Source: Roseospirillum parvum
GTDB taxonomy: Bacteria; Pseudomonadota; Alphaproteobacteria; Rhodospirillales; Rhodospirillaceae
Direction of reading: 5' to 3'
Length of the DNA: 64,000 nt
Assembly: GCF_900100455.1 (NCBI RefSeq)
Contig: NZ_FNCV01000006.1
Span: forward strand, 124,001-188,000
Below are positions 1 to 64,000 of this stretch, in pieces. The position numbers and the translations under genes were made by a program. Each line of letters starts with the position of its first letter. The stretch's first letter is position 1. Under the pieces are notes generated by a model. It was not told where the DNA came from and did no database searches. It saw only the letters and a program-made list of their open reading frames with translations.

Positions 1-2
1 AG

Positions 3-515
3 CACCACCGGCTGCTCGACGTGGGCGGCGGCGAGGGGGTGTTCCTGAGTGCCGCCCTGGGTCGCGCCGGGGGCCTCAAGGGCACCGTGTTCGACCTCCC
101 CTCGGTGGTCGCCCGGGCCGCCGAGCGGCTGGACGGAGCCGGCCTCGGCAGCCGCGCCGAGACGGTGGGCGGCGACTTCACCGCCGACGCCCTGCCGTCG
201 GGGCACGACCTGATTTCGCTGGTCCGCATCGTCCACGATCACGACGACGACGTGGTCGCCGGCCTGCTGGCCCGGGTGCGCGCCGCCCTGCCCGAGGGCG
301 GCACCCTGCTGCTGGCCGAGCCGATGGCCGGCACTCCGGGGGCCGAGGCCATGGGCGCCGCCTACTTCGGCTTCTACCTGATGGCCATGGGCAGCGGCCG
401 GCCGCGCACCGAGGGCGAGCTGACCGCCATGCTGCGCCGCGCCGGTTTCGCCACCGTGACGCCGCTGAAGACCCGCCGCCCGCTGCTCACCTCGGTGCTC
501 GTCGCCCGTCCTTAG
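3..515 (+). CDS. crtF: CrtF, carotenoid O-methyltransferase (5' truncated by window edge)
   Basis: This is the C-terminal 170 residues of a SAM-dependent O-methyltransferase that methylates the tertiary hydroxyl of carotenoids (hydroxyneurosporene/spirilloxanthin pathway). The window opens inside the SAM-binding motif I, seen as LLDVGGGEG. Farther on, the segment AEPMAGTPGAEAMGAAYFGF followed by a GSGRPRT stretch is typical of CrtF. The reading frame enters from the left edge, so no start codon is visible. Its position directly before bchC matches the crtEF-bchCXYZ-puf order of purple bacteria. Function is assigned from motifs and neighbours; the missing N-terminus should hold the dimerisation domain. 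Confidence 0.88.
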   Translation, partial: HHRLLDVGGGEGVFLSAALGRAGGLKGTVFDLPSVVARAAERLDGAGLGSRAETVGGDFTADALPSGHDLISLVRIVHDHDDDVVAGLLARVRAALPEGGTLLLAEPMAGTPGAEAMGAAYFGFYLMAMGSGRPRTEGELTAMLRRAGFATVTPLKTRRPLLTSVLVARP

Positions 516-564
516 CGGGCAATCCCATAACCCCTTCAGCGGGGTAGGGCATGGTATCATCGGG

Positions 565-608
565 TGTAAGCCGCGCTTGACATTTGGTTACGTCAAGTTA
601 ATCTGACA
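565..608 (+). promoter_or_regulatory. bchC promoter with two PpsR/CrtJ-type boxes
   Basis: A perfect TGT-N12-ACA palindrome lies at 565-582. A second copy with one mismatch (CGT-N12-ACA) lies at 591-608, exactly 8 bp away. The first box ends in TTGACA (577-582), a consensus -35; a weak -10 (TAATCT, 599-604) falls in the second box. Two boxes 8 bp apart around a sigma70 promoter is the arrangement known for the Rhodobacter bchC promoter, where CrtJ/PpsR represses under oxygen. The inference is that this drives bchCXYZ and reads on into puf. The transcription start is not proven. Confidence 0.7.
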
Positions 609-908
609 GCAGGTCGAACGGTAGGGGCGCCCGCTCGGGGTGCCTTCCCAGACCTCACCCTCCGTCCCCGCGACCCGCCGCCCGTTCCACCGGGGGCTTC
701 CAGGTTCGGGGCCGGTTCTCGAAGAGAACGGCACGCCGCGAAAGCCGCAAGGCAGGGGTGGTGCCCGGGAGTTCTTCGGGGCCGGCGGAAGGGGTGGGGC
801 GCGCAGGGGGCCAACCTCACTGCGGTCGACCGGCTCGATTTGGTGTTGGACCCCAGGGCGCCCGTGCCCGGTGACGTCCGACCCGCCTGGAGTTTCAAAG
901 AGCCCACA
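609..908 (+). other. bchC leader, no gene recognised
   Basis: About 300 nt separate the likely promoter from the bchC start. The frames that cross it are low-complexity Pro/Arg/Gly translations without recognisable motifs. I see no convincing terminator or riboswitch. It is most simply an untranslated leader. Confidence 0.4.
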
Positions 909-1847
909 ATGGACACCCTGGCTGTCGTGATGGAACAACCCCAACGCCTGGCGCTGAGCCGGCTGGCGCTGGACCCGGCGGGGGATGCCGACGTCGTCGT
1001 CGACATCGCCTACAGCGGGATCAGCACCGGTACCGAGCGTCTGCTGTGGACCGGTCGCATGCCGCCGTTCCCGGGGCTGGGCTATCCGCTGGTGCCGGGC
1101 TACGAGTCGGTGGGGCGGATCAGCGCCGCCGGCCCGCAGTCGGGGCGTCAGGTCGGCGAGACGGTGTTCGTGCCCGGCGCCAAGTGCTACGGCGAGGTGC
1201 GCGGCCTGTTCGGCGGTGCCGCCGCCCGCGTGGTGGTGCCCGGGGCGCGGGTCCTGCCGCTGCCCGAGGGGCTGGAAGAGCAGGGGGTGCTGCTGGCCCT
1301 GGCCGCCACCGCCTGGCATGTCACCGGCGGCGATGCCGCCGCCCAGCCCGAGTTGATTGTCGGTCACGGGGTGCTGGGGCGTTTGTTGGCCCGCGTCGCC
1401 GTGGCCCTGGGCGCCAGCCCGACGGTGTGGGAAACCAACCCGGCCCGGGCCGAGGGCGCCGAGGGCTATCGGGTCGTTTCGCCGGCCGACGATGGGCGCA
1501 TGGACTACCACCGCATCTGCGACGTCAGCGGCGACAGCGGGCTGCTCGACAGCTTGATCGGGCGCCTCGCGCCGGGTGGCGAGGTGGTTCTTGCCGGCTT
1601 CTATGATCAGCCCTTGCATTTTGATTTCCCACCCGCTTTTATGCGCGAGGCCCGGATCCGGGTGGCCGCCGAGTTCCGGCCGGCCGACCTCACCGAGGTG
1701 ACCCGGATGATCGCCGAGGATCGACTCGATCTGTCCGGCTTGATCACCCACCGGGTCGCGGCGCCTGAAGCGGCCACGGCCTACGAAACCGCCTTCGGCG
1801 ACGCCGCCTGCCTGAAAATGGTTCTGGACTGGAGGACCTGTCAGTGA
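909..1847 (+). CDS. bchC: BchC, 3-hydroxyethyl bacteriochlorophyllide a dehydrogenase
   Basis: BchC oxidises the C3 hydroxyethyl group to acetyl in bacteriochlorophyll a synthesis. The 312-residue protein is a zinc-less medium-chain dehydrogenase type. An N-terminal GroES-like half carries SGISTGTERLLWTG and VPGYESVGRI, and a Rossmann half contains LIVGHGVLGRLLARV. Both are characteristic of BchC. I chose the ATG at 909 (MDTLAVV) because the frame upstream is low-complexity and lacks homology-like content. The stop overlaps the bchX start (GTGA). The gene sits behind the PpsR-type promoter and heads the bchCXYZ-puf transcript. Confidence 0.93.
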   Translation: MDTLAVVMEQPQRLALSRLALDPAGDADVVVDIAYSGISTGTERLLWTGRMPPFPGLGYPLVPGYESVGRISAAGPQSGRQVGETVFVPGAKCYGEVRGLFGGAAARVVVPGARVLPLPEGLEEQGVLLALAATAWHVTGGDAAAQPELIVGHGVLGRLLARVAVALGASPTVWETNPARAEGAEGYRVVSPADDGRMDYHRICDVSGDSGLLDSLIGRLAPGGEVVLAGFYDQPLHFDFPPAFMREARIRVAAEFRPADLTEVTRMIAEDRLDLSGLITHRVAAPEAATAYETAFGDAACLKMVLDWRTCQ

Positions 1848-2845
1848 CCGCGCCGTCGACCAGCAACACCGCCCCCGCGATGAGCACGACCGATGGCGCG
1901 ACCGACTCGGTGGCCGATCCGGTGGCTGACGTGACGCCCCGCGAGACCCAGATCATCGCCATCTACGGCAAGGGCGGCATCGGCAAGAGCTTCACCCTGG
2001 CCAACCTCAGCTACATGATGGCCCAGCAGGGCAAGCGTGTGCTGCTGATTGGCTGTGACCCCAAAAGCGACACCACCTCGCTGCTCTTCGGCGGCAAGGC
2101 CTGCCCGACCATCATCGAGACCTCGACCGCCCGCAAGCTGGCCGGCGAGGAGGTGAAGGTGAGCGACGTCTGCTTCAAGCGCGACGGCGTGTTCGCCATG
2201 GAACTGGGCGGCCCCGAGGTGGGGCGCGGCTGTGGCGGTCGGGGCATCATTCATGGTTTCGAGCTGCTCGAGAAGCTGGGCTTCCACGAGTGGGGTTTCG
2301 ACTACGTGCTGCTCGACTTCCTCGGCGACGTGGTTTGTGGCGGGTTCGGCTTGCCCATCGCCCGCGATATGTGTCAAAAGGTGATCGTCGTCGGGTCCAA
2401 CGACCTGCAGTCGCTTTACGTGGCCAACAACGTGTGTTCGGCGGTGGAGTACTTCCGCAAGCTGGGCGGCAACGTCGGTGTGGCCGGCATGGTGATCAAC
2501 AAGGACGACGGTACCGGGGAGGCCCAGGCCTTCGCAGCCAATGTGGGCATCCCGGTGCTGGCGGCCATTCCGGCCGACGAGGAGATCAGGCGCAAGAGCG
2601 CGGCCTATCAGATCGTCGGGGCGCCCGGTGGGGCGTGGGGTCCGCTGTTCGAGTCGCTGGCCAGCAACGTGGCCGAGGCTCCGCCGGTGGCGCCTTCGCC
2701 GCTCGACCAGGACGGCTTGCTCGGCCTTTTCAAGAGCGAGGCGGTCGGTCGCGACGTGGTGCTTGAGCCGGCGACGGAAGAGGATATGCTTGGTGGGCCC
2801 GCCCCGGCCAAGCCGACGCTGGAAGTGGTGTACGATACGGTCTGA
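1844..2845 (+). CDS. bchX: BchX, chlorophyllide reductase iron protein
   Basis: BchX is the NifH-like ATPase of chlorophyllide a reductase, passing electrons to BchYZ for reduction of ring B. The 333-residue product has the P-loop GKGGIGKS, and two cysteines that should hold the dimer-bridging 4Fe-4S cluster, in GRGCGGRG and DVVCGGFG. A variable N-terminus of about 30 Ser/Thr/Ala-rich residues precedes the fold. Translation starts at GTG 1844, inside the bchC stop, with GGAGGA about 7 nt upstream. A gap of 110-160 nt, depending on the bchY start, follows before bchY. Confidence 0.95.
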
Positions 2846-3007
2846 TCCGTTCCGCCTGGGGGGCCGAACGGGTCCCTCGGGAGGATTTGGGCGTTGCGCC
2901 GACGACAACGGCGGTGAAGCGACCCGGAAGAGGAAAAGATCGGAAGAGCTTCTTTGACGACCGCCCCGGGCACTCCGGGGCCGGCCGAAGAGCGAGGGGG
3001 AGTGGTC

Positions 3008-4477
3008 GTGTTCGACCCGCGTACAGACAGGAGTGGAGGGCAGGCCGCTGGCAGCAATGCCAGTTCCGCGCCTCGGTCTGCCTGCGGGGCGGAGATCGAC
3101 CAGGCCACCGGTCAGACCCTGGCCCGCTACGCCGCCGACTACCCCAAGGGACCCCACGATCAGCCGCAAAGCATGTGCCCGGCCTTCGGCGCGCTGCGCA
3201 TCGGCCTGCGCATGCGGCGCACGGCCAGCGTGCTGTCGGGCTCGGCCTGCTGCGTCTATGGGCTGTCGTTCACCTCGCATTTCTATGGGGCCCGCCGCCC
3301 GGTCGGCTACGTGCCCTTCAGCTCCGAGACCCTGGTCACCGGCAAGCTGTTCGAGGACATCCGCGAGGCGGTCGACAAGCTGGCCGACCCCGAGCAGTAC
3401 GACGCCGTGGTGGTGATCAACCTGTGCGTCCCCTCGGCCTCCGGCGTGCCGCTCCGGCTGCTGCCCCGGGAGATCAACGGGGTGCGCATCATCGGGCTGG
3501 ACATCCCCGGGTTCGGCGTGCCGACCCATGCCGAGGCCAAGGACATCCTGGCCGGTGCCATGCTGCGCTTCGCCCGGGGCGAGGCCGAGCAGGGCCCGGT
3601 GGCGGCGCCGCGTGGCGGCCCCAGCCAACAGCCGACGGTGACCCTGCTCGGCGAGATGTTCCCGGCCGATCCGATCACCATCGGCGCCCTGCTGGCGCCG
3701 ATGGGGCTGGCCGCCGGTCCGGTGGTGCCGACCCGCGAGTGGCGCGAGCTGTATGCCGCCCTGGACTGTGCGGTGGCGGCGGCGATCCATCCCTTCTACA
3801 CCGCCTCGGTGCGCGAGTTCGAAGTGGCCGGGCGTCCGGTGGTCGGCTCGGCCCCGGTGGGGGTCGATGGCACCGCCACCTGGCTGGCCGAGGTCGGCGA
3901 GCGCGCCGGCGTTGCCGCCGACAAGATCGCGGCGGCCCAGAACGCCGCCCTGCCGACCATTCGCGAGGCCCTGGCCAAGGCGCCGATCAAGGGGCGCATC
4001 ACCCTGTCGGGCTACGAAGGCTCGGAGCTGCTGGTTGCCCGCCTGCTCATCGAGAGCGGCGCCGAGGTGCCCTATGTGGGCACCGCCTGCCCGCGCACGC
4101 CGTGGGCCGAGGCCGATCTGGCGTGGCTGGAGAGCAAGGGCGTCGAGGTCAACTTCCGCGCCTCGCTGGAGCAGGATCTGGCGGCGGTCGAGGCGGTGAA
4201 GCCGGACCTCGCGGTGGGCACCACCCCGGTGGTGCAGGCGGCCAAGGAAAAGTCCCTTCCCGCCCTGTATTTCACCAATCTGATCTCGGCCCGCCCGCTG
4301 ATGGGTGCCGCCGGTGCCGGCTCGCTGGCCCAGGTGGTGAACGCGGCGATCGCCTCGAAGAGCCGCTTCGACACCCTGACCGAATTCTTCGCCGGGGTCG
4401 GCGAAGGCGCCAACACCGGCGTCTGGACGGCCACCGGGCAGGCCCCCTGGGCCGACGCGCAGGGGAGGGCGGCCTGA
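3008..4477 (+). CDS. bchY: BchY, chlorophyllide reductase subunit Y
   Basis: BchY is one half of the NifDK-like catalytic heterotetramer of chlorophyllide a reductase. Cluster-ligand region cysteines are visible in [11 protein letters not shown] and GSACCVYGL, plus an earlier SACGAE cysteine, as in other BchY proteins. The start is uncertain. GTG 3008 has GAGGGGGAG six nt upstream and gives 489 residues; TTG 2954 would give 507 and GTG 3002 is also possible. I prefer 3008 for its ribosome site. The stop overlaps the bchZ start as TGATG. It acts with BchX and BchZ in the cytoplasm. Confidence 0.93.
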
Positions 4478-5940
4478 TGTACGTCCTCGATCTGGATCGC
4501 GCCGGTGGCTATTGGGGTGCCGTCTATGTGTTCACGGCGGTGAAGGGCCTGCAGGTCATCATCGACGGCCCGGTGGGCTGCGAGAACCTGCCGGTGACTG
4601 CGGTGCTGCACTACACCGACGCCCTGCCGCCCCACGAGCTGCCGGTGGTGGTCACCGGCCTGGGCGAGGAAGAGCTGGGCCGCGACGGCACCGAAGGGGC
4701 CATGAAGCGGGCCCACCAGACCCTCGACCCCAAGCTGCCCAGTGTTGTCGTCACCGGCTCCATCGCCGAGATGATCGGTGGCGGGGTGACGCCGCAGGGC
4801 CGCAACATCCATCGCTTCCTGCCGCGCACCATCGACGAAGACCAGTGGCAGAGCGCCGACCGCGCCATGGCGTGGCTGTGGAACCAGTTCGGTGCCAAGA
4901 AGGGCAAGGCCGCGACCGCGACCCCGCGTCCCGAGGGCGCCAAGCCCCGGGTCAACATCCTGGGTCCGGCCTACGGCATGTTCAACCAGTGGTCCGATCT
5001 GGCCGAGGTGCGTCGCCTGATCGAGGGCATCGGCGCCGAGATCAACTTGGTCTTCCCGCTCGGCTGCGAGTTGACGCAGGTGGGCCGGTTGGCCGACGCC
5101 GAGGTGAACGTCTGCCTGTACCGCGAATACGGCCGCCTGCTCGCCGAGCAGCTCGGCAAGCCCTACCTGCAGGCGCCCATCGGCATCGACTCCACGACCC
5201 GCTTCCTGCGCGCCCTGGGCGAGCTGCTGGGCCTCGATCCCGAGCCCTTCATCGAGCAGGAAAAGCACACCACCCTGAAACCGGTGTGGGACCTGTGGCG
5301 CTCGGTGACCCAGGACTTCTTCGCCACCGCCAGCTTCGGCATCTCGGCCAACGAGACCTACGCCCGCGGGGTGAAGCACTTCCTGTCCGACGAGTTGGGC
5401 CTGCCGTGCAGCTTCGCCTTCGGCCGCTCGGCCGGGCAGAAGACCGACAACGAGGCGGTGCGGGCCAGCGTCCACGAAACCATGCCGCTGGTTCTCTTCG
5501 GCAGCTACAACGAGCGCATGTACCAGGCCGAGGCCGGCGGGCGCGGGGCTTACATCCCCGCCTCCTTCCCGGGCGCCGTGGTGCGCCGCCACACCGGCAC
5601 GCCGTTCATGGGCTACGCCGGGGCGACCTATCTGGTGCAGGAAGTGTGCAACGGGCTGTTCGACGCCCTGTTCCACATCCTGCCCCTGGGGACCGACCTG
5701 GACAAGGTGGACGCCACCCCCTCGCGCCTGCATCGGGAACTCCCGTGGGAGCCCGAGGCCCTGGCCGCGCTGGAGCGGTCGGTGGCGCGCCATCCGGTGG
5801 TCACCCGCATTTCCGCCGCCAAGCGGCTGCGCGACGCGGCCGAGCGGACGGCCCGAGCGGCCGGGGCGGAGCGTGTGGGGACCGCGCATGTGATCCAGTT
5901 GTTGAACGCCGAGGGCAAGGTGCCGGGAGGTGTCTCATGA
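4477..5940 (+). CDS. bchZ: BchZ, chlorophyllide reductase subunit Z
   Basis: BchZ is the second NifDK-like subunit of chlorophyllide a reductase (487 residues). It starts [20 protein letters not shown] and carries a cluster-region cysteine in [11 protein letters not shown]. The body is the nitrogenase-component fold, including [13 protein letters not shown] and [14 protein letters not shown]. The ATG overlaps the bchY stop (TGATG), with AGGGGAGGG just upstream, which suggests coupled translation. The end overlaps a possible small reading frame (ATGA at 5937). After it comes a structured gap leading into pufB. Confidence 0.95.
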
Positions 5941-6134
5941 CCTTCTCCTACCGCGCTACTGGGGCTTTCTTCAACGCCAACTTTTTCAGGGATTTCCGGG
6001 GCGCCGGGTGCGCCGCCGCGGGCGATGATCGCGCCGCGTCCCGGATCCGAGTGTCCGCCCATTGCCGTTGGGCGGGCAGCTTGCCGCGTCGGCTTTTCGA
6101 CGCGGTGTCACTCGGTCGCATCCGCGACCGTTAG
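5937..6134 (+). CDS. possible 65-residue protein at the pufQ position (doubtful)
   Basis: An open frame begins at the ATG that overlaps the bchZ stop (ATGA), preceded by GGGAGG, so it would be translationally coupled. The 65-residue product is Arg/Ala-rich, begins [12 protein letters not shown] and has no membrane segment. PufQ, which occupies this place in Rhodobacter, has a transmembrane helix, so I do not call this pufQ. The second half of the frame runs through a series of stem-loops that explain much of its composition. It may be a real leader peptide or chance. Confidence 0.25.
6017..6130 (+). other. stem-loop array between bchZ and pufB
   Basis: Four hairpins follow one another: a near-palindrome at 6017-6038 with two 5-bp arms; CCGCCCA/TGGGCGG (6055-6061 with 6069-6075); CCGCGTCG/CGACGCGG (6084-6091 with 6098-6105); and CGGTCGC/GCGACCG (6113-6119 with 6124-6130). 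The last ends 27 nt before the pufB ATG. None has a T-run, so they are not intrinsic terminators. In other purple bacteria hairpins at puf gene borders set RNA processing and stability. A similar role is inferred here, to separate rare bch mRNA from abundant pufBA mRNA. Confidence 0.55.
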
Positions 6135-6157
6135 GGCAAACTTAGGAGGTAATAGAC

Positions 6158-6364
6158 ATGGCTACCACCGAGAACGTGACCTCCAGCACCGGTCTGACCG
6201 AGGCCGAGGCGAAGGAGTTCCATGCTGTCTACTCGCAGAGCGCCGCCGGCTTCCTGGCCGTCTGCGCCGTTGCTCACGTCCTGGCTTGGATGTGGCGTCC
6301 GTTCTGGCCGGGTGCCGAGGGCTGGGTCATGGACACCGCCCAGAACCTGACCTTCCTGGCCTAA
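6158..6364 (+). CDS. pufB: PufB, LH1 antenna beta polypeptide
   Basis: PufB is the 68-residue beta subunit of the core light-harvesting complex, a single-span inner-membrane protein that binds bacteriochlorophyll with PufA. The N-terminal half is polar (LTEAEAKEFHAVYSQS). The membrane helix contains the AVAHVLAW segment whose His40 should ligate the pigment magnesium, and a WRPFWPG motif follows at the periplasmic side. The Shine-Dalgarno TTAGGAGGT is nearly perfect, fitting the high expression needed for about 16 copies per reaction centre. The length is a little above the usual 50-60 residues because both ends are extended. Confidence 0.96.
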   Translation: MATTENVTSSTGLTEAEAKEFHAVYSQSAAGFLAVCAVAHVLAWMWRPFWPGAEGWVMDTAQNLTFLA

Positions 6365-6425
6365 GACTCGGATTGCTTCCCTGCAATCTGCTCTAGCCTG
6401 AGTTTCCTGTCCAAAGGAGGACACT

Positions 6426-6629
6426 ATGACTTTCTCGACCCACAAGGTTTGGCTGATGTTCGACCCGCGCAGCACGCTGGTCGCCCTGGCTGCGTTCCTG
6501 GTCGTCCTGGCCCTGCTGATCCACTTCCTGTGCCTCGGCCATGACCGCTTCAACTGGCTCGAAGGCAACCCGGCCGCTACCAAGGCCGCGGCTGCTGCCG
6601 TGACCATGCCGGTGAACCCGGTGGCCTAA
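6426..6629 (+). CDS. pufA: PufA, LH1 antenna alpha polypeptide
   Basis: PufA is the 67-residue alpha subunit of LH1. [11 protein letters not shown] is the amphipathic N-terminal segment typical of alpha chains. The hydrophobic helix ends LLIHFLCL, where His33 is the expected bacteriochlorophyll ligand, followed by RFNWLEG as in Rhodospirillum rubrum. The C-terminal Ala/Pro tail may be trimmed, as happens in other species. AAAGGAGG precedes the ATG. A large stable hairpin lies between this gene and pufL. Confidence 0.96.
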
Positions 6630-6666
6630 AGGCCGTTCCTGGCGAACAGTCGTTTCGCCGGCCGAA

Positions 6667-6707
6667 GGCAGTGGGCGCCCGGTCATTTGCCCGGGTCGCC
6701 CACTGCC
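6667..6707 (+). other. pufA-pufL intercistronic hairpin
   Basis: GGCAGTGGGCG (6667-6677) pairs perfectly with CGCCCACTGCC (6697-6707). Inside it CCCGG (6678-6682) pairs with CCGGG (6691-6695), with one bulged T and an 8-nt loop. The 16-bp stem has no T-run. In Rhodobacter a hairpin at this place protects the 3' end of pufBA mRNA and gives the excess of LH1 over reaction-centre message. The same role is inferred here. Confidence 0.8.
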
Positions 6708-6759
6708 GAAGGCTTGGTGATCCACCGTTGCCATGACTCCTGATCGGAGGGCCCACACA

Positions 6760-7587
6760 ATGGCCATGCTCAGTTTTGAGAGAAAGTACCGCGTTCGAGG
6801 CGGTTCGCTGATTGGGGGGGATCTTTTTGACTTCTGGGTGGGGCCGTTCTATGTCGGCTTCTTCGGAGTCACCACCCTCTTCTTCACCTTTGTTGGTGTT
6901 GCTTTGATTGCCTACGGCTGGGTCATGGATCCGAGTGATCCGACCGTCTGGCAGCTCAGCATCGCCCCGCCCGACCTCAGCTACGGTCTGGGCTTCGCGC
7001 CGCTCATGGAGGGCGGCCTTTGGCAGATCATCACCATCTGTGCCGTTGGCGCCTTCGTTTCCTGGGCGCTGCGCGAGGTGGAAATCTGCCGCAAGCTTGG
7101 CATCGGCTTCCATGTGCCGTTTGCCTTCTCGTTCGCCATCGCCGCCTACGTCGCGCTCACCGTGGTTCGCCCGATGCTGCTCGGCGCCTGGGGGCATGGT
7201 TTCCCCTACGGCATCATGAGCCACCTGGACTGGGTGTCGAACGTCGGCTACCAGTTCCTTCACTTCCATTACAATCCTGGCCACATGCTGGGTATCACCT
7301 TCTTCTTCACCACCGCGCTGGCCCTGGCCATGCACGGCGGCCTGATCCTGTCGGCGGCCAACCCCGGCAAGGGCGAGAAGGTGAAAGGGCCGGAGCACGA
7401 GAACACCTTCTTCCGGGACACCGTCGGCTACTCGATCGGTACCCTGGGGATCCACCGTCTCGGCCTGATCCTGGCGCTGAGTGCCGTCTTCTGGAGCATC
7501 GTCTGCATGCTCATCAGCGGCCCGGTGTGGACCAAGGGCTGGCCCGAGTGGTGGAACTGGTGGTACGAACTGCCGATTTGGGCCTAA
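6760..7587 (+). CDS. pufL: PufL, photosynthetic reaction centre L subunit
   Basis: PufL is a 275-residue, five-helix membrane subunit holding bacteriochlorophylls, bacteriopheophytin and the quinones of the reaction centre. It begins [20 protein letters not shown], typical of L subunits. Pigment and iron ligands are recognisable: the histidine of [14 protein letters not shown] with the special-pair histidine, and the two iron histidines in AMHGG and GIHRLG. I use the ATG at 6760, which has GGAGG 10 nt upstream, rather than an in-frame ATG at 6733. It is followed 18 nt later by pufM. Confidence 0.97.
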
Positions 7588-7605
7588 GCCAAGGGGGACC
7601 ACTCA

Positions 7606-8577
7606 ATGTCGGAATATCAGAACATCTTCACCTCCGTGCAGGTGCGTAGCGCACCCCACGAGAGTGTGGCCCTCCCGCGGGGCGCCTGGCCGCGCAGCAA
7701 GGCGTCGACCCTGTCCTACTGGCTCGGCAAGATCGGTGACGCCCAGATCGGGCCCATCTATCTTGGCGCCACGGGCATCGCGTCGCTCATCTTCGGCTTC
7801 GTGGCCATCGAGATCATCGGTCTCAACATGCTGGCCTCGGTCGACTGGAACCCGGTGGAGTTCCTCCGCCAGTTCCCGTGGCTGGCCCTTGAGCCGCCCG
7901 GACCCGAGCATGGCCTGCGTGCCATGCCGCCGCTGAATGAAGGCGGTTGGTGGGTCATGGCCGGCTTCTTCCTGACTGCCTCCATCCTGTTGTGGTGGGT
8001 CCGGACCTGGCAGCGCGCCAAGGATCTGGGCATGGGGACCCACATCGCGTGGGCCTTCGCCTCGGCGATCTTCTTCTATCTGGTTCTCGGCTTCATCCGT
8101 CCGGTGATGCTGGGCAGCTGGAGCGAGGCGCCGCCGTTCGGCATCTTCCCCCACCTGGATTGGACCGCCGCGTTCTCCATCCGGTACGGGAACCTGTACT
8201 ACAACCCGTTCCACATGCTCTCGATCGCGTTCCTCTACGGTTCGGCCCTGATCTTCGCCATGCACGGCGCGACCATCCTGTCGGTGAGCCGACTGGGCGG
8301 CGACCGTGAGGTCGAGCAGATCACCGATCGTGGTACCGCGGCCGAGCGTGCCGCCCTCTTCTGGCGCTGGACCATGGGCTTCAATGCCACCATGGAATCC
8401 ATCCACCGCTGGGGCTGGTGGTGTGCCGTGTTCGTCACCCTGACCGCCGGCCTGGGCATCCTGCTCAGCGGCACCGTGGTTGACAACTGGTACCTGTGGG
8501 CGGTCAAGCACGGTGTGGCTCCGACCTATCCCGACGTCTTCCCCGGCGTCACGGATCCCGCGGCGATTGGAGGCTAG
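7606..8577 (+). CDS. pufM: PufM, photosynthetic reaction centre M subunit
   Basis: PufM is the 323-residue M subunit that pairs with PufL and binds the primary quinone. Visible key sites are YYNPFHML with the special-pair histidine, FLYGSA with the tyrosine near the special pair, the iron histidines in AMHGA and SIHRWGWW, the iron-ligand glutamate in DREVEQI, and [11 protein letters not shown] with the tryptophan packing against QA. AAGGGGG precedes the ATG. Its stop lies two nt before pufC. It is slightly longer than Rhodobacter PufM at the C-terminus, as is usual in species with a bound cytochrome. Confidence 0.97.
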
Positions 8578-8579
8578 CA

Positions 8580-9668
8580 ATGAGCAACGACTTCAACTCC
8601 CGCTTCGTGTCGCTGATGGCGCGCAAGGGCCGCACCAGCCCCCGGGCTCCGGTCTGGGTTGGTGGCTGGTTCGTGGTTGGCCTGATCACCATCGGTCTGC
8701 TGACCGTGATGATGGGGCCGGCCGGCACCTATACCCAGTCGGGCTATCGCGGCCTGATGATGGGCGAGGTGGACATGGCCGACGAGCTGGCCGACGACAT
8801 GGCCGCGCCCAAGAACCAGGTCCCCGCCGCCTCCGAGCGTTTCCCCGACGAGGGGCCGCTGGCTGGCGAGGTCTACGTGAACGTTCCGGTGCTGGCGCAC
8901 CTGAGCGCTGACAACTTCAACCGCCTGATGGTCGCCATCACCGAGTGGGTGTCGCCGGAAGAGGGCTGTAACTACTGCCACGATCCCGACGACCTCACCG
9001 CCGAGCGGCCGTACACCAAGATCGTCTCGCGCCGTATGCTCGAGATGGTCATGTACCTGAACAGCCAGTGGGGCGACCACGTTGCTCCGTCGGGCGTCAC
9101 CTGCTGGACCTGCCACCGCGGCAATCCGGTTCCGGAGAACATCTGGTTCAAGAATGACGATGCCGATGGCGGTTCGGGCGCGCTGGGCAACACCTTCGGT
9201 CAGAACGCGGCGTCCTGGGATGCCGGTCTGTCCGCGCTGCCCAACGACGTGATGGAAGCCTATCTGTTGGACGACCAGAACCTGCGAATCACCCCGACCA
9301 ACGATCTGCCGATGAACGGCGTGACCCAGATCGGGACCAAGCAGGCCGAGTGGACCTACGGCATGATGTTCCACATCTCCAAGGGTCTGGGTGTGAACTG
9401 CACCTACTGTCACAACAGCCAGTCGTTCCGCGTCTGGGAGATGAGCCCGCCGGCGCGTGTCACCGCCTGGCACGGCATCCAGATGACCCGGGCCATCAAC
9501 GTCGACTTCCTCGACCCGCTGCAGCCGGAATACCCGGCCAACCGGCTGGGTCCGGAGGGCGACGCCCCGAAGGCCAACTGTGCCACTTGTCACCAGGGCG
9601 CGTTCAAGCCGATGTACGGCGAGAATGTCATCGACGACTATCCGTCGCTGGCCGCCCCGGGCGAGTAA
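8580..9668 (+). CDS. pufC: PufC, tetraheme cytochrome subunit of the reaction centre
   Basis: PufC sits on the periplasmic face of the reaction centre and re-reduces the photo-oxidised special pair. The 362-residue protein has four CXXCH heme sites (CNYCH, CWTCH, CTYCH, CATCH). An N-terminal hydrophobic segment near residues 25-45 precedes the heme domain. No cysteine occurs before the first heme site, so the lipid anchor known from Blastochloris is absent, and an uncleaved membrane helix is the likely anchor. The ATG at 8580 follows the pufM stop with GGAGG close upstream. Rhodospirillum rubrum and Rhodobacter lack this gene. Confidence 0.96.
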   Translation: MSNDFNSRFVSLMARKGRTSPRAPVWVGGWFVVGLITIGLLTVMMGPAGTYTQSGYRGLMMGEVDMADELADDMAAPKNQVPAASERFPDEGPLAGEVYVNVPVLAHLSADNFNRLMVAITEWVSPEEGCNYCHDPDDLTAERPYTKIVSRRMLEMVMYLNSQWGDHVAPSGVTCWTCHRGNPVPENIWFKNDDADGGSGALGNTFGQNAASWDAGLSALPNDVMEAYLLDDQNLRITPTNDLPMNGVTQIGTKQAEWTYGMMFHISKGLGVNCTYCHNSQSFRVWEMSPPARVTAWHGIQMTRAINVDFLDPLQPEYPANRLGPEGDAPKANCATCHQGAFKPMYGENVIDDYPSLAAPGE

Positions 9669-9702
9669 CATCCTGAACTCCTCTTCCGAGAGGGAACAGG
9701 TC

Positions 9703-9737
9703 GGCGGCGCGGGACATTCCCGCGCCGCCTTTCTTTT
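9703..9737 (+). terminator. intrinsic terminator after pufC
   Basis: GGCGGCGCGGG (9703-9713) pairs perfectly with CCCGCGCCGCC (9719-9729) across a 5-nt loop, followed by TTTCTTTT. This is a textbook rho-independent terminator, 35 nt after the pufC stop, and marks the end of the photosynthesis superoperon. Confidence 0.95.
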
Positions 9738-9751
9738 GTGCAGCGGAGATC

Positions 9752-10876
9752 GTGGCCGTGTCCTCCCTCTCTGAGATCACCGCACGGCGGCCGGTGGTCG
9801 TTGTCCTCCCGTCGCTGGCTGGCGGCGGAGCCGAGCGGGTGGCGCTCGGGCTGCTTGCCGAGGCGACCAGGGCTGGACTGGCGGCGCGTCTGATCACCCT
9901 TGGCGGGCCACACACCCTGGCCGATCTGGTACCCTCCGGGGTGGCGTGGCGCGACCTTGGTCGGCCGCGCCTGCGTCAGGCCCTGCCGGGGCTGATCGGC
10001 GAGTTGCGCCGATGCGGTCCGGCCACGGTGTTTTCCACCTTCGGCCATCTCAATCTGCCTCTGCTGGCGGCGCGCCCCGTGCTGCCGCGGGGCACTCGCC
10101 TGGTCATCCGGGAAGCCAACCTGCCCAGCCTCAGCCTGCACCGGGTGCCTGTGCCGGGGCTGTTCGGCCGCCTGATGGGGCTTCTGTATCCGACCGCCGA
10201 TTGCGTGGTGGCCAGTTCGCGGCTGATGGCCGACGAGTTGCAGGCCCGTTTCCGGGTCCCCCCCGGGCGGCTCGAGGTCTGCCCCAATCCGACCGACGTC
10301 CGCACCCTGCGGGCCGCCGCGACGCCGCCCCGGCGTGCCCCCGGGCCCGGCTTGCGGTTGGTGGCGGCCGGTCGCCTGACCCGTCAAAAGGGGGTGGATC
10401 GACTGATTCCGCTGCTCGGGGAGTTGCCCGCCGACACCCATCTGACGGTTCTCGGCGAGGGTCCGGAAGGGCCGGCGTGGCGGGCCCTGGCCGAGCGCCT
10501 GGGAGTGCAGGCGCGGATCGAGTGGCGCGGCTTCGCGGCCTGTCCCTGGCCGTGGCTGGCCGGGGCCGATGCCCTGGTCCTCCCGTCGCGCTGGGAGGGG
10601 TTGCCCAACGTGGTGCTGGAGGCATTGGCCTGTGGCACGCCGGTGGTGGCCGCGCCGGAGGCCGGGGCGGTGGCCGAGATCGCCGAGGCGGCGCTGGGAG
10701 CGGTGCGGCTGGCCACGCCGGGCCCGGCCATGGTGGCGGCCCTGGCGGCGCTGGATCGGAAGACGGCGGACGCGGTGCGCCCCTCGTTGTTGCCGGCCAT
10801 GTACACCGCCCCGGCCGCCGGGCGACGTTTCCTGGCGGCGGTTGTGGGGGGCGACAGCACTCCCCGGGCGAGGTAA
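9752..10876 (+). CDS. GT4-type glycosyltransferase
   Basis: A 374-residue GT-B glycosyltransferase. The N-terminal domain has the donor-clamp start SLAGGGAERVALGLL; the C-terminal domain has AAGRLTRQKGVDRLI and the EX7E-type element SRWEGLPNVVLEALACGTPV, which binds the nucleotide-sugar diphosphate. Sugar and acceptor cannot be read from sequence; lipopolysaccharide or exopolysaccharide synthesis is likely. The start is GTG 9752 with CGGAG upstream; GTG 9758 (MSSLSEITA) is an alternative. It follows the pufC terminator immediately, so it needs its own promoter or read-through, and is not part of the usual photosynthesis cluster. Confidence 0.82.
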   Translation: MAVSSLSEITARRPVVVVLPSLAGGGAERVALGLLAEATRAGLAARLITLGGPHTLADLVPSGVAWRDLGRPRLRQALPGLIGELRRCGPATVFSTFGHLNLPLLAARPVLPRGTRLVIREANLPSLSLHRVPVPGLFGRLMGLLYPTADCVVASSRLMADELQARFRVPPGRLEVCPNPTDVRTLRAAATPPRRAPGPGLRLVAAGRLTRQKGVDRLIPLLGELPADTHLTVLGEGPEGPAWRALAERLGVQARIEWRGFAACPWPWLAGADALVLPSRWEGLPNVVLEALACGTPVVAAPEAGAVAEIAEAALGAVRLATPGPAMVAALAALDRKTADAVRPSLLPAMYTAPAAGRRFLAAVVGGDSTPRAR

Positions 10877-11439
10877 AGGCCGGAGGCATTCCAGGGTGAC
10901 ATAGCCTGGGGCTTTGCCTGGAAGAGCCGACCGGAAGGCGGCGGCGACGCGGCGGCCGCAGCGTAGCCGGGTGCCAGCCCACCCTGACGGATCGACGTCA
11001 GACCCCGCGCGCGCTCAAAATATCAAACATTTGCTGAGTCGACTCGCTCGCTGATTCGGTTGGAGGGCATCCTTTGAGGCATTGCTCCGCGCCCAGCGCA
11101 ACCTTCGCGGCGATGCAAAAAACGGCCGAAAGTTTGATTGAGATTCAACCTACTGGGTTATTCTTGCCCTTTAAGTGGTGGTTTTGGTATTGCATCTGGC
11201 ACGGCGCGCGGTGAATGCTTTTTTGCCGTCGGTTTCCCTATGGCGCCGAACCGGTTCTTGGCAGCGGCGCCTTGTGGGCGCGGTGGCGGGTGGCCCGCCG
11301 ATCTGCTCAAGGGAAACGGCCAAGGGAAATGGTCAAGGGAAACGGCCAAGGGAAACAGCCCACGGCGGAAGGTGTCACCGGCTTTTCGGGGCCGGTGCCG
11401 GGAACCACGGGGGGGCACGTGAAGTGAGAGGTTGCAGCC
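10877..11439. other. 563-nt intergenic region, no convincing gene
   Basis: This stretch holds patches less GC-rich than the surroundings (around 11015-11045 and 11115-11185), which suggest promoter DNA for the receiver gene at 11440, although I cannot fix a good -35/-10 pair. A 13-bp tandem repeat lies at 11308-11359. Short open frames crossing the area translate to Pro/Arg/Gly-rich sequence interrupted by the repeat, so I do not annotate them. Confidence 0.5.
11308..11359. repeat. 13-bp tandem repeat, four copies
   Basis: The unit CAAGGGAAACGGC occurs at 11308-11320, as CAAGGGAAATGGT at 11321-11333, exactly again at 11334-11346, and as CAAGGGAAACAGC at 11347-11359. It lies about 80 nt before the receiver gene. 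A related sequence, AAGGGAAATGGTGACT, is duplicated near 39843. Confidence 0.9.
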
Positions 11440-11907
11440 ATGCCCAATATCCTGATTGCCGACGACGACTCTGACCTGAGCCTGGTGATCGCGCGCGCGC
11501 TGGAGCGGGCGGGCTGGAGTTGCCGCACGGTGGATAACGGGGTCGACGCCCTGGACGAGCTTGCGGACGACAGCCTTGATCTGTTGCTGACCGACCTTGC
11601 CATGCCCCGCAAAAGCGGGCTCGACGTGATCATGGGAGCCAAGGAAGGGCGGCCCGACCTGCCGGTGGTGGCCATGTCCGGTGCCGGCCGGCCGGTGTCG
11701 GCGGCGCTGGACATCGCGCGGCGCAGCGGCGCCGACGCGGTCATCGCCAAGCCGTTCAAGCTGTCGAGCCTGACCGCCCTGGTCGAGCACGTCCTGGCCG
11801 GAACCGGCACGCCCGACCCGGATCAGCCGCTGGACGTGGCGACCAACCCGGAAGACGTGGCGGTGATCGTGCCGCCCAACCTGTTGCTGGCCAAGGTGCG
11901 CGGTTGA
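11440..11907 (+). CDS. single-domain response regulator
   Basis: A 155-residue CheY-like receiver. The acidic pocket is IADDDSD (residues 6-12), the phospho-acceptor Asp52 lies in LLLTDLAMP, and the conserved lysine is in IAKPF. No output domain follows; the last 35 residues are a Pro/Asp/Val-rich tail. Such proteins act by phosphotransfer or by binding partners. The neighbouring hybrid kinase 260 nt downstream is the obvious candidate partner. A GAGAGG sequence lies about 12 nt before the ATG. Confidence 0.85.
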   Translation: MPNILIADDDSDLSLVIARALERAGWSCRTVDNGVDALDELADDSLDLLLTDLAMPRKSGLDVIMGAKEGRPDLPVVAMSGAGRPVSAALDIARRSGADAVIAKPFKLSSLTALVEHVLAGTGTPDPDQPLDVATNPEDVAVIVPPNLLLAKVRG

Positions 11908-12166
11908 TGCCGGGGCAGGGCAATTTTTGAGGGCCTGAAGAATCACGCCGCAACCGAAAGAGACGAAGGGAGGGCATGTCACCCAGGGTTGATCGGGCCG
12001 GAAGTCCTGGCCCAACCCCGGGACGAGGAACACAGGGTCATGCCGCCGGGTTGGCGGTCGGCGTCGCGGTCAAACCTTGGGGGGCAGTCCGCGGCTGATC
12101 GACGCCAAACCCAACGCCCCTTGGGGCGGCGCGCGGCGGTGAGAAGGTACCGAGGAGTTGCAAGCC

Positions 12167-15100
12167 ATGTGGCAGTCCGTTCAGCCCCCCATCGCCGCCC
12201 TGGCGCGACGCCTGAGGTCGCTCCGGCCGGGCTTCGGCATGAAGAGCGCGCTGTTCTTCCTGCTCTACTCGGCGGCGATCATCGGCGCCATGGCGGTGAC
12301 GGCGCACCTCGACCAGCGGCGGCAGGCGGAAGAGCTGACCGAACAGCGGCTCAAGGGCCTGGCGGTGGCCCTGGAAGCGCGCATCCAGGCCTTCCTGCGC
12401 GGCTCCCGCCACCAGATGCTGAGCCTCATCGACTCCTACCCCCTGCGGCGCTATGCCAACGCCCTGGAAGAGGGCAGCCCGGGCGAGCTGGAGTTCGCCA
12501 CCGCCCAGGTCGCCGATCTGCTGCGGGCCCATCTGGCGGCCCACGCCATGCACTATCAGGCCCGGCTGATCGACGCCCGCAGTGGCTGGGAGCTGATGCG
12601 CCTGGACAAGGACCGCTACACCGACGCCATCCACTCGGCCGAGGACCTGCAGGACAAGTCGCACCGCGACTATTTCCAGGAGCTCAAGGGGGGCGGCGCG
12701 GACCGCTTCTACGTCTCGGCGGTGAACCTCAACCGCGAGCACGGGGCGGTGGAGACGCCGCATCGCCCCACCCTCAGGCTGGCCGCCCGGCTGCGCGGCA
12801 AAAGCGACCGTCCGGTGGCCTTCCTGGTCATCAACATCTCCTTCGCCAGCCTGATGTCGGACCTGCACCGCATCCTCGGGGATTCCCACGTCCCCCTGGT
12901 CCTCGACTCGCTGACCCGCTACCTGGTGCACCCCGACCGCCGGCGGGCCTTCGCCTTCGAGTTCGGGCGGGTCGAGAGTCTGGCCGTGGATGCCCCGGAG
13001 GTGGCGGCGCGGCTGCTCGGGCCCCATGCGCCGGGCATGCCGTACGGCGAGGTGTTCACCCCCGATCTGCCGATCAGGGGCGAGCCCTACATGGCGGCGC
13101 TGCGGGTGATGCCGATGCAGGGCGGCGACAACCGGCGGACCTTGATTGTCGGCGCCGCGATGCCGGCGCGCCAGGTCTATCCCAGCCTGCTCGGTTCGGT
13201 GACCCACAGCCGCGAGGCTCTGGTGGTGCTGCTGCTGGTGGCCCTGTCGGCGACCTTCCTGGTCGCCCGGGCCCGGGCCCACGGTCAGCGGGTGGCGGCC
13301 ACCCACGCCAAGCTGAAAGGCGTGCTGGAGACGGCGCAGGACGGCATCGTCATCACCGATGGCGCCGGGCGCATCGAGGAGGCCAACCCGGCGGCCGGCC
13401 GACTGTTCGGCGTGAAAGGCGCGGAGCTGGTTGGCAAGCCGCTCGATGCGCTGGTTCCGGCGCTGGCGGCGGCCGATCCCAGCCGCTTCCGCAAAGGGGT
13501 CTGGCAGCCTTCCGAGGCAAAGGAGGCGGCCGACCCCGACGATCACGCCATCGAGATGGCGCGGCGCGCCGACGGCCGCGAGTTTCCGGTCCACGTCTCG
13601 CTGGCCGAGCTGCCCGACCCGAGGCAGCGCCGGCTGGCCGCCATCCTGCACGATCAGAGCGACATGGTGGCCGCCCGTCAGGCCGCGGTGGCGGCCAATC
13701 TGGCCAAGTCGCAGTTCCTCACCGCGATGAGTCACGAGCTGCGCACGCCGCTCAACGCGGTGCTGCTGTACAGCCAGATGGTGGCCGAGGACCTGGCCGA
13801 CAGCGCCAGCCCGGAGGTGCTGGCCGACCTGGAGCGCATCCATCAGGCGGGGGCCCATCTGATGGACCTGATCAACGGGGTGCTTGATCTGGCGCGCATC
13901 GAGACCGGTCGCATGGAGCTGAACATGGCGACCTTCGATCTGGCCGAGATGGTCGCCGACACGGTCAGTCTGGCCGGCCCGGTGCTGCGCCAGAACGGCA
14001 ACCAGCTGCTGGTCGACGTGGCGGACGACATGGGGATGATCGTGGGCGACCGGGTCAAGCTGCGCCAGTGCATGATCAACCTGATCTCCAACGCCGCCAA
14101 GTTCACCGAGCAGGGCGCCGTGACCATCGCCGGCTGGCGTCAGCACGACATGGTGTTCCTGTCGGTCGCCGACACCGGCATCGGCATGGACGAGGAGCAA
14201 CTGGGCCGGGTGTTCAATGTCTTCGAGCAGGCCAGCACCCAGATCAAGGCCAAGTATGGCGGCTCCGGCGTCGGGTTGGCCCTGACCCGCCAGTTCATCG
14301 ACCTGATGGGCGGGCAGATCGAGGTCTCCTCGCAACTGGGCGAGGGAAGCTGCTTCACCATCAGCCTGCCGGCGGTGGCGGTTTCGACAAGTCCGCCGTC
14401 GCCCGATCAGGTGAACGTCGGCCAGCGCATGAAGGTGCTGGTGGTTGATGACGATCCGGCCATGCGCGCCCTGCTGGGCAGTCAGCTTGAACCCAATCTC
14501 TATGAGGTGGTTGGGCTGCCCGGCGGTCAGCAGGCGTTGGAATACCTGGCCAGCCATGCCGTCGACCTGATCCTGATGGACATCCTGATGCCGGAGATGG
14601 ACGGCTGGGACACCCTGCGCGTGCTGAAGGCCGAGCCGCGCACCGCCAACATTCCGGTGCTGGTGGTGTCGATCGTCGGCGACCGCGAGATTTCCGAGGT
14701 CCAGGGGGCCTGCGGGCATGTGCGCAAGCCGTTCCGGGCCGACGACATCGCCGCCGCCATCGAGCGCTGCCAGGCCTGCCGCATGGGGCGCAGCGTGGTC
14801 ATTGTCGAGGACGACCTGAACATGCGCGCCGCCCTGGTCCGCGCCGTCGAGCGGGTGGGTCTGCCGGCGGTCGCCTTCTTCGGGGTCGATGACGCGCTTT
14901 ACCATGTGCGCCTGCGCCGTCCCGGGGCCATCCTGCTCGACCTGCAAATGGCGCGCGGCCCCAGCGGCTTCGACATGCTCGACGAGTTGGCCAACGAGCC
15001 GGCGCTGGCCGAGGTTCCGGTGTTCGTCATCACCGGCGTCACCTTGAGCGTCGACCAGCGGGCCGCGCTGGCCGAGCGCTGTCAGATGGTGCTGGAGAAA

Positions 15101-15244
15101 GGCGCCTTCGATCTCGACGGCCTGATGGCCCACCTGTTGGAGTTCATCTCCGGGGAGTGCCCCAATGATCGGCCCGGCGCGTCCGACCGGGTGCCGCCGG
15201 CGGCCCCGCCGGCTCTACGGATGGTTGGAGGAGAACAGCCATGA
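12167..15244 (+). CDS. membrane hybrid histidine kinase with two receivers
   Basis: A sensor kinase of about 1025 residues. From the N-terminus: membrane helix ~28-47; a periplasmic region ~50-345 that looks like a double-Cache sensor; second helix ~349-367; PAS ~380-500; HisKA with MSHELRTPLN and phospho-His523; HATPase_c with NLISNAAKF, DTGIGM and GSGVGLAL; receiver 1 with Asp805 in LMDILMP; receiver 2 with Asp925 in LLDLQMARG. I prefer ATG 12167, which has GAGGAG upstream, over TTG 12158. The stop overlaps the next receiver gene. It is the likely input of the cluster; the signal is unknown. Confidence 0.9.
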   Translation: MWQSVQPPIAALARRLRSLRPGFGMKSALFFLLYSAAIIGAMAVTAHLDQRRQAEELTEQRLKGLAVALEARIQAFLRGSRHQMLSLIDSYPLRRYANALEEGSPGELEFATAQVADLLRAHLAAHAMHYQARLIDARSGWELMRLDKDRYTDAIHSAEDLQDKSHRDYFQELKGGGADRFYVSAVNLNREHGAVETPHRPTLRLAARLRGKSDRPVAFLVINISFASLMSDLHRILGDSHVPLVLDSLTRYLVHPDRRRAFAFEFGRVESLAVDAPEVAARLLGPHAPGMPYGEVFTPDLPIRGEPYMAALRVMPMQGGDNRRTLIVGAAMPARQVYPSLLGSVTHSREALVVLLLVALSATFLVARARAHGQRVAATHAKLKGVLETAQDGIVITDGAGRIEEANPAAGRLFGVKGAELVGKPLDALVPALAAADPSRFRKGVWQPSEAKEAADPDDHAIEMARRADGREFPVHVSLAELPDPRQRRLAAILHDQSDMVAARQAAVAANLAKSQFLTAMSHELRTPLNAVLLYSQMVAEDLADSASPEVLADLERIHQAGAHLMDLINGVLDLARIETGRMELNMATFDLAEMVADTVSLAGPVLRQNGNQLLVDVADDMGMIVGDRVKLRQCMINLISNAAKFTEQGAVTIAGWRQHDMVFLSVADTGIGMDEEQLGRVFNVFEQASTQIKAKYGGSGVGLALTRQFIDLMGGQIEVSSQLGEGSCFTISLPAVAVSTSPPSPDQVNVGQRMKVLVVDDDPAMRALLGSQLEPNLYEVVGLPGGQQALEYLASHAVDLILMDILMPEMDGWDTLRVLKAEPRTANIPVLVVSIVGDREISEVQGACGHVRKPFRADDIAAAIERCQACRMGRSVVIVEDDLNMRAALVRAVERVGLPAVAFFGVDDALYHVRLRRPGAILLDLQMARGPSGFDMLDELANEPALAEVPVFVITGVTLSVDQRAALAERCQMVLEKGAFDLDGLMAHLLEFISGECPNDRPGASDRVPPAAPPALRMVGGEQP

Positions 15245-15606
15245 CCCGCGTCCTGCTGGTCGAGGACAACGCGATGAACGCCGATGCCCTGGGCCGTCTT
15301 TTGACCCGACGGGGGGCGACCGTCCACCACGTGGCCGAGGGGCTGGCGGTGTCGGCGGCGGCCCGCGCGTTCGCCCCCCAGGTGATCCTGATGGACATCG
15401 GCCTGCCCGACATCGATGGCCTGGAGGTGACCCGCCGGCTGAAGGCCGATCCCGAGTTGTCGGCCATCCCGGTGATCGCCCTGACCGCCCATGCCACCGC
15501 CCAGGACGAGCAACTGGCCCGTGACGCCGGGTGCTGCGACTACGCCACCAAGCCGGTCGACGTGAAGGGGTTGCAGGAAAAAATCGGCCGCCTCGTTGGT
15601 GCCTGA
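15241..15606 (+). CDS. DivK-like single-domain response regulator
   Basis: A 121-residue receiver with VEDN at residues 8-11, phospho-Asp52 in LMDIGLP and the lysine in ATKPVD. The sequence ILMDIGLPDIDGLEVTRRLK resembles the DivK/CheY-like class often tied to hybrid kinases. The ATG overlaps the kinase stop (ATGA), and TTGGAGGAG is placed well for initiation, so the two are translationally coupled. It probably takes phosphate from the upstream kinase and passes it on. Confidence 0.88.
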   Translation: MTRVLLVEDNAMNADALGRLLTRRGATVHHVAEGLAVSAAARAFAPQVILMDIGLPDIDGLEVTRRLKADPELSAIPVIALTAHATAQDEQLARDAGCCDYATKPVDVKGLQEKIGRLVGA

Positions 15607-15675
15607 ACCATGCGGAGAGAACAACGTCAACGGACCTCGCCGGGAGAGAGGTCCACCGCTTCCGGAGAAAGGGAT

Positions 15676-16830
15676 ATGAACGACCTGCACCTGCCGCGCG
15701 CCCTGATCGTCGACGACGACCCGGACGCCCGGGCCATCCTGCACCGGGTGTGCACCGGGGCTGGCTGGCGTTCGCTGACCCTGGAAAGCCCCGAACTGGC
15801 CATCAAGGCCATCGGCGAGTTCCGGCCCGATGTCATCTTCTGGGACCTGACCTATCCCGATGGCGACGGGGTGGCCCAGTTGACCCGGGTCGCCCAGATC
15901 ATCCCCAAGGCCAACGTGGTGCTGGTCAGCGGCTGCGAGCCCGAGGTGCTGCGCTCGGCCCAGCGGGTCGGGGCGCGCATGGGGGTGCGCATGCACGAGC
16001 CGATCGAAAAGCCGGTCTCGCTGGCCACCGTGCGGGCCCTGCTCGCCCAGTTGCGCGAAGGCGACGCCGTGCTCACCCCGGTTGATCTCAGGGCCGCCCT
16101 CAACGACGGGCAAATCTCCATGGCCTATCAGCCCAAGGTGCGGCTGAGCGACGGCGCCTACGTGGGGGTCGAGGCGCTGGGCCGCTGGACCCGGTCCGAT
16201 GGCGTGGCCATTCCGCCCTCGGTGTTCATCCCGGTGGTCGAGATGGACCGCCAGTTGGCCCGCGACCTGCTGCTCTTCGGCCTCGACCGGGCGAGCACCG
16301 AGGCCGAGGCCTGGCGGCGGCCGGGCACCCGCTGTGCCGTCAACCTGTCGGCCACCTGCCTCAACGACCTGACCCTGCCGGACTACGTGCTGAAGGCCGC
16401 CGTCGGGCGCGACGCCCGGGCCAGCGACTTCGTGCTGGAGGTCACCGAAACCGCCTCGCTGGGCGAGCCCGACCGTTCGGAAGAGGTGCTCACCCGGTTG
16501 CGCATCCAGGGCTATCAGGTGTCGCTGGACGACTTCGGCACCGGCCACAGCTCGCTGTTGCACCTGCAGCGCATGCCGTTCAGCGAGCTGAAGATCGACC
16601 GCCAGTTCGTGGTCGCCATGGGCGAGGATCGGCGGGCCGAGCAGATCGTCCACATGATGGTCAGCCTGGGCAAGGCACTGGGCGTGACCACGGTCGCCGA
16701 GGGCGTCGAGACCAGCGCCCAGATCGCCCACCTGACCGAGTTGGGCTGCGACGTGATCCAGGGCTATTTCATCGCCCGTCCCATGTCGGCCGACCAGTGC
16801 GCGGCCTGGATCGAGGACTACAAGCCATGA
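15676..16830 (+). CDS. REC-EAL cyclic di-GMP phosphodiesterase
   Basis: A 384-residue protein with an N-terminal receiver (VDDDPD; phospho-Asp57 in IFWDLTYPDGDG; lysine in EKPVS) and an EAL domain from about residue 145. The EAL catalytic set is complete: EALGRW, the asparagine of NLSA, the second glutamate in EVTET, DDFGTGHSS, the lysine of LKIDRQF, AEGVE and QGYF. Active cyclic di-GMP hydrolysis under phosphorylation control is therefore expected. I use ATG 15676 with GGAGAAAGG upstream instead of an ATG at 15610. The stop overlaps the next gene (ATGA). Confidence 0.9.
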   Translation: MNDLHLPRALIVDDDPDARAILHRVCTGAGWRSLTLESPELAIKAIGEFRPDVIFWDLTYPDGDGVAQLTRVAQIIPKANVVLVSGCEPEVLRSAQRVGARMGVRMHEPIEKPVSLATVRALLAQLREGDAVLTPVDLRAALNDGQISMAYQPKVRLSDGAYVGVEALGRWTRSDGVAIPPSVFIPVVEMDRQLARDLLLFGLDRASTEAEAWRRPGTRCAVNLSATCLNDLTLPDYVLKAAVGRDARASDFVLEVTETASLGEPDRSEEVLTRLRIQGYQVSLDDFGTGHSSLLHLQRMPFSELKIDRQFVVAMGEDRRAEQIVHMMVSLGKALGVTTVAEGVETSAQIAHLTELGCDVIQGYFIARPMSADQCAAWIEDYKP

Positions 16831-17210
16831 GCCAACCCAGTGCTCCGGCGCCGACGCCGCCCGTCACCGGCATGGGCGGTCTGCTCGACGAGGTCCACAA
16901 CCTGGATCGCCTCATCGTGCACCTGGGCGCCCTGCTGGCCACCACCACCCTGGCCGCCGATGTCGAACGCATGCAGGTGCGGGCCCGCGACCTGAGCCCG
17001 CTGCTGGCCGAGTACCTTGAGGCGGCGGACGACGACCGCCGCCGCCTGCGCCACGATACGCTGAACGTGCTGGGCGCGGTGGCCGGCTATGCCGAGCTGA
17101 TCGGCGACGACGTTCGCGAAGGCATGGCCCACGATCTGACCGAGCGCATCCAGGGCGGCGCCCATGCCCTGTCGGCCATGTTGGCGGCCGACCGCGAGGC
17201 GGCGGGCTGA
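16827..17210 (+). CDS. H-box helical-hairpin protein without ATPase domain
   Basis: A 127-residue protein whose start overlaps the REC-EAL stop (ATGA). After a Pro/Ala-rich N-terminus and a helical segment, it has RRRLRHDTLNVLGAVAGYAE, which matches the H-box pattern of HisKA dimerisation domains (histidine, acidic residue, then asparagine), with His76 as possible phospho-site, and a second helix after it. No N, G1 or G2 box follows, so there is no kinase domain. A phosphotransfer or dimerisation role serving the adjacent receivers is inferred. I know no named family for it. Confidence 0.65.
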   Translation: MSQPSAPAPTPPVTGMGGLLDEVHNLDRLIVHLGALLATTTLAADVERMQVRARDLSPLLAEYLEAADDDRRRLRHDTLNVLGAVAGYAELIGDDVREGMAHDLTERIQGGAHALSAMLAADREAAG

Positions 17211-17300
17211 GCCCCGGAGGTTGGTGGGGCGGCTGGACAGCCGGCGGGCGGCTGGGCTATCGAGGACGGCGTGCCCGTCCCGTTTTCGGAACCCCCCTTG

Positions 17301-18044
17301 ATGCCCCGCGCCCTGACCGTCGTCCCCGCCCGCATGGCCTCGACCCGCCTGCCCGGCAAGCCGCTGGCCGACATCCACGGCAAGCCGATGATCGTCCATG
17401 TGCTGGAGCGCGCCGCGGCGGCCGACCTGGGGCCGGTGCTGCTGGCCTGCTGCGAGCCCGAGGTGGCCGAGGCCGGCCGCGCCGCCGGCTTTGAAACGGT
17501 GATGACCGACCCCGACCTGCCCAGCGGGTCGGACCGCGTCTGGCAGGCGGTGTGCCGCTTCGATCCCGAGGGCCGCCATGACGCGGTGATCAACCTCCAG
17601 GGCGACCTGCCGACCCTGGACCCCGAGCTGCCGCGCGCCGCCCTGGCGGCCCTGGCCGACCCGGCGGTGGACATCGCCACCCTGGTCGCCGAGATCACCG
17701 ACCCCGCCGAGGCGGCCAATCCCAACGTGGTCAAATGCGCCCTGGCCCTGGCCGCCGGGGCCAGCGCCGGGCGGGCGCTGTACTTCAGCCGTGCCGCCGT
17801 GCCGCACGGCGTCGGGCCGCTGTTCCACCACATCGGGCTGTACGCCTATCGCCGCGCCGCCCTGGCCCGTTTCGTCGCCCTGCCGCCGGGGGTTCTGGAG
17901 CAGCGCGAGCGGCTGGAGCAACTGCGCGCCCTGGAAGCCGGCATGAGCATCGCCGCGGCCCGCGTTGACACCACTCCGCTGGGGGTCGATACTCCGGCCG
18001 ATCTTGACCGGGCCCGCCTTCTGCTGGCCCCGGCCGCCCCCTGA
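17301..18044 (+). CDS. kdsB: KdsB, CMP-KDO synthetase
   Basis: 3-deoxy-manno-octulosonate cytidylyltransferase, which activates KDO with CTP for lipid A core synthesis. The 247-residue protein begins with the nucleotidyltransferase signature VVPARMASTRLPGKPLADI. Later it has DPDLPSGSDRVW, INLQGDLPTL and HHIGLYAYRR, all typical of KdsB. The ATG at 17301 fits the family start; GTG 17271 would add ten residues without homology. It is followed 15 nt later by pheA. Confidence 0.93.
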   Translation: MPRALTVVPARMASTRLPGKPLADIHGKPMIVHVLERAAAADLGPVLLACCEPEVAEAGRAAGFETVMTDPDLPSGSDRVWQAVCRFDPEGRHDAVINLQGDLPTLDPELPRAALAALADPAVDIATLVAEITDPAEAANPNVVKCALALAAGASAGRALYFSRAAVPHGVGPLFHHIGLYAYRRAALARFVALPPGVLEQRERLEQLRALEAGMSIAAARVDTTPLGVDTPADLDRARLLLAPAAP

Positions 18045-18059
18045 AGGACCCCCGGCGTC

Positions 18060-18929
18060 GTGTCCCCTTCCCAGCCCAGTGTCGCCTTCCAGGGCCTGCC
18101 CGGCGCCTATTCCCATCTGGCCTGCCGCACCGCCCTGCCGGGTCATGAACCGCTGCCCGCGCCGTCGTTCGAGGACGCCTTTTCGATGGTCCGCGACGGC
18201 GGCGCCGATCTGGCCATGATCCCCATCGACAACTCGCTGGCCGGCCGGGTGGCCGACATCCACCACCTGCTGCCCGAGGGGGGGCTGCACATCGTCGGCG
18301 AGCATTATCAGCGGGTGAACCATCACCTGCTGGCGGTGCCCGGGGCCCGCATCGGGGACCTGAAGCGGGTGAAGAGCCACGTCCACGCCCTGGGCCAGTG
18401 CCGCCGCCTGATCCGCGAGCTGGACCTGGTGCCCGAGGTGGTGGCCGATACCGCCGGCGGGGCGCGCGAGGTGGCCCGGCTGGCCGACCCCTCCATCGCC
18501 GCCATCGCCAGCGAGCTTTCGGCCGAGACCTATGGGCTGGTCTCGCTGCGCGCCGGGGTCGAGGACGCCGACCACAACACCACGCGCTTCATCCTGCTGG
18601 CCCGCGAGCCGGCCGATCCGGGCCCCGGCTCCGGCCCGGTGGTGACCAGCTTCGTGTTCCGGGTGCGCAACGTGCCGGCCGCCCTGTACAAGGCCCTGGG
18701 TGGGTTCGCCACCAACGGCGTCAACATGACCAAGCTGGAAAGCTACATCGTCGACGGCGACTTCGTGGCCGCCCAGTTCCTGGCCGACGTGGAGGGCCAT
18801 CCGGAGGAGCGGGGCCTGCGGCTGGCCCTGGAGGAGTTGCAGTTCTTCTCGCGCGAGGTGCGCATCATGGGCGTCTACCCGGCCCACCCCTACCGCTTCG
18901 AGGCCCGGGCCGCGCTGGGCGCCGAGTAG
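18060..18929 (+). CDS. pheA: PheA, prephenate dehydratase
   Basis: Monofunctional prephenate dehydratase, converting prephenate to phenylpyruvate in phenylalanine synthesis. The 289-residue protein begins VAFQGLPGAYSHLA. It holds IPIDNSLAGRV (family consensus IENS), ends the catalytic domain with the TRF motif in HNTTRFILL, and carries a C-terminal ACT domain (residues ~200-275; GGFATNGVNMTKLES) that should bind phenylalanine for feedback inhibition. It has no chorismate mutase domain. It starts at GTG 18060, in a tight row with kdsB and the next small gene. Confidence 0.94.
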   Translation: MSPSQPSVAFQGLPGAYSHLACRTALPGHEPLPAPSFEDAFSMVRDGGADLAMIPIDNSLAGRVADIHHLLPEGGLHIVGEHYQRVNHHLLAVPGARIGDLKRVKSHVHALGQCRRLIRELDLVPEVVADTAGGAREVARLADPSIAAIASELSAETYGLVSLRAGVEDADHNTTRFILLAREPADPGPGSGPVVTSFVFRVRNVPAALYKALGGFATNGVNMTKLESYIVDGDFVAAQFLADVEGHPEERGLRLALEELQFFSREVRIMGVYPAHPYRFEARAALGAE

Positions 18930-18941
18930 GGCGGGCAGGCC

Positions 18942-19382
18942 ATGAGCGGCCCGCTGCTGGTCTTCCTGTGGCTGGGCAGCCTGGGCCTGGGGGCGGGTCT
19001 GGGCTGGCTGCTCGGGCCGTGGGTGGCCTCGGCCGACGATATCGCCCTGCGGCGCGCCCTGGAGCAGGAGCTCAGCCGGCGCTTCTACCGCTTCTATCCC
19101 GACGACCCCATCTTCGCCGCCGAGTTCCAGGCCTTCGCCGCCGAGCAGCGGCTGATCGTGCTGTCGATGACCGGCACCCTGACCTGGACGCTGCGCCGCG
19201 ACCGTCTGCTCTCGACCCTGCTCACCCTGCTGCTGGTGCCGCCCATGGGCAGCTTCCTGATCGGCCAGGGGTTGGCCGGTGACGGCGGGCCGCTGGTCAA
19301 GCTTCAGTTGCGCAGACTGGGGCGTTGGGATGCCGCCCTGCTCGACGACCTGGGCCAGACCTACCGCGACGAGCCGGATTGA
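18942..19382 (+). CDS. unknown membrane protein
   Basis: I do not recognise this 146-residue protein. It starts MSGPLLVFLWLGSLGLG, a membrane helix of about 20 residues, then has a charged segment with RRFYRFYPDDPIF and a second hydrophobic stretch (LLSTLLTLLLVPPMGSFLIG) around residues 90-110. It lies 12 nt after pheA with GGGCGGGC upstream and has codon use like its neighbours, so it is probably a real gene of the same transcript. Confidence 0.6.
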   Translation: MSGPLLVFLWLGSLGLGAGLGWLLGPWVASADDIALRRALEQELSRRFYRFYPDDPIFAAEFQAFAAEQRLIVLSMTGTLTWTLRRDRLLSTLLTLLLVPPMGSFLIGQGLAGDGGPLVKLQLRRLGRWDAALLDDLGQTYRDEPD

Positions 19383-19464
19383 CCGGGCCGGCGCGGCGGC
19401 CCTTGACGCGGCGGGGCGAACGTGGGTTTGTGCCGCCGTGGGATTTCAAGACTCGGGATCGTTC

Positions 19465-21072
19465 ATGCGCACATCCTTGGCTGTGGTCCTGGTGGCCTTG
19501 TCCGTGGTCGGCGCCGTGCTCTTTCTGGCGGCCGATTTCGGCCATCGGATCAACGATCTGCCGGTGGTCGCCGAGGGGCCGTCACCGCGCCCGGACATGT
19601 CGGGCAGCGCTTTGGAGCGCGACAGTCTGGTCGGCCAGGCGGCCCACGCCGAAGGGCCGGAGCGCTGGCGTTTCCGCTATCGGCTGTACAGCGTGCATTC
19701 CGACGAGATCGTCAACTTCGTCGCCTTCGCGCGCTTGAAGCGCGGGCTGGCCGAGGGGCGGCCCGATCCCGGGATCTACCAGTACGGCGGGGCCTACCTG
19801 TATCCGATGGCGGCCTGGCTGGTCGGCCTGGACCGCCTGGGGCTGGTCGAGATCGGCGGCCTGACCGAACTGGTCGATGACCCCCAGCGCATGGACCGTC
19901 TCTATCTGGCCGGGCGGACTCTGGTGCTGCTGGCGGCGCTGAGTGGGGGGCTGTTCGTTTATCTGGGATTCTCGGCCCTGGGCCGGCCCTGGCTGGGCGG
20001 GGTGGTCGCCCTGCTCCAGGTGCTCACCCCGATGGCCCTGCTCGCCGAGACGACCATGAAGCCGCACTGGTACGCCACCCTGTGGGCCGGCCTCGCCTTT
20101 TTCGCCCTGGCCCGGCTGTGGGCGGGGACGGCGCGGCCCTGGCCGTGGCTCGGCGCCGCCGCCCTGGGCACCGGTCTGGCGGTCGGCGCGACCCTGCCCC
20201 TGGGGGCGATGGCGGTGGTCCTGTGGGGCTTCCTGGTCGCCCTGGCGGTCCGCCGCGCCGTGCCCTGGGTGGCCCTGCTGGCGGTGCCGGTCGGGGCCCT
20301 TCTGGTGTTCGCCGCGACCAATCCCTTCCTCTTCCTCAACCACGCCGCCCGCACCGCCGAGCAGGGCGCCGCGCTGGGCTTCTACGATCGCCTGGGCGGG
20401 CCGGCCGAGGTCTTGGCCTTCTTCTGGAACTCCCTGGTGCCGGGCCTGGGCCTGGGCCTGCTGGTGGCGCTGGGGCTGGCCACCGTGGTCGCCCTGGCCC
20501 GCCCCGAGCGGGCCCGCCTGCTGCTGCTGGCGGCGGTGTGGGGGCCATTGCTGGCCATGGGGGTGCTGACCGGGGCGCTGGTCGAGTGGACCCAGCACGC
20601 CCGCTATCTGCCCTTCATCGTGCCGCTGATCGGTCTGCTGCTGGCCGCCGTCCTGGGCCGCCGGGCGCTGCCGGTGGCCGGGGCGGTGCTCGTCCTGACC
20701 CTGGTCCAGAGCGTCCCCCAGATGGTCGCCCGGTTCGACGAGGACAGCCCGCGCCATGGCACCCGGCTGGCCGCCGCCGCCTGGATCGACACCCAAGTTC
20801 CGGCCGAGCCGGGGATCTGCGCGCCGTCCCATCTGGCGCCCTTCCAGGCGCCGCCGTTCGACTTCGCCCGCCTTGCCGTCAACCGGCCCGACTGTGCCTG
20901 TCGGGTGCGGGTGGCGGGCTCGACGGTGCGCCCGCACGACGACCCGTGGCCGTTGGCGGCCGAGTTCGCGCCCCGCCTGCGTCTGCCCGGGCTGCCGCCC
21001 CTGTATGACCACGTCAACCCCAGGATCACCGTCCATTGTCGTCCCGATTTCCGGCCGGCGGCTGGCTCATGA
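19465..21072 (+). CDS. multi-span GT-C type glycosyltransferase-like protein
   Basis: A 535-residue integral membrane protein with about ten hydrophobic spans and a soluble C-terminal part rich in Pro/Cys/Arg. After the first helix comes a long loop containing YSVHSDEIVNFVAFARLKRG, an acidic DE pair like the metal-binding loop of the PMT/ArnT GT-C fold. This suggests a lipid-linked sugar transferase on the periplasmic side. The ATG at 19465 has GGGATCG upstream. The stop overlaps the following O-antigen-ligase-type gene (ATGA), so the two probably act together. Confidence 0.65.
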   Translation: MRTSLAVVLVALSVVGAVLFLAADFGHRINDLPVVAEGPSPRPDMSGSALERDSLVGQAAHAEGPERWRFRYRLYSVHSDEIVNFVAFARLKRGLAEGRPDPGIYQYGGAYLYPMAAWLVGLDRLGLVEIGGLTELVDDPQRMDRLYLAGRTLVLLAALSGGLFVYLGFSALGRPWLGGVVALLQVLTPMALLAETTMKPHWYATLWAGLAFFALARLWAGTARPWPWLGAAALGTGLAVGATLPLGAMAVVLWGFLVALAVRRAVPWVALLAVPVGALLVFAATNPFLFLNHAARTAEQGAALGFYDRLGGPAEVLAFFWNSLVPGLGLGLLVALGLATVVALARPERARLLLLAAVWGPLLAMGVLTGALVEWTQHARYLPFIVPLIGLLLAAVLGRRALPVAGAVLVLTLVQSVPQMVARFDEDSPRHGTRLAAAAWIDTQVPAEPGICAPSHLAPFQAPPFDFARLAVNRPDCACRVRVAGSTVRPHDDPWPLAAEFAPRLRLPGLPPLYDHVNPRITVHCRPDFRPAAGS

Positions 21073-22394
21073 CCGCCCCCGGCGCTCCCACCTGGCTCGA
21101 CCGGCTGGCCGGCGGGCTGCTGTTCGCCCTGCCCACGGTGGCCTATGTGGCCCACCATGGGCTGGTCTGGCTGGTTCCCCTGCTCGGCCTCTACGCCCTG
21201 TGGCGCAGCCGTCCCGACGGGCCGCATCCGCTCGCCGTGATGAAGGCCGCCTGGCCGCTGCTCGCCCTGCTCGCCCTGGCCCTGGCCTCGGCCCTGTGGT
21301 CGCCCGATCCCGGCTACACCCTGAGCCGGGCCCTGCGGCTGGCCGTCGAGATGGGCTTCGGGCTGCTCCTGCTGTCCGCCGCGCCGCGCCTGCCCGAGGC
21401 CCTGCGCCGCCGCGCCGTGCGCCTGCTGGCCGCCGGGCTGGCGGTGGGGGATGTCATCCTGCTCGCCAACCTGGGGCTTGATGGGGCGGTGCTGGCGCCC
21501 TTCAAGGACGCCGCCTTCGAGGCCGAGTTCATCAACCGGGTGAGCGGCGGTCTGGCGCTGAACGCCGTGCTGGTGGTGCCGCTGGCCCTGCTGCTGGTCC
21601 GCCTGCGCCACCCGGCGGCGGGGCTCGGGCTGGTCGCCCTGCATGGCCTGACGGTGGTGCTGTTCGCCAACCTGTCGGCCAAGCTGGCGGTGCTGATCGC
21701 CGTTACGGCGGCGCTGTTCGGGCTGTTCTCCGGCCGACTGGCCCGCTGGCTGCTGCTGGTCCCGGTGCTGATTGCCCTGTTCCTGCCGCTGGCCCTGCCG
21801 GTGGCCGTCGATCAGCCGCCGCTGTGCAGCGCCGGTTGGGTGAAAAGCTCGATCCTGCACCGCCTGCAGGTGTGGAACTTCACCCGCGCCCGCATCGACG
21901 AGGCGCCGCTGTTCGGCCATGGCCTGGAAGCCGCCCGCCTGATGCCCGAGGGCCGGGGCGTGGTCTACTTCTATACCTGCCAGCCCGATGGCAGCGACGT
22001 GCGCACCTTCGGCTGGGCCGAGGCGCTGCCCCTGCATCCGCACAACGGCTTTCTCCAGGTGTGGCTGGAGATGGGGCTGGCCGGCGCCCTGTTGGTGTCG
22101 GCGGGGCTGATCCAGGCGGCGCGGGCCACCTGGCGCACGGCACGGCGCACCATGCGGCGCGACGGTCCGCGCGACGGCGCCCGACTGGCCCGCCTGCAAC
22201 CGCTGGCCCTGCATCTGGCGGTGCTCGGCCCGGCGACCTCGGTCGGTGCCATCAGCTTCGGGCTGTGGCAGGGCTGGTGGCTGGCCGGGCTGTGGCTGGC
22301 CGCCACCCTGGCCGCCGCCGGCGCCACCCTGGGCCCGGGCGAGGAGGTGGCGCGCCGGACCCGCGTGGTGCCGGGGCGCGAGCCGTCGCCCTGA
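21069..22394 (+). CDS. O-antigen ligase/polymerase family membrane protein
   Basis: A 441-residue protein with about eleven membrane spans and a large periplasmic loop near residues 250-340 (LCSAGWVKSSILHRLQVWNF ... LHPHNGFLQVWLEMGL). The loop histidine-containing HPHNGFLQ element is the hallmark of the Wzy_C/WaaL family, which joins polymer to lipid A core or similar acceptors. It starts at the ATG overlapping the stop of the GT-C gene. Which glycan it handles is not visible. Confidence 0.8.
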   Translation: MTAPGAPTWLDRLAGGLLFALPTVAYVAHHGLVWLVPLLGLYALWRSRPDGPHPLAVMKAAWPLLALLALALASALWSPDPGYTLSRALRLAVEMGFGLLLLSAAPRLPEALRRRAVRLLAAGLAVGDVILLANLGLDGAVLAPFKDAAFEAEFINRVSGGLALNAVLVVPLALLLVRLRHPAAGLGLVALHGLTVVLFANLSAKLAVLIAVTAALFGLFSGRLARWLLLVPVLIALFLPLALPVAVDQPPLCSAGWVKSSILHRLQVWNFTRARIDEAPLFGHGLEAARLMPEGRGVVYFYTCQPDGSDVRTFGWAEALPLHPHNGFLQVWLEMGLAGALLVSAGLIQAARATWRTARRTMRRDGPRDGARLARLQPLALHLAVLGPATSVGAISFGLWQGWWLAGLWLAATLAAAGATLGPGEEVARRTRVVPGREPSP

Positions 22395-22484
22395 CGGGGT
22401 TGCCCCGGCCGCCCGGGCCGGCTATATCGCCCACGCCCCGGGGGAGGGTGGGGGCCGTTTTCCTTTGACGCGTTGGGACCTTTC

Positions 22485-24041
22485 ATGATCGTGCCTCCCG
22501 ATACCTCCGGCCTGCCCACCGAAGTCGACCAGCGGCCCCGCCGGGCCCGCGTGCTGATGCTCCAGGGCACCAGTTCCGACGTCGGCAAAAGCCTGCTCGT
22601 CGCCGGGCTGTGCCGGGCCTACGCCAACCGGGGCCTGAAGGTGCTGCCCTTCAAGGCCCAGAACATGTCCAACAACGCCGCCCTGGCGGTGGACAGCGAG
22701 GCCGAACCGGGCCCCGACGGCACCATCCCGCCCGGCGAGATCGGCCGCGCCCAGGCCCTGCAGGCCCGCGCCTGCCGGGTCGCCCCCTCGATCGACATGA
22801 ACCCGGTGCTCCTGAAGCCGCAGACCGAGATCGGGGCCCAGGTGGTGCTGCGCGGCCGGGTGCTGGGCAACTGCCCGGCCAAGGTCTACCACCGCATGCG
22901 CCACGCCCTGATGCCCTCGGTGCTGAGCAGCCTCAACCGCCTGTGGGCCGAGGCCGACCTGGTGCTGGTCGAAGGCGCCGGCAGCGGGGCCGAGATGTAC
23001 CTGCGCGACTCCGACATCACCAACATGCGCCTCGCCGACTCGGCCGACCTGCCGGTGGTCTTCATCAGCGACATCGACCGCGGCGGCACCATGGGCGCCC
23101 TGGTCGGCAGCCACGCCCTGCTGCGGCCCAACGACCGGGCCCGCGTGAAGGGCTACCTGATCAACAAGTTCCGGGGCGATTTCTCGATCTTCGAGCCGGC
23201 CTGCGAGACCATCACCGAACACACCGGCTGGCCCTTCCTCGGCGTGCTGCGCTGGTTCGAGGCCGCCGGCAGCCTGCCGGCCGAGGATTCCCTGGCCCTG
23301 GAACGCCCGGCCCGCAACCTGTCGGGCCGGGTGCGCATCGCCGTGCCGCGCCTGCAACGGGTCGCCAACTTCGACGACCTCGACCCGCTGGCCGCCGAGC
23401 CGGCGGTCGACCTGTTCTGGCTCCAGCCCGGCCAGCCCCTGCCGGCCGATACCGATGTGGTCATCCTGCCCGGCTCCAAGGCGACCCGGGCCGACCTTGC
23501 CTTCCTCAAGGCCCAGGGCTGGGACATCGACATCCTGGCCCACGTGCGGCGCGGCGGCCATGTGGTCGGGCTGTGCGGCGGCTATCAGATGATGGGCCAC
23601 GCCGTGCGCGACCCCCAGGGCCTGGAAGGGACGCCCGGCGAAACCCCGGGCCTCGGCCTGCTCGACCTCATCACCGAGATCGGCGGCGACAAGCGGCTCA
23701 TCGCGGTGGACATGACCGACACCCTGAGCGGCCAGACCGTGCGCGGCTTCGAAATGCACATGGGCTGCACCGAAGGCCCCGGCCTCGCCAGCCCCTGGTT
23801 CGAACTGGAAAAGAACGGCCAGCGGGTGGCCGAGGGTGCCGTCGCCCACCAGGGCCGGGTGATGGGCGGCTACGTGCACGGCCTGTTCGCCGACGACGGC
23901 TTTAGGGCCCACTGGCTGAAACGTGTCGGCGCCACCGCCGAGTTGGCCTACGAGGAACGGGTCGAAGCCACCCTCGACGCCCTGGCCGTGCACTGCGAAC
24001 AACACCTCGATCTGGACAAGCTCTACGATCTGGCCAAGTAA
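22485..24041 (+). CDS. cobQ: CobQ, cobyric acid synthase
   Basis: Amidates adenosylcobyrinic a,c-diamide at four side chains in cobalamin synthesis. The 518-residue protein has an N-terminal P-loop-like synthetase domain (LQGTSSDVGKSLLVAGLCR, FKAQNMSNNA) and a C-terminal class I glutamine amidotransferase domain with the nucleophile cysteine in GLCGGYQMMG and the histidine in GGYVHGLF. ATG 22485 is preferred to TTG 22473. Bacteriochlorophyll synthesis under anoxia can need B12, which gives a loose link to the photosynthesis genes. A composite repeat follows the stop directly. Confidence 0.95.
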   Translation: MIVPPDTSGLPTEVDQRPRRARVLMLQGTSSDVGKSLLVAGLCRAYANRGLKVLPFKAQNMSNNAALAVDSEAEPGPDGTIPPGEIGRAQALQARACRVAPSIDMNPVLLKPQTEIGAQVVLRGRVLGNCPAKVYHRMRHALMPSVLSSLNRLWAEADLVLVEGAGSGAEMYLRDSDITNMRLADSADLPVVFISDIDRGGTMGALVGSHALLRPNDRARVKGYLINKFRGDFSIFEPACETITEHTGWPFLGVLRWFEAAGSLPAEDSLALERPARNLSGRVRIAVPRLQRVANFDDLDPLAAEPAVDLFWLQPGQPLPADTDVVILPGSKATRADLAFLKAQGWDIDILAHVRRGGHVVGLCGGYQMMGHAVRDPQGLEGTPGETPGLGLLDLITEIGGDKRLIAVDMTDTLSGQTVRGFEMHMGCTEGPGLASPWFELEKNGQRVAEGAVAHQGRVMGGYVHGLFADDGFRAHWLKRVGATAELAYEERVEATLDALAVHCEQHLDLDKLYDLAK

Positions 24042-24413
24042 CCGGGGCGCCGCCCCGGACCCCGCCGGGGGGACAGGGTCCCCCCGGACCCCGCCATGTC
24101 GTTGGAGGGGGACGCTTAAGGCCGAGCCGAGCGCGGATGGGGGTTGGTTGCAGGCCAGCTTCGCTGGCCTGCGGAACCAAAAACCACCGAGCACTTATCT
24201 GCGCGGACTTGATCCGCGCATCCTTGCTCAATTCCCTTGGTGTCTGTTTACGCGGGCCAGCAAAGCTGGCCCGCACCCAACCCCATCCGAATTCAGTCCG
24301 CGGCCGGCGCTCCGCTCCAACGAATTGGAGGGGGTCCGGGGGATCGCCTTCGATCCCCCGGTTGGGGTCAAGGTTGGGGTCAAGGGGGCAGGGCCCCCTT
24401 GTTGGCGCTCTGT
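24042..24413. repeat. composite inverted-repeat element, copy A
   Basis: Directly after the cobQ stop: a GC-rich module with two hairpins (GGGGCGCCGCCCC; GGGGGGAC/GTCCCCCC) ending GGACCCCGCCAT; then GCAGGCCAGC/GCTGGCCTGC around TTC (24150-24172); a second similar stem at 24252-24274; and an inverted, diverged copy of the first module (about 24330-24413) ending in GGGGGCAGGGCCCCC. Two further copies follow clpA and recX. The right arm overlaps the 3' end of the cbiX-like gene on the other strand. It may terminate transcription from both sides. Confidence 0.75.
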
Positions 24414-25219
24414 CGCACCAGATCGAGCACCAGGTCGGCGGTGGTGGCCGGATCGGTGATGGTGGGGATGATCCACAAGCGGCGTCCCTGGCGTTCCAGG
24501 GGGCCGAGGGGGGCGCTGGCGGCCTTGAGGGTTGCCGGGTCGAGATCGAACAGGGCCGCCATGTCGCCGCTGCCGTGGTAGCCCCGGGCGATGAGCAGGG
24601 GCAGCACCAGTATGTTGGGGGAGGCGAGGTGGTGTGGCCAGTCGCTGGCCGCCGGTTCCTGTTCCAGGAAGGCGGCGGCCACCTCGGCGACCCGGCCGGT
24701 CCGTCGCAGGGTTTCGACCAGGGCGTTGGCGGTGGCGCCGGAGCCACCCGGGCGGCGCGAGCCGTGGGCGATGAGCAGCAGACCGGTGGCCGAGGGATCG
24801 AGGCGATGCGCCGCCACCACCTCGCCGACCCGTTGGGCGATCAGTCCGGGCACGGCGGGGTGGCTGCCCAGCGGCGGGGTCAGGACGAGCCGGCCGCCGG
24901 GCCGCCGGGTGGTGGACTGGCCCGGGGCGAGGCCCAGGGTCTGGGGGATCAACTGGTCGGTGAACAGGCCGGCGCCGGCGAAGTTGGGGACCACGTAGAG
25001 GTCGCCGAGGGCGGCGTCGGCCAGCACCTCTTGCAGGCTTGGGCGCTGGCGCCAGAAGGCGCAGCGCACGGCCTGGAACAGGCCCCGGGCAGCGATGATC
25101 TCGGCCAGTTCGCGGGTCGGGGTGGCGCTGTCCGGGTGGTGGGCCGAGCCGTGGCCGACCAGGATCAGGCGGGCGCGGCGCCACGTCGGGTCGGGGGAGG
25201 TGTCGGGCCGGCCGGCCAT
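24380..25219 (-). CDS. CbiX-type sirohydrochlorin chelatase, two-domain
   Basis: A 279-residue protein with two tandem CbiX/CbiK-like halves, each with a catalytic-type histidine: LVGHGSAHHP near the start and LIAHGSRRPGG near residue 150. Such chelatases insert cobalt (or iron/nickel) into sirohydrochlorin. It starts two nt after the cobA stop on the minus strand, so CobA product would feed it. Length and two-domain form fit the long CbiX class. Metal choice cannot be read from sequence; cobQ next door suggests cobalt. Its last codons lie inside repeat copy A. Confidence 0.8.
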   Translation of the reverse strand: MAGRPDTSPDPTWRRARLILVGHGSAHHPDSATPTRELAEIIAARGLFQAVRCAFWRQRPSLQEVLADAALGDLYVVPNFAGAGLFTDQLIPQTLGLAPGQSTTRRPGGRLVLTPPLGSHPAVPGLIAQRVGEVVAAHRLDPSATGLLLIAHGSRRPGGSGATANALVETLRRTGRVAEVAAAFLEQEPAASDWPHHLASPNILVLPLLIARGYHGSGDMAALFDLDPATLKAASAPLGPLERQGRRLWIIPTITDPATTADLVLDLVRQSANKGALPP

Positions 25220-25221
25220 GG

Positions 25222-26043
25222 TCAGCCGCTGGCTTGCCGGGCCAGGGTGGCGGCCTCGGCGCCGAACCAGGCGAGCGTCTCGGCCAGTTCGACCACCCGG
25301 CCGAGCACCAGCAGGGTGGGCGGCTCGAGGTCGGCCTTCTCCACCGCCTCGGCCAGGGTGGCGACGGTGGCCACGACGCGGCGCTGGGCCGGAGTGGTGG
25401 CCGCCTGCACGGCCGCCGCCGGGGTCGCCGGGTCCATGCCGTGGGCGATCAGCTGCTCGACGATGTCGCCCAGGTTGGTCAGCCCCATGTAGACGACCAG
25501 GGTGGTGTTGGGGTCGGCCAGCCCGGCCCAGTCGTGGCACAGGGCCATGTTGTCGGCCCCGTGGCCGGTCAGGAACCGCACGCTGGAGGCCAGTCCCCGG
25601 TGGGTCAGCGGGATGCCGGCATAGGCGGCGCCGCCGGCGGCGGCGGTGATGCCGGGCACCACCTCGAAGGGGATGCCGGCGGCGGCCAGGCAGGCGGCTT
25701 CCTCGCTGCCACGGCCGAAGATGTAGGGGTCGCCGCCCTTCAGGCGCACCACCGAGCGGCCGGTGCGGGCCAGGGTGACCAGCAACTGGTTGATCTCATC
25801 CTGCGGCAGGTGGTGGCGATCCAGCGCCTTGCCGGCGTAGATGCGCGAGGTGCCGGGGCCGATCAGGTCGAGAATGGGCGGGCTGACCAGCCGGTCATAG
25901 ACCACCACCTCGGCGCCGGCCAGCAGGCGGGCCGCCTTCACGGTCAGCAGCTCGGGGTCGCCGGGGCCGGCGCCGACCAGATACACCATGCCCGGGCGGA
26001 GGCCGGCCCCGCCCGGCGAGTCGGAGGGAGGATGTGCACTCAT
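25222..26043 (-). CDS. cobA: CobA, uroporphyrinogen-III C-methyltransferase
   Basis: Methylates uroporphyrinogen III at C2 and C7 to give precorrin-2, the branch from heme/bacteriochlorophyll to corrins and siroheme. The 273-residue protein has the SAM methyltransferase motifs VYLVGAGPGDPELLTVKA, YAGKALDRHHLPQ and RLKGGDPYIFGRGSEE. It lacks the CysG oxidase/ferrochelatase part. I use the ATG at 26043 (MSAHPPSD); GTG or downstream Met starts are possible. It is followed directly by the CbiX-like gene. Confidence 0.93.
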   Translation of the reverse strand: MSAHPPSDSPGGAGLRPGMVYLVGAGPGDPELLTVKAARLLAGAEVVVYDRLVSPPILDLIGPGTSRIYAGKALDRHHLPQDEINQLLVTLARTGRSVVRLKGGDPYIFGRGSEEAACLAAAGIPFEVVPGITAAAGGAAYAGIPLTHRGLASSVRFLTGHGADNMALCHDWAGLADPNTTLVVYMGLTNLGDIVEQLIAHGMDPATPAAAVQAATTPAQRRVVATVATLAEAVEKADLEPPTLLVLGRVVELAETLAWFGAEAATLARQASG

Positions 26044-26115
26044 GTCCGACACCCTACCCCCTGTCACGCGCCGGCAACAAGCGGCAAGCGACGGGCGATC
26101 AGGTCGGGCTCGCCC

Positions 26116-26562
26116 TCAGCCGACCGAGGCCATGGTCGGTGGCGGAAAGGTTGTCAGGATGCGCTGCTCCAGCTCGTCGCGCACCGCCCGGTAGGCGTCG
26201 AGGCGGGTTTCCCGGCAGCCCTCGACGATGGAGGGGTCGAAGGTGTGCCAGAACAGCACCTCGCAGGCCATGTGGCGGGTCAGGTCGACGGCCTTGTGCT
26301 GGGCTTCCGGCGACAGCGAGACGATCACGTCGAAGCTGCCGTCCTCCAGTTCCTCGAAGGTTTTCGGCCGGTGGTGGCTGATGTCGATGCCCACCTCGTC
26401 CAGCGCCGCGATGGCGAAGCCGTCCACCGGCTGGGCCTTGACGCCCACCGAATCGACGAACACCCGCTTGCCGTGGAAGCGTTTCATCAGGCCCTCGGCC
26501 ATCGGCGAGCGCACCGCGTTCATGGTGCAGGCAAAGAGGATCGCCGAGGGCAGGCCACTCAC
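26116..26562 (-). CDS. low-molecular-weight phosphatase / ArsC-like protein
   Basis: A 148-residue protein of the low-molecular-weight protein tyrosine phosphatase fold. The P-loop CTMNAVRSP matches CX5R(S), and a late aspartate in FDPSIVEG is in the general-acid position. Arsenate reductases share this fold, so the substrate is open. It starts at GTG 26562, six nt after the UPF0262 gene stop. The order hisD-UPF0262-phosphatase is common in alphaproteobacteria; there infA and maf usually follow, but here cobA does. Confidence 0.85.
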   Translation of the reverse strand: MSGLPSAILFACTMNAVRSPMAEGLMKRFHGKRVFVDSVGVKAQPVDGFAIAALDEVGIDISHHRPKTFEELEDGSFDVIVSLSPEAQHKAVDLTRHMACEVLFWHTFDPSIVEGCRETRLDAYRAVRDELEQRILTTFPPPTMASVG

Positions 26563-26568
26563 CGCCCC

Positions 26569-27060
26569 TTATCCCCGCACGTGCAGGACGCAGATCAGGG
26601 TGAACAGGCGCCGCGCCGTGTTGAGGTCCATCTCCACGCGCTCTTTCAGCAGGTCGCGCAGCAGCTCGGCGCCCTCGCTGTGCAGGCCGCGCCGGCCCAT
26701 GTCCAGGGCCTCGATGCGGCTGGGCGGCAGGGTGCGGATGGCGGTGTAGTAGCTTTCGCAGACCTGGAAATAGTCGCGCACCAGCCGGCTGAACGATTTC
26801 AGGGGCAGGATCAGGCGGGCCAGCAACTGCTCCGCTTCGTCATGCACGGTGATGACCAGCCGGGTCAGGCCGGACATGGACAGATGCAGCACATAGGGGC
26901 CGGGCGGCCCGGCCAGCAGCACGAAGTGGTTGCCTTCCAGCAAATCGAAGATGGCCACCCGGCGTTCGTGCTCCACCTCTGGCCGGCGCCGCACCTTGAC
27001 CGTTTCGTCCAGGCGGACATCGACCAGGCGGTGGCGTTCGGCCAGATCGGGGGTGGCCAT
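26569..27060 (-). CDS. UPF0262 family protein
   Basis: A 163-residue protein of the alphaproteobacterial UPF0262 family, function unknown. Visible features are RRPEVEHERRVAIFDLLE, the hydrophobic core FVLLAGPPGPYVLHLSM, and a helical C-terminus with IEALDMGRRGLHSEGAELL. No signal or membrane segment. The ATG at 27060 has GGAG about 6 nt upstream and lies 11 nt after the hisD stop. Conserved linkage to hisD and the phosphatase gene supports the assignment but does not show a role. Confidence 0.88.
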   Translation of the reverse strand: MATPDLAERHRLVDVRLDETVKVRRRPEVEHERRVAIFDLLEGNHFVLLAGPPGPYVLHLSMSGLTRLVITVHDEAEQLLARLILPLKSFSRLVRDYFQVCESYYTAIRTLPPSRIEALDMGRRGLHSEGAELLRDLLKERVEMDLNTARRLFTLICVLHVRG

Positions 27061-27071
27061 CGGGGGCTCCG

Positions 27072-28415
27072 TCAGTCGCCGGGGTCGCCGGTCGGCGCCG
27101 CCGGCATGCCGGGCACCGGCATGTTGAGGCGCAGGCCGACCGACAGGCCGTGGGCGTGCAGGCCCTCGGCCCCGGCCAGGGCGAGGGCGGCGGGGCCGAT
27201 CCTGCGCAGCGAGTCGGCGTCGCAGCCAAGCAGCGAGGTGCGCTTCATGAAGTCGAGCACCCCGAGGCCCGAGGAGAAGCGGGCACTGCGCGCCGTGGGC
27301 AGCACGTGGTTGGGGCCGCCGACGTAGTCGCCCACCGCCTCCGGCGTGAAGCGGCCGAGGAAGATGGCCCCGGCGTGGTTCACCTTGTCGGCCAGCCGGT
27401 CCGGGTCGTCGACCGCCAACTCCAGGTGCTCCGGGGCGATGCGGTCGACCAGGGCGGGGGCCTCGTCGTAGAGGTCCTCGACCACGATGATGGCGCCGTT
27501 GGCCTGCCAGCTTCGGGTGGCGATGTCGGCCCTGGGCAGGGTCTTGAGCAGGCTGTCCACGGCCTGGGCGACGCGCCGCGCGAGCAGCGGATCGTCGGTG
27601 ATCAGGATGGCCTGGGCGGCGGCGTCGTGCTCGGCCTGGCTCAGCAGGTCGGCGGCCAGCCAGGCGGGGTCGTTGTCGCCGTCGGCGACGATCAGGATCT
27701 CCGACGGCCCGGCGATCATGTCGATGCCCACGGTGCCGAACACCTGGCGCTTGGCGGTCGCCACATAGGCGTTGCCGGGGCCGACGATCTTGTCCACCGG
27801 GGCGATGGTCTGGGTGCCGTGGGCCAGGGCGGCCACCGCCTGGGCGCCGCCGATGCGGTAGGCCTCGTCCACGCCGGCCAGATGGGCGGCGGCGAGGACC
27901 AGCGGGTTGAGCACCCGGTCCGGGGTGGGCACCACCATGACCAGCCGCCCGACCCCGGCCACCTTGGCCGGCAGGGCGTTCATCAGCACCGAGGAGGGAT
28001 AGGCGGCGGTGCCGCCGGGCACGTACAGCCCGGCCGCCGATACCGGCCGCCAGCGCATGCCGGCCCGCACCCCGTCGGCGTCGGTGGTTTCGAAGTCGGC
28101 CGGCTTCTGGGCCTCGTGATAGGCCCGGATGCGCTGGGCGGCCAGCTTCAGGGCGTCGATCAGGGCGGGGTCGCACCGCTCGGCGGCGGCGGCGATCTCG
28201 TCGGGGCCGATGCGCAGGTCCTCGGGGCTTTCCGGGGTGAAGCGGTCGAAGCGGGCGGTCAGCTCGATCAGGGCGGCGTCGCCGCGCGCCCGGACGTCGG
28301 CGATGATCTCGGCCACCGTCTGGTCGACGGCGCTGGCCGCCTCGCGCTGGGTTTCGAGCAGGGCGGCGAAGGCGCCATCAAAGCCGGGCGCGGTGCTGAT
28401 CAGTTCACGGGCCAT
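27072..28415 (-). CDS. hisD: HisD, histidinol dehydrogenase
   Basis: Zinc enzyme that carries out the last two oxidations of histidine synthesis, L-histidinol to histidine with NAD. The 447-residue protein shows VPGGTAAYPSSVLMNALPAK, DKIVGPGNAYVATAKRQVFG with GIDMIAGPSE, and the zinc/catalytic region DLLSQAEHD, with HLEL and PNHVLPT farther on. Full length for the family. It follows hisG by 21 nt on the minus strand. Confidence 0.97.
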   Translation of the reverse strand: MARELISTAPGFDGAFAALLETQREAASAVDQTVAEIIADVRARGDAALIELTARFDRFTPESPEDLRIGPDEIAAAAERCDPALIDALKLAAQRIRAYHEAQKPADFETTDADGVRAGMRWRPVSAAGLYVPGGTAAYPSSVLMNALPAKVAGVGRLVMVVPTPDRVLNPLVLAAAHLAGVDEAYRIGGAQAVAALAHGTQTIAPVDKIVGPGNAYVATAKRQVFGTVGIDMIAGPSEILIVADGDNDPAWLAADLLSQAEHDAAAQAILITDDPLLARRVAQAVDSLLKTLPRADIATRSWQANGAIIVVEDLYDEAPALVDRIAPEHLELAVDDPDRLADKVNHAGAIFLGRFTPEAVGDYVGGPNHVLPTARSARFSSGLGVLDFMKRTSLLGCDADSLRRIGPAALALAGAEGLHAHGLSVGLRLNMPVPGMPAAPTGDPGD

Positions 28416-28436
28416 CGGTTGGGGTTCCGGGGTTGC

Positions 28437-29093
28437 TCAGGTGTCGGTCAGTTGGCGGAAGGTGTCGATCCAGCCGGTCAATTCCTGCGAGCGCGTTTTC
28501 AGCGCCGTGCGGTTGACGACCAGCCGCGAGGAAACGTCGGCGATGCGCTCGACCTCGACCAGGCCGTTGGCGGCCAGGGTCGCCCCGGTCGAGACCAGAT
28601 CGACGATGCGCGTCGCCAGGCCCAGGGCCGGGGCCAGTTCCATGGCGCCGTTCAGCTTGATGCACTCGGCCTGCACGCCGCGGGCGGCGAAGTGGCGCCG
28701 GGTGATGTCCGGATACTTGGTGGCCACCCGGACATGGCTCCAGCGGGTCGGATCGTCGTCGCGCGACAGGTCCACCGGCTCGGCCACGGCCAGCCGGCAG
28801 TGCCCGATGTCGAGGTCCAGCGGCGCGTACAGCTCCGGAAAGTTGAACTCCATCAGCACGTCGTTGCCGGCGATGCCCAGTTGCGCCGCGCCGAAGGCGA
28901 CGAAGGTCGCCACGTCGAAGCTGCGCACCCGGATGATGTCGATATGGGCGTGGTTGGTGGCAAACCGCAAGAGCCGGGTGTCCGGGTCGTCGAAGGCCGG
29001 CTCGGGCTCGATCCCGGCGGCCCGGATCAGGGGCATGCATTCCTTCAGGATTCGCCCCTTGGGCAGGGCGATGACCAGTTTCTCCCGGGACAT
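28437..29093 (-). CDS. hisG: HisG, ATP phosphoribosyltransferase (short form)
   Basis: Catalyses the first step of histidine synthesis, joining ATP and PRPP. The 218-residue protein begins [18 protein letters not shown] and has the PRPP-binding loop [14 protein letters not shown]. It lacks the C-terminal regulatory ACT-like domain, so it is the short type that needs HisZ for activity and feedback control; hisZ is not in this window. The ATG at 29093 is preferred to an upstream in-frame start at 29141. It heads the minus-strand set hisG-hisD-UPF0262-phosphatase. Confidence 0.95.
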
Positions 29094-29443
29094 GGGCGCT
29101 TCCAAAGGGATCGGGGACAACAGGGGCGGCGGGCCGGCCATGGGACCGGCCCGCTCCTATATACCCGAGGCGCCGCGGCGATGACACCCGCTGATCACGC
29201 GGGCGGGGTCGTCATGACCCGGCGCGGGCGGGGGGCTGATATCCTGGAATGGGCGGGACTTGCCCAGCCCCGGGGGGAACCTCATATCGGGATCGCAAGG
29301 TTGGCTGGGGCGTCCGGTGGGGCGCGGGAGAGGCCTCGGTGGCCCCCTTTCGTCCCGCCTGGGCCTTGCCTACAATATGACGGCCGGCATGCCCGTCGGC
29401 GAGTGCGGCCGCGAAAAGACGCTCGAGAGAGGACCCGATACCC
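29094..29443. promoter_or_regulatory. divergent hisG / clpS control region
   Basis: A 350-nt gap between divergent genes. On the minus strand a TATATA -10 candidate lies at 29158-29163, about 65 nt before hisG, without a clear -35. A GTCATGAC palindrome sits at 29211-29218 inside a GC-rich patch; the same octamer forms the core of a larger palindrome at 29485-29507, within the start of the clpS frame. No gene is recognisable in the gap. Confidence 0.4.
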
Positions 29444-29875
29444 GTGATACGTGGGGACAGGCAGGAACGGCATCTGCGTCACGACGACCCGGTTTGTCAT
29501 GACAACCGGGCGGGGGCGTCGCGGCCCTGGCTCGGCCCCGGCGATCCGGACGACTCCGGCGCCCCGCCGGACGACGGCCGGGGCAGCCCGGACGTGGTGC
29601 TGAAAACCCGCACCCGCACCCAGAAACCGTCCATGTACAAGGTGCTGATGCTGAACGACGACTACACGCCGATGGAGTTCGTCGTCCAGGTGCTTCAGCA
29701 GTTCTTCAACATGGATCAGGAACAGGCCACGCAAATCATGCTGCACGTACACACCAAGGGGGTGGGGGTGTGTGGCGTGTTCACCTACGAGGTGGCCGAG
29801 ACCAAGGTCAACCAGGTGATGAGCCTGGCCCGTCAGCACCAGCACCCGTTGCAGTGCACCATCGAAAAGGCGTGA
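29444..29875 (+). CDS. clpS: ClpS, ClpA adaptor for N-end rule substrates
   Basis: ClpS binds proteins with destabilising N-terminal residues and hands them to ClpAP. The core shows [20 protein letters not shown], the substrate-pocket region [20 protein letters not shown] and the C-terminal [10 protein letters not shown]. The annotated start, GTG 29444, gives 143 residues with a 50-residue disordered N-terminus, longer than most ClpS. GTG 29594 would give a 93-residue form. A palindrome within the extra segment leaves the start open. clpA follows after 117 nt. Confidence 0.93.
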
Positions 29876-29992
29876 GCGGCCCGGCCGCCCCGCCTCGCCC
29901 GGAAGGGGCGCCCAACCGGCCCTTCCGTCACCACCCCCCAGGGCGTGTCCGCATCCTTGCGTCCCCGCCCGCCGGCCCCGAGGAGGTCCCGT

Positions 29993-32302
<2,310 letters not shown>

Positions 32303-32320
32303 GGTGGGGACAGAAAAAAG

Positions 32321-32652
32321 GAAAGGGGCGCTGCCCCTTTGAACCCCGCCGGGGGACCCTGGGGGTCCCCCGGACCCCCGCCATGACATGATCGGCGGTG
32401 CCCTGCCGAGGTTTTTCGGTTCGCAAGCCAGCTTTGCTGGCTTGCATTCTCACTTCCCCATCAACTTCCTCCGACGTGGAGAGTTGCGCGCGCGGCATTG
32501 GATGCACGCCGGCTTTTCCGGCGTGCGAAAACCCTTGAGCCTGGGCCACAAAAGTCGGCCCATCTCTCCGGCAAAAGTGCAATGGTGGGGTCTGGGGAGG
32601 CCTGAAGGCCTCCCCAGCGGGGATACAAAAGGGGCAGGGCCCCTTTTGACTC
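32321..32652. repeat. composite inverted-repeat element, copy B
   Basis: Starts about 20 nt after clpA. Left module: AAAGGGGCGCTGCCCCTTT, then CCCCGCC and a strong hairpin (GGGGGACC/GGTCCCCC type), ending GGACCCCCGCCAT. Centre: GCAAGCCAGC-TTT-GCTGGCTTGC (32423-32445) and GCACGCCGG/CCGGCGTGC (32504-32512 with 32518-32526). Right module (about 32580-32652) is the inverted counterpart with GGGGAGGCC/GGCCTCCCC and AAAAGGGGCAGGGCCCCTTTT. The outer stems with A/T flanks look like bidirectional terminators. 100 nt of unassigned sequence follow before the next gene. Confidence 0.78.
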
Positions 32653-32753
32653 TTGCTTGTGCGCACGCCGTCGTCGCGATGCCTTCGGCCTCGCTCGGGG
32701 CGTGCGCGGGGGCGGAGCCCCTTTCTTTCTTTCTTCAGAGGGAGATTTCATCA

Positions 32754-33863
32754 ATGTCGGGTCCCTGTCTGGCCGGTTTGCGGGTGTTGGATCTCAGCCA
32801 GTATTTGCCGGGTCCGTTTGCGACGTTGATGTTGGTGGATTTCGGGGCTGAGGTGGTGAAGGTGGAGCCGCCGGCGGGCGATCCCATGCGCGGTCTTGAG
32901 CCCATCGGGGCGGATGGCGAGGGCTTGTCGTGGCGGGCGGTGAACGGCGGCAAGACGGTGGTGCGGCTGGATTTGAAGGACCCGGCGGATCAGGATCGTC
33001 TGGCCCGGCTGGTCGAGCGGGCCGATGTGCTGCTGGAGAGTTTCCGCCCCGGGGTGATGGCGCGCCTGGGCTTTGCGGCCGAGCGGCTGGCCGAGCTCAA
33101 TCCGCGCCTGGTTCACTGCGCGTTGACCGGCTGGGGTTATACGGGGCCGCGGTCGAAGGCGGCGGGGCACGAGATCGGCTATGCGGCGGCGGCCGGGGCG
33201 CTGGACTATCAGGGTCCGGCGGCGGCGCCGTGCGCCAGTTTTCCGCCGGTGGGGGACATGGTGGCGGGGTTGTCGGCGGCGCTGGCCATTCTGGCGGCGG
33301 TGTTGCGGGCGCGGGCCGAGGGGCAGGGGGCGTTTCTCGACTGTTCCATATTCGAGAGCGTCCTGGCCTTGCAGTTCTATCCCCAGACATTGGCCCTCAA
33401 CGGCCCGTTGGGGCGCGAGGAAAGCGTGCTCAACGGCGGGGCGGCGTGCTACCGCGTCTATCGCGCGGCGGACGGGCGGTTCGTCAGCCTGGGGGCGCTG
33501 GAGGCCAAGTTCTGGGCCGCCTTCTGCCGCGCCGTGGGGCGCGAGGATTGGGTCGCCCGGCAGGCCGAGCCGATGCCTCAAACTGATCTGATTGGCGAGG
33601 TGGCCGATCTTTTCGCGGCCCATCCCCTGGCCCACTGGCAGGCGGTTCTGGCCGAGGCCGACTGCTGTTTCGAGCCGCTGCTGACCCCGGAGGAAGTGCG
33701 CCGCGACCCGCATGTGGTGGCGCGTGGGCTGGTCCATGGCGGCGACGCGCCCGGCGGCGCGGTGGAGGTGGCTGCCCCGGTGCTGATCGACGGCGCCCCG
33801 CCGCCCCGCCGCGCCGCCCCGCGCGAATGCCCGGCCGAGGCGGTGCTGGCGGCGTGGGGGTGA
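32754..33863 (+). CDS. CaiB/BaiF family CoA-transferase
   Basis: A 369-residue family III CoA-transferase, close in form to alpha-methylacyl-CoA racemase types. It begins CLAGLRVLDLSQYLPGPFAT and has VDFGAEVVKVEPPAGDPMR, LNPRLVHCALTGWGYTGP, and the likely catalytic aspartate in PPVGDMVAGL. The acyl substrate is not evident. The start is ATG 32754 with GAGGGAG upstream. The first third uses many TTG/GTG/GGT codons, less GC-ending than the neighbours, which may mean transfer or a different expression class. It is isolated between a repeat element and convergent genes. Confidence 0.82.
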   Translation: MSGPCLAGLRVLDLSQYLPGPFATLMLVDFGAEVVKVEPPAGDPMRGLEPIGADGEGLSWRAVNGGKTVVRLDLKDPADQDRLARLVERADVLLESFRPGVMARLGFAAERLAELNPRLVHCALTGWGYTGPRSKAAGHEIGYAAAAGALDYQGPAAAPCASFPPVGDMVAGLSAALAILAAVLRARAEGQGAFLDCSIFESVLALQFYPQTLALNGPLGREESVLNGGAACYRVYRAADGRFVSLGALEAKFWAAFCRAVGREDWVARQAEPMPQTDLIGEVADLFAAHPLAHWQAVLAEADCCFEPLLTPEEVRRDPHVVARGLVHGGDAPGGAVEVAAPVLIDGAPPPRRAAPRECPAEAVLAAWG

Positions 33864-33894
33864 GTCGCGGCCTGCTTCGCCCTGCCTGAGCGTC

Positions 33895-34800
33895 TTACCG
33901 GGCGGCCTGCTCCTCCAGCGGGTCGAGCCACAATTCGGCGCGCTCGACGGGGACGCCCTCGGGCAGGGTGGGGTTGTCCAGCTCGATGACCCGCCGCGCC
34001 TCGATGTTCAACTGCTTGAGAAGGCCGCCGAAGGTGTCGCGCCACCGGGCGTGGTAGGTGCCGTCGGCGATCAGCGCTTCCATGCCGTCTTCCAGGCGCT
34101 GGGCCAGGGCCTCGTGGTTGGGCGAGACGTAGAAGAACAGGGGCAGCGGGGCGCGGATCAACAGCGCCTGCTCGACCGTGAGATTGGGCAGCCGGGGGCC
34201 GTGGGTTTCGAACTCGGGCAGGATTTCCAGCACCCCGCGCGAGAAGTAGTCGAAGCGCCCGGCGGCCAGCATGTCGAACAGCAGCTCGTAATTGTCCAGC
34301 GAGGCCGAGACCACCGGCAGGTCGTTGTGCTGGAACACCTTGGCGATGCCCCAGTCGGCCAGCAGCCCGGCGCGGAATTGCCGCAGGTCCTGAAGGTTTT
34401 CCACCTTCGCGAAGGCGTCCTGGCTTTCGGCGCGGATCAGCGACACCCGGTAGCCGAGCAGGCCGCGAAAGACCGGGATGCGCACCGACGGGAACTGGTC
34501 GTCCAGCGCCTTGTCGGCCGGGGCGACGGCCACGTTGAGCTGTTCGCCGGCCAGCAGCAGGTTGATCACCCGGTTGCGCGACAGCCGCTGGGGGTTGAGC
34601 TCCAGCCGCCCGGGACCGTGGGCCGCTTCGGTGCGCGCCAGGGCGAGGCGCAGGATGTCGTGCAGGAAGGCGTCGCGGCTGTCGTCCTGCGATTGCGGCC
34701 CGGGAAAGCGGACCACGGTTTCGGCCGTTGCCGGGGCCAGCAGGGTGGAGCCGGCGATCAGGCAGGCGGCCAGCACGGTGACAAGGAACGGTGCGCGCAC
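33895..34800 (-). CDS. periplasmic solute-binding-like protein
   Basis: A 301-residue exported protein. The signal peptide is MRAPFLVTVLAACLIAGSTL with cleavage expected after APATA. The mature part resembles the type 3 solute-binding fold (GLLGYRVSLIRAESQDAFAK, LRQFRAGLLADWG, FYVSPNHEALAQRLEDGM). No permease or ATPase gene is adjacent, so it may be a sensor-type or orphan binding protein rather than an ABC component. GTG 34800 is chosen because AAGGAG lies 7 nt upstream. It is last in a five-gene minus-strand set. Confidence 0.65.
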   Translation of the reverse strand: MRAPFLVTVLAACLIAGSTLLAPATAETVVRFPGPQSQDDSRDAFLHDILRLALARTEAAHGPGRLELNPQRLSRNRVINLLLAGEQLNVAVAPADKALDDQFPSVRIPVFRGLLGYRVSLIRAESQDAFAKVENLQDLRQFRAGLLADWGIAKVFQHNDLPVVSASLDNYELLFDMLAAGRFDYFSRGVLEILPEFETHGPRLPNLTVEQALLIRAPLPLFFYVSPNHEALAQRLEDGMEALIADGTYHARWRDTFGGLLKQLNIEARRVIELDNPTLPEGVPVERAELWLDPLEEQAAR

Positions 34801-34909
34801 AGGGTCTCTCCTTCCCAATGACGATCCCGGCGTCTTCCCAAGGGGACGCCCATGATTTTGGCGCGGATGGTAGCCCGTGGCGGCGCGGGTGGGAAGGGTG
34901 GGTATGCGC

Positions 34910-35524
34910 CTAAAGGTGGTGCTCGGCCTCGATCAGGCGCACCCCGGCGTCCTTCAGCGCTTGATGGGCCTGGGCCAGCGAGCCGTTGACGTCGATGGCC
35001 CGGCAGGCGGCCTCGACCAGGCCCACCGAGAAGCCCAGCCGCATCCCGTCGACCGCCGAGTCCTTGACGCAGAAATCGGTCGCCAGACCGACCATCACCA
35101 ACTCGGTGATGCCGCGCTCCTTCAGCGCGCCGGCCAGCCCGGTCGGCGTTTCGTGGTCGTTTTCGAGGAAGGCGGAGTAGCTGTCGATGTCGCGCCTGAA
35201 ACCCTTGCGCACGATCAACTCGGCCCGGGTGGTGTCGAGATCGGGGTGGAAGGCGGCGCCCTCGGTGCCCTGCACGCAGTGGTCGGGCCACAGCACCTGG
35301 GGGCCATAGGGCATCTCGGTCAGGCTCATCGGCTCGGCCCCCGGGTGGCTGGAGGCGAACGAGGCGTGGCCCGGCGGGTGCCAGTCCTGGGTCAGGATGA
35401 CGTGGGGGAAGGCCGGCATCAGGCGGTTGATCAGCGGCACCACGGCATCGCCGTCGGGCACGGCGAGGGCGCCGCCGGGGCAGAAGTCGTTCTGCACGTC
35501 GATCACCACAAGGGCGCTGGTCAT
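34910..35524 (-). CDS. pncA: PncA, nicotinamidase
   Basis: Hydrolyses nicotinamide to nicotinate in NAD salvage. The 204-residue isochorismatase-fold protein has the catalytic aspartate in VVIDVQNDFCPGG, metal ligands in TQDWHPPGHASF, lysine in IVRKGF and the nucleophile cysteine in LATDFCVKDSA. Length and motifs match bacterial PncA. The ATG at 35524 is 40 nt after the hydrolase gene stop, suggesting one transcript with the EamA transporter and the M24-fold hydrolase upstream. Confidence 0.93.
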   Translation of the reverse strand: MTSALVVIDVQNDFCPGGALAVPDGDAVVPLINRLMPAFPHVILTQDWHPPGHASFASSHPGAEPMSLTEMPYGPQVLWPDHCVQGTEGAAFHPDLDTTRAELIVRKGFRRDIDSYSAFLENDHETPTGLAGALKERGITELVMVGLATDFCVKDSAVDGMRLGFSVGLVEAACRAIDVNGSLAQAHQALKDAGVRLIEAEHHL

Positions 35525-35564
35525 GGGTCCTCTCTCCCGTTCCGGTCTCGCGGTGGCGGCCAGC

Positions 35565-36755
35565 CTACACCGGTTTGACCGCCAGTTCGCGGGGGAAATG
35601 GACCAGACACTCGGCCCCGGTCTCGGTGATCAGCACGCTTTCGCTGATCTCGATCCCCCAGTCGTCGGTCCAATAGCCGGGCATGACGTGCAGCGCCATG
35701 CCGGCCTGCAGCTCGGTGCGGTCGCCGGGGCGCAGGCTGATCGTGCCCTCGCCCCAGTCGGGGGGGTAGTTGAGGCCGATGGAGTAGCCCATGCGGCTGT
35801 CCTTCTCGATGCCATGCGGGCGCACCACCTTCTGCCACGCGGCGACCACCTCCTCGGCGGCGACCCCGGGGCGGATGGTGTCGATGGCGGTCTCCAGGGC
35901 CTCGACCAGCACCTCGGCGACGTGGGCGAGGCGCGGGATCGGCTCGCCCAGCAGCACGGTGCGGGCCAACGGACAGTGGTAGCGCCGCCGGCAGCCGGCC
36001 AGCTCCAGGATGGTCGCCTCGTTCTCGCGGAAGGAGGCGTCGCTCCAGGTCAGGTGGGGGGTGTTGGTGCCCCGGCCCGAGGGCAGCATGGGGACGATCG
36101 CCGGGTAGTCGCCGCCGAAGTCGTTGGTGCCGGCGATCTGGGCCTGGAAGATGGCGGCGCTGGCGTCGCACTGGCGCACCCCCACGGCGACCTTGGCGAT
36201 GCCGCTGGCCATGGCCAGCTCGGCCAGCCGCCCGGCCTCGCGCAGGTAGGCGATCTCGGCCGGGCTCTTGATCAGGCGGATCCAGTTGACCAGCCGGGTG
36301 GCGTCGACCGTCTCGGCATCGGGCAGGGCGGCGGTGAGCGCGGCGTGGGCCTTGGCCGAGTACTGGAAGCTGTCCATCTCCACCCCGATGCGCCCCTTGG
36401 TCAGGCCGCGCGCCGCCAGCTCCTGGGCCATGAACTGAAGGGCATGGGCCTCGGGGTTGTGCACGTAGGTGTCGGGGTAGGGGACGATCATGCCGTCCGG
36501 CAGATAGGTGGTCAGGCGGGCCGCGTTGGCATCCATGCCGCGGCCCATCCAGATCGGCCAGGGCTCGGCCAGGGCCACCGCCACCGCCTGCGGCACGTAG
36601 AACGACCAGCCGTCATAGCCGGTCAGGTAGCCCATGTTGGCCGGATCGGTGACGATCAGAAGATCGAGCCCCCGGGCCTCCATGGCGTGCCGGGTGGCGA
36701 CCACCCGGGCGTTGTACTCGTCCTTGCTGAAGGCGGGGCCGAAGGCGGGGTCCAT
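35565..36755 (-). CDS. M24 (creatinase-fold) hydrolase, DoeA-like
   Basis: A 396-residue pita-bread-fold protein. The N-terminal half has LIVTDPANMGYLTGYDGWSF and GRGMDANAARLTTYL, which resemble the ectoine hydrolase DoeA and related M24 proteins. The metal ligands of true M24 peptidases are not kept: the DxG position reads ILELAG, the second aspartate is lost in RRYHCPLARTV, and the usual HGIG reads YSIG. This points to a metal-free amidohydrolase such as creatinase or DoeA rather than a peptidase. No other ectoine genes are in view, so the substrate is open. Confidence 0.72.
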   Translation of the reverse strand: MDPAFGPAFSKDEYNARVVATRHAMEARGLDLLIVTDPANMGYLTGYDGWSFYVPQAVAVALAEPWPIWMGRGMDANAARLTTYLPDGMIVPYPDTYVHNPEAHALQFMAQELAARGLTKGRIGVEMDSFQYSAKAHAALTAALPDAETVDATRLVNWIRLIKSPAEIAYLREAGRLAELAMASGIAKVAVGVRQCDASAAIFQAQIAGTNDFGGDYPAIVPMLPSGRGTNTPHLTWSDASFRENEATILELAGCRRRYHCPLARTVLLGEPIPRLAHVAEVLVEALETAIDTIRPGVAAEEVVAAWQKVVRPHGIEKDSRMGYSIGLNYPPDWGEGTISLRPGDRTELQAGMALHVMPGYWTDDWGIEISESVLITETGAECLVHFPRELAVKPV

Positions 36756-36798
36756 GGGCGTGGCTTTCGCGGCTTGGGGAGTGTGGAGGGCGAAGGGG

Positions 36799-37674
36799 TC
36801 AGGTCCGGCGACGGTTGGCGCGCATCCCGGCCAGGGCGTTGCCGCCCACCGCCGCGACCACCAGGAGGCCGCCGGCCAGGGCCAGCCAGGTGGGTGTCTC
36901 GCCCACCCCGAGCCAGGTCCACAAGGGGCCGAGCAGGGTCTCCACCAGGGCCAGCAGGGCCACCTCGGCGGCCGGCACGTGGCGTGCCCCGGCAAAGAAC
37001 AGGCCCAGCCCGATGGGCGTCAGGACCAGCCCGATCAGGGCCAGGATGGGCCAGTCGGCGGCCGGGATGGTGGCCGGCTGGGCCCCCAGCAGCAGGGCCA
37101 GCGGCACCGCCAGGGTGGCGCCCAGGGCCAGGGCCGGGGTCATGTCGACGTCCTTGGCGTGGCGCAGCACCACCAGATTGAGGCCGTAGACCAGCGACAG
37201 CAAGAGGCCGTAGAGATTGCCCGACAGACCAACCCCGCCCACGCCGTCGCCGACGATGACGACCACCCCGACAAAGGCGGCGGCGATGGCCACCCAGGTC
37301 CGCCGGCGCACCGCCTCGCCGATCAAAAGGCGCCCGAGCAGGGCCGCCGACAGCGGCATCAGGGCCAGCATGAACAGGGTGTTGGCCACCGTGGTGTTGA
37401 GGATCGACAGGGTGAACAGGATGTTGCCCCAGGCCACGATGGCCGCCGAGGCCAGGCCCGGCCAGCCGATCCGGCGCACCGCCCGGGGCAGGGCGCGGCG
37501 GTGGCGGGCCGCCAGCCAGCCCCACAGGGCCAGCCCCATGAACAGGCTGCGGGCGAAGGCCGCCTCCAGCGGCGCGGTGCCCTCGAGCAGGCGCATCATC
37601 AGGCCGTCGGGGCTGATCACCACCATCCCGGCGACCGAGAGGGCAATGCCCCGGGCATAGCCGCCGGCGGACAC
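36799..37674 (-). CDS. EamA/DMT family transporter
   Basis: A 291-residue membrane protein with about ten spans in two EamA repeats, of the drug/metabolite transporter superfamily. Examples are LSVAGMVVISPDGLMMRLL with FARSLFMGLALWGWL in the first half and GLLLSLVYGLNLVVL with AEVALLALVETLLGPLW in the second. The translation starts at GTG 37674. It probably moves a small organic molecule; its place before the creatinase-fold hydrolase suggests uptake or efflux of the same class of compound. Confidence 0.82.
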   Translation of the reverse strand: MSAGGYARGIALSVAGMVVISPDGLMMRLLEGTAPLEAAFARSLFMGLALWGWLAARHRRALPRAVRRIGWPGLASAAIVAWGNILFTLSILNTTVANTLFMLALMPLSAALLGRLLIGEAVRRRTWVAIAAAFVGVVVIVGDGVGGVGLSGNLYGLLLSLVYGLNLVVLRHAKDVDMTPALALGATLAVPLALLLGAQPATIPAADWPILALIGLVLTPIGLGLFFAGARHVPAAEVALLALVETLLGPLWTWLGVGETPTWLALAGGLLVVAAVGGNALAGMRANRRRT

Positions 37675-37705
37675 GGTACGCGGGCCTTGGTCGGATCGCC
37701 GGGGG

Positions 37706-37969
37706 TCAGTCGCCAGGGCGGTCGTCGGCGATGATCTCGTCCAGCACCTCGCGGTAGAGGCGGTTGATCACCTCCTCCAGCTCCGGGTCCTCCTTCATCA
37801 TCTCGTCGATGGCTTCCTGCGCCTTGCCGGCCTCCAGGGTGTGGAAGGTGGACTTGGCGAGGAACTCCTCGATCGTCATCTCCGTTTCGTGGGCCTTCAG
37901 CTTTTCCTGATCGAAGTGGTGCTTGGCAAGCATGGTGATCCAGTGTTTCAGCGCGGCTTCGGCGGGCAT
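37706..37969 (-). CDS. small helical protein of unknown function
   Basis: An 87-residue, strongly charged protein that I do not recognise. It starts MPAEAALKHWITMLAKHHFD and continues as acidic helices (EEFLAKSTFHTLEAGKAQEA, then ELEEVINRLYREVLDEI). It has no signal or membrane segment. The ATG at 37969 is preferred to upstream in-frame starts, whose sequence is low-complexity. It heads the minus-strand set and is divergent from terC. Composition and codon use look genuine. Confidence 0.65.
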   Translation of the reverse strand: MPAEAALKHWITMLAKHHFDQEKLKAHETEMTIEEFLAKSTFHTLEAGKAQEAIDEMMKEDPELEEVINRLYREVLDEIIADDRPGD

Positions 37970-38103
37970 CGGGAAGGCTCCGGGGATGGGGACGGATGAT
38001 GGTGGCGGACGCGATGAATAAGTCGAACGGATACCACAGTCGCCCCAGGCGGCCAAGTCGGGGGTGTCTCGCCGGGGTGTCTCGCCGTTTGGCGTCGGAT
38101 GGG

Positions 38104-38179
38104 CGAGAGCAGATCGTGCGAAATGTGAATCGCGGAGCGCTTCAGATTTCGCACGAACTGTTCTCGTTTTTCGCTCTCG
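38104..38179 (+). promoter_or_regulatory. terC leader: long hairpin with T-run and alternative pairing
   Basis: CGAGAGCAG (38104-38112) pairs with CTGTTCTCG (38158-38166, one G-T), and TCGTGCGAAAT (38114-38124) pairs perfectly with ATTTCGCACGA (38146-38156), giving about 20 bp with one A-A mismatch and a 21-nt loop. TTTTT follows at 38167-38171. GCTCTCG (38173-38179) could instead pair with CGAGAGC (38104-38110). This looks like a terminator/antiterminator 80 nt before terC, or the end of a small RNA. terC genes elsewhere carry Mn-sensing yybP-ykoY leaders, but I do not see that consensus here. Confidence 0.5.
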
Positions 38180-38255
38180 GCGCTAGAATGATCCACCTCG
38201 GGCACCGGCGGGCGCCCCGCCTGCCGCGGCCCCCGCCCACCGAGCCACCAGCGCC

Positions 38256-39005
38256 ATGATCGACCTGCTCGTTGATCCCTCTGTCTGGGCCAGCTTCCTC
38301 GCCCTGTCGGCGCTGGAGATCGTGCTCGGCATCGACAACGTCATCTTCCTGTCGATCGTCGCCGGCCGGCTGCCGCCGGCCCGTCAGGCCAGCGCCCGGC
38401 GCATCGGCCTGCTGCTGGCTCTGGTCATGCGGGTGATTTTCCTGCTGGCCATCAGCTGGATCATCGGCCTGACCCAGGCCGCCTTCGAGGTCTTCGGCCA
38501 TGCCGTGTCGTGGCGCGACCTGGTGCTGATCGCCGGCGGGCTGTTTCTGCTCGTCAAGGGCACCCTGGAGATCCACGCCAGTGTGGAGGGCGGGAACGGG
38601 GAGGGCGGGACCCACGCCAGCCCGACCCAGGCCGCCGCCGGGGCCGGCTTTGCCCTGGTGGTGGCGCAGATCGTCATGCTCGACCTCGTGTTTTCCATCG
38701 ACTCGGTGGTCACCGCCGTGGGCATGGTGCCGCATGTGGAGGTGATGATCGCCGCCGTGGTGGTTGCCATCGCCGTGATGATGGCCGCCGCCGAGCCGGT
38801 CAGCCGCTTCATCGAGGCCCACCCGACGGTGAAGATGCTGGCCCTGGCCTTCCTGCTGCTGGTCGGCGTGGCCCTGGTCGCCGACGGCCTGCACTTCCAC
38901 ATTCCGCGCGGCTACATCTACTTCGCCATCGCCTTCTCGGCCGGTGTCGAGGGGCTCAACCTGCTGGCCCGGCGGCGCCGCGAACGGGCCGGCGGAAAGG
39001 GTTAG
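38256..39005 (+). CDS. TerC family membrane protein
   Basis: A 249-residue integral membrane protein of the TerC/Alx/MeeY group, with about seven spans. The acidic membrane motifs are LEIVLGIDNVIFLSIVAGRL and VMLDLVFSIDSVVTAVGM; relatives are linked to manganese export and to metalation of exported proteins. A charged loop near residues 108-125 is Gly/Glu-rich. The ATG at 38256 lacks a strong ribosome site. Its stop overlaps the stop of the convergent permease gene by 4 nt. A structured leader lies upstream. Confidence 0.88.
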   Translation: MIDLLVDPSVWASFLALSALEIVLGIDNVIFLSIVAGRLPPARQASARRIGLLLALVMRVIFLLAISWIIGLTQAAFEVFGHAVSWRDLVLIAGGLFLLVKGTLEIHASVEGGNGEGGTHASPTQAAAGAGFALVVAQIVMLDLVFSIDSVVTAVGMVPHVEVMIAAVVVAIAVMMAAAEPVSRFIEAHPTVKMLALAFLLLVGVALVADGLHFHIPRGYIYFAIAFSAGVEGLNLLARRRRERAGGKG

Positions 39006-39805
39006 GCCTTCAGCTTCCAGCCCTTGCGGATCAGCCAGTAGGTCAGCCCGGCAAGCACCAGATTGGTTCCCCCGACCACGATCACCGACAGCCCGGGCAA
39101 GGCGTCGTCGTGGCCGATGAAGCCATAGCGGAAGCCGTCGATCATGTAGAAGAACGGGTTGAAGTGGGCGATGAACTGCACGTTCTCGGGCAGCCGGTCG
39201 AGCGAATAGAAGGTGCCCGAAAGGAACGACAGCGGGGTGATCAGGAAGTTGGTCACCGCCGCCAGATGGTCGAACTTGTCGGCCCAGATGCCGGCCAGCA
39301 TGCCGAGCAGCGAGAGCATCAGCGAGGCCCCCACGGCATGGAACAGGATCATCCCCACGTCATGGATGTGCACGGTCACGAACAGGCTCATCGCCAGCCC
39401 GACCGCCAGGCCGACCAGCAGCCCCCGGGTCACCCCGGCGGCGCCATAGGCCAGGGTCAGCTCCAGCGGCGAGATGGGCGGCATCAGCACGTCGATGATG
39501 CTGCCCTGCACCTTGCTGATGATGATCGAGCTCGAGGTGTTGGCGAAGGCGTTCTGCACCATCGCCATCATCATCAGGCCGGGCGCCAGGAACTCCATGA
39601 ACGGCACCCCGCCCTGGGTCTGCACGGCGCGGCCCAGGGCCAGGGCGAAAATCGACAGGAACAGAAGGGTGGTCACCAGCGGCGCCCCGATGGTCTGCAG
39701 ATAGACCTTCACGAAGCGGCGCACCTCCTTGAGGTACAGCTCCCACAGGCCGCGCCAGTTGACCGCGCCAATGGTGCGGGGGACGGGGGGCTGGACGGCG
39801 GACAT
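39002..39805 (-). CDS. ABC-2 type transporter permease
   Basis: A 267-residue membrane protein with six spans, of the ABC-2 permease family (YadH/NodJ type). LYLKEVRRFVKVYLQTIGAP is the N-terminal amphipathic part, followed by MEFLAPGLMMMAMVQNAFAN and NFLITPLSFLSGTFY. Relatives work with a separate ATPase in export of lipids or glycans, but none is encoded next to this gene. The ATG at 39805 has GGAG upstream. It is divergent from recX. Confidence 0.85.
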   Translation of the reverse strand: MSAVQPPVPRTIGAVNWRGLWELYLKEVRRFVKVYLQTIGAPLVTTLLFLSIFALALGRAVQTQGGVPFMEFLAPGLMMMAMVQNAFANTSSSIIISKVQGSIIDVLMPPISPLELTLAYGAAGVTRGLLVGLAVGLAMSLFVTVHIHDVGMILFHAVGASLMLSLLGMLAGIWADKFDHLAAVTNFLITPLSFLSGTFYSLDRLPENVQFIAHFNPFFYMIDGFRYGFIGHDDALPGLSVIVVGGTNLVLAGLTYWLIRKGWKLKA

Positions 39806-39844
39806 GGAACGACTCTCCGGTTGGGCGCGGAACAGGGCCGGCAA

Positions 39845-39872
39845 GGGAAATGGTGACTGGGAAATGGTGACT
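39845..39872. repeat. 14-bp direct repeat, two copies
   Basis: GGGAAATGGTGACT at 39845-39858 is repeated exactly at 39859-39872, in the gap between the divergent permease and recX genes. It shares AAGGGAAATGGT with the tandem repeat at 11308-11359. Confidence 0.85.
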
Positions 39873-39913
39873 GGGGGATTGAGAATGCGAAGAGGCTCAT
39901 GTAGGCCGAAATC

Positions 39914-40501
39914 ATGGCGAAGAAAACCCCACCCGACCGCCCACCCAACCACCCTCCCGGCCGCCCACCCCGCCGCCCACCCCGCCCCCTGACCCCGGAG
40001 CGCCTGGAGAAATCCGCCCTGGCCTACCTCGAGCGCTACGCCAGCTCGGCCGAGAACCTGCGCCGCGTGCTGATGCGCAAGGTGGCCCGGGTGGCCCGCC
40101 ACCACCCGACCGACCCCGACCAGGCGGCCGAGTGGATCGACGCCCTGGTCGCCCGCTACCTCAAGGCCGGCCTGCTCGACGATCAGACCTACGCCGAAGG
40201 CCGCGCCCGCAGCCTGACCCGCCAGGGCGCCTCGGCCCGGCGCATCGCCGCCACCCTGGCCGCCAAGGGCGTCGAGCGCGACCACATCGACGCCGCCCTG
40301 GCCAGCCGCGACGACGGCGAGGACGCCGCCGAAGCCGACCGCGCCGCCGCCTTCACCTACGCCCGCCGGCGCCGCCTCGGACCCTACCGGGCGCCCGACA
40401 AGCGGGCCGAACACCGCCACAAGGACCTCGCCGCCCTGGCCCGCCAAGGCTTCTCCAGCGACACCGCCCACGCGGTGATCGACGCCGATCCGGAAGAGTG
40501 A
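39914..40501 (+). CDS. recX: RecX, RecA regulator
   Basis: A 195-residue RecX-type protein that modulates RecA filaments. After a Pro/Arg-rich N-terminus (25 residues) come the three-helix repeats: ALAYLERYASSAENLRRVL, then LVARYLKAGLLDDQTYAEGR with SLTRQGASARRIAATLAAKG, and RRRRLGPYRAP farther on. recA is not in view, so the gene is unlinked from it. Composite repeat copy C begins right after the stop. Confidence 0.88.
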   Translation: MAKKTPPDRPPNHPPGRPPRRPPRPLTPERLEKSALAYLERYASSAENLRRVLMRKVARVARHHPTDPDQAAEWIDALVARYLKAGLLDDQTYAEGRARSLTRQGASARRIAATLAAKGVERDHIDAALASRDDGEDAAEADRAAAFTYARRRRLGPYRAPDKRAEHRHKDLAALARQGFSSDTAHAVIDADPEE

Positions 40502-40502
40502 A

Positions 40503-40770
40503 AAAGGGGCGCTGCCCCTTTGAAACCCCGCCGGGGGGACAGGGTCCCCCCGGACCCCGCCATTTCGTAGGCGTGGGGCGAAAACGATGCGTTGAACGCA
40601 GGCAGGGGTTGGTTGCAGGCCAGCTTTGCTGGCCTGCGAAAACAAACCGCTCTCCAGGACACACGGCCCGGGACGGTGTCGAAGAATCGAAATGGCGGGG
40701 TCTGGGGACCCCCTGGGTCCCCAGCGGGGCATGGGGCGGCGCCCCATCAAGCCGCCGCAAGGCGGCTTTT
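40503..40770. repeat. composite inverted-repeat element, copy C
   Basis: Starts at the recX stop. Left module: AAAAAGGGGCGCTGCCCCTTT, then CCCCGCC, the hairpin GGGGGGAC/GTCCCCCC and GGACCCCGCCATT. Centre: GCAGGCCAGC-TTT-GCTGGCCTGC at 40615-40637. Right module is inverted: AATGGCGGGGTCTGGGGACC, then GGTCCCCAGCGGGG and ATGGGGCGGCGCCCCAT. The innermost AATGGCGGGG and CCCCGCCATT are exact inverted ends. AAGCCGCC/GGCGGCTTTT at about 40752-40768 adds a terminator-like stem. It separates recX from the rimP operon. Confidence 0.8.
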
Positions 40771-40804
40771 ACAGTTGGCACCCCAGGCCCCTTCGCAAAG
40801 CATC

Positions 40805-40833
40805 TTGTCAAAAATCGGTCGCGGGTTTATCTA
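40805..40833 (+). promoter_or_regulatory. sigma70-type promoter of the rimP-nusA-infB operon
   Basis: TTGTCA (40805-40810), a 17-nt spacer and TATCTA (40828-40833) form a good sigma70 promoter in an unusually AT-rich patch. It lies about 95 nt before the rimP ATG and is followed by a terminator-like hairpin, so it probably starts the operon with an attenuated leader. Confidence 0.6.
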
Positions 40834-40875
40834 TCCTCCACACGCTTTTTCGAAATGCCCCTCGGGGCCGGGAAG

Positions 40876-40902
40876 GTGGGTCCCCCGGGGCCCGCTTTTT
40901 TT
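40876..40902 (+). terminator. attenuator-like hairpin in the rimP leader
   Basis: GTGGGTCCCC and CGGGGCCCGC (40876-40895) form a tight stem with two G-U pairs, followed by seven T residues (40896-40902). It ends 26 nt before the rimP start and after the likely promoter. It can therefore act as a leader attenuator for nusA expression; NusA itself promotes pausing at such sites. It could also stop read-through from recX. Confidence 0.6.
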
Positions 40903-40928
40903 GTTTTACCCTCACGCCGTCGACACGT

Positions 40929-41495
40929 ATGGACATCGCCTCAAGCCCGCTCGAACACCGCCTGGCCGAGATTGTCGGCCCCACCCTTCAGGGGATGGGG
41001 TTTGATCTGGTGCGGGTGCAGATGCAGGGGGGCAGTGGCAACCGCAAGGTGTTGCAGGTGATGTGCGAGCGCCAGGGCGCCACCGGCTTGCAGGGTCAGG
41101 TGTCGGTCGACGACTGCGCCGACATCAGCCGGGCGCTGTCGGCGGTGCTGGATGTGGCCGACCCCATCGACGAGGCGTTCGTGCTCGAAGTCAGCTCGCC
41201 GGGGTTGGATCGGCCGCTCACCCGGCGCGCCGATTTCGACCGTTTCGCCGGCCGCGAGGTGCGTCTGGAGACGGCCTTCACGGTCGCGGGGCGGCGCCGT
41301 TTCAAGGGGGTCCTCAAGGGTCTGGCGCAGACCGACGATGGCCCCATGGTGGCGCTCGATGCCGACGACGGTCTGGCCGTGTCGCTGCCTTTGGAAAGCC
41401 TCATCAAGGCCAAGCTGGTGATCACCGACGCCGTCATCGCCGAGGCGCTGAAGGGCGAGCCCGACTCCGACCCCGCCTCCTCTTCCTCCGACTGA
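40929..41495 (+). CDS. rimP: RimP, ribosome maturation factor
   Basis: RimP helps assemble the 30S subunit. The 188-residue protein has the N-terminal domain with GPTLQGMGFDLVRVQM and VDDCADISRALSAVLD, and the FVLEVSSPGLDRPLTRRADF signature. A C-terminal SH3-like domain (FKGVLKGLAQTDDG) is followed by a Ser/Asp tail. First gene of the conserved rimP-nusA-infB operon, with 25 nt before nusA. Confidence 0.95.
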   Translation: MDIASSPLEHRLAEIVGPTLQGMGFDLVRVQMQGGSGNRKVLQVMCERQGATGLQGQVSVDDCADISRALSAVLDVADPIDEAFVLEVSSPGLDRPLTRRADFDRFAGREVRLETAFTVAGRRRFKGVLKGLAQTDDGPMVALDADDGLAVSLPLESLIKAKLVITDAVIAEALKGEPDSDPASSSSD

Positions 41496-41520
41496 ACCTT
41501 CTTCAAGGAATGCCGTAAAG

Positions 41521-43098
41521 ATGAGCAGCAAGACCACCGGCATGGTCCGCCCCGAACTGGTCCAGGTGGCCGACACCGTGGCCCGCGACAAGAGCATCGA
41601 CCGCGAGGAGGTGTTCATCGCCATGGAGCAGTCGATCCAGAAGGCGGGTCGCTCGCGCTATGGCCATGAGCACGACATCCGGGCGACCATCGACCGGCGC
41701 ACCGGCGAGATCCGCATGGCCCGCTACATCGAGGTGGTGGAGAGCGCCGAGGAGGTCGAGGACGAGGCGACCCAGATGCCGCTGGCCAAGGCGCGGCGCA
41801 AGCAGCCCGAGATCGAGGTCGGGCAGTATCTGGTCGATCCGCTGCCGCCCATCGATTTCGGGCGCATCGCCGCCCAGACCGCCAAGCAGGTGCTGGTCCA
41901 GCAGGTCCGCGACGCCGAGCGCAAGCGCCAGTTCGAGGAATACAAGGGCCGCATCGGCGAGGTGGTGAACGGCCTCGTCAAGCGGGTCGAGTTCGGCAAC
42001 GTGGTGGTCGACCTGGGCCGCGCCGAGGCATTGCTGCGGCGCGACGAGGTGATCCCGCGCGAGCACTTCAACAACGGCGACCGCATCCGGGCCTACATCA
42101 TGGACGTGCGCGAGGAACCGCGCGGCCCGCAGATCTTCCTGTCGCGCAGCCACCCCAACTTCATGGCCCAGCTGTTCGCCCAGGAAGTGCCGGAAATCTA
42201 TGACGGCATCATCGAGATCCGCGCCGTCGCCCGCGACCCGGGCAGCCGGGCCAAGATCGCGGTGATCAGCAACGACAGCTCGATCGACCCGGTGGGCGCC
42301 TGTGTCGGCATGCGCGGCTCGCGCGTGCAGGCGGTGGTCGCCGAGTTGCAGGGCGAGAAGATCGACATCATCCCCTGGTCGATGGACACCGCCACCTTTG
42401 TGGTCAACGCCCTGGCCCCGGCCGAGGTGAGCAAGGTGGTGCTGGACGAGGAAGCCCAGCGCATCGAGGTGGTGGTGCCCGACGAGCAGCTCTCCCTGGC
42501 CATCGGCCGGCGCGGCCAGAACGTGCGGCTGGCCAGCCAGTTGACCGGCTGGGACATCGACATCCTGACCGAGGAGCAGGAGAGCGAGCGCCGCCAGGAG
42601 GAATTCCGCAGCCGCTCGGCGATGTTCATCGAGGCGCTCGACGTGGACGACGTGATCGCCCACCTGCTGGTCGCCGAGGGCTTCGCCAAGCCGGAAGAGG
42701 TGGCCTATGTCGACCTCTCCGAGCTGACCGGCATCGAGGGCTTCGATGACGACATCGCCGAGGAGCTTCAGAACCGTGCCCTGGTGTGGCTCGACGAGCA
42801 GTCGCGCCTGCTCGAGGAGCGGGGCGCCGAACTGGGCGTCGCCGAGGACCTGAAAACGGCCGAGGGGCTGACCCCGCAGATGATCCTCAAACTGGCCGAG
42901 CAGGGCGTGAAGACGCTCGACGATCTGGCCGATCTGGCCAGCGACGAACTGGTCGAGATCCTGGGCGGCGAGTTGATGGACGAGGGCGAGGCCAACAAGG
43001 TGATCATGGCTGCCCGGGCCCACTGGTTCCCGGACGAGGCGGCGGATGAGGCCGCCGATGACGCGGCCACCGCCGAGCCGGCCGGGGAGGCGGGCTGA
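41521..43098 (+). CDS. nusA: NusA, transcription elongation/termination factor
   Basis: NusA binds RNA polymerase and nascent RNA and sets pausing, termination and antitermination. The 525-residue protein has the N-terminal polymerase-binding domain, an S1 domain ([20 protein letters not shown]), two KH domains ([40 protein letters not shown]) and an extended C-terminus with helical repeats (~400-500) and an Ala/Asp-rich tail. Strong linkage to rimP and infB. Confidence 0.97.
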
Positions 43099-43129
43099 GG
43101 TCGCGGCCGCAAAGGCGGGGGGCGGCGGG

Positions 43130-43903
43130 ATGAGCCGATCCCAGGACAGCAACCGCGCGACCCCGCCCGACCCCTCGGGCGATCTGGGGGCGGTGCGCGA
43201 CGGCGTCGTGCGGGGGATGGCCGAGGGCCGCGACCCGGAGCGGCGCTGCATCGTCAGCCGGCAGCGCCGGCCGCAGTCGGCGATGATCCGCTTCGTCTTG
43301 GATCCGTCCGATCGGGTGGTGGCTGATCTGGCGGCAACCCTGCCCGGGCGTGGTTTGTGGTTGAGCGCCAGCCGCGATGTGATAGAAACGGCCACCAGGA
43401 AGCGCCTGTTCCACAAGGCCGCCCGGCGCCCGGTGACGGTGCCCGACGATCTGGCGGCGGGAATCGAGCGCGCCCTGGCCCGTCGCTGCCAGGAACTGCT
43501 GGGGCTGGCCCGTCGGGCCGGACAGGCGGTGGCCGGGCACGACAAGGTCCGCGCCTGGTTGGACTCGGAGCCGGTGGCCCTGCTGCTGAGCGCCCGTGAC
43601 GGCTCCGCCGCCGAGTGCGAGCGAATGGCTCGGGCAGCGGCCGGCAAGGCGCCTCAGGCGGCCCGGGTGGCCCTGCTCGACGGGGCCGAACTGGGCCAGC
43701 CGCTGGGTTGGCCGCGGGCGGTGCATGTGGCGGTGCGGGCCGGTGGCCTGGCTCGCCGATTGACGGTGGAGACCTCCCGCTTGGCCGGTTTCAGGGCCCC
43801 GCCGGACGTGTCCGGGGCGGGGCCGACGGTCGTTGCCGGGTCGGAAAACGCCGGGTCGGAAAACGCCGGGTCGGAAAACGCCGGGTCGGAAGCCGCCGGG
43901 TAG
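43130..43903 (+). CDS. YlxR-L7Ae fusion RNA-binding protein
   Basis: A 257-residue protein in the ylxR position of the nusA-infB operon. The YlxR (DUF448) domain spans about residues 35-105 (RRCIVSRQRRPQSAMIRFVL, PGRGLWLSA). It is joined to an L7Ae/L30e-like domain (~110-200; ELLGLARRAGQAVAGHDKV), which in some bacteria is a separate gene (ylxQ). The C-terminus ends in AGSEN repeats written by a 15-bp DNA repeat. ATG 43130 is 31 nt after the nusA stop. A role in RNA binding during ribosome assembly or regulation is inferred. Confidence 0.85.
   Translation: MSRSQDSNRATPPDPSGDLGAVRDGVVRGMAEGRDPERRCIVSRQRRPQSAMIRFVLDPSDRVVADLAATLPGRGLWLSASRDVIETATRKRLFHKAARRPVTVPDDLAAGIERALARRCQELLGLARRAGQAVAGHDKVRAWLDSEPVALLLSARDGSAAECERMARAAAGKAPQAARVALLDGAELGQPLGWPRAVHVAVRAGGLARRLTVETSRLAGFRAPPDVSGAGPTVVAGSENAGSENAGSENAGSEAAG
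43836..43895 (+). repeat. 15-bp tandem repeat inside the ylxR-type gene
   Basis: CCGGGTCGGAAAACG occurs at 43836-43850, 43851-43865 and 43866-43880, with a fourth variant copy, CCGGGTCGGAAGCCG, at 43881-43895. Each unit codes for five residues (AGSEN), so copy number can change without a frameshift. It ends just before the stop codon. Confidence 0.95.
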
Positions 43904-44038
43904 GATATGGGCGCCGGTTGAACGGTGCCTGACCCGCCCGGTTGGCCGATGGCGCCGTGTTCCCCCGGCGCCACGGAGTTGATGGTTCGGTCCCCCGGAT
44001 GGTGGACCGGCAACGTTGGTTGGAGAGAAAGACGACGC

Positions 44039-46684
44039 ATGTCCGACGATACCAAGAGCAAGACTCCCCTCTCCCTGTCCTCGCGCGGCAAGCTTGAGCT
44101 GAAGCGGGCGGTGGAGTCCGGGTCGGTGCGTCAGAGCTTCTCCCACGGCCGCTCCAAGATGGTGCAGGTCGAGGTGCGCAAGAAGAAGCGTACCGGGGCG
44201 CCAGCCCAGGACAGCGCGCCGCCCAAGGTGGACGTGACGACCCGCGCCGCCGAGGCCGCCGAGGCCGAGCGCCAGGCCGCCGAGGCCCTGCGCCAGGGCG
44301 AGGCCGAGGGCAACCTCACCACCGAGGAGCGCTCGCACCGTCTGCAGGCCCTTCAGGCGGCCAAGAAGGCGGCCGAGGAAGCGGCCCGCCTGCAGGCCGA
44401 GGAAGAGGCCCGCCGGGCCGCCGAGGAAGCCGAGCGGGCGGCCGAGGAAGCGGCCCGTGCCGCCGAGGAGGCGGCGCGCGCCGCGGCCGAGCCGGCGGTC
44501 GAGGAGACCGCCGAGGCGGCCTCCGAAGCCGCGCCCGAGGCGCCGGCCGAAACCCCGGCTGAAGCCCCGGCCGAGGCACCGGCCGAGAGCCGGCCCGAGC
44601 AGGCTGGGGCGACCGAGGAAGCCGCCGAGTCGGCCGAGCCGGAGCACAAGCCGCGTCAGATCGTTTCCGCCTCGCGCATCGTCGAGACGCCGCGTCGCAC
44701 CGAGGAGGATGACGAGGCGGACTCGCGCAAGGCCGGCAAGGCGGCGCCCAAGCTGGCGCCCAGCCGCAAGGGCGAGCCGCGCCGCCGCTCCGGCAAGCTG
44801 ACCATCGCCGCCGCGCTGGATGGCGACGAGCGCACCGAGCGCGGTCGCTCGGTGGCCGCCATGCGTCGGGCCCAGCAGAAGGAGCGGCGCAAGCAGCAGC
44901 AGTTCCAGGGCGGCGAGCGGGTCGTGCGCGAGGTGATCATCCCGGAGACGGTCACCGTGCAGGAGCTGGCCAACCGCATGGCCGAGCGCGGCGCCAACGT
45001 CATCAAGGCGCTGATGAAGATGGGCGTGATGGCGACCATCACCCAGAGCATCGACGCCGACACCGCCGAGCTGGTGGTCGAGGAATTCGGCCACAAGGCC
45101 AAGCGGGTCGCCGATTCCGACATCGAGATCGGGCTGGTGGCGCCGCAGGACGATGCCGACAAGCTGACCTCGCGGGCCCCGGTGGTCACCGTCATGGGCC
45201 ACGTCGACCACGGCAAGACCTCGCTCCTGGACGCCCTGCGCCAGACCGACGTGGTTTCTGGCGAGGCCGGCGGCATCACCCAGCACATCGGTGCCTATCA
45301 GGTCACCCGGCCGTCGGGGCAGAAGATCACCTTCATCGATACCCCGGGCCACGCCGCCTTCACCGCCATGCGGGCGCGTGGCGCCAAGGTCACCGACATC
45401 GTCATTCTGGTGGTCGCCGCCGATGACGGCATCATGCCGCAGACGGTGGAGGCGATCCGCCACGCCAAGGCGGCCGAGGTGCCGATCGTGGTCGCCGTCA
45501 ACAAGATCGACAAGCCGGACGCCGACCCCAACCGGGTGCGCACCGAGTTGCTCAACCACGACATCCAGGTCGAGGAGATGGGCGGCGAGGTGCTCTCGGT
45601 GGAGGTCTCGGCCAAGCAGAAGCTGAACCTGGACAAGCTGGAGGAGGCCATCCTCCTGCAATCCGAACTGCTCGACCTCAAGGCCAACCCCGAGCGCAGT
45701 GCCGAGGGCACGGTGATCGAGGCCAAGATGGAGAAGGGGCGCGGCTCCATCGCCACCATCCTGGTCACCCGGGGCACCCTTCGGGTCGGCGACGTCTTCG
45801 TGGCCGGCAAGGAGTGGGGCCGCGTGCGGGCCATGGTCGATGAGCGCGGCCAGCGGATCGACGAGGCCGGGCCGGCGGTGCCGGTCGAGGTGCTGGGCTT
45901 CGCCGGCACCCCGGACGCCGGCGACGACTTCGTGGTGGTCGAGGACGAGGCCCGGGCCCGCGAGGTGGCCGAGTACCGCCAGCGCAAGGAGCGCGAGGCC
46001 CTGGCCGTGAAGAGCGCCCGCGGCGGCTCGTCCATGGAGCAGCTGTTCGCCGCCATCCAGGCCGGCGAGACCAAGGAACTGCCGGTGGTCATCAAGGCCG
46101 ACGTGCAGGGCTCGGCCGAGGCCTTGGTCGGCACCCTGGAAAAGCTGGGCACCGACGAGGTCAAGGTGCGGGTGCTGCACAGCGCCGTCGGCGGCATCAA
46201 CGAATCCGACGTGACGCTGGCCAAGGCCAGCAACGCGCTGATCATCGGCTTCAACGTGCGCGCCAACCCGCAGGCCCGCGATCTGGCCCGCCGCGATGGC
46301 GTCGACATCCGCTACTACTCGATCATCTACGACGTCGCCGACGACATGAAGCAGGCCCTGACCGGCATGCTGTCGCCGACCTTCAAGGAGAGCTTCCTGG
46401 GCTACGCCCAGATCCGCGAGGTGTTCTCCATCACCAAGGTCGGCAAGGTGGCCGGCTGCATGGTCACCGAGGGCCAGATCAAGCGCGGCTGCAAGGTCCG
46501 CCTGCTGCGCGACGACGTGGTCATCCACGAGGGCGACCTGGGCCAGCTCAAGCGCTTCAAGGATGATGTGAAGGAGGTGAAGGAGGGCTACGAGTGCGGC
46601 ATGTCCTTCGCCAACTACCATGACATCCAGGTGGGCGACATGATCGAGTGCTTCGAGATGGAGCAGATCGCGGCCCAGCTTTAA
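44039..46684 (+). CDS. infB: InfB, translation initiation factor IF-2
   Basis: IF-2 brings initiator tRNA to the 30S subunit and hydrolyses GTP on 50S joining. The 881-residue protein has a long Ala/Glu-rich N-terminus (residues ~60-220) and the IF2_N segment ([20 protein letters not shown]). The GTPase domain follows ([40 protein letters not shown]), then the C-terminal domains that bind formylmethionyl-tRNA. I choose ATG 44039 (MSDDTKSK) with GGAGAG upstream; an earlier start at 43925 would add unrelated sequence. Confidence 0.97.
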
Positions 46685-46816
46685 CGGCCCCTGGTCTGTC
46701 GCGCCGCCTGCCCCGCGCCGGGCGCCCCTGACGACCAGGGGCGGGCCCGGCGCGGCCCTGCGAGGGTCCCCCGCCCCGCAAGCCGAGGCGGGGAGGGCGC
46801 CTTTCCCGCCCCCCCC

Positions 46817-46855
46817 AGGTTCCTGAGCCAGGTTCCCGAGCCAAGTTCCTGACAA
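46817..46855. repeat. 13-bp tandem repeat before rbfA, three copies
   Basis: AGGTTCCTGAGCC (46817-46829), AGGTTCCCGAGCC (46830-46842) and the diverged AAGTTCCTGACAA (46843-46855) lie in the 188-nt infB-rbfA gap, ending 17 nt before the rbfA ATG. No other structure is visible in the gap apart from GC-rich runs. Confidence 0.8.
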
Positions 46856-46872
46856 GCCCCCGACGTAACGCC

Positions 46873-47298
46873 ATGAGCCGACACCGACCCGCCCGTGCCC
46901 CCTCCAACCGCCAGCTCAAGGTGGGCGAGGAGCTGCGTCACGCCCTGGCCTGGGTGCTGGAACGCGGCGATCTGGCCGACCCCGGTCTGGCCCAGACCCC
47001 GGTCACCGTGACCGAGGTCAGGGCCAGCCCCGACCTCAGGCAGGCCACCGTGTTCGTGGTGCCGCTGGGCGGCGGCGATGCGACCGAGGTGCTGGCCGCC
47101 CTGAAACGGGCCCGCCCCCTGCTGCGTCACGAGATCGCCCGGCGGGTGGTCCTGAAATACGTCCCCGATCTCAGCTTCGCCGCCGACACCTCGTTCGACA
47201 CCGCGGCCCACATCGACCACCTGCTGCACCGCCCGGAGGTGGCCCGCGACCTGGATGGCGCCCCCCTCAAGGCGGACGACGAGCCCGATGGCGCGTAA
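46873..47298 (+). CDS. rbfA: RbfA, 30S ribosome-binding factor
   Basis: RbfA matures the 5' end of 16S rRNA and aids growth in the cold. The 141-residue KH-fold protein shows RQLKVGEELRHALAWVLERG, VTVTEVRASPDLRQATVFVV, LRHEIARRVVLKYVPDLSF and the end HIDHLLHRPE. The stop overlaps the truB start by 11 nt. It lies after an unusually long gap behind infB that holds a short tandem repeat. Confidence 0.95.
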   Translation: MSRHRPARAPSNRQLKVGEELRHALAWVLERGDLADPGLAQTPVTVTEVRASPDLRQATVFVVPLGGGDATEVLAALKRARPLLRHEIARRVVLKYVPDLSFAADTSFDTAAHIDHLLHRPEVARDLDGAPLKADDEPDGA

Positions 47299-48229
47299 GC
47301 GGCGCGGGCGTCCGGTTCACGGCTGGCTGGTCATCGATAAGCCGACCGGCATGACCTCGACCCAGGTGGTGGGCAGGGTGCGCCGGGCGCTGGATGCCCA
47401 GAAGGCGGGCCACGGCGGCACCCTCGACCCGCTGGCCACCGGCCTGCTGCCGATCGCCCTGGGCGAGGCGACCAAGACCGTGTCCTATGTCATGGATGGC
47501 GCCAAGGCCTACCGGGTGACGGCCCGCTTCGGCATCGCCACCGACAGCGACGACGCCGAGGGGGCCCCCGTCGAGGAACACCCCCACCGCCCGGACGACG
47601 CCGCCATCCGGGCCGCCCTGCCGGCCTTCCTGGGCACTATCGATCAGGTGCCGCCGGTCTATTCGGCGATCAAGGTGGACGGCCAGCGGGCCTACGACCT
47701 AGCCCGCCGCGACGCCGCCGTGGACCTGACGCCGCGCCCGGTGCGCGTCGATGCCTTCGACCTCGTCGCGCGGCCCGACCCCGATCACGCCAGCTTCACC
47801 ATCGCCTGCGGCAAGGGGACCTATGTGCGGGCCCTGGTGCGCGATCTGGCCCGTGCCCTGGGCACGGTGGCGCATGTCACCGCGCTGCGCCGCACCCGCT
47901 GTGGCCCGTTCACCGAGGCGACGGCGATTTCGCTGGAAATGCTGGACCAAGTGGGTCATAGTCCGGCGGCCTTCGAGCATCTGTTGTCGGTTGAGGCGGC
48001 GCTGGACGACATCCCGGCCCTCTCGGTTGCCGACAACGACGCCAGGCGCCTTTCCAGCGGCCAGTCGGTCTCGCTTTCGACCGTTCTTCCCGGCGGTGCG
48101 ATGGGGGCGGAGATTTCTCCCCCGCCGCCCGAGGGAAGCACGGTTTCGGTTCTTTGTTCCGGTCGTCTGGTCGCCCTGGCCCGGCGCGCCGGCGGCGAGA
48201 TCCGGCCAATCCGCGTCATCAACCTCTGA
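47288..48229 (+). CDS. truB: TruB, tRNA pseudouridine-55 synthase
   Basis: TruB makes pseudouridine 55 in the T loop of tRNAs. The 313-residue protein has GWLVIDKPTGMTSTQVVGRV, the catalytic aspartate in HGGTLDPLATGLLPIALGEA, VPPVYSAIKVDGQRAYDLAR, and the C-terminal part with ALRRTRCGPF. ATG 47288 overlaps the rbfA end; the in-frame upstream start at 47255 is less likely. rpsO follows after 51 nt. Confidence 0.96.
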   Translation: MARKRRGRPVHGWLVIDKPTGMTSTQVVGRVRRALDAQKAGHGGTLDPLATGLLPIALGEATKTVSYVMDGAKAYRVTARFGIATDSDDAEGAPVEEHPHRPDDAAIRAALPAFLGTIDQVPPVYSAIKVDGQRAYDLARRDAAVDLTPRPVRVDAFDLVARPDPDHASFTIACGKGTYVRALVRDLARALGTVAHVTALRRTRCGPFTEATAISLEMLDQVGHSPAAFEHLLSVEAALDDIPALSVADNDARRLSSGQSVSLSTVLPGGAMGAEISPPPPEGSTVSVLCSGRLVALARRAGGEIRPIRVINL

Positions 48230-48280
48230 GGCGACCGCGAATCCACGGCGCCCCGGACAGACAGGAGCAGTCGTTACCCG

Positions 48281-48550
48281 ATGTCGATCACGCCCGAACG
48301 CAAGCAGGAACTGATCCAGGAATACGCCACCGCCGAAGGGGACACCGGCTCGCCGGAGGTCCAGGTGGCGATCCTCTCCGAACGCATCCGCAACCTGACC
48401 GAACACCTGAAGACGCACCACAAGGACACCCACTCGCGGCGCGGTCTTCTGATCATGGTCGGCCAGCGGCGGCGCCTGCTGGACTATCTGAAGAAGAAGA
48501 GCCAGCCGCGCTACGCCACCCTGATCGAGCGCCTTGGCCTGCGTCGCTGA
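48281..48550 (+). CDS. rpsO: RpsO, ribosomal protein S15
   Basis: S15, 89 residues, a primary binder of 16S rRNA. The family pattern is clear: [40 protein letters not shown], and the end [13 protein letters not shown]15 commonly regulates its own mRNA, but I see no clear pseudoknot leader in the 51 nt before it. An intrinsic terminator follows, separating it partly from pnp. Confidence 0.98.
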
Positions 48551-48572
48551 GCCGCCGATGTGAACCATCCCC

Positions 48573-48611
48573 AAAAGGGGCGACGCCCGTTTTTGCCGCG
48601 TCGCCCCTTTT
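48573..48611 (+). terminator. intrinsic terminator between rpsO and pnp
   Basis: AAAAGGGGCGACG (48573-48585) pairs perfectly with CGTCGCCCCTTTT (48599-48611) across a 13-nt loop. The T-run is built into the stem, so it can work in both directions. It lies 23 nt after the rpsO stop and should reduce read-through into pnp. Confidence 0.85.
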
Positions 48612-48808
48612 CGGCATTTGTCGGGGTGGGCTTTCGGCCGCCCCGCCCGTTCTCCAGACAGTTTCCGCGTCCCACGCCCCGGCGCCATTGCCTTGGGTGC
48701 CCTTGGAAGGGCGGGGCGCTGGTTTGAAACAGCCGGTGGGGAAGGATCAAGACCGGCAAGGACGGGGCAATCCGGCACCCGTCCGAACACCAATAAGGAA
48801 TGACCTCA

Positions 48809-50917
<2,109 letters not shown>

Positions 50918-50998
50918 TCGCGGCGCCCCGCCGCGTCGCCTGGGCGCCTCGCCTGGGCGCGGCGCGACGGGGGCCCGTCCATACTGAATACGGATCGC

Positions 50999-51028
50999 AC
51001 ACCCCCCGGGCGGTTGCCCGGGGGGTGT
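50999..51028 (+). terminator. hairpin after pnp, probable terminator
   Basis: ACACCCCCCGGGC (50999-51011) pairs perfectly with GCCCGGGGGGTGT (51016-51028) around a GGTT loop, 82 nt after the pnp stop. There is no T-run, so it may work as a stability element or with Rho rather than as a strict intrinsic terminator. Confidence 0.6.
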
Positions 51029-51052
51029 TGGCGCGTGTCTGAATAAAGCCGG

Positions 51053-51081
51053 TTTATCCGCTCCCGCCCTCGGAGTATACT
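51053..51081 (+). promoter_or_regulatory. candidate promoter before the Flp pilin gene
   Basis: TATACT (51076-51081) is a near-consensus -10, with TTTATC (51053-51058) at 17-bp spacing as a weak -35. It lies 350 nt before the pilin ATG, in an AT-rich patch just after the pnp hairpin. Confidence 0.4.
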
Positions 51082-51159
51082 CGCCCACGAGGTCCGGTCC
51101 GCCAGGGGGCCCTTGGCATGTGTGGCGGCCGGTGTTTCGGGTGCCCAGCGGCCACGGGT

Positions 51160-51191
51160 GGCGACGATACATAAGGGTTTGTATCATCGCC
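51160..51191. promoter_or_regulatory. 12-bp inverted repeat in the pilin leader
   Basis: GGCGACGATACA (51160-51171) and TGTATCATCGCC (51180-51191) match in 11 of 12 positions around the 8-nt loop TAAGGGTT. It sits 80 nt after the candidate promoter -10 and 240 nt before the pilin gene. It could be an operator or an RNA hairpin. Confidence 0.5.
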
Positions 51192-51433
51192 TACTGCCGA
51201 AGGGGCTGGCGCCGTGTAGGATCGGTCCGTCGTGCCGTCGATCCGTGGCTTCGGACGGGCGGTCGGTTCTGGTCAGGAGGCAGGCGGACCGTCCTGCTTC
51301 CCGCGGCCAGGGTCGCCGCCGGAAGGGAGCCAGGGAAAGGCGCCGATGCCGAGAGGAGAGCGGGGCCTTCACCTGCCCCATCAGTCTACCGTTCCAGACC
51401 TTGTCCTTTTTGACCCGAGTGGGAGTGACCAAC

Positions 51434-51610
51434 ATGCTGACCAAGCTGTTCAACCTGAAGCGCGACGAAGACGGCGCCACCGCCATTGAATATGGCCTGA
51501 TCGCCGCTGGCATCGCCGTCGCCATCATCGCCATCGTGTTCACCATCGGTGACGAGATCGAGAACATGTTCTCCGACGTGCAGACCCAGCTGGAGAACCG
51601 CGACAACTAA
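51434..51610 (+). CDS. flp: Flp/Fap type IVb pilin
   Basis: The major subunit of the Tad/Flp pilus, 58 residues. It has a short basic leader (MLTKLFNLKRDEDG), then ATAIEYGLIAAGIAVAIIAI, the conserved Flp pattern with glutamate 5 of the mature protein and the following tyrosine. The prepilin peptidase CpaA should cut after the DEDG glycine. The hydrophobic helix is followed by an acidic/polar tail. ATG 51434 has GGAG 9 nt upstream. It is the first gene of the locus and has its own leader and 3' hairpin, as suits a highly expressed subunit. Confidence 0.95.
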   Translation: MLTKLFNLKRDEDGATAIEYGLIAAGIAVAIIAIVFTIGDEIENMFSDVQTQLENRDN

Positions 51611-51643
51611 GCGCGGCTGTCCCCGACGGGTCCGACCGATCCG

Positions 51644-51667
51644 GGCGGGCGCCCGCTGGCGCCCGCC
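51644..51667 (+). terminator. hairpin after the pilin gene
   Basis: GGCGGGCGCC (51644-51653) pairs perfectly with GGCGCCCGCC (51658-51667) around CGCT, 33 nt after the pilin stop. Without a T-run it may stabilise pilin mRNA and limit read-through into cpaA. A second stem, CGCCCTGCCG/CGGCAGGGCG (51914-51923 with 51930-51939), follows before cpaA. Confidence 0.5.
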
Positions 51668-51729
51668 GTTCTCCCGGTCCCTCCGCCGCCGACCCGGTGT
51701 GCCCGGCGTGCGGCCCGGCGGGACCTGGA

Positions 51730-51783
51730 GCGTCCGGTTGATCTGGCGCGTTCGGTTGACCTGGGGCGCCCGGTTTCAGAGGG
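51730..51783. repeat. 18-bp imperfect tandem repeat
   Basis: GCGTCCGGTTGATCTGGC (51730-51747) and GCGTTCGGTTGACCTGGG (51748-51765) are followed by a partial third copy starting GCGCCCGGTTTCAG. It lies in the 397-nt non-coding gap between flp and cpaA. Confidence 0.7.
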
Positions 51784-52007
51784 GAAGCCGGGTGAGGGCG
51801 GCGCAAGGTGACGCCGGCGCGGCACAGGGGATGTGCCGTTGGCTGGCGGGAGTTGCCTTGCCGCCTGTCTTGTCGCCCCGCCGTGTCACGGTCCCGTCCT
51901 GACGATCCTCGGCGCCCTGCCGTTCACGCGGCAGGGCGTTCGTGTTTGCTCTGCCGCCTGTCACTCCCCTTCTTCCCTCTTTCCGCTCGCCCGGTCACGC
52001 CGCCATC

Positions 52008-52541
52008 ATGCCGCCGCTCGCCGACCTGCCCGTCTGGGCCCTGGTTGTGGTCGCCCTGGCCCAGGGGACGGCCGCCGCCGCCCTGCTGGTCGCCGCGTGG
52101 AGCGACCTCAAGGCCTTTCTCATCCCCAACCGGGTGCCGGCCGCCGTCGCCCTGGCCTGGCTGCTGGCCGGGCTGTCGGTTGGTCTGGCCGGACTGGTCC
52201 CGGTGGCCACCCTGGCCCTCGATCTGGCGGTGGCGATGGGGGTTTTCGCGGTGCTGGTCGGCCTCTACCTGACCGGCGCGTTGGGGGGCGGTGACGTCAA
52301 GCTGATCCCCACCGTTGCCCTGTGGGCCGGCGCCGATGGCGTGCTGGTTTTCCTGATGCTGACCGCCCTGGCCGGCGGTGTTCTCGCCCTGGCCGTGCTG
52401 TTGGCGCGTGGAGCCGCCCGCCTGCCGGGGCTGGGCGGCTGGCGGGTGATCCGGGTCACAGCCGGTTGCCAGCGCTTGCCCTACGGTGTGGCGATCGCCG
52501 TTGGCGGCCTGTGGGTCTTGGGGCGAGGGGCCTTCGGTTGA
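52008..52541 (+). CDS. cpaA: CpaA, prepilin peptidase
   Basis: A 177-residue A24-family membrane aspartic protease that cleaves and perhaps methylates Flp prepilin. Six spans are visible. The two active-site aspartates lie in AWSDLKAFLIPN and GGGDVKLIP. It is the short form without the N-terminal methylase-type domain, as in other Tad loci. ATG 52008 is chosen; GTG 51942 would add 22 residues overlapping a hairpin. Confidence 0.9.
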   Translation: MPPLADLPVWALVVVALAQGTAAAALLVAAWSDLKAFLIPNRVPAAVALAWLLAGLSVGLAGLVPVATLALDLAVAMGVFAVLVGLYLTGALGGGDVKLIPTVALWAGADGVLVFLMLTALAGGVLALAVLLARGAARLPGLGGWRVIRVTAGCQRLPYGVAIAVGGLWVLGRGAFG

Positions 52542-52824
52542 TCCCATGGTTGTCCGGGGGAGGGGGCGGGCCGGGCTCGCGCCTGAGATGTAAAAATGAC
52601 ACACCGGGCCCGTGATCTGTGGGGTTGTGGAAATTGTTGCTTTTTCTCACGGGGGTTTATGACTAGACTCCTCAATAATGAGATTGGGAAGGGGCAGGCT
52701 TGGTGAACTGTCGGCAGCGGTCTTCCGGCCCGTCACGACGGGCAACCCACGCGGGATGGCTTGATGCCTGTCCGGCCGGGGCGGCGCGTTGCGTCGCGCC
52801 GCGGCGGCTGGCGGAGGGGGCGTG
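52542..52824 (+). promoter_or_regulatory. AT-richer gap before cpaB, candidate promoter
   Basis: This 283-nt gap has an AT-rich patch at about 52625-52685. TTGTTG (52634-52639) with TATGAC (52658-52663) at 18-bp spacing is a possible sigma70 promoter, and TAGACT (52664-52669) is a second -10 candidate. It suggests that cpaBCDEF-tadBC have a promoter separate from flp-cpaA. No gene is evident. Confidence 0.4.
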
Positions 52825-53853
52825 ATGCGGCCGTTGACCATCATCCTGCTGGTCGCCGCCCTGGCCATTGCCGGCGCCGCGGCGTTCCTGGTCAACTCAC
52901 TGATCTCCAGCCAGGAAACCCAGGAAGAGGCCGGCCCGGCCATTCCCACCGTCGATGTGCTGGTCGCCAACGACGAGCTGAGCGTCGGGGCGATGATCCG
53001 CGACGACGATCTGGCCTGGGCCCCGTGGCCCGAGGATGCCCTTGATTCCCGGCTGGTGGTGCGCACCTCGGGCAAGGACCCCAAGGCGGTGTTCGTCGGC
53101 GCCTTCACCCGCAAGGAACTGATCCCCGGCGAGCCGCTGCGCCCGGCCTATGTGTTCCGCCAGGGCGATGCCCGGGTGATGGCCGGCCTGCTCACCCCCG
53201 GCATGCGCGGCATGGCCATCTCGATCAGCGCCGAAAGCTCGGTCGCCGGCTTCATCCGCCCCGGCGACCATGTGGACGTGGTGCTGACCTACCGGGTGCA
53301 GACGGTGAAGGGAACCGGCGAGAAGCAGGTCCACGAAAACGCCTCGGAGACCCTGCTGCGCGACATCCGGGTGCTGGCCATCGATCAGGCCGTGCGCGGC
53401 GGCGAGGACGTCGCCAAGACCGGCAAGACGGCGACCCTCGAGGTCACCCTGCCCCAGGCCGAGGTGCTGGCCCTGGCCCAGGACCTGGGCAACATTTCGC
53501 TGGTTCTGCGCTCGCTGGCTCCGGGGCCGCGCGACAAGGACCCCTCCGGCCCCAGCTTCACCTCCGACCTGATGGTGGCGCGCGGTCTGGCCCAGGCGGT
53601 GCTTGGCCGGGCCTGGGGCGAGGCATCGGGCAGCGGCCGCGACCGTCAGCCGACCCCGGTGGTCCGCCAGCCGACCATCAGCGCGCCGCCGCCGCCCACC
53701 ATTTCCTCGCCGCCACCGCCGCCGCGCGCCAGCGCGCCGCCGCCGCCGCCCAGCAGCACCAACAACGCGGCAAGCGGGGCGGGCGCGTCGCCGGCGCCGC
53801 CGGCGGTGGTCAACATCTATCGCGGGGGCAGCCGCTCCCAGAAGGCGTTCTAG
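52825..53853 (+). CDS. cpaB: CpaB/RcpC, Tad pilus assembly protein
   Basis: A 342-residue inner-membrane/periplasmic protein that works with the CpaC secretin. One N-terminal helix (LTIILLVAALAIAGAAAFLV) is followed by an SAF-type domain (VDVLVANDELSVGAMI ... GAFTRKELIPGEPL) and the RcpC domain (GMRGMAISISAESSVAGFI with RPGDHVDVVLTYRV). The C-terminus (~280-335) is Pro-rich with runs of four or five prolines, a likely wall-spanning or binding tail. ATG 52825 has GGAGG upstream; the preceding GTG is also possible. Confidence 0.92.
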   Translation: MRPLTIILLVAALAIAGAAAFLVNSLISSQETQEEAGPAIPTVDVLVANDELSVGAMIRDDDLAWAPWPEDALDSRLVVRTSGKDPKAVFVGAFTRKELIPGEPLRPAYVFRQGDARVMAGLLTPGMRGMAISISAESSVAGFIRPGDHVDVVLTYRVQTVKGTGEKQVHENASETLLRDIRVLAIDQAVRGGEDVAKTGKTATLEVTLPQAEVLALAQDLGNISLVLRSLAPGPRDKDPSGPSFTSDLMVARGLAQAVLGRAWGEASGSGRDRQPTPVVRQPTISAPPPPTISSPPPPPRASAPPPPPSSTNNAASGAGASPAPPAVVNIYRGGSRSQKAF

Positions 53854-53867
53854 GGAACAGGGGCACC

Positions 53868-55370
53868 ATGACGCCATTTGCCAGTCATATCGGCCGCTTG
53901 CTGGTCCTGGTCGCCCTCGGGGTCGCCGTGCCGCAGCCGCTGCTTGCCCAGGCGCCGCCCGAGGCCGGCGGCGACCCGGCGGCGCGGACGGAGAGGGATC
54001 GCGGCGCCGCGCCCACCCGGCTCGACGTGCCCGACCGCGTGCGCGCCGCCCCGGTGACCCCGGTCGAGGAAGATGACGGGCCGGTGGTCCGGGTCCGCGA
54101 CGGCGAGGACATCCAGTTGCCGGTCGGCACCTCGCGCCTGCTCAAGCTGCCGGTGCCGGTGCGCGACGTGGTGATCGGCAACCCCGACGTGGTCGAGGTG
54201 ATCGCCCGCACCCCCACCGAAGCTTTCCTGATGGCCCGGGGAACGGGCATCACCAACGTCTTCTTCCTCGATGTCGAGGGCCGGGTGGTGTTGCGCTCCA
54301 TGGTCTCGGTGGTGGTCGACGTGGACGGCCTGAGGGCCACCCTGTCGCGCCTGCTGCCCAACGAGCCGATCCAGGTCGAGGCGACCCCGGACAGCGTCTA
54401 CCTGCGCGGCCGGGTGAGTTCCGACAGCGTGGCCGATCAGGCGCTGCGCGTGGCCGCCCGCTTCGCCGGGGGCGAGGGGCTGGTCAACCTGCTGTCGGTG
54501 GGCCAGGAGCAGCAGGTGCTGCTTCAGGTGCGGGTCGCCGAGGTGGCCCGCAACACCCTGAAGGAACTGGGCATCAACTTCAATTCCCTGGGCGCCGACA
54601 ACATCAACACCACCATCTGGAACGCCGCCACCACCGCCTCGGCGCTCGATCCGGCGCTGACCAAGGCGGTCACCCTGGGCCTGAGCGGCATCGCCGGCGG
54701 CATCCCCTTCGACCTGACCATCCGGGCGCTGGAGGAGCGCGGTCTGGTGCGCACCCTGGCCGAGCCCAACCTGACGGCGGTCTCTGGCGAGGCGGCCGAG
54801 TTGGTCGCCGGTGGCGAGTACCCGTTCCCGGTGGCCGATGGCTCGGGCGGCGTGACCATCGAGTTCCGGCCCTATGGCGTGGCGGTCAGCTTCACCCCGG
54901 TGGTGCTGTCGGACGGGCGGATCAGCCTTCGGCTGTCCAGCGAGGTGTCGTCCATCGACACCGCCGTGCAGGTCACCGTGGGCGGCAACATCGTCAACGG
55001 CTTCAAGGTGCGCCGGGCCAACACGGCGGTCGAGCTGCCGAGCGGCGGCTCGCTGATGATCGCCGGCCTGCTGCAGAACGAGACGCAACAGAACCTCAAT
55101 GGCGTGCCCGGGCTGATGGACCTGCCGATCCTCGGCAACCTGTTCTCCAGCAAGGCTTTCCAGCGCGATGAATCGGAGCTGGTGATCATGGTCACCTGCT
55201 ATCTGGTCGACCCGGTTCAGCCCGGCCGGCTGGCCACCGCCACCGATGGCTTCGCGGCCACCAACGATCTGGATTTCTACCTCCTGAACCGGCTGCACCA
55301 CCTGTACACCGGCAAGAGCACCCTGCCCGCCAACGGGGTGGTCGGGCCGATCGGCTACATCGTGCGCTGA
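53868..55370 (+). CDS. cpaC: CpaC/RcpA, Tad pilus outer-membrane secretin
   Basis: A 500-residue secretin that forms the outer-membrane channel of the pilus. A signal peptide ends near PLLAQA. The N-terminal part has the secretin N domain (LPVGTSRLLKLPVPVRDVVI, IGNPDVVEVIA) and a BON-like segment (DSVYLRGRVSSDSVADQALR); the secretin domain (~240-450) includes EFRPYGVAVSFTPVVLSDGR and VPGLMDLPILGNLF. It lies 14 nt after cpaB and 17 nt before cpaD. Confidence 0.95.
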   Translation: MTPFASHIGRLLVLVALGVAVPQPLLAQAPPEAGGDPAARTERDRGAAPTRLDVPDRVRAAPVTPVEEDDGPVVRVRDGEDIQLPVGTSRLLKLPVPVRDVVIGNPDVVEVIARTPTEAFLMARGTGITNVFFLDVEGRVVLRSMVSVVVDVDGLRATLSRLLPNEPIQVEATPDSVYLRGRVSSDSVADQALRVAARFAGGEGLVNLLSVGQEQQVLLQVRVAEVARNTLKELGINFNSLGADNINTTIWNAATTASALDPALTKAVTLGLSGIAGGIPFDLTIRALEERGLVRTLAEPNLTAVSGEAAELVAGGEYPFPVADGSGGVTIEFRPYGVAVSFTPVVLSDGRISLRLSSEVSSIDTAVQVTVGGNIVNGFKVRRANTAVELPSGGSLMIAGLLQNETQQNLNGVPGLMDLPILGNLFSSKAFQRDESELVIMVTCYLVDPVQPGRLATATDGFAATNDLDFYLLNRLHHLYTGKSTLPANGVVGPIGYIVR

Positions 55371-55387
55371 GGAGTTCGAAGAAGACG

Positions 55388-56203
55388 ATGCCCCGCCTCG
55401 CCCCGCTCCTCGCCGTCGCCCTCGTGCTGGCCGTCGCCGCCTGTGCCAATCCGCACGAGGTGCGCCGCAAGCATCCGATCATGGTCAACGTCGAGGAGTT
55501 GTCGATGGTCATGCGCCCGCCGGCCGCCGACGGCGCCCTGGGGGTGGGCGACGCCGGCCGCCTGGATGCCCTGGTCGACGACTACCGGCGGCGCGGCGAG
55601 GGCCCGGTGCACGTGACCATGGGCGGCTTCGCCAGCACCGGCGAGGCCGAGCGGCGCGGTCTGGTGGTGCTCGACGAACTGGTCGCCCGGGGCCTGCATC
55701 CAGACCTTCTGCGCCTGTTCGTCGAACCGCTCAGCGCCCACCGCGCCGCCGCGCCGGCCAGCGCCGACCAGCCGGCCACCCACGGCGACGAGGGCACCGG
55801 CCGGCGGCCCACCGGCGCCTATGCCGCGGGCCATGCCCCCGACAGCGCCCCCGACGGCGCCCCCGACAGCGCCACCGACATCAATATCGACGCGACCCAT
55901 CTGGCCGCCGTGCGCTCCCACCTGCGGCCGGCGACGGCGGTGATCAGCTTCATGGGCTACGTCGCCGAGGTGCCCCAGTGCGGGGACTGGTCGGAAGACC
56001 TGAGCAACAACTTCGACAACGAGCCGGCCGACCGCTTCGGCTGCGCCGTGCAGCGCAACATCGGCCTGATGGTCTCTAACCCCCGCGATCTGATCCACAG
56101 CCGCAGCGATCCACGCAGCGGCCTGCGGGCCGGGCCGATCATGGATGCCTACTCGGCCGGTGATCTGACCACCATGAGCGAGGGTGCCTCGGTCGGCGAC
56201 TGA
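55388..56203 (+). CDS. cpaD: CpaD, Tad pilus lipoprotein
   Basis: A 271-residue outer-membrane lipoprotein. The signal peptide ends with the lipobox VLAVAAC (Cys19). The middle part has the CpaD pattern HPIMVNVEELSM and GRLDALVDDYRRRGEGPVHV, and the end has CGDWSEDLSNNFDNEPADRF with GCAVQRNIGLMVSNPRDLI, which are strongly conserved. A low-complexity insert near residues 120-165 (Asp/Ala/Pro) is unusual. It is thought to help place the secretin. Confidence 0.93.
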   Translation: MPRLAPLLAVALVLAVAACANPHEVRRKHPIMVNVEELSMVMRPPAADGALGVGDAGRLDALVDDYRRRGEGPVHVTMGGFASTGEAERRGLVVLDELVARGLHPDLLRLFVEPLSAHRAAAPASADQPATHGDEGTGRRPTGAYAAGHAPDSAPDGAPDSATDINIDATHLAAVRSHLRPATAVISFMGYVAEVPQCGDWSEDLSNNFDNEPADRFGCAVQRNIGLMVSNPRDLIHSRSDPRSGLRAGPIMDAYSAGDLTTMSEGASVGD

Positions 56204-56255
56204 GCGGCCGGCGACACGGGATAGACGCTTCAACACCAGGGACGGATCGACGGTC

Positions 56256-57497
56256 GTGCTGTTTCGGATCAACATTGACGCCTTCGTGCTGACCGAGCCG
56301 GTCCAGGCCGCCCTCGAGCAGGCGGCGCGCCATCCCGACCTGGGGCGCTCGAACATCAATCTGGTGCCCGGCGGGCTGGCCGCCGCGCCAACCCACTATG
56401 GCGACAACACCACGCCGCAGCTCCTCATCGTCGAAGAGGGTGACGACGACCGGACGATGATGGAAAACCTGGGCCGGCTGGCCGAGGTCTGCGATCCGGC
56501 GACCAAGGTGGTGGTGGTCGGCCAACTGAACGACATCGGGCTTTATCGCGAGCTGATCTCGCAGGGCATCAGCGACTATCTGGTCACCCCGATCACCGCC
56601 CATCACATCGTGCAGGCGGTATTGTCCATCTTCACCGATCCCAGCGCCCCGCCGCGCGGCCGGCTGATCAGCTGCATCGGGGCGCGTGGCGGCGCCGGGT
56701 CGAGCACCGTCGCCTACAACGTCTCCCACATGCTGGGCAAGCTGTACGACGAGGAGGTGATCGTCGTCGATCTCGACCTGTCGTTCGGCACCGCCGGGCT
56801 GGCCTTCAACGTCGATGCCCAGCAGACGGTGGCCGATGCCCTGGCCCAGCCGGACCGCCTGGACAGCAACCTGCTCGACCGCTTCATGGCCCGTCGCGAC
56901 GATCTGTTGCGGGTCTTCTGCGCCCCGGAGCGGCTGGGCGTGGCCGGCGAGGTGGAGCAGGACACCCTGGACATGGTGCTGGAACTGGTCCGCCAGATGG
57001 CGCCTTACGTGGTGCTCGACCTGCCCCACCAGTGGAGCCCCTGGGTGCAGGCCATGCTGGCCGCCGCCGATGACGTGCTGCTGACCGCCACCCCCGATCT
57101 GGCCGCCCTGCGCGACGCCAAGAACATCGCCGACGCCATGGTCGCCATGCGCGGCGCCGATGCCCCGGTCCATCTGGTTCTCAACAAGGTGGGGCTGTTC
57201 CCCAAGGGCGAGCTGTCGCGCAAGGACTTCGAGGACACCATCGACTTGAAGGTGGCCGCCTCCATCCCTTACGATCCAGGGACGTTCGTCAACGCGCTGA
57301 ACAATGGCCAGCTGGTCGCCCAGTCCAGCAAATCGAGCAAGCTGATTGAACCGCTGGAGAGCCTGGGCGGTCTGGTCAGTGGCCGGCAGGCGGCGGCGGC
57401 GCCCAAGAAGGGGGCGTTTTCCTGGCTCACCGGCGGGGCGGGCAAGCCCAGGCGCCGGGCCAAGAAAGCGACCGGCAAACCGGCCAAGAAGAGTTGA
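56256..57497 (+). CDS. cpaE: CpaE/TadZ, pilus-localising ParA/MinD-like ATPase
   Basis: A 413-residue protein with an N-terminal receiver-like domain (residues ~10-125, PQLLIVEEGDDDRTMMENLG ... LISQGISDYLVTPITA) and a C-terminal ParA/MinD domain. The Walker A is deviant (GARGGAGSSTVAYN), followed by VIVVDLDLSFGTAGLAFN and FVLDLP-like YVVLDLPHQW. TadZ proteins place the pilus machine at the pole. I prefer GTG 56256; GTG 56184 would overlap cpaD and add 24 poorly conserved residues. The C-terminal tail is Lys/Ala-rich. Confidence 0.9.
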   Translation: MLFRINIDAFVLTEPVQAALEQAARHPDLGRSNINLVPGGLAAAPTHYGDNTTPQLLIVEEGDDDRTMMENLGRLAEVCDPATKVVVVGQLNDIGLYRELISQGISDYLVTPITAHHIVQAVLSIFTDPSAPPRGRLISCIGARGGAGSSTVAYNVSHMLGKLYDEEVIVVDLDLSFGTAGLAFNVDAQQTVADALAQPDRLDSNLLDRFMARRDDLLRVFCAPERLGVAGEVEQDTLDMVLELVRQMAPYVVLDLPHQWSPWVQAMLAAADDVLLTATPDLAALRDAKNIADAMVAMRGADAPVHLVLNKVGLFPKGELSRKDFEDTIDLKVAASIPYDPGTFVNALNNGQLVAQSSKSSKLIEPLESLGGLVSGRQAAAAPKKGAFSWLTGGAGKPRRRAKKATGKPAKKS

Positions 57498-57669
57498 TCG
57501 CCCTCGGCCCGGGCCTGGGCCAGTCGGCGGCGAAAGAAGGTCAGGAGAGCCCGCCACAAGGGTCCTGGCCGGCAAGCGGGAGCAATCGGGATCGCGCACC
57601 TTCGCAAGGACCAAGGCGGGGAACGATGGGGCGCCATCCCACAGGGCACTGAAGAGGTAACCCGGGGCC

Positions 57670-59196
57670 ATGTTTGGCAAGCGTACCCAGCCTCCGGCGT
57701 CGCGTCCGACCACGCCGCCCGGTCCGCCCCGGCCCAGTCAGCCGGCGCCCAGGGACGACTCCGCCCCGCCGGCCCCGCCGGCGGCCGACCAGCCACCGCC
57801 GCCCGCCGCCGCCCCGCCGCCGGCGGCCAAGCCCGCGGCCAAGCCGGCCGTCGCCGCCAAGCCGGCCGTCGCCAAGCCGACGCCGGCCAAGCCGAGCAAG
57901 CCCAAGGACCCGGCCGAGGCGGCCCGCCTGCAGGAAATCAAGATCGGGGTCTTCAACGACCTGATCGATTCGGTCGACCTGACCGAGCTGGCCAAGCTGG
58001 AACCGGCCCAGGTGCGCGAGGAAATCTCGGACATCGTGTCCGAGATCATTTCCATGCGCAATCTGGTGCTGTCGGCCCAGGAACAGCAGCAGGTCATCGA
58101 CGACATCTGCAACGATGTGCTGGGCCTGGGGCCGCTGGAGCCGCTGATCGCCCGCGATGACATCGCCGACATCATGGTCAACGGGGCGGACAAGGTCTAC
58201 ATCGAGACCAAGGGCAAGATCGAGCTGACCGACATCAAGTTCCGCGACAACGCGCAGCTGATGAACATCTGCCAGCGCATCGTCTCGGCGGTCGGCCGCC
58301 GGGTCGACGAGGCCAGCCCGATCTGCGACGCCCGTCTGGCCGACGGCTCGCGCGTCAACGTGATCGCCCCGCCGCTGGCCATCGACGGGGCCGCGCTGAC
58401 CATCCGTAAGTTCAAGAAGGACAAGCTGCGCATCCCCGATCTGGTCAGCTTCGGCTCGATCACCCCGGCCGGCGCCAAGATCCTGGAGGTGATCGGCGGC
58501 TGCCGCATCAACGTGCTGATCTCCGGCGGCACCGGCTCGGGCAAGACCACCCTGCTCAACGCCCTGACCGGCTTCATCGACGTCGGCGAGCGCACCATCA
58601 CCTGCGAGGACTCGGCCGAGCTGCAACTTCAGCAGCCGCATGTGGTGCGCCTGGAAACCCGTCCTCCCAACCTCGAGGGGGTGGGCGAGATCACCATGCG
58701 TGATCTGGTCAAGAACTGCCTGCGCATGCGCCCGGAGCGCATCATCGTCGGCGAGGTGCGCGGCCCGGAAGCCTTCGACCTTCTGCAGGCCATGAACACC
58801 GGCCACGACGGCTCGATGGGCACCATCCACGCCAACAACCCGCGCGAGGCGATCAGCCGTGTCGAGAACATGATCGCCATGGGCGGCTTCAACCTGCCGG
58901 CCAAGACGGTGCGCGAGCAGATCGCCGGCGCCGTGCAGGTGATCGTCCAGGCGGCCCGTCTGCGCGACGGCTCGCGCAAGATCACCCACATCACCGAGAT
59001 CGTCGGCATGGAAGGCGAGGTGGTCACCCTGCAGGACCTGTTCGTCTACGAGATCGAGGGCGAGGGGCCGGACGGCAAGCTGGTCGGCCGCCATCGGGCG
59101 ACCGGCCTGCGGCCCAAGTTCTGGGACAAGGCGCGCTATTTCGGCAAGGAACGCCTGCTGCTGGAAGCCCTCGAGGAAGCCAAGGCCGGGAGTTGA
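57670..59196 (+). CDS. cpaF: CpaF/TadA, Tad pilus ATPase
   Basis: The secretion ATPase that powers Flp pilus assembly and probably retraction. The 508-residue protein has a Pro/Ala/Lys-rich N-terminus (about 80 residues), then the TadA domain with Walker A GGTGSGKTTLLNAL (~residue 290), ERTITCEDSAELQL, and the C-terminal RMRPERIIVGEVRGPEAFDL with the histidine box GTIHANN. GAAGAGG lies upstream. It is followed three nt later by tadB. Confidence 0.96.
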   Translation: MFGKRTQPPASRPTTPPGPPRPSQPAPRDDSAPPAPPAADQPPPPAAAPPPAAKPAAKPAVAAKPAVAKPTPAKPSKPKDPAEAARLQEIKIGVFNDLIDSVDLTELAKLEPAQVREEISDIVSEIISMRNLVLSAQEQQQVIDDICNDVLGLGPLEPLIARDDIADIMVNGADKVYIETKGKIELTDIKFRDNAQLMNICQRIVSAVGRRVDEASPICDARLADGSRVNVIAPPLAIDGAALTIRKFKKDKLRIPDLVSFGSITPAGAKILEVIGGCRINVLISGGTGSGKTTLLNALTGFIDVGERTITCEDSAELQLQQPHVVRLETRPPNLEGVGEITMRDLVKNCLRMRPERIIVGEVRGPEAFDLLQAMNTGHDGSMGTIHANNPREAISRVENMIAMGGFNLPAKTVREQIAGAVQVIVQAARLRDGSRKITHITEIVGMEGEVVTLQDLFVYEIEGEGPDGKLVGRHRATGLRPKFWDKARYFGKERLLLEALEEAKAGS

Positions 59197-59199
59197 CAG

Positions 59200-60210
59200 A
59201 TGATGGACCAGCTCGCCGTCTCTCCCCTGATGCTCGGCCTGATCGGCGGCATGTTCCTGCTGCTGATGGTCTTCGCCGGGCTCATCCTGAACCTCCAGTA
59301 TGGCCCGCGGGCCCGCCTGCGCCGGCGCATGGAGGCGGTGACCGGGGTCTCGCTGACCGGCGGCCGCAAGGGCGCCGCCCAGGGCAAGGCCCAGCCCGGC
59401 GGAGGACGCAAGAAGGCCATCCAGACCAAGCTCAAGGAGCTGGAACAGCAGCGCAAGCAGCAGAAGGCGGTCAGCCTCAAGCAACGCCTGATCCAGGCCG
59501 GCCTTCAGGTCAGCCCGCGCGGCTTCGTGCTGATCGGGCTGGCCTTCGGGGCCTTTTCGGCCGTGGTCTACTACCTGATGGGCTACAACCCGATCGGCAT
59601 TCCGCTGGTGCTGGTCGCCATGGGGCTGGGTTTTCCGCGTCTGGTCCTGAAAAAGCTGATCAAGCGCCGCCAGAAGAAGTTCACCGCCAACTTCGCCGAC
59701 GCCATCGACGTGATCGTGCGCGGCATCCGCTCCGGCCTGCCGGTCGGCGAGTGCATGAGCATCATCGGCCGCGAGTTCGACGATCCGGTGGGGCCCGAGT
59801 TCCAGTTGCTGATCGAGGGCCAGAAGCTGGGCATGACCCTGTCCGACGTGCTCGACCGGGCGCTTACCCGCATGCCGACCAACGAGGTGAAGTTCTTCGC
59901 CATCGTGCTGGTCATCCAGCAGCAGACCGGCGGCAATCTGGCCGACACGTTGTCCAACCTGTCCAACGTGCTGCGCGAGCGCAAGAAGCTGAAGGACAAG
60001 ATCAAGTCGCTGTCCAGCGAGGCCAAGGCCTCGGCCATGATCATCGGCTCGCTGCCCATCGTCATGACCCTGCTTCTGTTCCTGGTCAAGCGCGAGTACA
60101 TCACCACCCTGTTCACCGACCCGGTCGGCCAGATCATGATCCTGATCGGGCTGGGCTGGATGGGCACCGGGGTCCTGATCATGAATCAGATGGTCAACTT
60201 CGAGGCCTGA
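59200..60210 (+). CDS. tadB: TadB, Tad pilus inner-membrane platform protein
   Basis: A 336-residue membrane protein of the T2SSF/GspF family that forms the pilus platform with TadC. Spans near residues 10-30, 110-150, 270-290 and 305-330; the T2SSF domain includes FADAIDVIVRGIRSGLPVGE and FAIVLVIQQQTGGNLADTLS. A charged linker rich in Lys/Gln lies near residues 60-95. It starts at ATG 59200; ATG 59203 is equal in merit. Confidence 0.94.
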   Translation: MMDQLAVSPLMLGLIGGMFLLLMVFAGLILNLQYGPRARLRRRMEAVTGVSLTGGRKGAAQGKAQPGGGRKKAIQTKLKELEQQRKQQKAVSLKQRLIQAGLQVSPRGFVLIGLAFGAFSAVVYYLMGYNPIGIPLVLVAMGLGFPRLVLKKLIKRRQKKFTANFADAIDVIVRGIRSGLPVGECMSIIGREFDDPVGPEFQLLIEGQKLGMTLSDVLDRALTRMPTNEVKFFAIVLVIQQQTGGNLADTLSNLSNVLRERKKLKDKIKSLSSEAKASAMIIGSLPIVMTLLLFLVKREYITTLFTDPVGQIMILIGLGWMGTGVLIMNQMVNFEA

Positions 60211-60247
60211 GGGCCTTGCTCTTACGGCGGCGAAGGCAGACGGCCCC

Positions 60248-61207
60248 ATGAGCTTCATCGACACCGAATCCCTGGTCATCGGGCTGTCCGCCCTGGGCGC
60301 CTTCCTGACCATCCTGGCCATCGGCATGCCACTGATCCAGCGCGACGGGTTGTCGTCGCGCCTGAAAAGCGTCGCCGCCCGGCGCGACGAGTTGGCCCGC
60401 CAGCAGCGCGAGAACCTGAGCCAGAGCCGCCGCACCCGCTACCAGAAGAAAAAGAGCGTGGACCTGATGAAGCAGGTCCTGGACAAGCTCAACCTGCAGA
60501 ACGTAATCGCCAGCCGGGAGCTGAAAAACCGCCTGTCGCAGGCCGGCTATCGTTCGCAGAACGCGGCCGTGGTGTTCTCCTTCGCCCGCCTTGCCCTGCC
60601 CCTGGTGCTGGCCGGCCTGTTCCTGCTGTTCGCCGGCGCCAACAGCGACCTCGACCTCGACCTGGGGATGCAGTTGCTGATCGCCGCCGGGCTGGCCGTG
60701 GTGGGCTTCTACCTGCCCGGCCTGCTGGTCACCAACACCGCCCAGAAGCGCCAGAAAACGTTGATGCAGAACTTCCCCGACGCGCTCGACCTGCTGGTCA
60801 TCTGCGTCGAGGCCGGCCTGTCCATCGAGGGGGCGTTCACCCGGGTTTCGGAAGAGCTGGTCGACAGCGCCCCCGACCTGGCCGAGGAATTCGGCCTGAC
60901 CACCGCCGAGCTGGCCTTCCTTGGCGATCGCAAGCAGGCCTACGAGAACCTCGCCGAGCGCACCGGCCTGCCGGCCACCAAGTCGCTGACCACCGCGCTG
61001 TTGCAGTCGGAGCGTTACGGTACCCCGGTCTCGGTGGCCTTGAAGGTGCTCTCGCAGGAGAATCGCGATTCCCGCATGGCGGCGGCGGAAAAGAAGGCGG
61101 GCGCCCTGCCGGCCCAGTTGACCGTGCCGATGATTGTCTTTTTCCTGCCGGTGTTGTTCATTGTGATCATCGGTCCGGCGATCATCCAGTCGCTGGAAAA
61201 CCTCTGA
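60248..61207 (+). CDS. tadC: TadC, Tad pilus inner-membrane platform protein
   Basis: A 319-residue T2SSF-family partner of TadB. Hydrophobic segments lie near residues 10-30, 110-160 and 290-315. The domain shows MQNFPDALDLLVICVEAGLS with FTRVSEELVDSAPDLAEEFG, and LTTALLQSERYGTPVSVALK. It is the last recognisable Tad gene; tadD, tadE, tadF and tadG are not found after it. Confidence 0.94.
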   Translation: MSFIDTESLVIGLSALGAFLTILAIGMPLIQRDGLSSRLKSVAARRDELARQQRENLSQSRRTRYQKKKSVDLMKQVLDKLNLQNVIASRELKNRLSQAGYRSQNAAVVFSFARLALPLVLAGLFLLFAGANSDLDLDLGMQLLIAAGLAVVGFYLPGLLVTNTAQKRQKTLMQNFPDALDLLVICVEAGLSIEGAFTRVSEELVDSAPDLAEEFGLTTAELAFLGDRKQAYENLAERTGLPATKSLTTALLQSERYGTPVSVALKVLSQENRDSRMAAAEKKAGALPAQLTVPMIVFFLPVLFIVIIGPAIIQSLENL

Positions 61208-61263
61208 TCGACCGCCGCCCGCCAAGAGTTTCCCCCAGCCGGCGGCGCGCTACCCGTTAGGAA

Positions 61264-62349
61264 ATGCAAGCGTTGAGCGATCCCATTGCCCTTGTCACCG
61301 GCATCACCGGCCAGGATGGTGCCTATCTGGCCGAACTGCTGCTTGAGAAAGGGTACCGGGTGCACGGGGTGAAGCGGCGCTCGTCGTCCTTCAACACCGA
61401 GCGGGTGGACCACCTCTATCACGACCCGCACGATGGCGACGTGCGCTTCCGCCTGCACTACGGCGACATGACCGACGCCACCAACCTGATCCGCCTGATC
61501 CAGGAGGTGCAGCCGACGGAAATCTACAATCTGGCCGCCCAGAGCCACGTGCAGGTCAGCTTCGAGACCCCGGAATACACCGCCAACGCCGACGCCCTGG
61601 GCACCTTGAGGCTGCTCGAGGCGTTGCGCATCCTGGGCATGGAAAAGCGGGTGCGCTTCTATCAGGCCTCGACCTCGGAGCTGTTCGGCAAGGTCCAGGA
61701 GACGCCGCAGAGCGAGACCACGCCGTTCTACCCGCGCAGCCCCTACGCGGTGGCCAAGCTTTACGCCTACTGGATCACCGTCAACTACCGCGAGGCCTAC
61801 GACATGTTCGCGGTCAACGGCATCCTGTTCAATCACGAAAGCCCGATCCGGGGCGAGACCTTCGTCACCCGCAAGATTACCCGGGCCGCCGCCGCCATCC
61901 ATCTCGGCCTGCAGGACTGCCTGTACCTGGGCAACCTGGAGGCACGCCGCGACTGGGGCCACGCCAAGGACTACGTGCGCGGCATGTGGCTGATGCTGCA
62001 ACAGGACACGCCCCAGGATCTGGTTCTGGCGACCGGCGAGACGCGCACCGTCAAGGCCTTTGTCGAGGCCGCCTTCGGCCGCCTTGGCCATGACATCGAA
62101 TGGCGCGGCGGCGGGGTCGAGGAAGAGGGCATCGACAGGCGCAGCGGCAAGGTGGTGGTGCGGGTCGATCCCCGCTACTATCGGCCGACCGAGGTGGACC
62201 TTCTGCTGGGTGACCCGTCGCGGGCCCACGAGGCGCTGGGCTGGCGGGCCGAGATCCCGTTCGAGGCGTTGGTCGGCGAGATGGTCGACGGCGATCTGGC
62301 CCGCCTCAGGGGCGCCCAGGCCGCCGACCTGCACCGCAGTGGCGAGTGA
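61264..62349 (+). CDS. gmd: Gmd, GDP-mannose 4,6-dehydratase
   Basis: Converts GDP-mannose to GDP-4-keto-6-deoxymannose, precursor of GDP-fucose, rhamnose or perosamine in surface glycans. The 361-residue SDR protein has the NADP motif [15 protein letters not shown], the family segment [35 protein letters not shown], and the catalytic YAVAK within [17 protein letters not shown] touches ATG 61264; TTG 61273 (MSDPIALV) has 9-nt spacing and may be the true start. No partner epimerase or reductase is adjacent. Confidence 0.95.
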
Positions 62350-62428
62350 ACGCCCGACCACCGACGAGGTCCCGATTACCGAAGAGGCCTCGACCATCGA
62401 AGAGGCCCTGACAGGCAAGGAGAGTCCG

Positions 62429-62716
62429 ATGTCCGAGTTGATGCTGTCCCACATGCAGTCGACCCTTGAGCGGGTGTCCGGCGAGCTGTCGGCGCTCAAG
62501 GGCAAGGCCGACGCCGACCGCGAGCGCATGCTGGGGGCCCTCGGTGATCTGAGCGCCAACTCCGGCGCCGTGATGACGGTGCTCGCCGCCTTCCTCAAGG
62601 CGCATCGGCTGGACCCGGCCATCGCCCTGGCGGTGCTCGACGAGGAGGAGGCCGAAAGCGGCATCCAGTCGCCGGAAATCCGCCAGCGGGTGAAGCAACT
62701 GGTCGGCGCCGTCTGA
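62429..62716 (+). CDS. small helical (coiled-coil-like) protein, unknown
   Basis: A 95-residue protein I do not recognise. It begins MSELMLSHMQSTLERVSGEL, is largely helical, and ends QSPEIRQRVKQLVGAV. ATG 62429 has AAGGAG 8 nt upstream. A GTG at 62339 in the same frame, overlapping gmd, would add 30 acidic residues made of a short repeat (TEEAS/EEAL). It is probably cytoplasmic and co-transcribed with gmd. Confidence 0.6.
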   Translation: MSELMLSHMQSTLERVSGELSALKGKADADRERMLGALGDLSANSGAVMTVLAAFLKAHRLDPAIALAVLDEEEAESGIQSPEIRQRVKQLVGAV

Positions 62717-62734
62717 TCCACCCCGGACCCCGGG

Positions 62735-62777
62735 CAAGGGGAGGGGGGCCAAGGGGAGAGGGCCAAGGGGAGAGGCG
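62735..62777 (+). repeat. tandem repeat forming the ynfA ribosome site
   Basis: CAAGGGGAGGGGGGC (62735-62749), CAAGGGGAGAGGGC (62750-62763) and CAAGGGGAGAGGCG (62764-62777) lie directly before the GTG start at 62780. Each copy contains a Shine-Dalgarno-like GGGGAG, and the last is spaced to serve translation. Confidence 0.8.
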
Positions 62778-62779
62778 CG

Positions 62780-63103
62780 GTGTCGATCCTGCTTTCGGTG
62801 CTGGCGGCGCTGGCCGAGATCGCCGGCTGCTTTTCCTTCTGGGCCTGGCTCAGGCTCGGCAAGTCGGCCCTGTGGCTGGTTCCCGGGGTGTTCAGTCTGG
62901 TTCTGTTCGCCTGGCTGCTGACCCGCATCGACGCTGACTTCGCCGGCCGCGCCTATGCCGCCTACGGGGGCGTCTACATCGCCACCTCGCTGGTCTGGCT
63001 GTGGGCCGTGGAGGGCGTGCGGCCGGACCGCTGGGACGGTCTCGGCGGTGCCCTGTGCCTGCTCGGCGCGGCGGTCATCCTGTTCGCCCCGCGTCAGGCC
63101 TGA
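62780..63103 (+). CDS. YnfA/UPF0060 family membrane protein
   Basis: A 107-residue, four-span inner-membrane protein. [40 protein letters not shown] and the end [11 protein letters not shown] fit UPF0060 (YnfA), a small-multidrug-resistance-like family of uncertain substrate. GTG 62780 is preceded by tandem GGGGAGAGG copies. It converges on the AcuI-type gene with a bidirectional terminator between. Confidence 0.9.
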
Positions 63104-63182
63104 AGGCGGCCGTTTTCGGTTGGAGGGCGATGAGAAAAGGGGCGCCCCGGGTGCCCGTTTTCGTTTGGAGGGGGGACGAGAG

Positions 63183-63208
63183 AAAAGGGGCGCCTGGGCG
63201 CCCCTTTT
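63183..63208. terminator. bidirectional terminator between convergent genes
   Basis: AAAAGGGGCGC (63183-63193) pairs perfectly with GCGCCCCTTTT (63198-63208) around CTGG. The A/T-flanked stem can act on both strands, ending the YnfA gene and the reverse-strand reductase. A weaker related sequence lies at about 63135-63165. Confidence 0.88.
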
Positions 63209-63232
63209 CGGTTGCTGGTCCGTGGCGGCGGA

Positions 63233-64000
63233 TCAGCCGTTCACGTCGACCACCACGCGGCCGCGCACCTGACCTTTCAGAATGGCCCGGCCCAGTTCCG
63301 GCACCTCGGACAGGCTGGCCGGGACGATCATCGCCTCCAGCTTGTCCAGCGGCAGGTCGCGGGCGATGCGGGCCCAGGCGCGCTCGCGGTCGGCCTTGGG
63401 GCGCATCACCGAATCGATGCCCAGCAGGTTGACCCCGCGCAGCAGGAAGGGGATCACCGTGGCCGGCAGGGCGGTGCCGCCGGCCAGCCCGACGGCGGCC
63501 ACCGAGGCCCCGTACTTCATCTGGCCGAGCACCCGGGCCAGCATGTCGCCGCCCACCGCGTCGACACAGCCGGCCCAGGTTTCGGTTTCCAGCGGGCGCT
63601 TGACGGTCTCGGCCAGCTCCTCGCGCGGCACGATCCGGCTGGCCCCCAGGTCCTTCAGGTAGTCGGCGCTTTCCGGGCGGCCGGTCACCGCCGCCACCTC
63701 GTAGCCCAGGTTGGCCAGGATGGCGGTGGCCACCGAGCCGACGCCGCCCGCCGCCCCGGTGACCAGCACCGGCCCCTGGTCGGGAGTCAGGCCGTGGTCC
63801 TCCAGGGCCATCACGGCGAGCATGGCGGTGAAGCCGGCGGTGCCGACGGCCATCGCCTGGCGGGCGGTCAGTCCGTCGGGCAGGTTGACCAGCCAGTCGG
63901 GCTTGACTCGGGCCTTCTGGGCGTAGCCGCCCCACCATACCTCGCCGACCCGCCAGCCGGTCAGCACCACCGGGTCGCCGGGGGCAAAGGCCGCATCGGC
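63233..64000 (-). CDS. AcuI/YhdH family NADPH-dependent acryloyl-CoA reductase (5' end beyond window)
   Basis: The C-terminal 255 residues of a medium-chain reductase. The frame runs past the right edge without a start. FAPGDPVVLTGWRVGEVWWG opens the visible part, followed by the nucleotide-binding GAAGGVGSVATAILANLGY, VTGRPESADYLKDLGAS and LLRGVNLLGIDSV, which match the YhdH/AcuI family. AcuI reduces acryloyl-CoA, for example in 3-hydroxypropionate or DMSP metabolism. No cysteine ligand set for zinc is seen in this part. The terminator at 63183-63208 ends it. Confidence 0.85.
   Translation of the reverse strand, partial: ADAAFAPGDPVVLTGWRVGEVWWGGYAQKARVKPDWLVNLPDGLTARQAMAVGTAGFTAMLAVMALEDHGLTPDQGPVLVTGAAGGVGSVATAILANLGYEVAAVTGRPESADYLKDLGASRIVPREELAETVKRPLETETWAGCVDAVGGDMLARVLGQMKYGASVAAVGLAGGTALPATVIPFLLRGVNLLGIDSVMRPKADRERAWARIARDLPLDKLEAMIVPASLSEVPELGRAILKGQVRGRVVVDVNG

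Follow-up and report, generated by a model that had tools for sequence, protein, structure and literature searches.

The window analysed here, a 64-kb stretch of Roseospirillum parvum DNA, contains an operon that encodes, in this order, a single-domain receiver (REC1), a hybrid histidine kinase ending in two receivers (REC-REC), a second single-domain receiver (REC2), a REC-EAL response regulator and, as the last gene, a small protein with a histidine kinase-type H-box, referred to below as the H-box protein (Table 1). The kinase start is assumed to be the first TTG. In the REC-EAL protein, the motifs EAL and DDFGTG and the acidic residues of the receiver are present and, as judged by eye, key acidic residues and motifs are retained in the operon's receivers and EAL domain in general. 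The H-box ORF begins with the ATG at 16827, which overlaps the REC-EAL stop codon (TGA, 16828-16830) as ATGA, and ends with the stop codon at 17208-17210. A REC1 gene upstream of the kinase is also kept in loci L012-L015 and L104. Between the preceding gene and REC1 are four near-identical tandem copies (11310-11358) of the 12-base unit aagggaaacggcc, one of which reads aagggaaatggtc. Further upstream (1844-9668), the translations read as apparent bacteriochlorophyll reductase subunits and as apparent L, M and tetrahaem cytochrome subunits of a photosynthetic reaction centre, so the organism is probably a purple phototroph.

Table 1. Operon genes and parts of the H-box protein, with positions in the window.
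Feature	Position	Strand	Basis
REC1, single-domain receiver, first gene of the operon	11440..11907	+	Pfam
Hybrid histidine kinase: sensor (PF21623-like), PAS, HisKA, HATPase, REC, REC	12158..15244	+	Pfam
REC2, single-domain receiver, candidate relay intermediate	15241..15606	+	Pfam
REC-EAL response regulator with c-di-GMP phosphodiesterase motifs, presumed to receive the phosphate	15676..16830	+	Pfam Response_reg, EAL
Stand-alone H-box protein (probable tandem DHp), 127 aa, candidate histidine phosphotransferase	16827..17210	+	
N-terminal helical hairpin (residues 16-36, 43-65), presumed dead DHp repeat	16872..17021	+	AF2 helices and dead-hairpin HMM
C-terminal helical hairpin (residues 68-95, 100-126), live DHp with H-box	17028..17204	+	AF2 helices and hhalign
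His76, presumed phospho-acceptor	17052..17054	+	invariant in 7/7 members

His76 lies in the HisKA-like H-box RHDTLNVLGAVAGYAELI (surroundings RRRLRHDTLNVLGAVAGYAELIGDD) and is followed by Asp77 at H+1, Asn80 at H+4 and Ala84 at H+8, so that the hallmarks of HisKA (the phospho-acceptor histidine, the acidic residue at H+1 and Asn at H+4) are all present, and these are invariant in all seven members of the family described below. Pfam HisKA (PF00512) aligns to residues 74-118 only and scores below threshold (15.4 bits against a cut-off of 26.9), as does SPOB_a (PF14689; 13.4 against 28.1). No HATPase domain was matched by Pfam in the H-box protein, whose chain stops at residue 127. The Hpt model (PF01627) gave no match at E up to 1 for this protein or up to 10 for six members, and the HxLKG motif was not found in its sequence. 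Likewise, ChpT (PF10090) matched neither the H-box protein nor six members in Pfam searches, and there are no residues past the second hairpin. Reading the window in all six frames gives the conserved H-box motif a single time, and the protein has no close paralogue in its own genome.

AlphaFold (AF2), run on the monomer with a six-row alignment, predicted a single four-helix bundle built from the two hairpins in Table 1 (pLDDT 87.6, pTM 0.78). Searches with this model were uninformative: Foldseek returned only common up-down-up-down bundles (best E 0.048), the best VIA match (Z 14.5) is within the range usual for helical bundles, and the lack of HPt and kinase chains from the fold list is no evidence either way. 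A first-pass annotation, made from the letters of the window, had described an H-box protein without an ATPase domain that consists of a single DHp hairpin. The former description is confirmed by the His76-Asp77 pair and the lack of a HATPase match; as for the latter, the C-terminal hairpin with its H-box was correctly recognized, but it is not the only one, since residues 16-65 are predicted to form another helical hairpin ahead of it. The two checks that the annotation had proposed on fold and profiles gave, respectively, a predicted helical bundle within one chain, and a weak HisKA match below cut-off with no match to Hpt or PF10090.

Among the genomes searched, close relatives of the H-box protein are largely confined to the genus Roseospira. 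A single-sequence search of 98 related genomes found relatives mostly within one genus, and an alignment-based search of 317 genomes of the order recovered all six Roseospira-genus genomes (one of them a bin called Rhodospira) at E <=9.7e-26 and otherwise nothing below 5e-8. In all six, the same operon closes with the H-box gene, which overlaps the REC-EAL gene or directly adjoins it. Orthologues of the REC-EAL protein (365-398 bits) occur in exactly these six genomes and R. parvum, with the next REC-EALs at about 250 bits or less, and each of the seven genomes has the H-box gene directly downstream. Residues R75, H76, D77, N80, L82, G83, A84, E90, L91 and I92 (RHDxxNxLGA...ELI) are invariant in these seven proteins. 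No relatives were found when genome contigs were scanned with the single protein, or in a plasmid search; scanning the contigs with the alignment yielded three Roseospira-type genomes and two proteins of the fused type discussed below. Weak matches in L017, L018 and L019 were dropped as apparently unrelated or wrong-frame ORFs.

Besides these orthologues, weaker matches were found across Alphaproteobacteria, in which the same module is N-terminal to a receiver and an output domain. The output is a guanylate cyclase-type domain (Guanylate_cyc) in L023, L024, L031/L122, L127, L128, L129, L131 and L133, SpoIIE in L126 and L130, and PAS-GGDEF in L125 and L134. As the fused homologues reach the HisKA cut-off, with up to 58 bits, the hairpin of the H-box protein is, by transitive homology, a true DHp relative. 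The H-box family and the fused module align over both halves at an hhalign E of 1.9e-15, which comes mostly from the live half, and the live halves by themselves align at E 1e-15. The fused-type model matches all seven members of the H-box family, and it also picks up ordinary HisKA kinases. The fused set was selected with an RHD motif filter, so conservation of RHD in it is partly due to selection; without the filter there were three further full-length matches, of which two keep the histidine (HHE, GHD) and the third is ordinary-kinase-like with Asn in place of His. In the cyclase group, the H-box-REC-cyclase protein of L023 (7770-9311) is almost identical to its L024 counterpart, and the Klebsiella pneumoniae label of its contig, a MAG, is probably wrong (mis-binned). 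A separate small ORF (L123:6242-6658; 139 aa) with the H-box FAHDIKSALGGVVGYSQLL reaches 31 bits with HisKA, above the Pfam cut-off, and lacks an ATPase domain; the 12.5 kb examined around it revealed no gene for a receiver or a kinase.

The fused relatives also suggest how the module originated. The segment before their H-box, e.g., IRQEFSAPAAAIVDYARMLIADAGAFGLDHMAEDLGRIRTAGENLNALIASLLDP in L129, reads as a DHp hairpin in its own right, in which Gln takes the position of the histidine, a replacement that is frequent in their N-terminal hairpins. In an alignment of 19 sequences, this dead hairpin matches the live one at an hhalign E of 1.7e-9 over 59 gapless columns. An earlier, smaller alignment of 11 sequences had given E 4.7e-9, against 0.037 for a reversed control and 0.097-0.94 for 19 column shuffles. 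Further, the dead hairpin matches the DHp of the partner kinases at E 8.3e-12, with Gln opposite His. A tandem-DHp origin of the module is therefore well supported for the fused relatives by sequence comparison, and the module resembles a half-dead DHp pair within a single chain, i.e., two fused copies of a DHp hairpin, the first degenerate and the second with the H-box. For the R. parvum protein the same origin is likely. Its N-terminal half scores 12.9 bits with the dead-hairpin HMM, a value reached by none of 338 shuffles (maximum 5.8), and the N-terminal hairpin of the H-box family matches the dead hairpins at a weak hhalign E of 2.8e-4 and the live ones at 0.046; the N-terminal half is clearly above shuffles in only two of the seven members. 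With two DHp hairpins in tandem, a four-helix bundle of the kind that arises in ChpT and Spo0B by dimerisation would form inside one chain.

For phosphate to get from a receiver-bearing hybrid kinase to a receiver on another protein, a histidine carrier is required (PMC9981736, PMC5898713). Pfam matched no Hpt domain in the R. parvum hybrid kinase, and the H-box protein is thus the sole candidate that the operon supplies for an additional phosphotransfer histidine. The same genome encodes seven Hpt domains above the cut-off and one ChpT, which could be alternative partners of this kinase. A kinase-core tree groups the kinases of the seven H-box operons in one clade (100/100). HPt-bearing kinases located beside other REC-EALs, plus two further kinases, separate from the rest at 99/99, and on the H-box side of this branch are the fused-type kinases, whose branching order the tree does not resolve. 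The kinase core is 40-47% identical to those of fused-type loci, compared with 32-36% to kinases of the HPt-type clade. All five hybrid kinases that we tested beside other REC-EAL genes have a C-terminal Hpt domain, these five having been chosen for carrying an HPt-like motif. As some REC-EAL-linked hybrid kinases elsewhere lack HPt, this contrast is an argument rather than a rule.

From these comparisons, the most likely function of the H-box protein is phosphotransfer from the kinase, through its receivers or the single REC, to REC-EAL. We consider it quite probable that all parts of this reading hold together, namely that the protein is a phosphorelay histidine phosphotransferase acting through His76, that it is a single-chain tandem DHp, and that it lies on the path from the kinase to REC-EAL; phosphate transfer itself, and its direction, we infer. 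In this relay, the hybrid kinase would autophosphorylate and pass the phosphate to a receiver, either one of its own or REC2, from which His76 would take it; the phosphate would then be transferred to the receiver of REC-EAL, and possibly to REC1 as well, altering c-di-GMP breakdown.

Relays of this kind have precedents. ChpT, which has a four-helix DHp bundle, links a hybrid kinase to response regulators (PMC3433190, PMC9981736), and its H-box, HDL..PxGAI.NGxEL, resembles RHDLMNALGAIDNYAELI of the H-box protein, although the live hairpin matches the ChpT DHp only weakly (hhalign E 5e-4, probability 32%). Ala84 falls at H+8, the position of the sole DHp/REC contact that is reported to be kept strictly between CckA (H322, A330) and ChpT/CtrA (PMC9981736). 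Unlike ChpT, a homodimer whose chains each have a single hairpin and a degenerate ATPase-like domain (PMC3433190), the H-box protein has two hairpins in one chain and no ATPase-like domain. Spo0B, the Bacillus sporulation phosphotransferase, likewise provides a histidine relay between receivers, and SPOB_a is matched below threshold in four of six members of the H-box family; Spo0B, however, is described as a dimeric degenerate kinase (PMC5898713), while the H-box protein has no remnant of a second domain and has a second hairpin in the chain instead. In the general stress response of Sphingomonas, the kinase-derived phosphotransferases PhyT/PhyP transfer phosphate from SdrG, a single-domain receiver, to PhyR (PMC5898713), and by analogy we propose this as one possible wiring for the H-box protein. 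PhyT/PhyP differ in being predicted to be membrane-anchored, in their HRxxN-type H-box, and in keeping a degenerate ATPase domain. An HPt domain is also a one-chain four-helix bundle, likely with the same job, but the histidine of the H-box protein is in a DHp-type H-box.

Other roles for a DHp-like bundle must be weighed against a relay. It might instead act as a receiver phosphatase that resets the signal by dephosphorylating REC-EAL~P (or REC1/REC2) via Asn80, which is invariant in all seven members and corresponds to the Thr/Asn at H+4 that HisKA requires only for phosphatase activity (PMC3510030). Such an activity would not need both His76 and Asp77 to be invariant, the acid at H+1 is specifically a kinase-side residue (PMC3510030), and the fused relatives vary H+4 (T, N or A) yet retain the histidine, so we regard a pure phosphatase as rather unlikely; by analogy, Asn80 may add phosphatase activity to a phosphotransferase. 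Direct phosphorylation of the histidine in trans by the kinase's ATPase domain, with the H-box protein as an extra DHp of the kinase, would fit the retention of Asp77, since HisKA autophosphorylation needs an acidic residue at H+1 (PMC3510030). ChpT homologues share the same HD, however, even though the domain of ChpT itself does not phosphorylate it from ATP (PMC3433190), so the acid at H+1 proves little; as a DHp and two receivers are already part of the kinase, we find this option very hard to credit.

The first-pass annotation had offered three readings: a shuttle between receivers, a heterodimer partner or decoy that inhibits the kinase, and a scaffold for REC-EAL. The latter two, in which the protein would regulate without being phosphorylated, by pairing with the kinase DHp or by keeping REC-EAL near the kinase, agree with the conserved operon, and the closeness of the dead hairpin of the fused relatives to the partner kinase DHp makes DHp binding conceivable. 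Neither explains the invariant RHDxxN, and with the bundle formed inside one chain, as predicted, no DHp dimer face would be available; we therefore judge a non-phosphorylated regulator improbable. The shuttle is the best supported of the three: a helical bundle is predicted and His76, whose conservation in homologues the annotation had proposed to check, is invariant in 7/7.

The phosphotransferase reading may extend to the loci of the fused proteins, where the module is homologous and a similar hybrid kinase and single REC adjoin it; in R. parvum it is instead encoded by its own gene, with REC-EAL as the output, while in those loci it is fused to the output receiver. In six distant genomes (L122 and L184-L188), the fused-type protein shares its locus with a two-REC hybrid kinase, in which no HPt motif was found, and a single REC. 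REC2 is 56-63% identical to its counterparts in the six Roseospira-genus operons and 44-53% to those in fused-type cassettes. A second stand-alone module was found in L194 (family f135, distant), in the gene order hybrid kinase, REC, module, and no output gene was detected adjoining it. Kinase, single REC and module are thus kept together across loci with different outputs, and it is the output part that changes. We lean slightly towards the joint view that these loci represent an undescribed alphaproteobacterial cassette, made of a two-REC hybrid kinase, a single REC and a single-chain, half-dead tandem DHp with interchangeable EAL, GGDEF, nucleotide cyclase or SpoIIE phosphatase outputs, and that the module is a third histidine-phosphotransfer architecture besides HPt domains and dimeric pseudo-kinases. 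No description of the module or cassette was found in the open-licence literature, which is no proof of novelty. If this view is correct, a dimeric kinase domain became a one-chain phosphate carrier via duplication and loss of one histidine. It would also give a name to a relay element that is overlooked by domain databases or listed there just as a partial match to HisKA, and would tie many alphaproteobacterial second-messenger enzymes, whose HisKA remnant has had no explanation, to a particular hybrid kinase and receiver. Two 1.2 Mb one-contig genomes with very few HisKA candidates (G413, with locus L188, and G687, with locus L132) nevertheless encode a module-REC-SpoIIE-type protein, which in G413 adjoins a two-REC hybrid kinase and a single REC.
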